Source: Bacteriovoracales bacterium
GTDB lineage: Bacteria > Bdellovibrionota > Bacteriovoracia > Bacteriovoracales > Bacteriovoracaceae
DNA length: 37,948 nt
Direction: 5' to 3'
Assembly (NCBI GenBank): GCA_026713835.1
Contig: JAPONP010000203.1
Span: 1-37,948, forward strand
A model generated the notes under the pieces. That model did no database searches, was not told where the DNA came from, and was given only the letters and a program-made list of their open reading frames with translations. Position numbers and translations under genes: made by a program. This document shows, piece by piece, positions 1 through 37,948 of the stretch (positions are counted from its first letter, which is position 1; the number at the start of each line of letters is the position of its first letter).

Positions 1-27
1 GGTCAGGGCCGATTTTAGCCTTTCTTT

Positions 28-196
28 GTAACTGCTCACCCCCCGGCAATCTTGGCAGTCGACTGCCTCGTCGCTTCCTTGCGACATGCAGGAAGCACGC
101 CTCAGTCGCTCCTCGTTGCCTCCTACCAATCTTATCCGGGTGGAGAACAGTTACCTTGCCTTTATTACAGTTTTTGCCAGAGGTGCGAGCAGTTAC
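28..196 (+). mobile_element. MITE-like non-autonomous element, long copy (169 bp), IS66-like ends
   Basis: Left end GTAACTGCTCACCCCCCGGCAA, right end GGTGCGAGCAGTTAC; the outer 10 bp are perfect inverted repeats. Flanking 8-bp direct repeat CTTTCTTT at 20-27 and 197-204. Same sequence as 30969..31077 except for a 60-bp internal segment. No transposase ORF inside. Confidence 0.85.
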
Positions 197-704
197 CTTT
201 CTTTTGAGCCTATTCGTTTTTTTAGCAAGTTGCGGCCATTTTTCGACCAATCAAATAGCACGAAACACCTTTATTCTTAAAGATGGCTATTTTCACGGAA
301 AATTTGTCAAAACCCGGCTTCCGTTTGAGCAGATGAGTTGGTTTAAAGAGGCCACGTTGATCTATGATCTTAGAATGGGGGCCCTTTCCAAAGATTCTCC
401 CTACTTTCTTTGGCTTTCCTCCAAATCTCAAGAAGATGTGAGAAAATGTCCGTATTTTTATGTCGCCCTTTTGTACTCACAATCTTCTCGCTATATCGCA
501 CATGGGCTCGTTCGCAATCAGTTTGAGATTCAAAAGGCTTCCTGGCAAAGCCTTTCCGATTTTGAGCGTTCACTACGGATGCATCCTCAATTTAAGGAAG
601 AATCATTGCAAAAACACCATGTCAGGGGGGTTTGTTTTCAGTCGGCCCCTAGGGGCACCCTGATCAGTTTACCGGGCTACCCTTCCCAAACAATACTGGA
701 CTGA
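183..704 (+). CDS. Putative lipoprotein of unknown function; N-terminus altered by the repeat insertion
   Basis: ORF 156..704; VRAVTFLLSLFVFLASC gives a hydrophobic region plus lipobox LASC. The GTG at 183 lies inside the mobile element. The ORF is also open upstream to the window edge. Confidence 0.6.
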   Translation: MRAVTFLLSLFVFLASCGHFSTNQIARNTFILKDGYFHGKFVKTRLPFEQMSWFKEATLIYDLRMGALSKDSPYFLWLSSKSQEDVRKCPYFYVALLYSQSSRYIAHGLVRNQFEIQKASWQSLSDFERSLRMHPQFKEESLQKHHVRGVCFQSAPRGTLISLPGYPSQTILD

Positions 705-797
705 TCTTATTGAGTGGATAATCTTTCACATCCTTCTCAATATTTTGCTCATTATTTTGCTTATTATATCCGAAAAGGTTTTTGCTAAAGGATTGCT

Positions 798-2669
798 ATG
801 AAGACTCATGATGGAAAACTAAAAAGGTTTGGTCGTTATATCTTATTCGACCATCTCGTTGATGGGGGGATGGCCAAAATTTTTAGGGCCAGATTTCTCA
901 GTGAAGATGTTGATCGAATCGTCGCTATCAAGATGATAAGTCCACAATATTCTCGTGACGAAGAATTTAAAAGAATGTTTTTGGATGAGATCAAAGTGGC
1001 CTTTGCCTTGGGCCATCCCAATATCGCTCAGATATTTGAATATGGTTTTCATGAGGATCAACTCTATACGTCCATGGAATTTGTCGATGGCAAAAATCTT
1101 AAGGAATTTCTTACGGCCTTAAAGGCACAAAAATGTATCTTTCCCGTAGATGTTTCCGTTTATATAGCTTCTAAGGTATGTGAGGCCCTTCATTATGCTC
1201 ACAATTTTCGAGATAAACTTTCTGGGAAAAAGCTCAATATCGTCCACAGAGATGTCTCTCCCCACAATATCATGATGGCCTTTGACGGATCGGTTAAGGT
1301 GATTGATTTTGGGATTGCAAAATCCGATATGAATTCAGAGAGTACTCAGATCGGAACGATCAAGGGGAAATTATCTTATCTTGCGCCGGAGTATTTAGAG
1401 GGACATAAACTCGATCATTGTTATGACCAGTTTGCCCTCGGCGTGACATTATGGGAACTCCTTTGTTCCAGGAAGCTTTTTGAGGATACCAACTCGGCGG
1501 CCATCATCAAAAAAATTCAACTCTGTAAGGTTCCTCCACCATCCCATATCAATCCAAATGTTTCTTCCAACTTGGATAAGATCATCATGAAATCTTTGGC
1601 CAGGGATCCAAAGATGAGATATGACGATATGAATCAGTTCAATCGTGAACTCGTTAAATTTCTTTATTCTCATTATCCCGACTTTAACCCTTTGGATTTG
1701 TCATCTTTTTCAAAGGCCCTTTTTAAAAAGCATATTGAAAGGGATCGTGCCAAGCTCTTTGAATTTGGGAAAATAGATATTTCTCCCTATCTTCAAGATT
1801 TAGAAGAGGATTCTAAAAGTGATAAAAAGGATAAAACGAAAAGCGAAATCATTGGAGAAAAATTTTATCTTTGTGATGTCAAAGATATAGGGAACCAAGG
1901 ACAAGATTTCAACTTAGAGTTCAATAAGGATGACGATTTTGAAAAGGGGAATACTGAAGTAGGTTTTAACGAGAGAAGATTTCTTGCCATGAAAAAAGAA
2001 AAGGAGGCCAGAGAAGAAATCGAGAATGAGATTGCCTCTAAGGCCAAACAAAGAAAAAAAATGATTCGCACCGTGGCCGTTTTAATTCTTTTGTGGGGAG
2101 TTTATTCCGAAAGGGAGCGAATACTGGGGCACGAGTTGGTTAAGGAACATCTATCAACGGCCGTTCCTTCTCTTTATCCTTCTGCGAACAAAGGCAAAAG
2201 AACTCCAAGCTCCTCCGTCAGCAAGGACAACGGAAAACTTAAATTCAAAGGGTTTAAATCGAGTTACAAATTATTTATCAATGGGAAGCGTGTCGAACAT
2301 AGCTTTTTTTCTATTCGATTGCCTTTGGGGAAAAAATATAAAATAAAAGTGACCGATCGAGGGAAAAAGCCCTTTATTCGAGAATTTTTCCTCTCTGAAG
2401 AGAACCCCGAAGTGCTTTATGAGATTCCCGAATTACCTCTCGCTTTTTTTGGAGAGATATATTCATCCTCTTCAGAAAACATTCCACCGGGAACGATATT
2501 GAAACTTGAAGCCGAAGGAGAACCCGTTCATATAACGGTTCCCATCACATCCTATTCCCTTCCGAGTGGCTCCTATAGGGCCAAGTTGGTCAACGAGAGA
2601 TTCGGTATTGACAAAGATATCGATTTTATTGTGGAAGAAGGCAAGAGGATAGAGGTTTACCTCGATTAG
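798..2669 (+). CDS. Serine/threonine protein kinase with single TM segment and PEGA-like C-terminal region
   Basis: HRDVSPHNIMM, DFGIAKS and APEYLEG kinase motifs; TM MIRTVAVLILLWGVY; extracytoplasmic beta-rich tail. Confidence 0.92.
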   Translation: MKTHDGKLKRFGRYILFDHLVDGGMAKIFRARFLSEDVDRIVAIKMISPQYSRDEEFKRMFLDEIKVAFALGHPNIAQIFEYGFHEDQLYTSMEFVDGKNLKEFLTALKAQKCIFPVDVSVYIASKVCEALHYAHNFRDKLSGKKLNIVHRDVSPHNIMMAFDGSVKVIDFGIAKSDMNSESTQIGTIKGKLSYLAPEYLEGHKLDHCYDQFALGVTLWELLCSRKLFEDTNSAAIIKKIQLCKVPPPSHINPNVSSNLDKIIMKSLARDPKMRYDDMNQFNRELVKFLYSHYPDFNPLDLSSFSKALFKKHIERDRAKLFEFGKIDISPYLQDLEEDSKSDKKDKTKSEIIGEKFYLCDVKDIGNQGQDFNLEFNKDDDFEKGNTEVGFNERRFLAMKKEKEAREEIENEIASKAKQRKKMIRTVAVLILLWGVYSERERILGHELVKEHLSTAVPSLYPSANKGKRTPSSSVSKDNGKLKFKGFKSSYKLFINGKRVEHSFFSIRLPLGKKYKIKVTDRGKKPFIREFFLSEENPEVLYEIPELPLAFFGEIYSSSSENIPPGTILKLEAEGEPVHITVPITSYSLPSGSYRAKLVNERFGIDKDIDFIVEEGKRIEVYLD

Positions 2670-2689
2670 CCCCTAAGACTACGGACCTA

Positions 2690-2714
2690 TTTTGCTAGAG
2701 GTGCGAGCAGTTAC
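2690..2714 (+). repeat. Solo right end of the same MITE-like element
   Basis: TTTTGCTAGAGGTGCGAGCAGTTAC is identical to the last 25 bp of the copy at 30969..31077. Confidence 0.75.
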
Positions 2715-3557
2715 CTATCCGTTACGGCTCTTAAAGACATTCTTTTTTCTCATCTCCAAAAGATGCATGATTTCCGTGGCCATCTCCTCAAGGGCCTTTC
2801 CCGTGACATTGAAGATGGACCATTTTTTATTTTCGGAAAAAATTTTATTGGCCCATTCGATTTCTTTGATAACCTCTTTCATGGAAGCATAGGAACCCTT
2901 GTTTTGGGTAAGACCCAGGCGTTGCAATCGATTTTTTCTGATATCGTAGAGAAGTTCCGGGTCTATGGTCAGGCCAAAGATTTTTCGTTGATCGATTTGC
3001 TTGATTTCTTTTGGCAAAGGGCTTCCATAGATGAGGGGGATATTGACGGTTTTAAAACCGTGGAGGGAGAGGTAAAGGGAGAGGGGGGTTTTTGATGTTC
3101 GAGAAATTCCTACGAGAACGATGTCGGCCAGGTGAAGGGACTCGGCCTTTTTGCCATCGTCGTGGTTGATGGTAAACTCAATGGCATCGACTCGCTCAAA
3201 GTATTCACTATTCATTTCCCTCAAAAGTCCGGGTTCATTTTGAGGTTCCGCATCGAAGATATTGGAAAACGAGGTGAGGAGAGGCCCTAAAAGATCGAGG
3301 GATCTGATGCGTTTGGCCCGTGAGAGTTTGGCGATATACTCTCGGAGTTCTTTTGTCACAATGGTATAGAGGACGAGGTCATGGGAAGTGGCCGCTTCTT
3401 CAAAAATGGCATCGATTTGTTTTGTCGTTCGAACATCTTTATAACGGGTGAAATAGATATCGTAGTCTTGAAATTGTTTCATGGCGGCCCGGGCCGTTCC
3501 CGTGGCCGTTTCCCCCGTTCCATCGGAGATGATGATCAATTTAAGGCGCTTTGCCAT
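2715..3557 (-). CDS. ppsR: Pyruvate,phosphate dikinase / PEP synthase regulatory protein (kinase-pyrophosphorylase, DUF299)
   Basis: IISDGTGETATGTARAAMKQF, VGISRTSKTPLSLYL and NIPLIYGSPLPKEI motifs. Confidence 0.9.
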   Translation of the reverse strand: MAKRLKLIIISDGTGETATGTARAAMKQFQDYDIYFTRYKDVRTTKQIDAIFEEAATSHDLVLYTIVTKELREYIAKLSRAKRIRSLDLLGPLLTSFSNIFDAEPQNEPGLLREMNSEYFERVDAIEFTINHDDGKKAESLHLADIVLVGISRTSKTPLSLYLSLHGFKTVNIPLIYGSPLPKEIKQIDQRKIFGLTIDPELLYDIRKNRLQRLGLTQNKGSYASMKEVIKEIEWANKIFSENKKWSIFNVTGKALEEMATEIMHLLEMRKKNVFKSRNG

Positions 3558-3595
3558 GGGCGATTCTCGGTGGTTTTAGATATGGAGTTGATTAT

Positions 3596-4573
3596 CTAAT
3601 TTGCGGTAAAGTTTGAAAAGCGTTTTTCGATGGAAGAAAGCTCTTTTAAAGGATCGAAGCTTTCCTTGGAGGTAAAGTGGGCAAAGAAGGTCTTTTGGGC
3701 CTTGGCCAATTGTCGGGTGCTGATGCTAAGCCTTTCGATGAGTTGTTCATGGCCCTCAATGGTTCCGGCCAGATACTCGAAGGCCTCCTTCGGGCCGATG
3801 GATTGAAGGGGTTTTTCTCTTCCGGTAAAGCCTTGCCTAAGAAGCCCTCGGACTTCTTCCACAAGACCCTTTTCTACAATTTTTTTTGAACGGGCCTCGA
3901 TCATCTTCCAATGTTGTTCCTTTTCGATGCAAAAGTAGAGATGGCATTCACGCCAGGAAGGGAGGCGATTTCCCTCTCCTTCGTGGGATGAGAAGGGCCT
4001 TCCCCTGCTCCAGTAAAATTCTACGGCCCGGCGGATTCGGTAGTGGTCGTTTGGATGAAGTTTATGGAAGTTTGTGGGGTCTTGCTTTTCAAGAATTTTC
4101 CTAAAGGGATCGATCCCCTCCTTTTCGTAGAGGACTTTTGATCGTTCGATGGATTTCTCCGAGGGAGGCAAGGTGTCGCCCATACCTGCAAGAAGACCCT
4201 TGAGGTAAAAACCGCTCCCTCCTACGAGGATGGGAATGACCCCCTTTTTGTGAAGGGACTCGATGGTGCCCCGGGCGAGTTTTGAAAATTGGGCCGCATT
4301 GATGGGATCTTTGGCACTTTGAAAATCCATCAGGTAGTGATCGACCCCTTCCATTTCTTCCGGCGTGGGTTTGGCCGTGGCGATATTGAGTTCTCGGTAA
4401 AAGAGAAGGGAGTCGAAATTGACGATGGGAAGTCCGTGGCGTTTGGCCAGGGAAAGGGCCGTTTCCGTTTTGCGGGAAGCGGTGGGCCCTGAGATGATGA
4501 CGATTCTATCTTCTCTCACGGGGTTTGGATCAAACGAAAAAGTTGGGATATGTGGGTGTCTTTTAGAGGACAA
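3596..4573 (-). CDS. miaA: tRNA dimethylallyltransferase
   Basis: GPTASRKT P-loop-like motif, TAKPTPEE, VGGSGFYLKGLL, HPNDHYRIRRAVEFY, STRQLAKAQKTFF; adjacent to mutL. Confidence 0.9.
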   Translation of the reverse strand: MSSKRHPHIPTFSFDPNPVREDRIVIISGPTASRKTETALSLAKRHGLPIVNFDSLLFYRELNIATAKPTPEEMEGVDHYLMDFQSAKDPINAAQFSKLARGTIESLHKKGVIPILVGGSGFYLKGLLAGMGDTLPPSEKSIERSKVLYEKEGIDPFRKILEKQDPTNFHKLHPNDHYRIRRAVEFYWSRGRPFSSHEGEGNRLPSWRECHLYFCIEKEQHWKMIEARSKKIVEKGLVEEVRGLLRQGFTGREKPLQSIGPKEAFEYLAGTIEGHEQLIERLSISTRQLAKAQKTFFAHFTSKESFDPLKELSSIEKRFSNFTAN

Positions 4574-6189
4574 AGGATTCGGCTGCCGATCAAATCCTCT
4601 TGGGAGTAGGGGGCCATCAAGGAGGCGATGTTTTTGGCCGAAAGGGGGGCCTTTTTAAGTTCGATCTTGGACCATTCTTCTTCCCCCTCTCCTGCGTGGG
4701 CCAAGAGGGCCGCACAGGCCAATGGGGGAGGGAGGGAGGAAAGGGATTTGGGAAAGGCCTTCAAGATGCTGAGAGTGGGGCCTTCTTTTTGGGGGAAATG
4801 TTTGAACTCAAAACCGTTTTGTTCCCAATGGGGATAGCGTTGTATGGGGCCCACGAGGGGTTCATCTCTAAAGGGAACGGCGACCAAAAGGGGAACTTGT
4901 TCCTCTTGGGAAAGTTTGTCGTAAACGGCTTCCAAGTGGAAGCGAACGAGAGCATGGGTATCCACGATAAAGGGGGGGGCGTCTTCTCGTTCGTTTTTTG
5001 CCGAAAAGATCTTATAGCGGTGGCCCACGGAAATGGAGTCGATCCTTTCGTCTTGGGTAACGTATCTGGTTTCATAGGACTCAAAACTCGATTTTTTGAT
5101 ATCTTTTGGAAGGTCGTCATGGGAAGCGGTGGCGGGGGCGGAGGAATCCGATTCGGTCATCGGAGAAGAGGAGAGGGTTTCTCTTAGAGCGGAATAGAAC
5201 AGGGAGTGGACGATGGAGGGTCTTGAAAATTTGACCGCAATTTTATTGGGATGAACATTTACATCCAGTTCATTTGGGGGCACATCCAATTCAAAAAGAT
5301 AGGGGGCCGATGTTCCCTTGGGCCAGATTCCTTCCAGGGCCTTGGAGATCAGGTGATGGAGGGTTTTGTCTTGAACGATTCTCTTATTGACAAAAAGATA
5401 TTGGTTTTTGCTCTGGCCGGATTTTTTAGGAGACCTTCCGTAGAGACCCGTCAGGCGGTAATCCTCATACCTTTTTTCAACCATAGAAAAATCCTTTTCG
5501 TTCCACCGCCCCCAGGAAAGGGTTTGGGCAAATCGCTCAAATCGATTCTTTGTGGGTCTTAAAACATTTTTTTCTTCCCGGTCCCATTTTAAATGAAATT
5601 CTACATGGGGATGAGAGATAAAAAAGGCGTGAAGAGTGCGGGATAAAAAGTTTTTTTCAATCGTTTGAGACTTGATGAAATTGAGTCGCACAGGCGTGTT
5701 GAAAAAGAGGTCTTTGATAATGAGTTGGGTTCCAAAGGGAAGCCCCTCCCGGCGAATGGGGGGTTGGGCCCGTCCCCCTTCGATATGGATTTGTCCTCCC
5801 TCTTGATCGGGAGGGCGGCTTATGCAAAGGAGTTTGGAGACGCTCGCCATGGAGGCCAAGGCCTCGCCCCTAAAACCAAAGGAGTTTAAGCGGTAGAGGT
5901 CTTGGAATGTTTCTATTTTTGAAGTCGTGTGCCGACAAAAGGCCTGGGCCAGCTCTTCAAAGGGGATTCCCGTTCCGTCATCGCCAATGGTGATTTGTTT
6001 GAGTCCGTTCTCGACGATGTGAATGTGGATTTTTTTGGCCCCGGCATCCAGGGAGTTTTCCAGGGCCTCCTTGATGAGATTGCCGGGCCTTTCGATGATC
6101 TCCCCGGCCTTGATCTGATCCACGAGAAAGTCCGGAAGGGGGCGGATGGGACGGGGAGACGGGCAAATGGGGGATGAGACCATTGTCAT
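4516..6189 (-). CDS. mutL: DNA mismatch repair protein MutL
   Basis: DQIKAGEIIERPGNLIKEALENSLDAGA, DDGTGIPFEEL, FGFRGEALASMASVSKL (GHKL ATPase motifs). Confidence 0.93.
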   Translation of the reverse strand: MTMVSSPICPSPRPIRPLPDFLVDQIKAGEIIERPGNLIKEALENSLDAGAKKIHIHIVENGLKQITIGDDGTGIPFEELAQAFCRHTTSKIETFQDLYRLNSFGFRGEALASMASVSKLLCISRPPDQEGGQIHIEGGRAQPPIRREGLPFGTQLIIKDLFFNTPVRLNFIKSQTIEKNFLSRTLHAFFISHPHVEFHLKWDREEKNVLRPTKNRFERFAQTLSWGRWNEKDFSMVEKRYEDYRLTGLYGRSPKKSGQSKNQYLFVNKRIVQDKTLHHLISKALEGIWPKGTSAPYLFELDVPPNELDVNVHPNKIAVKFSRPSIVHSLFYSALRETLSSSPMTESDSSAPATASHDDLPKDIKKSSFESYETRYVTQDERIDSISVGHRYKIFSAKNEREDAPPFIVDTHALVRFHLEAVYDKLSQEEQVPLLVAVPFRDEPLVGPIQRYPHWEQNGFEFKHFPQKEGPTLSILKAFPKSLSSLPPPLACAALLAHAGEGEEEWSKIELKKAPLSAKNIASLMAPYSQEDLIGSRILCPLKDTHISQLFRLIQTP

Positions 6190-7133
6190 TGGCGAAAGAA
6201 ATTGACCTGGTTGCGCCCACCGTTTTTTGAGGCATAGACGGCCCGGTCGGCCCTTTTGAACAGATCCACCCCCGTGTTGACCCCGAGGCGGTAATCGGCC
6301 ACGCCTACGGAAACGGTGATGGACAAGGGTTTGTCCTCGTATCGAAAGGGGGTCTCTTCCACGAGGCCTCGAATCCTTTCCGCTATTTCATAGCTTTGCT
6401 TGAGGTTTGTATTGGGCAAGAGAATGACGAACTCCTCTCCACCGTACCGAGCGAACACGTCTCCGTCCCTCACCCCGCCTTTTTTGATGACTTTGGCCAT
6501 CTCCGTAAGAATGTGATCGCCGGCATCGTGGCCGTTTTCGTCGTTGAGCTTTTTAAAATAGTCGATATCAAAGATGATGAGGGAGAGGGGTTTTCCGGTC
6601 ACTTTCGATCTTTTGATGGCCAGATCACAGGCTTGGTTGAAATAGCTTTTGTTATAACACCCGGTCAGACCGTCCGTATTGGCCTCGCGGTTGAGCTTGT
6701 CGTAGGTGAGCCTTTCGGGATCGCCCTTGGGGATGAACTTCAAGGCCACGACTCCCATCTTAATCACATCTCCGCGACTCAAATCCACGGGGCGCTTGAC
6801 GGGTTTGTTGTTGAGAAATGAACCGTTCCTAGAGCCCATATCGAAGAGGGTCACCCCTTCGCCTACTTTAAATTGGAGATGGTGGCGAGAGATGCCGTCA
6901 AATTCCAGGGTGTAGGTGTTGTCCAGGGCCCGGCCCATGGTGACGATTCCTTCGGGAAGTTCAAAGATGGTGCCGTTAAGCTCTCCGCCGATGGCCAAAA
7001 GGCAGGCGTTTTTCTCGTCGGCCTCTTCATCACAGGCCTTGAGAGTTCTGTTGATGTCCGTAAAGACGACGGTCGTGTCCTCATTATTTCCCATATTCTT
7101 GAAAATCCTAGTCTCCTCGGGACGCTTTTTCAA
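6186..7133 (-). CDS. FHA domain-containing GGDEF diguanylate cyclase
   Basis: FHA: GRALDNTYTLEFDGISRHHLQF...DMGSRNGSFLN; GGDEF: FARYGGEEFVILLP, IIFDIDYFKKLND. Confidence 0.93.
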   Translation of the reverse strand: MKKRPEETRIFKNMGNNEDTTVVFTDINRTLKACDEEADEKNACLLAIGGELNGTIFELPEGIVTMGRALDNTYTLEFDGISRHHLQFKVGEGVTLFDMGSRNGSFLNNKPVKRPVDLSRGDVIKMGVVALKFIPKGDPERLTYDKLNREANTDGLTGCYNKSYFNQACDLAIKRSKVTGKPLSLIIFDIDYFKKLNDENGHDAGDHILTEMAKVIKKGGVRDGDVFARYGGEEFVILLPNTNLKQSYEIAERIRGLVEETPFRYEDKPLSITVSVGVADYRLGVNTGVDLFKRADRAVYASKNGGRNQVNFFRQ

Positions 7134-7157
7134 TTCGCACCGGAATGGCTCGGCGCG

Positions 7158-8399
7158 CTACGCCTTGGCCGGAATCGCTTCAAAGAGCTTCGAGGCATAG
7201 CGCTTCCCAAGCTCTACGCCCGGTTGATCGAAGGGATTGAGGCCTAAGGCCTTCCCGACAAAAACCGTAAGAAGGCCAAAGAGGGTCATCAGCCCCCCCA
7301 ACTCCTCTTCTCTCAATCTGTCCAGGGTGATGAGAGCGTAGGGGATTCGGGCCTCATCCATGGCCTTGAGGGTTCCTCTCAGTTGACATGTGATGAGGCC
7401 GGCCAAATCTTTGCCTGCAGCAAAGGCCTTGAGGGAGGGATGATCCGGCGACTCCCCCAAGGGGGCCCGGTAGAGGGGATTTTTGAGGCGAATGAAGATA
7501 AAAAACTTGTCTCGGGGGCCTTCCATAAAGAGTTGCATTTGGGAATGTTCGTGAGCGGCCCCGATCGCAGCGATGGGGGTGAGTCCCTTCCCCTCCTTTC
7601 CGAGAGATTCGGCCCAGAGTTGGACGAACCAATCGTTAAAACTCTCAAGGCGTTTGCAGTAGGGCATAAGAACCGTTTGGCCGTATCCGAGGTCTAAACC
7701 TTGGACGAGGGTTTTCGTGAGACGGGAAAGATCCCTTTGCCCCTTTTCCTCCTCCAAAAATCCCAACCTTTCGGCCCCTCTCAAAAGGTTTTTAAGGTCG
7801 GGCCCTGCAAACCGGGCCGGCAAAAGCCCTACGGGGGTAAGGGCACTAAACCGTCCGCCAACGCCTAAGGGGATGGTAAGGGTTTCCAGATCGAAGTCCT
7901 GCGCCATGGCGTTTAAGGCCCCGGACTTGGGCCCCGTACACAAGACCACGTGATCTCGCCACTTGCTTTGGGGGATGTGATGGGCCTTGAGCTTTTCCAG
8001 GACGACGGAGAGTATGGCCAGGGTCTCGGTGGTTTGGCCGGATTTGGAGACCACATAAAAAAGGGTCTTTTCCGGGGGGCAGGCCATGAGGGTAGGGACC
8101 ACCAAATCCGGGTCCGAGTTGTCCAGAAAGTGAAAGCGTACGGATGTTTGAAGGCCTAAAACGTCCAAGAGCATCCGAGGTCCAATGGAGCTTCCCCCCA
8201 TGCCGATATGGACGAAGATCTTTTTGTGGGAAAAGGTTTGGTAAACCCTTTCCACGTCTTCGAGGACGGCGGCGTTGGAATGGGCGGTGATAAAATTCTC
8301 TTGGGCCAGTCCGTGTTCTTGAAAAATTCTTTGAAGCTTTGAAGGGCCTAAGAGAGGGCCTGGATCCGAGGAGACGTGGGGGGAAAAGGTGATCTCCAT
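7158..8399 (-). CDS. pgi: Glucose-6-phosphate isomerase
   Basis: HIGMGGSSIGPRML, VVSKSGQTTETL, LGVGGRFSALTPVGLLPA, FDQPGVELGKRYA. Confidence 0.92.
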   Translation of the reverse strand: MEITFSPHVSSDPGPLLGPSKLQRIFQEHGLAQENFITAHSNAAVLEDVERVYQTFSHKKIFVHIGMGGSSIGPRMLLDVLGLQTSVRFHFLDNSDPDLVVPTLMACPPEKTLFYVVSKSGQTTETLAILSVVLEKLKAHHIPQSKWRDHVVLCTGPKSGALNAMAQDFDLETLTIPLGVGGRFSALTPVGLLPARFAGPDLKNLLRGAERLGFLEEEKGQRDLSRLTKTLVQGLDLGYGQTVLMPYCKRLESFNDWFVQLWAESLGKEGKGLTPIAAIGAAHEHSQMQLFMEGPRDKFFIFIRLKNPLYRAPLGESPDHPSLKAFAAGKDLAGLITCQLRGTLKAMDEARIPYALITLDRLREEELGGLMTLFGLLTVFVGKALGLNPFDQPGVELGKRYASKLFEAIPAKA

Positions 8400-8413
8400 T
8401 CGAAGGGCCTATC

Positions 8414-9550
8414 CTAAGACGGTTTCCGAAGTAATCTTTTGGCGATAATGGCGATCATGATCTCATTGGTGCCGGCCCCGATTTCATTAAGTTTGGCATC
8501 TCTCATATATCTTTCCACGGGAAATTCTCGGCTATAGCCGTAACCTCCGTGGAGTTGAATGGCATCGAGAGCGATCTTGGTGGTCATTTGGGGAAGGGCC
8601 AATTTGACCTGAGCTGCCGTCACCGGGCCTTGAAGGCCTCGGTCATATTCATAGCAGGTGTGGTAGAGAAAAGAGCGCATCATCTTCTCTTGGGTACTCA
8701 TATCGGCGATCATTTTTTGAATGAGTTGAAACTCTCCGATGGGTTTGCCGAATTGTTTTCTCTCACCGGCGTAGCGAAGGCATTGCTCCACGCAGGCCTT
8801 GGCGATGCCCAGGGAGATGCCGGAGATGGTGATCCTTTCCAGATCGAGGTTTCTCATCATGTGATCTACGTCTCCGTCTTGGCTGACCCGGTTTTCGAGG
8901 GGAACCCGGCAGTTGTCGAAGATAAGCTCCCCCGTGGGCGAGGCCCTCATGCCCATCTTTTTGATCTCCTTGCCCACGGAAAAGCCGTCCATGGAGCGAT
9001 CCACGATGAAAGAGGAGAGGCCCTTTTTGCCTTCCCCCGTTCGGGCGTAGATATAGGCCACATGGGCGTAGTGGGCGTTGGTGATCCACATTTTGGAGCC
9101 GTTTATGGCGTAGTGATCCCCCTTCTTGAGGGCCCTGGTCTGCATTCCCAAGGCGTCGGAGCCAAAGTCCGCCTCGCTCATGCCCATACATCCGATCCAT
9201 TCCCCGGAGATCAGTCGGGGGAGGTATTTTTCCTTTTGTTCTGCGGTGGCGTTTTGGTCGATGTTATTGACGCATAGAATACTATGGGCCAAGTAGCTGA
9301 GTGTGGTGGAGGCACAGGCCCGCCCCAATTCCTCCATGACGATGGTGGCCGCCGTGGCCCCCAGCCCGCTCCCCCCGTAGTCGGGAGAGGCCGTGATGCC
9401 CAAGAGTCCCAACTCCCCGAGTTTTTTAAAGCAGTCGAGATGGAAGCTCTCTTCCCGGTCGTGTTTTTCTGCGTGGGGGGCGATCTCCTTTTCGGCAAAT
9501 TGCCGACAGGTTTCTTGGAGTTGCCGTTCCTCTTCGGTAAAAAACCACAT
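8414..9550 (-). CDS. Acyl-CoA dehydrogenase (isovaleryl-CoA dehydrogenase-like)
   Basis: ORF 8414..9646, likely start ATG at 9550 (MWFFTEEER). Motifs MGMSEADFGSDALGM, KMWITNAHYAHV, QLHGGYGYSREFPVERYMRDAKLNEIGAGTNEIM. Confidence 0.92.
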   Translation of the reverse strand: MWFFTEEERQLQETCRQFAEKEIAPHAEKHDREESFHLDCFKKLGELGLLGITASPDYGGSGLGATAATIVMEELGRACASTTLSYLAHSILCVNNIDQNATAEQKEKYLPRLISGEWIGCMGMSEADFGSDALGMQTRALKKGDHYAINGSKMWITNAHYAHVAYIYARTGEGKKGLSSFIVDRSMDGFSVGKEIKKMGMRASPTGELIFDNCRVPLENRVSQDGDVDHMMRNLDLERITISGISLGIAKACVEQCLRYAGERKQFGKPIGEFQLIQKMIADMSTQEKMMRSFLYHTCYEYDRGLQGPVTAAQVKLALPQMTTKIALDAIQLHGGYGYSREFPVERYMRDAKLNEIGAGTNEIMIAIIAKRLLRKPS

Positions 9551-9685
9551 AAGAGGGCCATTTTGCGGTCTTAGGGGGCGATTGTAAAGGGAGGGCCCTT
9601 TTTCGGGGAGGCTTTTTTGGATGACAGAGGGATTTTGCAAGGTCACAATAAAAGGGAGAGGACTTTTATCAAAAGAGGAGGGGAT

Positions 9686-11407
9686 ATGCCTTTGGCCATT
9701 TTCGAGGCTTCCGATAGGCAGGCCTTATTTCCCTCGGAGCAGTGGTTTTACTATTGGAAGAGTTCGGCAGGTCTTTGGGAATCCCAACTCTCCCAAAGCA
9801 CGGATCCCCTAGTGTGTGTTCCCATCCATTGGGCCTTTCATTGCGAAGACGGCGAATTTGCGGATTTCGGATACTCCCCCGAAACGGATTTGGCACGATT
9901 GGCCTCCCTTTGTGAATCCCTCGACAAGGACATCCTTTTCTTCCTCCCCCTGACCCCCCTTCCCATCTTTCCCGCAGGAGGGGCCCCTCCCCTCGTGGCC
10001 AAAGTCCCCGCCATAGATTTAAACGGCATGGCCCACGCCTATATGGACTTGGACGGAAAGGTCAATTGCTTCACTTCCTTCTTCGATCAAAGGGTTTTTG
10101 AGTCCTTTCGCCGCTACGTCTTTGGACTGGAAGACTATTTCCAAAGGGAAAATGTCTCCGCTTCCGTGGTGGGTCTCGTGGGTGGGGGGCTCGAAGATAA
10201 CGGGGAGGAGAGGAGTTTTATGGATTATTGGGAAGACTCCTCCAAGGCCTTTAAGCGAGGGCTTCACCGTTTTATTCGCCAAAACGGGGCCCCGGAATCG
10301 TCCCGCGAACGTGAAGAGGAGACCAAGCATCTTTATGGGCAGATGATTCGAGATCTCTATCTCGAAACGGCCAAAGAGGCCTTGGAGGATCGATTTTTGG
10401 GGCCCCTTGAGTTCTCCTTTCTCGGAGGGGCCCCGGGGGATTTGCTCCTAAGGGCCGATTCGTCCTTTGGGGATTCCGTTTCCCATGCCCGAAACATCAC
10501 CCTTTCTTTGCTCCACGATAGGATTCCTTCTGCGGCCCTTTTGCCGTCCCATTCGAGAAGCCCGGGCCTTATGGGGTTTCTCTCCCTCGTGGTGACGCCG
10601 GATCTCATCAAATCCCGTTTGAGGGAGTTCGTCTCCGAGGATGAATGGGTTTCGGAATACGAGACGTTGGATTTTTTTATTCTTTGTGAACATTGGCCCC
10701 GTTACTCCAAGGGCCGCCCCTCTTGGGACGATATCGGCTTGAAGGAATACCTGAAGAAGTCCTATCCGGGGCAGTATCGCATCGTCCACTCTCCCGATAA
10801 AATGGGGAAGAAGGCCCCCCGGGAATCGGTTCACTATCTCTTTGGGCGAACAATGGATAAGGCCCTTATGAACGAGATGCTGGGGGCCTTCTTGGAAGGC
10901 CTTTCCTTTGTCCTGGACACTTCAGGTATGGATAAAGAGCTTTTGAGAAGGCTTGAGGGATTTATTTTGGAAAATTCCCTGGAGGTGGAGTTCATTCGAT
11001 GCCATACCCAAGTGAGACGGGTGAGTTTGGGAACCGCTATGATGATCCTCTTTGACGGAAACCGCCTTTGCGGGTTGAAGGAAAGTATGTTGGAGACCTT
11101 TTGGGATAAACTCACGTCGGTTTTTGAATGTCCCCGCCAAAACCTTCAAGGAGACGGGGGGGTGGAGGTCGTATGGATGAAGAGGATGCCCGTTCAAACG
11201 GAACTCAACTTTGAAGAGATCAGAAGGATTGTTCTCTACAACCCAAGTCTTCGAGAAAAACGGGTGGCCTTGGCCCCCCACAAGAAGTTTAGATTTCTCA
11301 AATACACGAGGGACTATCAGGCGACGGTCACATCCATTTCCGGCGGAGTGGATATAGAACTGGGTGCGGATGGCCATGTGGCCCTGGACTTTGGGTTTGT
11401 GGGATGA
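9686..11407 (+). CDS. Conserved hypothetical protein, possible TIM-barrel glycoside hydrolase-like N-terminus
   Basis: ORF 9617..11407; ATG at 9686 preceded by AGAGGAGGGG. VCVPIHWAFHCEDGEFADFGYSPETDLARLASLCESL...FPAGGAPP resembles GH35/GH42-type starts (inference only). Confidence 0.7.
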   Translation: MPLAIFEASDRQALFPSEQWFYYWKSSAGLWESQLSQSTDPLVCVPIHWAFHCEDGEFADFGYSPETDLARLASLCESLDKDILFFLPLTPLPIFPAGGAPPLVAKVPAIDLNGMAHAYMDLDGKVNCFTSFFDQRVFESFRRYVFGLEDYFQRENVSASVVGLVGGGLEDNGEERSFMDYWEDSSKAFKRGLHRFIRQNGAPESSREREEETKHLYGQMIRDLYLETAKEALEDRFLGPLEFSFLGGAPGDLLLRADSSFGDSVSHARNITLSLLHDRIPSAALLPSHSRSPGLMGFLSLVVTPDLIKSRLREFVSEDEWVSEYETLDFFILCEHWPRYSKGRPSWDDIGLKEYLKKSYPGQYRIVHSPDKMGKKAPRESVHYLFGRTMDKALMNEMLGAFLEGLSFVLDTSGMDKELLRRLEGFILENSLEVEFIRCHTQVRRVSLGTAMMILFDGNRLCGLKESMLETFWDKLTSVFECPRQNLQGDGGVEVVWMKRMPVQTELNFEEIRRIVLYNPSLREKRVALAPHKKFRFLKYTRDYQATVTSISGGVDIELGADGHVALDFGFVG

Positions 11408-11793
11408 GCGTTCGCATCCTCTACCACTGCACTCCGGGGGAGCATAGCTCTTTTTCCTATCGTCCCCTGGTTTGTCTGAGTGCAGACGGTGCAATCGCTC
11501 AAGAGGTTTTGGACAAGCTCTACCGTGAGTATTGGCCCGGTTCAAAGAGAACACCCCGTTTTAAAAGTTTTGGGGATTTGGAAAAATTCTCCGTCCTTTT
11601 GATCCAAAAAATGGGGGCCAAGTACGGACATCTCCTCTCCATGGAGGCCTATAACCTGGCCGTTCAAAGGGTCAATGATGTGGAAGAACTCGGAAAGATA
11701 TTTGTTCAATACGGACAACTCATCGGGATGGATCGTTTTCCCAAGGAAGGTCGGAGGGGAAAGAACCTTTTTTTCAAAAGGTTCTTTCAGTAG
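11404..11793 (+). CDS. Hypothetical protein, translationally coupled to the upstream gene
   Basis: ATGA overlap with the preceding stop; 129 aa; no family recognised. Confidence 0.6.
   Translation: MSVRILYHCTPGEHSSFSYRPLVCLSADGAIAQEVLDKLYREYWPGSKRTPRFKSFGDLEKFSVLLIQKMGAKYGHLLSMEAYNLAVQRVNDVEELGKIFVQYGQLIGMDRFPKEGRRGKNLFFKRFFQ
11759..11788. terminator. Strong hairpin, possible bidirectional terminator
   Basis: GAAAGAACCTTTT-TTTC-AAAAGGTTCTTTC: perfect 13-bp stem, 4-nt loop. No clear U-tract beyond the stem. Confidence 0.5.
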
Positions 11794-11922
11794 GGAGGAT
11801 AGTCTTTGTAATCTTTGAATATCCAGGCCATCCGATTTTGCTTTCTGTTTGATTCGTTCCGAAAGTGATGAAAGTAATGCGGCGGGAGTTTGGTATTTTT
11901 TATATTTCATTGAAGAACTCAC
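11790..11922 (-). pseudogene. Truncated AbiEii-type nucleotidyltransferase toxin (N-terminal fragment only)
   Basis: MKYKKYQTPAALLSSLSERIKQKAKSDGLDIQRLQRL resembles AbiEii N-termini. It overlaps the abiEi stop, then the frame runs antisense into the 11404..11793 gene with no nucleotidyltransferase core. Confidence 0.6.
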
Positions 11923-12484
11923 TTATCTTGTTTTCATCATTGGGAGAAAGCAATCCTCTTCTAAGAGCTTCTTTATAAGCCTGTTTGATAAGTGAGCTTT
12001 CGAGATGTTTTGATTTTATGATATCCAATAGGGTTCGTGCAGGGGTTGTCACGGCGAATCCACGAATGAGTTGGATATCCCTTTTGGCAAGATCGGCTTT
12101 GTGCAAAACAAGGATGTTGGGAGTTTTATTGAAACGGTGAAATTTCTTGGGAACAGTCATAGACAGTTTAGAAGGCATGAGGTCGCCGAGTTCATAAATT
12201 CTAAGGGCCGTATCGTGGGAGTAAACCCCTTGAGGGTCTTCGTCTCGATTTCTTGACCAAAGATACCAGAGAATAAGCTGGGCATCCTCATCATTTTGAG
12301 GGAAGTTGGAAAGGCGGTAAATTCCTCTCATTTCCCGAATCCAATGGCCCACTTTGACATGATAGGAGTGGTGGCTGCGGTGGAAACCCGACTGTTCGGC
12401 CAACTTTGTGGTAAAAAAGCCTTGCTGTTTGCTGGCGCAATCGTAGAGTCTTTTTTTGTTTGTGTGGGGGAGCTTCTTATTCAT
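11900..12484 (-). CDS. abiEi: AbiEi-family type IV antitoxin / transcriptional regulator
   Basis: ORF 11900..12493, likely ATG at 12484. RGIYRLSNFP, GVYSHDTALRIYELGDLMPSKLSMTVPK, VTTPARTLLDIIKS are typical AbiEi motifs. Confidence 0.88.
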   Translation of the reverse strand: MNKKLPHTNKKRLYDCASKQQGFFTTKLAEQSGFHRSHHSYHVKVGHWIREMRGIYRLSNFPQNDEDAQLILWYLWSRNRDEDPQGVYSHDTALRIYELGDLMPSKLSMTVPKKFHRFNKTPNILVLHKADLAKRDIQLIRGFAVTTPARTLLDIIKSKHLESSLIKQAYKEALRRGLLSPNDENKISEFFNEI

Positions 12485-12511
12485 AATTATCACAATTTTT
12501 GTGTTTATTAT
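12483..12511. promoter_or_regulatory. Operator-like imperfect inverted repeat 1
   Basis: ATAATTATCACAAttTTTGTGTTTATTAT; shares TATCACA..TGTG with repeat 2; overlaps the abiEi start. Confidence 0.55.
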
Positions 12512-12536
12512 ATACTATTTTATCCGATAATTCAAT

Positions 12537-12567
12537 CATAAATATCACATTTATTGTGTTATTTATG
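12537..12567. promoter_or_regulatory. Operator-like inverted repeat 2
   Basis: CATAAATATCACA-tttat-TGTGTTATTTATG, 12 of 13 paired positions. Confidence 0.6.
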
Positions 12568-12614
12568 ATAAATAGGTTGGGTTCATTCCATTAACAAAGG
12601 AGAGATTTCATGAG

Positions 12615-13682
12615 TCACTGACTATGTGGTCGGCGGACGGAGGTTTTGAGCTGCCCACAGGCGGCCAAGATATCATCTCCTTTGGTTCGGCGAATCGTGC
12701 AGGTCAGACCCTTTCGGCAAAGTTCGTCTTGAAACCAAGCGATACGCTCCCTAGAGGGTCTTCTAAAAGGAGTTCCGGGGTATTCGTTGAAGGGGATCAG
12801 GTTCACCTTGGAACTTTTTCGGGGAAGAAGATCGGCCAGGGCCTCGATATCTTTTCTTCCGTCGTTGAGTTCTTTGATGAGGAGATACTCGTAGGTGATA
12901 TGGCGATGGGCCTTGAGGGGAATGGTACGAACGGCTTTAAAGAGTCTTTGGAGATCGTAACGTCTTCCTATGGGCATGAGTTTGGAGCGTATGTCATCTC
13001 GGGCCCCATGGAGGGAGATGGCGATATTGATGGGAGGAAAGTCGCTCAGTTTTTCGATTTGGGGCACGAGCCCCGAAGTGGAAAGCGTGATCCTCCTTTG
13101 GCCAAGGCCTAGGCCTTTGGCTTCGAGAAAGAGGCCCGTGGCCTTCTTGACGGCTTCAAAGTTATGGAGGGGTTCTCCCATTCCCATATAGACGATATGG
13201 GTGAGGCGGGCCGAATCATCTTGGGCCGATAACTCCCTTTGGACGGCGATAAATTGCCCGACGATCTCGCCGGCCTCCAAGTGACGGGTCAGTCCCTGAG
13301 TGGCCGTGTGGCAAAAGGTACAGCCCATGGCACAGCCGACCTGGGTGGAAAGACAGAGGGTGAGGCGGTGCGGGGCTGCAATGACCACGGCCTCTACGGT
13401 TTGAGCGTCTTTCATCTCAAGCAAAAACTTTTGGGTTCCGTCCCGAGAAACACCCTTCCAAGAGACGGAGGGAAGATCGAGTCGAAAATTTGTCTCCACC
13501 CACTCCCTCACATCTTTGGCGATATTGGCCCACTTGAGAGGGCAAAGAAGATCTTTTTTATAGACCCAATCGAAAATTTGATCGGCCACATAGGGCCTTT
13601 TTCCGTTTTGATTCAAAAGATTGGAAAGCTCTGCCAAGGGCAGGCCCATAAGGAGCGGCCTGGTCTTATCCTTTGTTTTCAT
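12615..13682 (-). CDS. rlmN: 23S rRNA (adenine2503-C2)-methyltransferase, radical SAM
   Basis: CAMGCTFCHTATQGL (CxxxCxxC), YMGMGEPLHNFEAV, C-terminal AACGQL. Confidence 0.96.
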   Translation of the reverse strand: MKTKDKTRPLLMGLPLAELSNLLNQNGKRPYVADQIFDWVYKKDLLCPLKWANIAKDVREWVETNFRLDLPSVSWKGVSRDGTQKFLLEMKDAQTVEAVVIAAPHRLTLCLSTQVGCAMGCTFCHTATQGLTRHLEAGEIVGQFIAVQRELSAQDDSARLTHIVYMGMGEPLHNFEAVKKATGLFLEAKGLGLGQRRITLSTSGLVPQIEKLSDFPPINIAISLHGARDDIRSKLMPIGRRYDLQRLFKAVRTIPLKAHRHITYEYLLIKELNDGRKDIEALADLLPRKSSKVNLIPFNEYPGTPFRRPSRERIAWFQDELCRKGLTCTIRRTKGDDILAACGQLKTSVRRPHSQ

Positions 13683-13826
13683 TTTTATTCCTTTGCATCC
13701 TCGGGGAGGAGCGCATAGGCGCAGCCTATCAAAACGGAATCGACAAATCCAGTGGTCATAGGGTGTGGTGTTGTTTCTTGGGCCTTTCTTGACGAAATCT
13801 TAAAAACTTAATAGCGTGAAGCTACG

Positions 13827-14264
13827 GTGAAAAAAGACAAAATGCCCCTAGACACCACATTTTTAAAGCGATGTATTGAGTCTCTGGAAGGTTCTTTTAC
13901 CAGGCTTGGGCAGGCGAAAAAAGACGATATTCTTTACGACATTTTTAGGGCGGCCACGATTAAAGAGTTTGAAATTATCCTCGAACAATCGGGAAAGCTC
14001 CTGCGCAAATGTCTAGGGCCTTATTTTCATTCCCCCAAGGAAGTCGCCCAAATGACTTTTAAAGATGTCTTTCGCCATTCGGGTCGTCACGGCTTGATCT
14101 CTCTCAAAGAGGTCGAGCGTTGGCTCGAATACAGAGACAATCGAAACCTGACCAGTCACGACTACGGATTCAAGCTCGCAGAACAAACCCTTCGTCTCAT
14201 CCCCTCATTTATCAAGGATGCCCAAAGACTCGTTTCCGTCATCGAGAGTGCCCATGATTCTTAG
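13827..14264 (+). CDS. HepT-like / HI0074-family nucleotidyltransferase substrate-binding protein
   Basis: RNLTSHDY matches the HepT RX4-6HXY motif; followed immediately by an MNT protein. Confidence 0.85.
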   Translation: MKKDKMPLDTTFLKRCIESLEGSFTRLGQAKKDDILYDIFRAATIKEFEIILEQSGKLLRKCLGPYFHSPKEVAQMTFKDVFRHSGRHGLISLKEVERWLEYRDNRNLTSHDYGFKLAEQTLRLIPSFIKDAQRLVSVIESAHDS

Positions 14265-14583
14265 ACCACAAGATAAGGCCGAAATTATCAAAATAGCCGG
14301 GCGGGTTTTGAGTGCATCCGTAGAGGTCTTGGCCTACGGGAGTCGTGTGGATGGAACGGCCTACGATACGAGTGATCTCGATCTCGCGTTGCGATCAAAA
14401 GGCGGACATTCCATCGATACCAAAGAGTTGGCCGCTTTTAGACAATCTCTCCATGACTCCAATATCCCCATTTTGATCCAAGTGGTTGACTGGAACACTA
14501 TCCCCGAAAATTTTCGTCAAAATATCTTAAAAAACTACGTCGTCCTCTACGAATCGAAGCCCGGCGCTCCGACCACGAGATGA
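14254..14583 (+). CDS. MNT-like nucleotidyltransferase domain protein (antitoxin partner)
   Basis: ORF 14218..14583. GSRVDGTAYDTSDLDLAL matches GSX10DXD. Confidence 0.87.
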   Translation: MILRPQDKAEIIKIAGRVLSASVEVLAYGSRVDGTAYDTSDLDLALRSKGGHSIDTKELAAFRQSLHDSNIPILIQVVDWNTIPENFRQNILKNYVVLYESKPGAPTTR

Positions 14584-14592
14584 TCCCATCTC

Positions 14593-15474
14593 TCAATCAT
14601 CAAATTTATTGATGACGGTCAAGGGGATGTCGCATCCTTTAGTGTGGCAAATCTCTTGGGTGAGAACGGGCCCTAGTTCTGTCGTTGTCCGGGCCAGGTA
14701 GTCGTGTAGGTTGGCCGCGGAAACAAAATTAAACCACCTGGAGACCTCTTCCTCATCGCTATGGTCTTTCAGGGTGACATTTTTTTTGCCCCCAAGGAGT
14801 TTGGCGAAGAAAAGGCCTGCGGCCTTGAGACTACTTATTTTGACTTGGCTCGAGGGCCTTTTTGTCTCCAAGTAATGGGTCTGGATTTTTTCGAGGGATC
14901 TGAACCCGGTTTGGGCCGAGATGATAACACTCAACACCCATTCGTTGGAGTTTTGGTAGTCGGTGCTATAGGGATTGGAGATTTTGCTATAGCGGGGATT
15001 GTGAAGGGAGAGGGAGAGCTTACTTTCGAGGATCGCGGCGATCTTGTCTTGAAGTTCTTCCGGAGGAACGCTGGCATAAACGTCGTACATATAGGGGGTG
15101 TCGTCAAAAAATTCTCTGAGTTCGTGAACGAGAATTTTCGATGTGGGATCCGCATCCCCACGGTTGATCATGTGCTTGAATCTCCAGGTGCCATCTTCCA
15201 AACTCTTCCAGACGATCCCGGCGTGGGTGAATTTTTGTTTGCTGGGGTGACGAAAGGTTTCTTCGGAAAGATCCGATCCCACTCGGGACACGATAGCGGC
15301 CCTAGAGACATTTCTTTGGAGAAAGTGGCGAAGCTGCGAGGCCATAAGCTCCGTATTGGCCCGGTGTTTTTCAGGATCGTACTCGGGGCCGTCATCTTTG
15401 AAGAGGGCACCGGCTTTGGCCGAAGTGATGAGAAGGCAGAGGACGAGAACCTTTCCAAAAAATTGAGTTTTCAT
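14593..15474 (-). CDS. Secreted protein, DUF2145-like
   Basis: Signal peptide FGKVLVLCLLITSAKAGA; AAIVSRVGSDLSEE...FTHAGIVWKS pattern recalled for DUF2145. Confidence 0.6.
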   Translation of the reverse strand: MKTQFFGKVLVLCLLITSAKAGALFKDDGPEYDPEKHRANTELMASQLRHFLQRNVSRAAIVSRVGSDLSEETFRHPSKQKFTHAGIVWKSLEDGTWRFKHMINRGDADPTSKILVHELREFFDDTPYMYDVYASVPPEELQDKIAAILESKLSLSLHNPRYSKISNPYSTDYQNSNEWVLSVIISAQTGFRSLEKIQTHYLETKRPSSQVKISSLKAAGLFFAKLLGGKKNVTLKDHSDEEEVSRWFNFVSAANLHDYLARTTTELGPVLTQEICHTKGCDIPLTVINKFDD

Positions 15475-15621
15475 AGCTTAGAACCTCCCTGAATATCGAA
15501 TATCCACCAGGCTATCTTTGCCCCGGGAAGCAGTCAAGAGACCATGTAAATAATGCAATGCGCGTCAGGTTGTACGAGAAGGCGGTTTTAGGTTAGGCTC
15601 TACTCAAGGAGCGGAGTTTAG

Positions 15622-16590
15622 ATGGATCACATTCTCGATTTTGAAAAACCCGTAAGCGAGATCGAAGACAAGATCTGCGAACTCAAGGCGGCTTCCAAAG
15701 GGCAAGATATCGATATTTCCAAGGAAATCGAGGCCCTTCAAAAGAAGGCCGATAGGATGATTCGAGAGATCTATTCCTCTCTAACCCCCTGGGAGCGGGT
15801 TCAACTTTCCCGCCATCCGGCCCGCCCCCACGCCGTGGACTTTATCAAGGCCTTGATCGGCGACTTTCACGAGGTTCACGGGGATCGAAGGTTTCAAGAC
15901 GATAGGGCCATGATCTGTGGATTCGGTCGAATGGGCGACTTTCCCGTGGCCGTGGTGGCCATCGAAAAGGGACGCAATACCAAGGAGAAAATCACCCATA
16001 ACTTTGGGATGCCCAATCCCGAAGGCTATAGAAAGGCCTTGAGGGTCATGGAACTTGCGGCGAGGTTTTCCATCCCCATTATCTCCTTCGTGGACACCCC
16101 CGGTGCCTATCCGGGGATCGAGGCGGAAAAGAGGGGACAGTCCCAGGCCATCGCAGAGAATTTACAGGAGATGTTTGGCCTTAAGACCCCGATTGTGGCG
16201 GTGATTATCGGGGAGGGGGGCTCCGGCGGGGCCTTGGGGGTGGCGGTGGCCGATCGGGCCTATATGATGGAGTACTCCATCTATTCGGTGATCTCGCCGG
16301 AATCCTGCGCCTCCATCCTCTGGGCCGACCCGAAGAGGGCGAAGGAAGCGGCCAATTCTTTGAAGTTGGGGCCTCTCAAAGCCTATGAATGGGGGGTGAT
16401 CGACGGGATTATCCCGGAGCCCTTGGGAGGGGCCCATAAAAATCCCGAAGAGTCCTTCCGTGTGGTGGAAGAGTATTTGAAAAAGTCTTTGGAATCCCTT
16501 AAGAAGATAGATGGAGAGCTTCTTCTCCAAAAGAGATTTGAGAAGTTTCGGAATATGGGCCGTGCCGCCCTATCCGAGGACACAGACTAG
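15622..16590 (+). CDS. accA: Acetyl-CoA carboxylase carboxyltransferase subunit alpha
   Basis: DFEKPVSEIEDKI, VQLSRHPARPHAVDFI, FVDTPGAYPGIEAEKRGQSQAIAENL, GEGGSGGALGVAVAD. Confidence 0.97.
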   Translation: MDHILDFEKPVSEIEDKICELKAASKGQDIDISKEIEALQKKADRMIREIYSSLTPWERVQLSRHPARPHAVDFIKALIGDFHEVHGDRRFQDDRAMICGFGRMGDFPVAVVAIEKGRNTKEKITHNFGMPNPEGYRKALRVMELAARFSIPIISFVDTPGAYPGIEAEKRGQSQAIAENLQEMFGLKTPIVAVIIGEGGSGGALGVAVADRAYMMEYSIYSVISPESCASILWADPKRAKEAANSLKLGPLKAYEWGVIDGIIPEPLGGAHKNPEESFRVVEEYLKKSLESLKKIDGELLLQKRFEKFRNMGRAALSEDTD

Positions 16591-16598
16591 GGCGGTTT

Positions 16599-17471
16599 TT
16601 GATGGATTCCATGACGGGTTTTGGAAGGGGGGAGGAGCAAGGGCCCAACTTCAAGGCCCTCGTGGAGGTGAAAAGCGTCAACCACCGTTTTCGAGATATT
16701 CGCCTGCGCATTTCCCCCCCCTTGAGTTCCCTGGAAAGGGAGATCCACAAGGCCATCGAGGGCCGATTTAAACGGGGAAGTTTTGATATCTGGGTCTCCC
16801 ACAAGACCCAAGGCCCCTCCTCCCAAGGGGGTATGGACTCTCAAAAGATCAAAGATTATCTCACCCATATCAAGGCCTTGTGCGAAGAAGTGGGCGTTCC
16901 TCTCCACGCCTTTGCCGGGGATTTTTTGGGGGGCCAATTTGCCGTGGAGGTGAGCGGGGAAAAGGAGAAGGAGGTCGCGGCCCTTGTGAGAAAGGCTTTG
17001 GACAAGGCCCTCTCAAGTTTGGGGGAGTCCAGGCGTCGGGAAGGGCTGGCCTTGTGCGAACTTCTTGGCCGACATTTGGAAAACTACGCTTCCCATTTAG
17101 CTCCTATTCGTGCCAAGGCCCAAGATTTTGGGCCCATCATCCGAGAAAAACTCATGGAAAAATGTCGTCGCTTCGGCCAGTCTTTGCCCGGAGAAGAGGA
17201 TGCGGGATTTCACCGGGAGGTGATCTATTATTTGGAGAAGATGGATATCGACGAAGAGATAGGAAGGATTGAAGGGCATTTGGCCACATTGAAAGACCTT
17301 TTAAAAAGACCCGGGCCCAAGGGGCGGGAGATGGATTTTTTGATCCAAGAGCTTGGGCGGGAGACCAACACCATCGGGCAAAAATCCGAGTTGGGCCAAA
17401 TTTCAAAGGCCATCGTCCAGATGAAGGTTCAACTCGAAAAGATGAGGGAGCAGGCCCTCAATATGGAGTAG
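16599..17471 (+). CDS. yicC: YicC family protein
   Basis: MDSMTGFGRGE...VEVKSVNHRFRDIRLR; C-terminal DFLIQELGRETNTIGQKS. Confidence 0.93.
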   Translation: MMDSMTGFGRGEEQGPNFKALVEVKSVNHRFRDIRLRISPPLSSLEREIHKAIEGRFKRGSFDIWVSHKTQGPSSQGGMDSQKIKDYLTHIKALCEEVGVPLHAFAGDFLGGQFAVEVSGEKEKEVAALVRKALDKALSSLGESRRREGLALCELLGRHLENYASHLAPIRAKAQDFGPIIREKLMEKCRRFGQSLPGEEDAGFHREVIYYLEKMDIDEEIGRIEGHLATLKDLLKRPGPKGREMDFLIQELGRETNTIGQKSELGQISKAIVQMKVQLEKMREQALNME

Positions 17472-17478
17472 CCCAACC

Positions 17479-18066
17479 GTGGAGGCCAAGGGTCATCTCA
17501 TCGTCATCGTCGCCCCTTCGGGAACGGGGAAAACCTCTCTTTTGGCGAGATTAAAAGAGGAGATTCCCGAGATCGTAGAATCCGTCTCCTGGACGACTCG
17601 TCCCAAGAGAAAAGGAGAGAGGGAGGGGGTGGACTACGTTTTTGTTTCAGAGGAAAAATTTATCCAAAAAAGGGATGGGGGCGGTTTTTTGGAATGGGCC
17701 TTGGTTCATTCCCATTACTACGGGACTCCGCTGGAAGAGTTGAGACGGGAATACGAAAGGGGAAGAACCGTCCTTTGCGATCTCGATGTCCAGGGGCGCG
17801 ATAGCATGAAAAAGGCCTTTCCCAAGGCCCGCGTGATCTTCATCGAACCTCCAAGCCTTGCGGATCTCGAAAGGAGGCTTCGGGGAAGGGGGACGGACAG
17901 CGAGGAGGTGATCGCCCTTCGTTTGGCCAACGCCAAAAGGGAGCTTGAGTCTAAAGGAAACTGTGATTATTTGATCGTCAACGATAACTTTGAGAGGGCC
18001 TACGGGGAACTCAAAGAGATCGTGGAAAACATGAGAGAGAATCCGGAACCGCCGTGCAAAAATTAG
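17479..18066 (+). CDS. gmk: Guanylate kinase
   Basis: VAPSGTGKTSLLARL, SVSWTTRPKRKGEREGVDYVFVS; GTG start. Confidence 0.95.
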   Translation: MEAKGHLIVIVAPSGTGKTSLLARLKEEIPEIVESVSWTTRPKRKGEREGVDYVFVSEEKFIQKRDGGGFLEWALVHSHYYGTPLEELRREYERGRTVLCDLDVQGRDSMKKAFPKARVIFIEPPSLADLERRLRGRGTDSEEVIALRLANAKRELESKGNCDYLIVNDNFERAYGELKEIVENMRENPEPPCKN

Positions 18067-20231
18067 ATTTTTCCCACGAGGGACATCTCGATATCGAAAC
18101 ACTTCTCAAGAGGGTGAAGGCCTATTACCCCGATGCGGATTTCATTACCTTGAGAAAGGCCTATCAGTTGGCCGAAAAGGCCCATAGCGGTCAAAAGAGA
18201 AGTTCGGGGGAACCCTATATCATCCATCCTCTCAACGTGGCGGCCATTTTGATCAAGCTCAGAATGGACACGGACACCATCATTGCAGGTATCCTCCACG
18301 ACTCTGTAGAGGACTGCGACGTCAGCCCCCGGGATATCGAGGAGAAGGTCAACCCCACCGTGGCCCAATTGGTGGTGGGATTGACCAAGATCTCTAAAAT
18401 CAAATTCAAGACCCGCCAGGAACACCAAGTGGAAAATTTTAGAAGGATGGTGGTGGCCATGGCCAAGGATATCAGGGTCATCATCATCAAATTGGCCGAT
18501 CGAATGCATAATATGAGAACCCTCCAGTACGTCAACATGGAAAAACAGCAAAGGATTGCCAACGAGACCTTGGAAATATACGTTCCCTTGGCCTCCCGCT
18601 TGGGGATTCACTCGGTCAAGAGCGAACTGGAAGACCTTTGTCTAAGGTTTTCAAGACCTGAAACCTATTATCGTCTTGCGGAAAAAGTGGCCATGAAAAA
18701 GGAAGAGCGGGACGTCTATATCAAGGAAACCATCGAACTCGTTCAGGAAAAACTTTTGGAGTTTTCGGTCAAGGCCGAGGTGAGGGGAAGGCCCAAGCAT
18801 TTTTATTCCATCTATAAGAAGATGAGGAATCGGGGGGTGGACTTTGAACAGATTCAAGACCTTCTGGCCTTTAGGGTTTTGGTGGGCAATATCACGGAAT
18901 GTTATAAGGTTTTGGGGATCATCCACTCCTCCTTTAAGCCGATTCCGGGCCGCTTTAAAGATTATATCGCCATCCCCAAGGTCAATAACTATCAGGCCCT
19001 CCACACCACCGTCATAGGCCCTCGAGGCAATAGGATCGAAATTCAAATCCGAACCCAAGAGATGGAAGAGGTGGCCGAAACGGGAGTGGCCGCCCACTGG
19101 AAGTACAAAGAGGGGATTATGGGGGCCAAGCAAAAGCTCGATTGGGTTCAAGAGCTTTTGGATATTTCTGAACAATTTGGAAATGACGGACAATTTATGA
19201 ATGTGGTCAAAAGTGACCTGGATATCGGAGGGATCTTTATCTTTACCCCCGTAGGGGATGTGAAGGAGTTGCAACACGGCTCAACCCCTTTGGATTTTGC
19301 CTACTCGATCCATACGGAGGTGGGCCACCGCTGCGTAGGGGCCAAGGTTAATGGAAAGATCGTTCCTTTAAGATATAAACTCAAAAGCGGCGATATGGTG
19401 GAGGTCTTGACCTCCAAGACCCAAACCCCCTCAAAGGATTGGCTCAATTTGGTCAAGTCCTCCAAGGCCAAGGCCAAGATCAAACAATGGCTTCTCAAAG
19501 TGGAAAGGGAGAGAAGCCGGGAACTTGGAGAAAAAATTTTGGAAAAGGCCTTTCGGGTGTATGGAACATCCCTGGCCAAGGCCTTAAAGAAGGGTCTCGT
19601 GGATCAGGCCTTGAAACATTTTCGCTATTCCATCCCGGAAGAACTCTACGTCCATACGGGAGTCGGCAAATTGTCGGCCAAGGATGTGATCGATGCCATC
19701 CCGGAACTCATCCCCAAGGTGGAAGAGGAAAAGAGCCAGGAATTGGATAAGTTTTCGAGCCGTTTGACCTCCATGGCCCAAAAAACGTCCCGAAAAAACA
19801 ACGCCGTTATCGTGGATGGAATGGATGATCTCATGGTTCGCATGGGCAAGTGCTGCAACCCCATTCCCGGCGATATCATTAGCGGTCATATCACTCGTGG
19901 ACGAGGGATTACGGTTCACAGAGAGGATTGCCAACGGTTGGGACAAGCGGAAAGTACCCGCATCATCACCGTGAGTTGGAATTCCGAGTATTTTTTCAAG
20001 CATCCCGTAGGCATTAGGGTTATGACCAACGATCGTCCGGGAGTACTCTCCACCATCTCCAAGGCCATCAATGAAACCGGAATCAATATCCGCTCGGCCA
20101 TCGCCACCTCTCTTCCCGATGCCAAAGGATCGTTTATCTTTCAAATCGAGGTTCGAGATTATTCCGAATTTCTCAAGGCCATCTCGGCCATTGAAAGCGT
20201 TTCAGAGGTCATTTCCGTCAATAGGGTTTAG
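18054..20231 (+). CDS. spoT: Bifunctional (p)ppGpp synthetase/hydrolase (RelA/SpoT family)
   Basis: HD hydrolase ILHDSVED, synthetase RFKDYIAIPKVNNYQALHT (RXKD), TGS VFTPVGDVKELQHGSTPLDFAYSIHTEVGHRC, C-terminal ACT. Confidence 0.96.
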   Translation: MQKLDFSHEGHLDIETLLKRVKAYYPDADFITLRKAYQLAEKAHSGQKRSSGEPYIIHPLNVAAILIKLRMDTDTIIAGILHDSVEDCDVSPRDIEEKVNPTVAQLVVGLTKISKIKFKTRQEHQVENFRRMVVAMAKDIRVIIIKLADRMHNMRTLQYVNMEKQQRIANETLEIYVPLASRLGIHSVKSELEDLCLRFSRPETYYRLAEKVAMKKEERDVYIKETIELVQEKLLEFSVKAEVRGRPKHFYSIYKKMRNRGVDFEQIQDLLAFRVLVGNITECYKVLGIIHSSFKPIPGRFKDYIAIPKVNNYQALHTTVIGPRGNRIEIQIRTQEMEEVAETGVAAHWKYKEGIMGAKQKLDWVQELLDISEQFGNDGQFMNVVKSDLDIGGIFIFTPVGDVKELQHGSTPLDFAYSIHTEVGHRCVGAKVNGKIVPLRYKLKSGDMVEVLTSKTQTPSKDWLNLVKSSKAKAKIKQWLLKVERERSRELGEKILEKAFRVYGTSLAKALKKGLVDQALKHFRYSIPEELYVHTGVGKLSAKDVIDAIPELIPKVEEEKSQELDKFSSRLTSMAQKTSRKNNAVIVDGMDDLMVRMGKCCNPIPGDIISGHITRGRGITVHREDCQRLGQAESTRIITVSWNSEYFFKHPVGIRVMTNDRPGVLSTISKAINETGINIRSAIATSLPDAKGSFIFQIEVRDYSEFLKAISAIESVSEVISVNRV

Positions 20232-20245
20232 TAGTAAGGTAAGCT

Positions 20246-20656
20246 ATGGGATGGATTTTTCGCTTTACCCTTCTCTTTATAGGCTCTTTGTCCTTGGGGC
20301 TAGGCTTTCTAGGGGCCTTTCTTCCCCTCCTGCCCACGACCCCCTTCGTTTTGTTGGCGGCCTATTGTTTTTCAAAAACCCATCCCCGTTTTTATCGTTG
20401 GTTGCGCTCTCTTCCGGTGGTGGGGCCCTCCATTGAGGAGTGGAATGACCGCGGAATCATTAGGAGATCGGCCAAGGTCACGGCCACTTTCGCCCTCCTG
20501 TGCATTTCCCTCTTTCTTTGGTTTCGCCCCCTGATCCCCCTCTCCGTCAAGCTCACGGCCTACGGGGTCTTTATGGTCGTCATCACTTTTGTGGTATCGA
20601 GACCCGAGGGGTCTCTTGATCCCCGTCCCAAAGGAGTAAAAAGGCCAAGGCCTTGA
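20246..20656 (+). CDS. YbaN (DUF454) family membrane protein
   Basis: FLGAFLPLLPTTPFVLLAAYCFSKTHPRFYRWL. Confidence 0.88.
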   Translation: MGWIFRFTLLFIGSLSLGLGFLGAFLPLLPTTPFVLLAAYCFSKTHPRFYRWLRSLPVVGPSIEEWNDRGIIRRSAKVTATFALLCISLFLWFRPLIPLSVKLTAYGVFMVVITFVVSRPEGSLDPRPKGVKRPRP

Positions 20657-21260
20657 TGATTTTGGAGGTTTCCTTAAAGATGAGGCGGTAGGATCGCCAG
20701 GCCTTGAGGTCGCTTACGGTGCCTTGATAATGAAACTCCAGTGAATCTTTTGGGCGAGAGAGGGTTTCGGTGATTCGTTTGATTCGGTAGATATGATAGT
20801 CCGATGAAACCAGAAGAACCCTTTTTAACTCCTGATGATTTTTTAGAAATTGTAGGGTGGAGAGGACGTTTTCGACGGTGTTTCTTGCCAGGTAATCGAT
20901 TTCTATTTGGCGGGAGTCCACATGGGGGTCGTCATCTTTTCTCATGGCCCGGAGAAGATGATCCACGGTATTTCGGGCATAGACACCCGTGATAAAAATT
21001 TTAGACGTTTTAAATTTTTTGGACAGTTCGATGGCCAACGGGATTCTTCCCACATCTCCCGTAAAGACGACGATGAGATCGGGAGATTTTTGATAAAAGG
21101 CATCTTGGGCCGATTTCATTTCCTTTCGGCCGAAATAGAGGAGATAGAAGCTAAAGAGGACGTAGAAAACACCTAGGATGAGAAAGGAGTAAACGATATT
21201 GATAAAGTATCGCTTGTATCTCGTCTTTGACGTTTCAAAGATATATTTTTTGCCAAACAT
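20583..21260 (-). CDS. YdcF/ElyC-SanA (DUF218) family membrane-anchored protein
   Basis: N-terminal TM; VVFTGDVGRIPLAIEL, ARNTVENVLSTLQFLK, VLLVSSDYHIYRI. Confidence 0.85.
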   Translation of the reverse strand: MFGKKYIFETSKTRYKRYFINIVYSFLILGVFYVLFSFYLLYFGRKEMKSAQDAFYQKSPDLIVVFTGDVGRIPLAIELSKKFKTSKIFITGVYARNTVDHLLRAMRKDDDPHVDSRQIEIDYLARNTVENVLSTLQFLKNHQELKRVLLVSSDYHIYRIKRITETLSRPKDSLEFHYQGTVSDLKAWRSYRLIFKETSKIIKALAFLLLWDGDQETPRVSIPQK

Positions 21261-21275
21261 CTTTTTTCCAAATAT

Positions 21276-21674
21276 CTATTTTGTCGAGGCGATGACTTCG
21301 ATTTCGACTCGGGCCCCTTTGGGAAGGGCCGAAACCTCTACGCAAGACCTGGCCGGGAAGGGTGGGGAAAAATAGTTTTGGTAGGAGTCGTTAATCACCT
21401 CAAAGTCTTTTAAATTCGTGAGAAAAACCGTGGTTTTAATGATATGGCCGCGATCCAAACCGCAGGCCTTCAAGAGAGCATCGATATTGGTTAGAATTTG
21501 CCGGGTCTGTTCTTTGGTTCCTTCTCTCATTTGCCCGCTTTGGGGTTCGAGGCCTATTTGCCCGCTGAAATAGATCACGCCGTTATATTCCACCCCTTGG
21601 GAATAGGTGCCCACGGCGGCGGGGGCGTGGGAGGTGGAGATGATTTTTTGGGGGTCGTCCTTTGATCCTTTCAT
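21276..21674 (-). CDS. ridA: RidA family reactive enamine/imine deaminase
   Basis: STSHAPAAVGTYSQGVEYNGVIYFSGQIGL, RSCVEVSALPKGARVEIEVIA. Confidence 0.94.
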   Translation of the reverse strand: MKGSKDDPQKIISTSHAPAAVGTYSQGVEYNGVIYFSGQIGLEPQSGQMREGTKEQTRQILTNIDALLKACGLDRGHIIKTTVFLTNLKDFEVINDSYQNYFSPPFPARSCVEVSALPKGARVEIEVIASTK

Positions 21675-23974
21675 CGAGCGTGATCCTTTTTGAGATGGGT
21701 GAATCTTTGGGCCATAAAGGCCGTGAGAATGGTTTCATGGACGATTTGATCCACCGTGGACGTGCGCTGGACGATATTGATGGGGCTATTGAGGGGAATG
21801 ATGATGGGGCCGATCATATCGATATCTTCGCTCAATTGGCCGGCCAATTTATAGGCGATATTGGCCGCATTGAGATTGGGCATGATGAGGACATCGGCCG
21901 AGTCCTGGAGATCGGAAAAGGGAAAAAGACTCGTGATAAGCCTTGAGTCCACGGCCACGTCGGCCTGCAATTCTCCGTCGCACACGAGATAGGGGGCCAT
22001 CTCCTTGGTCAAGGAAGCGGCCTTGGCCATCTTCTTGGCATCCGGGTGGGGGCTTGAGCCGAAATTGGAAAAGCTCAAAAAGGCCACCTTGGGGTGCTTT
22101 CCCGTAAAGGAATGATAGGCCCCGGCCGTGTCGATGGCGATGTCGGCCAAGGCCTTGGCATCGGGATCGAATTGAAGGGTGCAATCGGCGATAAAATGGA
22201 GCTTATTTTTGGAAACCAAAATGATGATGCCTGCGGCCTTATGTCCTTGGTGGGTCCCCACGATCTCCATGACCGGGCGAAAGGACTCCGGGTAGGTATG
22301 GGCCGCTCCGGTGATCATACCGTCCACATGGGAGTTTTTGACCAACATGGCCCCAAAATAATTGCCTATCCCCATCACTTGCTGAGCGTGGGACAAACTC
22401 ACCCCCTTTCTCTGGCGAGAGCTGTAGTAGAGGTGGGTGAAATCCTTTCTTCTGGGATCTTTTTCCGGGTGGATGATCTCCACGTCGTGGAGGTGGTAGA
22501 GGTGGTGGTTTTCGATCTTGGGATAGATTTTGGCCGGATCGCCGATCAAGATGGGGCAGACGGGGCTTTCGTCTTTAATCCTATTGACGGCGTAGAGAAT
22601 TCGAATATCCTCCCCTTCCGCAAAGGCGATGCGGGGAGGGGACGTGATGTCGATGCGATCCCTGAGCGACTTGATAAAGGCCTGGCCGCTCCCAAGCCGT
22701 GCTTCGAGCTCCAGGGCATAGGCCTCGAAATCCGTGATGGGATGGCGGGCCACGCCGGAACTCACGGCGGCCTTGGCCACGGCCGGGGCCACGCGGGTAA
22801 GAACCCGATGGTCAAAAGGCTTGGGAATGAGATATTGGGGGCCAAAGGAAAAATCCTTATTGTCATAGGCCCTTTTCACTTCGTCCGGAACCTCCTCTTT
22901 GGCCAAATCGGCCAAGGCCTTCACGGCGGCCAATTTCATCTCTTCGTTGATCTTCTTGGCCCTCACGTCCAAGGCCCCCCGAAAGATAAAGGGAAACCCC
23001 AAGACGTTGTTGACCTGGTTGGGATAATCGCTTCTTCCCGTGGCCATGATGGCGTCCTTTCTCACCTTGGCCACCTCTTCCGGGGTGATCTCGGGATCGG
23101 GATTGGCCATGGCGAAGATGATGGGTTTCTTGCCCATAGAGGCCACCATCTCCTTGGATAAGAGGCCTTTGACCGAAAGCCCGATAAAGGCATCGGCCTT
23201 CTTGATGGCCTCCGCAAGGCTTCGATGCTCGGTCTTGGCGGCAAATTCGTCTTTGTATTTATTCATCCCGGAGGTTCGTCCCTCGTAGAGGACTCCTTTG
23301 GAATCGCACATGATGAGATTGTCTTTCTTGGCCCCCATTTGGATGAAGAGCTTGGCACAGGCCATGGAAGCGGCCCCGGCCCCGGAAAAGACGATTTTGA
23401 CCTTATGGATCTTTTTTTTCACCACCTCCAAAGCGTTGATAAAGGCCGCTGCGGCGATGATGGCCGTTCCGTGTTGGTCGTCGTGAAAGACCGGAATGTC
23501 CATTTGTTCCACCAAGGCCTTTTCGATTTCAAAACAATCCGGGGCCTTGATGTCTTCCAAGTTGATTCCCCCAAAGGTGGGCCCCAAGGCCTTGATGATT
23601 CGGATCATTCCCTCCACATCGGGTTCGTCGAGTTCGATATCGAAGACATCGATGTCCGCAAATTTTTTAAACAAAACCCCCTTGCCCTCCATCACCGGCT
23701 TGCTGGCCAAAGGCCCGATCTTTCCAAGACCCAAAACCGCCGTTCCATTGGTGATGACTCCCACCAAATTGCCTTTGGCCGTGTAGCGAAAGACATCGTC
23801 CTCTCTTTTGGCGATCTCCAAGCAAGGAATGGCCACTCCGGGAGAATAGGCCAAGGAGAGTTGGGAGGAGGTGAGGGTGGGCTTGGTGGCCCTGATCTCG
23901 ATTTTTCCGGGCCTTCCTTCTGCGTGGTAGTTGAGGGCCTTTCTGTCTTTGGGGGAGCGTGTATCTTTGGTCAT
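21671..23974 (-). CDS. maeB: NADP-dependent malic enzyme with C-terminal phosphotransacetylase domain
   Basis: [47 protein letters not shown]-terminal PTA-like half. Confidence 0.95.
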
Positions 23975-24138
23975 AGTTGGCCTGCCCTCCCGTTTTTCCC
24001 GGAGATACGAGTGGTTACATTTCCCATTATGATCTTTTCTTTTTTGTAGGGGAAGGGGGAAAAAATGAAAAGGGGCATTTGGACTTAACGCAACACATGT
24101 TTACAGCTGTAGAAATGGGGATAAAACTTTAAGATCGT

Positions 24139-25581
24139 ATGAGAATAGCTCTATTTTTCCTTTTGCTCCTCATCATTCCACTGAAGCCAAGCTTGGCCGA
24201 TTACTTTTTTGAATCCTCTGCCCCCAACGAGGTGCAGATTCTCCATCGGGGGGCGGCCGCTTTGGAAAAGAGACTTCGGATGATCGAGAGGGCCCAAAGG
24301 GAAATCGCCCTTGAGCATTTTTCCATGGCCCAAGATTTTTCGTCGAAGGTCTTGATGAATGTCCTGCTCAAAAAGGCCCAAGAGGGGGTTTCCGTTCGCC
24401 TCCTATTGGACGGGGATTTTTTGGAAAAGAGCTTGAGTCAGGGCCACGCCCATTTGCTTCGCAAGCGAGGGGTGGAACTGCGCTACTACAACCCCTTGTC
24501 CTCTTTCCGGGGCATCTTTCGCAGCGGTCATCGAAGCCATCGCAAGCTTTTGGTGGTTGACGCAGAGGAGATGATAACGGGAGGAAGGGATATTTCCGAT
24601 GCCCATTTTGAGCTAGACCCTCGTTCCAATTTTATAGATCGAGACATTTGGGTGAGATCCCCCGAAGTGGCCCGGGCCGCCTTGAAAACCTTTGAGGCCT
24701 ACTGGGATTCCACCATCACCCGAGCGCCCCGTCCCCTTCACATTCCCCCGGAGGATAGGATGCTCGGGAACCCCAATTATCGAAAATACGTTTTCGATCT
24801 AAGGGAAATGATCCGCAAGGCCCGTGACTTTCTCACCTTGAGCGATGGGGAAAAGGAAACCCTGGAGGATTTGAGAGAGTTTGCGGGGGAGCAATTGGAA
24901 AGAGAGTCCCTTAGGGGGTCTTGCGAAAAGATCACCTTTGCCACGGATGCGCCCTTAGACGGTCCCGTCAGGCCTCGCGAGGTCTTTAAATTGCTCTATA
25001 AAAATATCGTGAGTGGGCAAAACCGCCTCTATGTGGAGATGGCCCGGGTGGCGGTCAAAGGGGCCAAAAAGGATGAGGTTCATAGGGTTTTGGAAAAGTC
25101 CGTGCGAAGGGAGATGGGGGCCTTGATTTTGGCCAATGACTTTTATCCCACCTCTGCCCGCCTTTACGACAAGGCCCTTGAAAAAGTGACGGACAAGATG
25201 GCAAGGGATTGGCTGCGAGCGAAACCGAATACGTTTATCTACAGTGGGGACTCCCCCTATGAGGATTTCTTCTTTCAAGAGACCGGCTCGTCTCGTTTTT
25301 CTTTCAATGCACGAACCGTCGTCTTTGACAACCACAGCTTTTTGATCGGAAACTACGATATGGATTCCCGCACCTCTCTTTCCAGGGATTCCGAGATAGG
25401 GATCTTGTGCCACGATGAGGAGTTGGCCCAAGGTGTTTTGGAGGATATGGAAACCCGTCGGAAAAATTCATTTTCTTTAGAAGACCGCAAGGGCAAGCGT
25501 CCCCTTTTAAAACGTATCCTCTACCCCATCCTCTATCTTCCGGCGTTCCTCCTCGACTCTCTCGTAGGCTCTTTTTTTTAA
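24139..25581 (+). CDS. Phospholipase D-like / cardiolipin synthase-like exported protein
   Basis: Signal peptide; HRKLLVVDAEEMITGGRDI (HKD 1); NARTVVFDNHSFLIGNYDMDSRTS (degenerate HKD 2). Confidence 0.88.
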   Translation: MRIALFFLLLLIIPLKPSLADYFFESSAPNEVQILHRGAAALEKRLRMIERAQREIALEHFSMAQDFSSKVLMNVLLKKAQEGVSVRLLLDGDFLEKSLSQGHAHLLRKRGVELRYYNPLSSFRGIFRSGHRSHRKLLVVDAEEMITGGRDISDAHFELDPRSNFIDRDIWVRSPEVARAALKTFEAYWDSTITRAPRPLHIPPEDRMLGNPNYRKYVFDLREMIRKARDFLTLSDGEKETLEDLREFAGEQLERESLRGSCEKITFATDAPLDGPVRPREVFKLLYKNIVSGQNRLYVEMARVAVKGAKKDEVHRVLEKSVRREMGALILANDFYPTSARLYDKALEKVTDKMARDWLRAKPNTFIYSGDSPYEDFFFQETGSSRFSFNARTVVFDNHSFLIGNYDMDSRTSLSRDSEIGILCHDEELAQGVLEDMETRRKNSFSLEDRKGKRPLLKRILYPILYLPAFLLDSLVGSFF

Positions 25582-25596
25582 GGGAGTGGAATCACC

Positions 25597-27063
25597 CTAG
25601 GCCTTTTTCCCGGAGAGGAAAAAAGAGGCGGCGATCCCAAAAAGGGTGAAGAGCGAACCCACATACAATTCGTCGAGATTTTGCCAAGGGCCTTCCAGAG
25701 GGAAGAGACGCCACCAGGTGGTCCCCAGGATTCCGAGAGTACAGGAGAGGAAAAATGCCCTATCGGAAAGACGCCCCGGAAAAAGATGCCCCACCACCAC
25801 GGGAAGGAGCAGGCAGGAGGCGCTGTAGGAGCCCAAGGTTTTCCAAACATTTTTGATATGCCCGTCGAAAAGAAGGCCTAGGCCACAGGCCAGGACGGCC
25901 GTTCCCACAATGCCTACGGGATAGAGAGAGGGGCGGCGCCATCTTTTGGGTACCAAATCATAGGTGAGGGAACTTCCCGCAATGAAGAAATAGGAGTCCA
26001 TGGTGGAGAGGATGGTGGCCAAAAGACCCGCAAGGAAAAATCCCCTAAGACCGTCGGGAAGGATTTGGAGGGCGTAGATGAGGTAGGCCCGGTCCGGCTG
26101 GGCGTTGGGGATGGAGGCCTTGGCGTACATGGCCCCAAAGGTGGTGGACAGATCGAAGAGAAGCCAGATCAACGTGCTGATGAAAATTCCCCTCTTGGCC
26201 ACCCGAGAGGAACTTGCGGCCAGGGAGCGTTGGTAGAAATTGGGGTCCACCAAGGTGGAAAGGGCGATGAGCCCCCAGGCCAACACACTCCCCAGGGATT
26301 CTCCTCCGGTGAAACTGAAGTGGAGCGGGGGCAGGTGGGAGCGAAGGTAATCCAGACCCCCAAAGGTGGAGACGGAGAGGAGGGCCACCAAGAAGACGGC
26401 CGAACACATGACAAAAAATTGAATGAGATCGCTATAGACGACGGAGCGAAGCCCGCCGTACATGGAATAGGCTGCGACAAAACCGGTCCCCAAGATCATG
26501 GCCTTGGGGAAGGAGAGGTGGTGAAAGATCATCTGCAAAAAAATGCCCAAGGCGATGGCGTAGGTCACGGGAACCACGTTTAAGAAATTGAACAAGGCCG
26601 CTAGCTTTCTCGACGAGGGCCCAAACATCTCTCCTACGAGATCGGCCAAGGTGGCCGCTTTACGGGCCCGAACCTTATCCACGAGCCAGAGGGCGAAGAG
26701 GATATAGGTGAGGTACCAAAACACCCCCTGGGTGATGAAATTGTAAAGGCCTTGTTCAAAGGCGATGGCCGTGACCCCAAAGATCCCCCCGTACCAGGTG
26801 GCCACCAGGGTGGCCACGAACATGGGAAGTGTTAGGCGGCGTCCCATGAGCAGCAACTCCAAAAATCCCTCTTCCCCGTCCCCCGAGGGGCGAGGCTTTT
26901 TGACGAGATGCCCGTAGGCGATGGAGAGCAGGGTCAAAAGGAGGATGCCGGAAAAGACGATCCAGTCCAAATCCGTGAGGGCCCACGAAACGACGATATG
27001 TGAGTTCATAGGGTTCCCATACCATCCTTGAGCGGGTTTGTGTGGGGTGATGTGTTGAAGCAT
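25597..27063 (-). CDS. Sodium:solute symporter family transporter
   Basis: Many TM segments; LVATWYGGIFGVTAIAFEQGL, YSMYGGLRSVVYSDLIQF, ILSTMDSYFFIAGSSLTYDL. Confidence 0.88.
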   Translation of the reverse strand: MLQHITPHKPAQGWYGNPMNSHIVVSWALTDLDWIVFSGILLLTLLSIAYGHLVKKPRPSGDGEEGFLELLLMGRRLTLPMFVATLVATWYGGIFGVTAIAFEQGLYNFITQGVFWYLTYILFALWLVDKVRARKAATLADLVGEMFGPSSRKLAALFNFLNVVPVTYAIALGIFLQMIFHHLSFPKAMILGTGFVAAYSMYGGLRSVVYSDLIQFFVMCSAVFLVALLSVSTFGGLDYLRSHLPPLHFSFTGGESLGSVLAWGLIALSTLVDPNFYQRSLAASSSRVAKRGIFISTLIWLLFDLSTTFGAMYAKASIPNAQPDRAYLIYALQILPDGLRGFFLAGLLATILSTMDSYFFIAGSSLTYDLVPKRWRRPSLYPVGIVGTAVLACGLGLLFDGHIKNVWKTLGSYSASCLLLPVVVGHLFPGRLSDRAFFLSCTLGILGTTWWRLFPLEGPWQNLDELYVGSLFTLFGIAASFFLSGKKA

Positions 27064-27099
27064 TTGTCAAAATCTTGCGATGGCGTTAATTTTGTTCCC

Positions 27100-28920
27100 A
27101 TGCCAAAAACCCCCCAAAGAGATGTGGACTCCCCTCTCTATAAAATTCGCCACAGCTTGGCCCACGTCATGGCCCAGGCCGTTTTGCAGATAAGGCCCGG
27201 CTCAAAGCTGGGCTTCGGCCCGCCCGTGGATGACGGCTTCTACTACGACTTCATCCTGAGTTCTCCCATCACCGAAGAGGATTTCAAGGATATCGAAAAG
27301 AGAATGAAAAAGATTTTGGCCCAAAACCAAACCTTTTCCTATCGAGACTTCCCCTTGGAAAAGGCCTTGGAGCATATCGAGCAGATGGGCGAACCCTATA
27401 AGGCCCAGTATGCCGGGGAATTGGCCAAGAGGGAGGGGATAGAGTCCATCCGCTTTTATCAAAACGGCCCCTTTGAGGATATGTGCGAGGGCCCTCACGT
27501 AGAAAACTCCAAGGAGATCCCCAAGGATTGCTTTAAGATCCACTCCGTGGCCGGGGCCTATTGGCGAGGGGATCATCGCCATGTGATGATGACCCGTCTT
27601 TACGCTTGGGCCTTTGAAAGTCGGGCCGACCTCAAGGCCTATATGGACAAAAGGGAAGAGGCCCTCAAAAGGGATCACAAAAAGCTGGGCAAGGACTTAG
27701 ACATCTTCCATATCGACGAGACCGTGGGCAAGGGGCTTCCCCTGTGGCTTCCCAACGGAACCGTGATTCGGGATCAATTGGAAGCGTTTATGAAGGAATT
27801 GGAATTTGCGGACGGCTACCGAAGGGTGGCCACACCCCATATCACCAAAGGGGATCTCTACTATCAAACGGGCCATCTTCCCTATTACAAGGACGCCATT
27901 TTCCCTCCCATGGAACTTATGCGGGAATCCGAATCCGGGGAGCGAATCAAGGAGTCCTATTATTTAAGACCCATGAATTGCCCCCATCACCACAAAATCT
28001 TTTCGTCCCGTCCGAGAAGTTACCGGGAACTTCCCCTGAGATTGGCCGAATACGGTCACGTCTATCGTTATGAGGAGAGTGGGGCCGTGAGCGGGCTTTT
28101 AAGGGTGAGGGGAATGTGCATGAACGATGCCCATATCTATTGCACCAAAGAACAGGTCAAAGATGAGTTTCTGGGAGTCATGCGGATGCACCAAACCCTC
28201 TACGATACCCTGGGGCTCAAGGATTATTATATGCGTTTTTCCACCTGGGATCCGGAAGATAGCAAGGGAAAGGACAAATACATGGACGACCCGGAAGGTT
28301 GGGAGACGGCCCAAAACTTGGTTCGTGAGGCCATGGAGGAATCGGGGCTTCCCTTTGAGGAGCAAAGAGGGGAAGCCGCCTTCTATGGGCCCAAAATCGA
28401 CTTTCAATACCAAACCGTCACCGGACGGGAGGAGACGATTTCCACCAATCAACTGGACTTTGGAGTGGCGGCCAAAGTGGGTCTCGTCTATAAGGCTGCG
28501 AGCGGTGAGGAGGGCCACCCCTATATCATCCATCGCGCTCCGGCCGGAACCCACGAGAGGTTCGTGGCCTTTCTCATCGAACACTTCGGCGGGGCCTTTC
28601 CCCTGTGGTTGGCCCCGGTTCAGGTCAAAATCATTTGCGTAGCCGATAAGTACGAAGAATACGGACGAAAACTCTTGGATGAGATGAGGGCCTGGTTTAT
28701 CAGGGTCGAACTCGACACCACCGAGGCCTCCTTTAACAAAAAAATAAGATTGAATATCAAAAGAAAGATCCCCTGTCTTCTCATCCTAGGGGAGCGGGAG
28801 ATGGAGAAAAAGGAGGTGAGTTTGAGACGATACGGCTCCAAGGATCAAACCTCTCTTTCCTTTTCAACGTTTTTGGATCTCGTCTCGGAAGAGATACGCA
28901 CGAGGGCGTTGGCCCCATGA
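27100..28920 (+). CDS. thrS: Threonine--tRNA ligase, short form without N-terminal TGS domain
   Basis: ORF 27028..28920, likely ATG at 27100. RHSLAHVMAQAV, RPMNCPHHHKIF, YGPKIDFQ, HRAPAGTHERFVAFLIEH. Confidence 0.95.
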   Translation: MPKTPQRDVDSPLYKIRHSLAHVMAQAVLQIRPGSKLGFGPPVDDGFYYDFILSSPITEEDFKDIEKRMKKILAQNQTFSYRDFPLEKALEHIEQMGEPYKAQYAGELAKREGIESIRFYQNGPFEDMCEGPHVENSKEIPKDCFKIHSVAGAYWRGDHRHVMMTRLYAWAFESRADLKAYMDKREEALKRDHKKLGKDLDIFHIDETVGKGLPLWLPNGTVIRDQLEAFMKELEFADGYRRVATPHITKGDLYYQTGHLPYYKDAIFPPMELMRESESGERIKESYYLRPMNCPHHHKIFSSRPRSYRELPLRLAEYGHVYRYEESGAVSGLLRVRGMCMNDAHIYCTKEQVKDEFLGVMRMHQTLYDTLGLKDYYMRFSTWDPEDSKGKDKYMDDPEGWETAQNLVREAMEESGLPFEEQRGEAAFYGPKIDFQYQTVTGREETISTNQLDFGVAAKVGLVYKAASGEEGHPYIIHRAPAGTHERFVAFLIEHFGGAFPLWLAPVQVKIICVADKYEEYGRKLLDEMRAWFIRVELDTTEASFNKKIRLNIKRKIPCLLILGEREMEKKEVSLRRYGSKDQTSLSFSTFLDLVSEEIRTRALAP

Positions 28921-29903
28921 GTGCTTTGGCCCTTCAAGCGATCAAACGAACCTACCAAAAGTTGCGCCCTCTCGTGAGGGAAACCCCCACCATCGAATGG
29001 GACGGCCCGGTCAAAAGGGATCTTTTCGGCCACCGCAGGGTCTATATCAAGATGGAATTTCTCCAACATTCCGGATCCTTTAAAATTAGAGGGGCCTTTA
29101 GCGTCATGCTGGGGCATCTGGATCAAGTTCGCCAAAAAGGGGTCATCGCCGTGAGCCGGGGAAACCATGCCTGTGCCGTCTCCTTTGCGGCCAAAGAGCT
29201 TGGGGCCAAGGCCAAGGTGGTGATCCCCAAGAGTGCCAGTGCCAAGAGAATAGAGAAGGCCAAGAGCTTAGGCGCCCGGATTTTTCTCACCTCCGATGTG
29301 GACGAGGCCTTTGCTCTGGGAAAAAAAATTCAAAAGGAGGAGGGGTGTCTTTTTGTCCACCCCTATGAGGGGGAACTCACGGCCTTGGGTACGGCTTCCT
29401 TGGGTCTAGAGTTTTTGGATCAGGCCCCACCCATAGGAGAGGGGGATGTGTATGTGGCCTGTGGGGGCGGAGGGCTTTTGGCCGGGGTTTCGGCCTATCT
29501 CAAACAAAAGGCCCCCGGATGTCGCATCATAGGAGTCGAGCCCGAGGGGGCCCCCACCCTCTCCGAAAGTCTAAGGGAGGGAAAGACCCTCTCTTTGAAG
29601 AAGATGGAGACCATCGCCGATAGTTTGGCGGCCCCGGATGCTTTGCCCTTTAGCTTTGGGCTCTGCCGGGAGTTTGTGGATGAGATGATGACGGTGAGCG
29701 ATCTTCAAATCGTCAAGGCCATGGAGGCGATCTTTGAGGATTTGACTTTGGTTCTCGAACCCGCAGGGGTCACGGCCTTGGCCGGGGCCATGAAGACTTG
29801 CTCCGAAAAAAGGCCTTTGGGCATTATTCTTTGTGGGTCAAATATAGAGTTGGGTGAGTATCACAAGTTGCAAAAGGCCTTCCCTTCCAAAAAGAGGGCC
29901 TAA
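28917..29903 (+). CDS. PLP-dependent threonine/serine dehydratase-like enzyme
   Basis: SGSFKIRGAFS (PLP lysine), SRGNHACAVSFAAKELG, CGGGGLLAGVSAYLK; no ACT domain; ATGA overlap with thrS. Confidence 0.9.
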   Translation: MSALALQAIKRTYQKLRPLVRETPTIEWDGPVKRDLFGHRRVYIKMEFLQHSGSFKIRGAFSVMLGHLDQVRQKGVIAVSRGNHACAVSFAAKELGAKAKVVIPKSASAKRIEKAKSLGARIFLTSDVDEAFALGKKIQKEEGCLFVHPYEGELTALGTASLGLEFLDQAPPIGEGDVYVACGGGGLLAGVSAYLKQKAPGCRIIGVEPEGAPTLSESLREGKTLSLKKMETIADSLAAPDALPFSFGLCREFVDEMMTVSDLQIVKAMEAIFEDLTLVLEPAGVTALAGAMKTCSEKRPLGIILCGSNIELGEYHKLQKAFPSKKRA

Positions 29904-29976
29904 GGCCCCCCTTCCTCCCAAAAAGTGGGCAAAACGCTCTCTTTCCCTCTGAGCGAGGGCGGGTATACTTTTTGGC

Positions 29977-30960
29977 ATGGGTTTTAAAAGGACACGCCAA
30001 CTCAAAAATCTCTCCCTCGTTTTCCTCTTCGTCGCCTCCTGCTCGGAAGGTATTGGGGATAGGGGTAAAATCATAAGCGCTCAAGAGGAGTTGACGGGAG
30101 GAAATTGTGAGAATGCCGTCCGCATATTGGAAGGCATCGCCGATGGATCGAGAGAGGCCAGATGGTATCAAACCATGGCCTCGGCCGAGGCCTGTTCCGG
30201 CTCCTTTCAAGAACCGAATTTTTTCACCTCCGGCATCAAGGATCTCAACGTGGCCAATCTTGGGCGTTTTTTGCCCGCGATCTCTTCGAGTTCCAACATG
30301 ACGGCACAAGATGATGTGGATTACACCTCTTTGCTCCAGGCCATCAGGACGTTAAAAAACGCAGGCCACACGGATTCCAGCGACGCCGGTTTTACCCTCG
30401 ATCGCCACAGTGAGATTTGGGGGGCCCAAAAGAGTGTGGATATGATTCTTCAGGCGACCTATATGACCGTGGCGGCCTTGGGAATGTATATGAGGTATTA
30501 CGGCAATGGGGATGCCACCGGGGCCAAAGGGGGGGGGAGTGGGAGCAATACTTGCTACTTGGATTACACGGACACCGTGTCCTTGGCGGGCCTGGCCGTC
30601 ACCCCTTCCGTCGCTTCTCCCTGCGTGGGAGGGGGATCGGGGCATTCGGATTTGACCCCGGATTTCGGTACCCTCTCGGGGGAGACTTTGAGGAGGGCCT
30701 GCGAGGGAGTGACCCTTTTCAATATGCTCTTTGCCTTCACGGCCTTTGTGGTCACTCCCGATGATTCCGGAGAGTTGAGTCGGGTGGATGAGACCCTTCA
30801 GGTACGTATCGATGCCTGTAAGGCCCTCGTGGGCACGACGGCCGAGGCCATTTGCTCCACACTCTCTCAAGACCAATGCGAAAGCATTGGGCAAAATAAT
30901 GCGACGGATTTAGAGCGTTATTTTGCCAGCACTTTTGAGCCCTTTCATAGGGGGAATTAG
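29977..30960 (+). CDS. Hypothetical lipoprotein
   Basis: LKNLSLVFLFVASCSEG lipobox; no family recognised. Confidence 0.75.
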   Translation: MGFKRTRQLKNLSLVFLFVASCSEGIGDRGKIISAQEELTGGNCENAVRILEGIADGSREARWYQTMASAEACSGSFQEPNFFTSGIKDLNVANLGRFLPAISSSSNMTAQDDVDYTSLLQAIRTLKNAGHTDSSDAGFTLDRHSEIWGAQKSVDMILQATYMTVAALGMYMRYYGNGDATGAKGGGSGSNTCYLDYTDTVSLAGLAVTPSVASPCVGGGSGHSDLTPDFGTLSGETLRRACEGVTLFNMLFAFTAFVVTPDDSGELSRVDETLQVRIDACKALVGTTAEAICSTLSQDQCESIGQNNATDLERYFASTFEPFHRGN

Positions 30961-30968
30961 GGTGAGAT

Positions 30969-31077
30969 GTAACTGCTCACCCCCCGGCAATCTTGGCAGT
31001 CGACTGCCAATCTTATCCGGGTGGAGAACAGTTACCTTGCCTTTATTACAGTTTTTGCTAGAGGTGCGAGCAGTTAC
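30969..31077 (+). mobile_element. MITE-like non-autonomous element, short copy (109 bp), IS66-like ends
   Basis: GTAACTGCTCACC...GGTGCGAGCAGTTAC with flanking 8-bp direct repeat GGTGAGAT at 30961-30968 and 31078-31085. Confidence 0.88.
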
Positions 31078-31078
31078 G

Positions 31079-32170
31079 GTGAGATGGGCCCTTCTCTTTT
31101 TCTTTTGCCTAGGGAGCGCAAGTGCCGGGAATAGTGAGTTTCGCTATCTTCATCGCTCGAGCAAAGGACTTATGATGGGAGATGCCTACACCACGTTGGC
31201 CTTGGACTCATCGGCCCTTTTTTATAACCCGGCCTTGGCCGCAAGAAATGATCTTGCGGCCATCTATCCTCTTCCCATGGATATGGGTCTTTTTCATCTT
31301 TTGGATGAAAAAGATCGTTTTGACAATGCGGACACCAATGAAGTTTCCGATTTCGTCGATGCGATCATTGGACTTCCCATTCACTTTCGAGCGGGTCTCG
31401 TTCCCACCATTAAATTTGGGGGCTTCACCTTCTCGTCTTTTGCCGTGGCCGATACTCACTTAATCGTTCGGGATAGGATTCATCCCGTGGGAGATTTTTA
31501 CTACAGGTACGACCGGGGATTTGCCCTTGGCTTTGGGTGGATGCCCTTTGGTTCCTCCAGAAGCGGGGGCCCTAGTTTGGCCCTCGGCGCTTCTTTAAAA
31601 TATATCCATCGGGATGCGATCATCAATCAGTACGATATCTTTAGCAAGACGTTTGCCGATCTCATCAGCTCCGATTCCAGGGGACTGGATGGGATCAAAA
31701 ATTCCTTGGGATTGACGAAGGGAAAGGGTTGGGGGGCCGACTTGGGAGTGGATTGGCGTTACAAATGGGGGCCTTCCACTTTGGCCTTGGGGTTTTCGGC
31801 CATGGATGTCTTGGATACGAAAATCAAAACCTACCGGGGATCGGGGCCTATGCCCGATCAACCCATGGCCTTGAGCTTCGGGTCGAGCTTTTCTCAAGTG
31901 TTGAATTCCTTGGCCGATTGGACCGTTTCATTTGATCTCCATCCCCTGGGGGAGAGGATCAAGCTCAAAGAAAAGGCCCATTTGGGATTTCAAATGGGGA
32001 TTCCCTTGGTGGATTTTTTTGTGGGATATAATAATGATTGTCGTAGCTATGGGGTGGCCTTTGATCTTTTTCCCTTTGAGTTTGCGGTGGGGGTCTATGA
32101 AAGGATGTTTGGAAGGGATAAGAAAAGGAGCTTGACGGCCCATTTTAGTCTTTTTGACACTTCTTTTTAG
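31079..32170 (+). CDS. Exported outer-membrane beta-barrel-like protein (FadL/PorV-like)
   Basis: ORF 30923..32170. VRWALLFFFCLGSASAG signal peptide; MMGDAYTTLALDSSALFYNPALAA motif. GTG 31079 lies in the right TSD copy; GTG 30962 is the likely ancestral start. Confidence 0.75.
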   Translation: MRWALLFFFCLGSASAGNSEFRYLHRSSKGLMMGDAYTTLALDSSALFYNPALAARNDLAAIYPLPMDMGLFHLLDEKDRFDNADTNEVSDFVDAIIGLPIHFRAGLVPTIKFGGFTFSSFAVADTHLIVRDRIHPVGDFYYRYDRGFALGFGWMPFGSSRSGGPSLALGASLKYIHRDAIINQYDIFSKTFADLISSDSRGLDGIKNSLGLTKGKGWGADLGVDWRYKWGPSTLALGFSAMDVLDTKIKTYRGSGPMPDQPMALSFGSSFSQVLNSLADWTVSFDLHPLGERIKLKEKAHLGFQMGIPLVDFFVGYNNDCRSYGVAFDLFPFEFAVGVYERMFGRDKKRSLTAHFSLFDTSF

Positions 32171-32212
32171 ATATCCATGGAAAAATGTCTCTTCTATAGG
32201 TAGGATAAGATT

Positions 32213-33544
32213 GTGGTGAAGACTTTTGTCCTCGATACGAGTGTTTTACTTTACGACCCCCATTCCATTTTTAAGTTTGGTCGGAATATCGTTCAGATTC
32301 CGTTGGTCGTCATTGAAGAGGTGGATCGTTTTAAAAGAGACCCCAATGAAAACGGCCGAAACGCCCGTACTTTTTCCAGACACGTGGATCGATTGAGAAA
32401 GGAAGGCCCCATCGCCCGGGGGGTGGATTTGGAAAACGGGGGAAAGTTTCTCATTTCCGTCAAAAATCAAGGCCAAGACCAAAATCAAAACGGAAAACTT
32501 TTTTCTCACTTGAACCTCGACCAAAACGACAATGTGATTTTGGGAAATGCTCTCGAAATCAAAGACCGGGGGGAGGATGTGGTTTTGATAAGCAAGGACA
32601 TCAATCTCAGGGTGAAAGCGGATGTCTTGGGAATCAAAAGCGATGACTACGGCACTCGAAACGTGAGTTTAGATGACCTTTACACCGGTGTTAAAACGTG
32701 GGAGATGGCCCCTCAGCGTCTCGGTGAATTTGACTCGGATCGCTTTCTCCCTTTGGAGGAAGAAGAGCGAGGGGACATCAACGCCAATGAATATGTCGTT
32801 TTGTTTGAGAAAAACAATTCCAGTCGCCGTATGTTGGGGCGGTTTTGTGAAAGGAAGGGGGGGATCGTCCCTCTTATCAAGGTCAGGGAAGGGGTCTGGG
32901 GAATCTATCCCAAAAATATAGAACAACAATTTGCCATGGATGCCCTTCTCAATAACGAGATCAAGTTGGTTTCTTTAGTGGGGAAGGCCGGAACCGGAAA
33001 AACCCTCTTGGCCATTGCCGCAGGCCTTGAGCAGACTTTAAATAAGCAGGACTACTCAAGGGTTTTACTCTCCCGTCCGGTCATTCCTATGGGAAGGGAT
33101 TTGGGGTTTCTTCCCGGAGACGTCAACGACAAATTGGCCCCCTGGATGAGACCCATCTTCGACGGCCTCGATTTTCTCTTCGATAAAAAAATGGGGTCCC
33201 CTAACTCTTCCTCTTGGGAGGAGTTGATCGACCGAGGCATCCTGCACGTGGAGCCTTTGACCTACACTCGGGGACGATCCATTCCCCATCAGTATTTTAT
33301 CATCGACGAATCCCAAAACCTCTCTCCCCACGAAATCAAAACCCTGATTACCCGGGCCGGGGAGGGAACGAAGGTGGTTTTGACGGGAGATTGCGAACAG
33401 ATCGACGGCCCCTACCTGGATTCCATCAATAATGGTCTCACCTATTGTGTGGAAAAATTTAAAGAGGAAGCGATCATGGGGCACGTTCTTCTCAAGGTTG
33501 GGGAGCGCTCAGCTCTGTCGGAAGTGGCCGCCAAGATTTTATAA
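32213..33544 (+). CDS. PIN domain-PhoH family ATPase
   Basis: N-terminal PIN (FVLDTSVLLYDPHSIFKF); VGKAGTGKTLLAIAAGLEQ; FIIDESQNLSPHEIKTLITRAGEGTKVVLTGDCEQID. Confidence 0.94.
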   Translation: MVKTFVLDTSVLLYDPHSIFKFGRNIVQIPLVVIEEVDRFKRDPNENGRNARTFSRHVDRLRKEGPIARGVDLENGGKFLISVKNQGQDQNQNGKLFSHLNLDQNDNVILGNALEIKDRGEDVVLISKDINLRVKADVLGIKSDDYGTRNVSLDDLYTGVKTWEMAPQRLGEFDSDRFLPLEEEERGDINANEYVVLFEKNNSSRRMLGRFCERKGGIVPLIKVREGVWGIYPKNIEQQFAMDALLNNEIKLVSLVGKAGTGKTLLAIAAGLEQTLNKQDYSRVLLSRPVIPMGRDLGFLPGDVNDKLAPWMRPIFDGLDFLFDKKMGSPNSSSWEELIDRGILHVEPLTYTRGRSIPHQYFIIDESQNLSPHEIKTLITRAGEGTKVVLTGDCEQIDGPYLDSINNGLTYCVEKFKEEAIMGHVLLKVGERSALSEVAAKIL

Positions 33545-33547
33545 TCT

Positions 33548-34759
33548 TCAGTCCAAAGGGGGTTTTTTGGCCTCATCCAAAGAACTTCTCGATGTCAGAG
33601 GAGAAATGCGCCTTTTGGTGATATCTTGGGCCAATTTTTGGCCGGTTTCGTGAAAATTATTTGGGATGGTCTCCATTTGACGGGATGTCTTTTCCTCGTT
33701 GAATAGATGGAGGGTTTGGGTGGGGAAGGCAAATTCTATTCCCATGCTTTTGGCCAGGCGAAGGACGTCGATCAAGAAGCGATGCCTTTCCGTCAACTCC
33801 TGAGACCAATCCTTAACCTCCCAAAAGATATAGACCAGAATTTTTAAATCACTGTCTCCCATCTCATTGAGATAGACGTGGAAATAATCTTTTCTGGAAT
33901 GGGGGCATTGGAGAATCAAGTTTCTGATCCCCTCACAAAAGGCCTCGATCTTTTCCGGCGGGGTATCGTATTGAACCCCAATCTTGGTGGAAAAGCGTCG
34001 GTATTTTCTCCTCCCGTAATTGTCGCAATGGAGATTGCCCAATTGGCTATTGGGGATGGAAATTTCCGAATCATAGAACGTCTTGATTCGGGTCGAACGA
34101 AAACCCACTCGCAAAACGGTTCCCTCCACTCCACTCTCCAAGGCCACCCAATCGCCAATTTCAAAGGGGCGATCGAGAATGACCGTGATGGAGGCAAAGA
34201 AATTGGAAAGGGTGTCCTTGGCCGCCAAGGCCAAGGCGATTCCTCCGATACCAAGCCCTGCGATGAGACCGGTGATATCGACGGCCAAAGATTGTCCGAT
34301 GAGGACGACCCCAATGGAAATGACCAGGATCTTGCCGGAGGTTCTAAGAAGGGGAACCAAAACGTCGTCGAATTTGTTTTTCGTGCTACGGGCCTTTTTT
34401 TCGAGATACAGGGAGAGGACATCCACGAGTCCGATCAAGGCCCAGGTAACAGCGACGGTGAGTCCGATTTGGGAAAAGCGGGCCACGACGGACGACCATG
34501 TTCCAAAGGCCAAGGGCAGGGGATGGGCCCCATAGATCAAGGTAAAAAAGGCGCTTACGGCCAGGGGAGTGGTCACGATTTTGAGATCGTTTTTATCGCC
34601 CATGGGGAGTCCATATCGCTTCAAAAGGCGCACCAAAAGGGCCGAGAGATAGGCCCGGGTGATAAAGAAGGCCAACACGGCCAAAACCACGACGGCGGCG
34701 GAGACGAAGGGGGTATTGGCCAACCAGGGGGGCAAAAAAGAGGGAATGGACAATGTCAT
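33548..34759 (-). CDS. Mechanosensitive ion channel MscS family protein
   Basis: GLGIGGIALALAAKDTLSNFFASITVILDRPFEIGDWV, RSTRIKTFYDSEISIPNSQL. Confidence 0.93.
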   Translation of the reverse strand: MTLSIPSFLPPWLANTPFVSAAVVVLAVLAFFITRAYLSALLVRLLKRYGLPMGDKNDLKIVTTPLAVSAFFTLIYGAHPLPLAFGTWSSVVARFSQIGLTVAVTWALIGLVDVLSLYLEKKARSTKNKFDDVLVPLLRTSGKILVISIGVVLIGQSLAVDITGLIAGLGIGGIALALAAKDTLSNFFASITVILDRPFEIGDWVALESGVEGTVLRVGFRSTRIKTFYDSEISIPNSQLGNLHCDNYGRRKYRRFSTKIGVQYDTPPEKIEAFCEGIRNLILQCPHSRKDYFHVYLNEMGDSDLKILVYIFWEVKDWSQELTERHRFLIDVLRLAKSMGIEFAFPTQTLHLFNEEKTSRQMETIPNNFHETGQKLAQDITKRRISPLTSRSSLDEAKKPPLD

Positions 34760-34918
34760 AAATTTTTATGGCCCGTTTTCTCTAGCTTGACAACGATAAA
34801 ATTCATCCCAGCTTAAACGAGAGGATAGGTCGATCAAAGGGATGGTTTGACGGAAGGGGCCCTGGTGGCCTATGACAGGGGAGGAAAGGTGGTCTTTGAA
34901 AGGGAGTAGGGGTTTCGG

Positions 34919-35917
34919 ATGATTCTCGTCACGGGTGGAGCCGGCTTTATCGGAAGTGTGTTGGTCAAGGCCTTAAACGATCTTGGAATCGATCGCATCG
35001 TCGTCGTGGATCGAATGGGCCGAGACGGAAAGTGGCGGAATCTATCGGGCCTTCGCTATGCGGATTTTATCCATGCGGATGATTTATGGAATCCCGAACA
35101 TGAGACCCTACTCAATCGAATCCAAGAAATTTATCACTTGGGGGCCTGTTCGAGTACCGTCGAGCAAGACATGGATTATTTGATGAAAAATAATTGGGAG
35201 TACTCGAAAAAATTATTTGCCTTGGCCGTGCAGTCTTCGTGCAAATTTTGTTACGCTTCCAGTGCCGCAACCTACGGAAGGGGGGAGCGGGGCCATGAGG
35301 ACAAGGAGAGCGACGTTTATAACCTTAGGCCTTTAAATGCCTACGGCTATTCCAAACAATACTTTGATGAGTGGGTGCTCATGCAAAAAAAGCTTCCCAA
35401 GTCTTGGTACGGGATCAAGTTTTTCAATGTTTTCGGCCCAAACGAATACCATAAAGGTTCCATGAGTTCCGTGGTTTTCCACGCCTTTCATCAAATCAAA
35501 AAAGAGGGTGCGGTCAAACTCTTTAAGTCCTATCGCAAAGGCGTTGAAGATGGGGAGCAAAAAAGAGATTTTGTCTATGTGAAAGATGTCGCCCGGGCCG
35601 TGATCGCCCTTATGGGTTCCGGCCCCGATGAGGGAAGTCCTTCAGGCCTTTACAATATGGGAACGGGAAAGGCCCGAAGTTTTCTCGATCTCGCCCACGC
35701 CACCTTTTCTTCTCTTGGCCTTTCTCCAAACATCACATTTATCCCTATGCCGGATGACGTAAGGGAGCAGTACCAATACTATACCCAAGCGGATATGACC
35801 AAGTTTTCAAACGCTGTACGGGACTTTGAGTTCACTTCCCTCGAAGAGGGGATCGATGATTATGTGAAATCCTATCTCGACACACAAGACCCCTATGTGG
35901 CCAAACCGAGGGCCTAG
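34919..35917 (+). CDS. hldD: ADP-L-glycero-D-manno-heptose 6-epimerase
   Basis: MILVTGGAGFIGSVLVKALN, IYHLGACSSTVEQD, YGYSKQYFDEWVL, NVFGPNEYHKGSMSSVVFH. Confidence 0.95.
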   Translation: MILVTGGAGFIGSVLVKALNDLGIDRIVVVDRMGRDGKWRNLSGLRYADFIHADDLWNPEHETLLNRIQEIYHLGACSSTVEQDMDYLMKNNWEYSKKLFALAVQSSCKFCYASSAATYGRGERGHEDKESDVYNLRPLNAYGYSKQYFDEWVLMQKKLPKSWYGIKFFNVFGPNEYHKGSMSSVVFHAFHQIKKEGAVKLFKSYRKGVEDGEQKRDFVYVKDVARAVIALMGSGPDEGSPSGLYNMGTGKARSFLDLAHATFSSLGLSPNITFIPMPDDVREQYQYYTQADMTKFSNAVRDFEFTSLEEGIDDYVKSYLDTQDPYVAKPRA

Positions 35918-35939
35918 AGGGCCCTTATGGGGCGGCTTA

Positions 35940-36989
35940 TCATTGCTCAAATCGGCAGCATCGTCCCGTGACCTCTCCAACCGCCGCGCGGATCTCTGTG
36001 ATAGGTCTCCAAACCTCACCTTCCTCGCAATAGGCGTTCCCTGTCCCGGCGTCGGATGCCACATTTTTTGTTTGAACCTCACCGCAGAGGAGTCCTAGGG
36101 TCCCGTCGTAGATATCTCCAATTTGTAGCTTTGAATGATTATTATTATTGCTGACGACTCTAAGGTCTAAAGGAATGCTTAAAATCTCTTTCGTGCAATT
36201 GTTATTGGCATTGCAATCGAGTCCCGGACGGTCTATAAGATTGGTAAATTTCCAAACGGAGATTTTCATCTCGGCCGATCCCCTTTCAAACTCAATATTT
36301 CTTGGAGGATTGGGTGTATCAACGACCTCCATGCTGAAACTGTGGTAGGGCTCAAAATCTTCCACCCACATCGTTCGGATATAGACTTGTCCATTCTCAT
36401 CGAGAGAGCGAATACTGCCACCTTGGGGAGGGCCGATCAGGGTGACATTGCTTCCGGAAGGTGTTCCGGATATTAGGACGCTTGTATCGAGGAGGGAGGG
36501 GGTATTGCGGCAGTTATTGCTATTGGGAGCGCAGGGTTTATTGTCGGGGTTTTGGCCGGGGGTAGTGCCGGGGAGGGAAAGGACGATCCTTTTAATGGCG
36601 CAGGGATCCGCTACGATCGGATTCCTGGGATCCGGATTCCCTACGACCGCATTGCTATCCCGGTTGGTTGTGGCGCAGGTAACTCCGTTGTTGTAGCCTA
36701 CGAGTTGGGCCCTTTGGGTTCTATCGGTACTGGTAGGATCGGTAACGCCAAAGGACTTTTCGATGGTTTCCCTATGGCGAAGCCATTTTTTGATGATAGA
36801 GCGTTGGGTACCGGCGGTTTCCGAGGCCAATGTTCTATTGGTGGCGATTTGGGAGTTTTTTTGCCTTTTCAAATCCATGAGGAGAAAGCCCGAGGTAAGA
36901 CCCATGGCGAGCATCATCTCAAGGATACTAAGCCCGAAGGACTCAAGTTTTAAGGGGGGGGATTTTTTTATTGGACAAATCGACAACAC
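35940..36989 (-). CDS. Prepilin-like protein, tandem paralogue 1
   Basis: ORF 35940..37058, possible GTG at 36989. SFG|LSILEMMLAMGLTSGFLL prepilin motif; C-terminal GRCCRFEQ. Confidence 0.75.
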   Translation of the reverse strand: MLSICPIKKSPPLKLESFGLSILEMMLAMGLTSGFLLMDLKRQKNSQIATNRTLASETAGTQRSIIKKWLRHRETIEKSFGVTDPTSTDRTQRAQLVGYNNGVTCATTNRDSNAVVGNPDPRNPIVADPCAIKRIVLSLPGTTPGQNPDNKPCAPNSNNCRNTPSLLDTSVLISGTPSGSNVTLIGPPQGGSIRSLDENGQVYIRTMWVEDFEPYHSFSMEVVDTPNPPRNIEFERGSAEMKISVWKFTNLIDRPGLDCNANNNCTKEILSIPLDLRVVSNNNNHSKLQIGDIYDGTLGLLCGEVQTKNVASDAGTGNAYCEEGEVWRPITEIRAAVGEVTGRCCRFEQ

Positions 36990-37864
36990 CGTCCCTCCAA
37001 TCTTCCAACGCTTGAATTTGCTCCTGTCGCCGTATTGATCGTTCTTTCCGTATTCCAAAACTCATTGGGGTCCTCGCATAACTGCTCATGAATTTCCTTT
37101 ATATCTCGTTCCCCGCATTGGAGTCCAAATGAGCCGTCTTGAATATGACCCGCCTCAATCGCCGGCGCCAGCGTTCCCCGCTGAGGAATACTTTTGATTC
37201 TTTTTAAATTCAAAGGAAGGGTGATGGTCTCCTTGATGCAGTTATTAGAGCAGTCGAGTTGTGCATTGTCGATGCGGTTGGTGAATTTCCAAATGATAAT
37301 CTTCATATCGGCAGACCCTCGTTCCAACTCAAGTGTGGAGCCGGTGCTTTGATCTTGAAGCCGGAGACTATCCTCATCGCGGCGAAAATTTTCGATCCAC
37401 ATGGCCCTGATATAGGTCCAGCCCGATTGATCCAGGGAGCGAATGAGGTTTCCTTGGGGAGGGGGAGGGCCGACGGGAGGGCCGATCAGGGTGACATTGC
37501 TTCCGGAGGGTGTTCCGGATCTTAGGACGACCTCACCGTTGGGAAGGGCAATTCTTCTGATGGCGCAGGCATCCGCTATGTTCGTAGTGCTATCCCGGTT
37601 GGTTGTGGCGCAAGTGGGATCGGAGCCCACGATTTTAATTCTAGTGGGCGAATCCATACCAAAGGAGTTTTTGATGGCCTCATCTTGGCGAAGCCAATCC
37701 CTTAAGGTGTTTCTAAGACCTGAGACGGACTCTTGGGACACCTTTCTCTTTGAAGTGATTTCGACGTTTTTTTGTCTTTGCAAATCCATGATGACAAGTC
37801 CAGAACTTAGACCTATGCCGATCATGATTTCCAAGAGGCTGATACCCGAAGATTGGAGTCTCAT
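36968..37864 (-). CDS. Prepilin-like protein, tandem paralogue 2
   Basis: SSG|ISLLEIMIGIGLSSGLVIMDLQRQK; C-terminal GRCCRFVQ; shares CATTNRDS, SGTPSGSNVTLIGPP and ERGSA(D/E)MKI with paralogue 1. Confidence 0.8.
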   Translation of the reverse strand: MRLQSSGISLLEIMIGIGLSSGLVIMDLQRQKNVEITSKRKVSQESVSGLRNTLRDWLRQDEAIKNSFGMDSPTRIKIVGSDPTCATTNRDSTTNIADACAIRRIALPNGEVVLRSGTPSGSNVTLIGPPVGPPPPQGNLIRSLDQSGWTYIRAMWIENFRRDEDSLRLQDQSTGSTLELERGSADMKIIIWKFTNRIDNAQLDCSNNCIKETITLPLNLKRIKSIPQRGTLAPAIEAGHIQDGSFGLQCGERDIKEIHEQLCEDPNEFWNTERTINTATGANSSVGRLEGRCCRFVQ

Positions 37865-37948
37865 AGACTTTCCTTTGCTTTAGACCCTATCCCGTACTTA
37901 TCGTCATTTTGGCCTAAAAACTTGAGTGAGAGTCTCTATGGGGGCGTA

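Follow-up and report, generated by a model that had tools for sequence, protein, structure and literature searches.

Palindromic repeats that lie in frame within genes have been known since those of Rickettsia, and the route by which such repeats arrive is unclear. The Rickettsia palindromic elements (RPEs) are palindromes of ~150 bp found in frame in unrelated genes, to whose products they add a peptide (Ogata et al. 2000, 2002; PMC10969869). The enterobacterial RU-1 and RU-2 repeats (ERIC) are MITE-like and ORF-bearing and are fused in frame to genes, with RU-2 forming part of the signal peptide in one predicted exported protein (Delihas 2007; PMC2759123). The MITEs QMITE1/2 of Coxiella burnetii likewise extend or enter bacterial ORFs in frame (PMC5896051).

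The element described here is a MITE in a 37,948-nucleotide stretch of Bacteriovoracales DNA, analyzed as a whole (the window), which is contig C203 of a draft genome, G000, of 2.34 Mb in 235 contigs. By its mode of working this MITE resembles the RPEs, being palindromic, in frame inside unrelated genes, including conserved ones (RqcH, CtaA-CtaB, and genes with signal peptides), and apparently adding a peptide; we claim no membership in the RPEs by sequence. It differs from them in its clear transposon ends, its 8-bp duplications, and its 59-codon arithmetic, which includes the duplication, as well as in being read in both orientations and in the predominance of signal peptides among its sites. 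Whereas RU-1 and RU-2 contribute, in isolated examples, to signal peptides that are new, this MITE splits existing ones in about a dozen genes. QMITE1/2 are a separate MITE family, and the text of PMC5896051 does not mention signal peptides. A new IS66-type MITE is by itself ordinary; what is new is the in-frame, signal-peptide-rich placement within a known class of gene-entering palindromes (RPE, RU, and QMITE). The combination of transposon ends, 8-bp duplications, and in-frame coding makes the route, IS66-type transposition followed by frame-preserving survival, directly testable.

Anatomy and copies of the element

The window MITE, a member of the main subfamily, occupies positions 28 to 196 of the forward strand. 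Its 10-bp terminal inverted repeats, recognized from the sequence and from a genome-wide count of ends, read GTAACTGCTC at 28 to 37 on the forward strand and at 187 to 196 on the reverse (GAGCAGTTAC on the forward strand), and the element is flanked by perfectly matching 8-bp target-site duplications, CTTTCTTT, at 20 to 27 and 197 to 204. The original prediction had described a 169-bp element with these ends and flanks, and the description is exact; it had also judged the element too short for a transposase, in keeping with a longest internal frame of 56 codons. A length below 600 bp, terminal inverted repeats, and no transposase are the features of a MITE. Comparison of copies delimits a 53-bp internal block (68 to 120) that contains GCGACRTGCAGGAAGCACGCCTCAG and is missing from a 116-bp variant, the deletion being bounded by TGCC(TC) direct repeats. 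Sequence comparison places a core hairpin, GCGACATGCAGGAAGCACGCCTCAG, common to a phylum-wide palindrome family, at 81 to 105 on the forward strand. A third, internal end-like sequence lies at 145 to 154 on the reverse strand (GAACAGTTAC on the forward) and is directly followed by a conserved 42-bp tail at 155 to 196. On the forward strand this tail (156 to 196) carries an in-frame TTG at 156, with GGAG 10 nt upstream, and to judge from this context the TTG could start a peptide MPLLQFLPEVRAVT... An Rfam search of window positions 1 to 400 gave no match.

The window element is not a chance arrangement, since it recurs whole across G000: a sequence search (40 of 163 candidates scored) found full-length copies at 94 to 98% identity, and the exact 10-mer end GTAACTGCTC occurs 183 times vs 7 for the reversed control pattern. 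Halving the ends gives ~90 copies, which is only an estimate because the assembly is a draft with many contigs broken within the element. Contigs ending inside a repeat are expected of short-read assembly. Complete copies measure 169 (the commonest length), 116, 109, 96, 90, 89, 170, and 187 bp, and an older subfamily of ~11 copies, with ACCCATTTGG after the end, is 82 to 84% identical to the main one. The original prediction had proposed a search for other copies with independent 8-bp duplications, and these exist. The duplication is perfect in 24 of the 31 complete copies for which both flanks are available, has one mismatch in 4, and is absent from 3, and its octamer varies from one copy to another. 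Dispersal in many copies with a target duplication of fixed length (at most one mismatch in 28 of 31) is what is seen in MITEs, and the duplications set the element apart from REP/RAYT palindromes, which have a Y1 transposase and no target duplication.

Beyond this genome, a search of 58 relatives returned only short matches, all in G023, and none was found for the right end in viral contigs. The left end of the older subfamily, searched as an exact match, occurs once in GTDB r220, inside proS of a Desulfobacterales MAG, and this hit was set aside as chance. At 8679 to 8721 of contig C77 (L144) is a 43-bp mini-hairpin with the same type of end; it has neither the tail nor a target duplication and may be the family's shortest remnant.

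Reading frames and host genes

The window copy is predicted to lie in frame within the signal peptide of a lipoprotein. Its host ORF, an open frame at 3 to 704 on the forward strand whose 5' end is beyond the contig edge, is lipoprotein-like, SGPILAFL-[MITE, 59 aa]-TFLLSLFVFLASCGHF..., and has no Pfam match. As predicted from the open frame, the host ORF reads through the MITE, a point absent from the original prediction. The notion that the MITE merely lends the host gene a new TTG start was rejected, because the host frame has no stop anywhere in the element. The empty site at this locus is predicted to read GATTTTAGCCTTTCTTTTGAGCC. A second copy in the window, a 109-bp variant at 30969 to 31077 on the forward strand, is flanked by GGTGAGAT at 30961 to 30968 and 31078 to 31085, and its host is an open frame at 30962 to 32170 on the same strand, MR-[MITE]-VRWALLFFFCLGSASAG..., predicted to encode an exported protein. 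The GTG start of this host, at 30962, falls within the left GGTGAGAT, after AGGGGG. Because GGTGAGAT includes the GTG, the start codon is present in both copies of the duplication.

The length of the element plus its duplication amounts to whole codons in three forms: 169+8=177=3x59, 109+8=117=3x39, and 187+8=195=3x65. Frames +2 and -0 are free of stops in 19 of 19 169-bp copies, from both subfamilies, most of the other frames of these copies have 1 to 9 stops, and the 109- and 187-bp forms are likewise open in +2 and -0. We asked in which frame neighboring genes abut the element by taking the longest stop-free flank at each element end, of at least 100 codons and with the element itself excluded; flanks were read for ~46% of G000 plus 17 further loci, with only loci from the first searches represented past contig 120. 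The abutting ORF is in +2/-0 at 20 of 31 169-type ends (one-third expected), and +2/-0 joins are seen at 17 of 28 169-type loci (p=0.003) and for 15 of 19 genes reading outward from them (p=6e-5). Copies of other lengths have no frame bias (5 of 14). Genes reading into the MITE often stop immediately, at the TAA of GTAAC, and several copies lie at the very end of an ORF, within its final codons.

Genes for exported proteins and lipoproteins account for ~12 of 17 outward in-frame loci vs 174 of 763 in the background (p=4e-5), where signal peptides were called by a simple rule of our own plus reading, not by SignalP, and the 23% background comes from the same crude rule. In these genes the MITE follows the start and precedes the hydrophobic core of the signal peptide, as in MMMKNKMRAWPIL-[59 aa]-ILMAFILFSSFC (C229), MGPK-[59]-PKERPKAMLVMGLSFFFLCSC (C180), and MKLSTLISSF-[59]-SFLGLLMTLIPSG (C179). 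Start codons lie upstream of the MITE at C180, C229, C179, C152, C96, and C203, and among such native starts, those of C180, C229, and C203 included, some have Shine-Dalgarno-like sequences. This concentration suggests that the boundary between n-region and hydrophobic core tolerates insertions of ~60 residues, a point of interest for export biology.

Linkers between domains are a second kind of site. In an RqcH-like gene the MITE occupies residues 332 to 390, in the linker after NFACT_N (92 to 124) and before NFACT-R (438 to 518). At C26:963-2912, CtaA and CtaB are fused as one ORF, a fusion also present in many relatives within the family. The MITE lies in the linker between CtaA (72 to 204) and UbiA/CtaB (381 to 630), and its segment aligns to none of the 38 relatives searched. 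The fused ORF has 590 to 636 aa in 11 relatives, against 591 in G000 without the MITE and 650 with it, a comparison that, at the protein level, comes closest to an empty-site test.

Survival, adaptation, and targeting

We consider it likely that the element is a non-autonomous IS66-type MITE moved in trans, of which frame-preserving insertions survive, and that the window copy is one such insertion. Matching ends and duplications suggest that a single-ORF IS66-type (ISBst12-like) transposase would recognize GTAACTGCTC ends in trans, and insertion into A/T tracts would duplicate 8 bp of the target. As the 169-, 109-, and 187-bp forms with their duplication make up whole codons and are open in one frame per strand, a copy landing in a linker or close to a gene's 5' end would lengthen the product by ~59 (39, 65) residues and leave the gene unbroken. 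The distribution of copies suggests that those in linkers or close to 5' ends, chiefly those at the boundary between n-region and hydrophobic core, survive purifying selection. The fusions would presumably be translated, and MITE-encoded peptides such as TVTLPLLQFLLEVR and GATEACFLHVAR would join exported proteins.

A strong contender, which we rate only slightly below an even prospect, is that this is an IS66 MITE of the ordinary kind, found in frame solely because purifying selection has spared such copies, with no coding adaptation; its open frames would be a by-product of a GC-rich palindrome, and host proteins would restart at codons within the MITE or past it. It is not rare for a GC-rich 169-mer to have two of its six frames open, the probability that both stay open across subfamilies by chance is 0.056, many copies are intergenic or at gene ends, and the tail offers its TTG preceded by GGAG. 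Against this, 10 of 28 copies are in signal peptides, which make up ~1.2% of the DNA, A/T-tract preference yields only a ~1.5-fold excess, and variants tend toward the wobble position common to both frames (p=0.025).

That excess at the wobble position hints weakly at selection on the MITE's own reading frames, and the MITE may possibly be adapted to being read through; strong selection on these frames was sought in the copies and not demonstrated. A mobile peptide cassette selected for read-through is a more speculative idea, and one we hold tentatively. Length class and two open frames would here be kept so that insertion in the signal peptide of an exported protein yields a working, extended one, with the longer form carrying the core hairpin of a phylum-wide, replication-oriented family.

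Direct targeting of signal-peptide DNA through its A/T tracts (Lys AAA codons and Phe/Leu T-runs), with coding compatibility secondary, we find unlikely. A/T runs are indeed overrepresented in the duplications: their A/T content is 69% vs 52% in the genome, 13 of 28 contain an A4/T4 run vs 11% of the genome (p=3.5e-6), and those in signal-peptide genes are A/T tracts encoding KK, FL, or SF. However, this preference alone is insufficient for the signal-peptide excess, because signal-peptide regions hold only 2.3% of the A4/T4 octamers in coding DNA, too few to give 10 of 28 without a survival filter.

IS66-type elements in relatives and related palindromes

The assignment to IS66 made in the original prediction is supported by elements in relatives. 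IS66-type elements found there through PF03050 have GTA-type ends and 8-bp duplications, as the MITE has GTAA...TTAC ends and an 8-bp duplication. A single-ORF IS66-type element, G060:C97:1-1515, has an ORF of ~460 to 469 codons and GTAACTGCCCAATA at both ends, and we searched the phylum with its transposase protein and read the ends of the elements found. Single-ORF elements in two genomes (L229 and L233) end in GTAACTGCTC, others in GTAACTGCAC (L221) and GTAACTGCCC (L214), and a 1480-bp element (L245) has GTAACTACCC ends and an 8-bp duplication, AAAAAAAG, the same octamer that is duplicated at the C67 MITE copy, read on the strand of the C67 gene. An IS66 origin appears well supported by this match of ends and duplication. 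The MITE shares GTAAC... inverted ends, the 8-bp duplication, and A/T-tract targets with single-ORF (ISBst12-like) IS66 elements and differs from them in that it lacks a transposase gene and that G000 yielded no intact partner for it.

The search of G000 for an autonomous partner returned only PF03050 fragments, at contig ends (C104:14226-14585, with stops, and C231:11714-11917), with no GTAACTG ends near them and no intact transposase with MITE ends. Another lead, C15:15743, proved to be a bare MITE end beside ordinary genes and not an IS. That the MITE comes from some other transposase family with GTAAC ends and 8-bp duplications is very improbable: the missing intact partner and a similarity confined to the outermost 8 to 10 bp would allow it, but the identical 10-mer, GTAACTGCTC, is found ~20 to 25 bp past the transposase stop in IS66-type elements from this taxonomic family, and IS66-type elements in the phylum have GTA ends with 8-bp duplications.

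The core hairpin has a distribution of its own. With paired changes in its stem it forms the center of palindromes of ~110 to 130 bp that have other ends and occur in other genera and families, and a covariance model of it has matches in 46 of 144 genomes; a literature search by its sequence returned nothing relevant. Palindromes of ~128 bp that share it reach at least 24 copies in several closed g83 genomes (e.g., G111:C1, G130:C1, and G127:C1; cf. L257-L268). Among the copies listed for G111, 12 of 12 before 1.94 Mb are on the plus strand and 10 of 10 after 2.46 Mb are on the minus strand. The g83 family looks replichore oriented, with one switch near mid-chromosome, whereas the MITE has no such bias (31 of 56 relative to GC skew; p=0.50). 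In G023 (L251, L079, and L083), another palindromic repeat, possibly a TA-target MITE, has TATACCCTTCG...CGAAGGGTATA ends and the same core hairpin.

Follow-up and report, generated by a model that had tools for sequence, protein, structure and literature searches.

How can a mobile element come to lie between the start codon of a gene and the signal peptide that the gene encodes, and still leave the reading frame open? The window, a contig of 37,948 nucleotides from a Bacteriovoracales bacterium, raises this question at 30969-31077, where a 109-bp element is inserted at the very beginning of a protein-coding gene. The features of this insertion, together with the other members of the same family on the contig, are listed below.

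29977..30960, forward strand: upstream lipoprotein gene, intact, its stop codon directly before the insertion
30949..30954, forward strand: AGGGGG, the native ribosome-binding site, 7 nt ahead of the GTG start
30961..30968: left target duplication GGTGAGAT, holding the native GTG start codon (30962-30964), as placed by orthologue N-termini
30962..32170, forward strand: 402-codon host gene carrying the MITE in frame; 39 of its codons come from element and duplication and are followed by the signal peptide RWALLFFFCLGSASA
30969..31077, forward strand: putative IS66-type MITE, 109-bp form, delimited by sequence and genome-wide copies
30969..30980, forward strand: left terminal inverted repeat GTAACTGCTCAC
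31008..31009, forward strand: junction where 60 internal bases of the 169-bp form are missing
31024..31035, forward strand: internal end-like sequence GAGAACAGTTAC, recognised from sequence and from a 127-bp relative (G000:C209)
31066..31077, forward strand: right terminal inverted repeat GCGAGCAGTTAC, its first base overlapped by an in-frame GTG at 31064-31066
31078..31085: right target duplication GGTGAGAT, with a second in-frame GTG at 31079-31081
28..196, forward strand: MITE copy 1 (169-bp form), lying in frame inside the signal peptide of a lipoprotein (SGPILAF^LLSLFVFLASCGH)
3..704, forward strand: lipoprotein gene with copy 1, its start off the contig
2690..2714, forward strand: solitary 25-bp right-end relic of the same MITE family

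The 109-bp element has inverted ends of the form GTAACTGCTC(A/G)C (GTAACTGCTCAC and GTAACTGCTCGC), carries no transposase gene and is flanked by a perfect 8-bp duplication. An earlier note had described it from the letters alone as a second MITE copy with its own target duplication, and the coordinates given there (30961-30968 and 31078-31085 for the duplication) are exact. Its ends are identical to those of copy 1, as that note had stated, and the 60-bp internal block of copy 1 is indeed missing, with the junction at 31008/31009. The two copies had been proposed to result from independent transposition; in agreement, each of the two has its own 8-bp duplication, GGTGAGAT here and CTTTCTTT for copy 1 (20-27 and 197-204, within the hydrophobic core). 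No duplication recurs among the both-flank copies, which disposes of the possibility that the 8-bp repeats are part of the element. GGTGAGAT is not A+T-rich, unlike typical targets of this MITE family. A search of 30800-31300 for a promoter or terminator within the MITE gave nothing above chance. The earlier note named neither the transposon family, IS66, nor the in-frame coding consequence.

The insertion point is no more than 8 bases past the stop codon of the upstream lipoprotein gene and directly follows the native GTG start (30962) of a gene for a signal-peptide protein. Because 109 + 8 = 117 bp is a multiple of 3 and the phase used contains no stop codon, the frame 30962-32170 stays open, reading VRCNCSPPGNLGSRLPILSGWRTVTLPLLQFLLEVRAVT and then VRWALLFFFCLGSASAGNSEFRYL. 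In the orthologues from 29 relatives (related genera), the signal peptide lies at or near the start codon, with neither the insert nor any N-terminal extension; the empty site that had been predicted fits these orthologues, and the uninterrupted sequence expected without the element is GGGGGAATTAGGGTGAGATGGGCCCTTCTC. In-frame GTG codons are also present at 31064 and 31079, and initiation at either is possible. If translation runs through the element, precursor peptides such as LPLLQFLLEVRAVT are to be expected.

The family is abundant in the 2.34-Mb host genome. With up to one mismatch allowed, the 12-base end gave 214 matches compared with 14 for a reversed control; exact matches numbered 87 for the left end and 77 for the right. 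Both ends were recovered for 37 copies, 36 of them with both flanks. A perfect 8-bp duplication bounds 30 of these 36, all with different sequences, and 33/36 have one within one mismatch; the genome holds many near-identical copies with differing duplications. The draft assembly breaks inside 169-bp copies, and 22 further insertions could be recovered by joining pairs of contig ends on the basis of a unique 8-bp duplication present in both, giving 58 insertions readable on both sides (36 + 22). When unpaired ends are included, the genome contains roughly 90-120 insertions. A+T makes up about 73% of the duplications, which are T-rich when read on the + strand of the element; no longer motif was seen.

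Long and short versions coexist, as the pair in the window had suggested, in classes of 169, 116, 109, 96 and 89-90 bp that are mostly internal-deletion derivatives. Measured against the 169-bp consensus, the 116-bp form is missing 53 internal bases, the 109-bp form 60 and the 89-bp form 80; the deletion ends carry the short repeats GCCTC, CC and AATCTT, respectively. The 109-bp class is rare: the whole-genome search found only two full copies, both in coding sequence and both in frame, and the 60-bp (20-codon) deletion may have been retained because it preserves the reading frame. Copies of the main subfamily are 1-6 of 169 bases off their consensus and their spread is therefore recent. A second subfamily differs at about 49-52 of the 169 positions and retains both open phases. 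A divergent 127-bp relative (G000:C209, L169:2521-2647), bounded by a 7/8 duplication, lacks the 42-bp right extension, and its right end falls at the internal end-like sequence of the 169-bp form. This relative is likely an ancestral form; GAGAACAGTTAC at 31024..31035 probably once formed the right end of a shorter ancestor, to which the present form would have added a 42-bp right extension carrying a new end. Among 38 further genomes from the family and phylum, none had a copy, and the sequence was not found in viral contigs. At one locus (L157, G000:C177), two same-orientation copies flank a gene that we take to be rRNA-methyltransferase-like; the duplications of the 169-bp copy there are mismatched, suggesting recombination between copies.

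The origin of the element was traced through its ends. Named genomes were scanned for GTAACTGCTCACCCCCNGG, and 14 stretches matched outside the host genome, two of which are ends of complete elements. The first (L089) is a 1473-bp element in an Acetobacteraceae MAG with a 459-aa frame matching DDE_Tnp_IS66 (E 1.9e-37) and a 6/8 duplication; the other (L095) is a 1487-bp element in a Verrucomicrobia MAG with one transposase matching Pfam DDE_Tnp_IS66 (E 6e-39). The 16-base end GTAACTGCTCACCCCC is common to the MITE and both of these IS66 elements from other phyla. In the host's own family, the IS66 elements L230 and L240 have GTAA ends and perfect 8-bp duplications, and L248 has GTAACTGCCC ends. 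IS66 has been reported with 8-bp duplications and GTAAGCG-type ends (PMC11946415). The GTAA ends matching those of full IS66 elements and the 8-bp target duplication mark the element, as far as sequence can tell, as an IS66-derived MITE. It resembles the single-transposase type of IS66 (about 1.5 kb) in its GTAA ends, its 8-bp duplications and its first 16 bases, identical in L089 and L095, but at 109 bp and without a transposase gene it could at best be mobilised in trans.

No intact IS66 transposase was found in the 99%-complete host assembly. Only fragments at two contig ends are present, indicating that the mobiliser is lost or unassembled; such a gene in the same genome would be needed for present activity but not for MITE status. 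In a search for a parent IS66 in the host genome, no MITE end led into a transposase gene; odd interiors turned up at C15 and at C173, the latter resembling a truncated copy. Several other transposon families also produce 8-bp duplications and, given the missing transposase, a non-IS66 family could be imagined to move the element, its likeness to IS66 ends being coincidence. We find this barely credible, since GTAACTGCTCACCCCC is also the end of two complete, independent IS66 elements from other phyla and the IS66 elements of the host's family share the GTAA ends and 8-bp duplications. An unrelated lineage carries IS66-type MITEs too: in the Gammaproteobacteria MAG Bco_10, MITEs of 142-143 bp share the left end and have 8-bp duplications (perfect in L094, 7/8 in L099).

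We then rebuilt the empty site for the 58 insertions and listed the coding frames crossing each. Ten crossings are near the 5′ end of a frame, in + orientation for window copies 1 and 2, L075, L159, L162, L175 and L177/L160 and in - orientation for L144, L154 and L104/L193; all ten genes look like signal-peptide or lipoprotein genes. Two crossings are interior, in a CtaA-CtaB fusion (L067) and an NFACT/RqcH-like protein (L068). The former protein has UbiA and COX15-CtaA domains (Pfam), and its relatives match both sides but not the insert. The latter has two NFACT matches below Pfam's own cut-off, and family-wide relatives, compared by match ranges, match both halves but not the insert. The fusion at L067 (G000:C26) joins CtaA-like and CtaB-like parts (heme A and heme O synthesis) in one frame, and is apparently present in many relatives too.

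All 12 of the 5′ and interior crossings use the open phase, one of three (chance 3^-12 = 1.9e-6), and all 12 belong to the frame-preserving 169- or 109-bp classes (P = 0.009). Signal-peptide genes make up 10/10 of the 5′ cases, compared with 23% expected from target preference by a matrix built from non-coding insertions (P about 4e-7), signal peptides being called by a simple hydrophobicity rule on rough gene calls and a 5′ list curated by hand. One-flank cases, in genes for ClpS, a Mur ligase, an M23 peptidase, a lipoprotein and a beta-barrel-like protein, agree with the pattern. At 3′ ends, 12/15 insertions are in the phase where the element's G-TAA is an immediate stop (P = 0.0003), leaving the protein tail almost unchanged; two of the remainder are in frame throughout and one, a 116-bp copy, gains a new tail. 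Cases that seemed to break the phase rule were judged on checking to be antisense frames or frames lying upstream, and were dropped. The L037/L168 frame was likewise set aside, as it runs into a gene, presumably that of ribosomal protein S21, whose start lies downstream. Insertion into transcription terminators was also considered and rejected, the folded flanks showing no consistent hairpin and T-run.

These observations are, with good confidence, best explained by a non-autonomous, IS66-mobilised MITE that has recently spread to about 90-120 sites, with the survivors filtered by selection. Acting in trans, an IS66-family transposase would join the element's GTAA... ends to AT-rich targets staggered by 8 bp. 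Surviving insertions would be those that leave the protein unharmed. These fall between genes, at 3′ ends in the phase that makes the element's own G-TAA an immediate stop, or in coding sequence where the length of element and duplication is divisible by 3 and the open phase is used. Within coding sequence, signal-peptide regions would be the preferred refuge, probably because the added N-terminal residues are lost with the signal peptide, or alternatively because an in-frame start (GTG-CGA-GCA-GTT...) supplied by the element lies just ahead of the hydrophobic core. In the 30962-32170 gene, the insertion adds 39 codons between the native GTG and the signal peptide. Observed directly are the ends and the duplications, the copy number and size classes, the ends shared with complete IS66 elements, the phase and class bias, the in-frame position in this gene and the absence from orthologues; mobilisation in trans, translation of the inserted codons and the selective filter itself are what we infer.

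The concentration in signal peptides might instead reflect active targeting, with a transposase that prefers the T-rich stretches of signal-peptide coding DNA. The A+T-rich duplications, T-rich on the element's + strand, point in this direction, as does the position of copy 1 in CTTTCTTT within a hydrophobic core. However, GGTGAGAT itself departs from this composition, the matrix-weighted expectation already allows for target preference and reaches only 23% of 5′ hits, and a bias in target choice cannot account for the open-phase and size-class biases. We therefore consider insertion bias highly unlikely, and the pattern is best read as a selection filter rather than targeting.

Little credence is also due to exaptation, by which the copies would be positively selected as regulatory or leader elements supplying start codons or N-terminal prefixes to exported proteins. 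The right end, GTG-CGA-GCA-GTT-AC (MRAVT), does place a plausible start and a charged residue before about nine signal peptides, and the open phases persist in the divergent subfamily. Against this, the majority of copies lie outside coding sequence, the native start is still upstream in the both-flank + orientation cases on complete flanks, the element is absent from every relative tested, and the copies, at 1-6 differences, are too young to show conservation. A further proposal is that the ends are adapted for coding DNA, with a stop at each end, open middle phases and a start at the right end, making the element a mobile N-terminal prefix on which host genes now depend for translation or export; this we regard as speculative and rather unlikely. 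Filtering of a recently mobilised MITE by selection suggests how such elements can spread without wrecking genes.

In-frame coding repeats are best known from Rickettsia. There, Rickettsia palindromic elements (RPEs) are repeats of about 150 bp that lie in frame within unrelated conserved proteins (PMC10969869). The MITE is likewise in frame and open in unrelated proteins, but it has clear transposon ancestry and target duplications, its copies are mostly outside genes and its 5′ coding sites are signal peptides; it works like an RPE in behaviour alone and is not classed as one. The enterobacterial ERIC/RU-1 and the Yersinia YPAL/RU-2 are MITE-like repeats with open frames fused to genes, and RU-2 makes up part of one gene's signal peptide (PMC2759123, PMC2229807). 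Those are single cases, whereas the pattern described here recurs in about ten genes, with tests for phase, size class and target preference. MITECca01 of Cardinium is a similarly young, high-copy MITE (169 copies) of one lineage and mostly intergenic (PMC9769881); it differs in being IS982-derived with intact parent copies, and is not known to show an in-frame pattern. No description of an IS66-derived MITE with such behaviour was found in a search of openly accessible papers. What is new is clear IS66 ancestry with duplications, combined with a recurrent and tested concentration in signal peptides. Because the copies are young, plainly descend from a transposon and have duplications that can be measured, the entry of mobile DNA into proteins becomes directly testable, and the suggested role of signal-peptide regions as an insertion refuge is open to checking wherever a genome carries young MITEs.

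Elsewhere in the window, the solitary relic at 2690-2714 sits between a protein-kinase gene and a kinase-pyrophosphorylase gene. A 55-nt direct repeat, 96% identical, occurs at 36426-36480 and 37475-37529 in two adjacent minus-strand reading frames, which are probably tandem paralogues.
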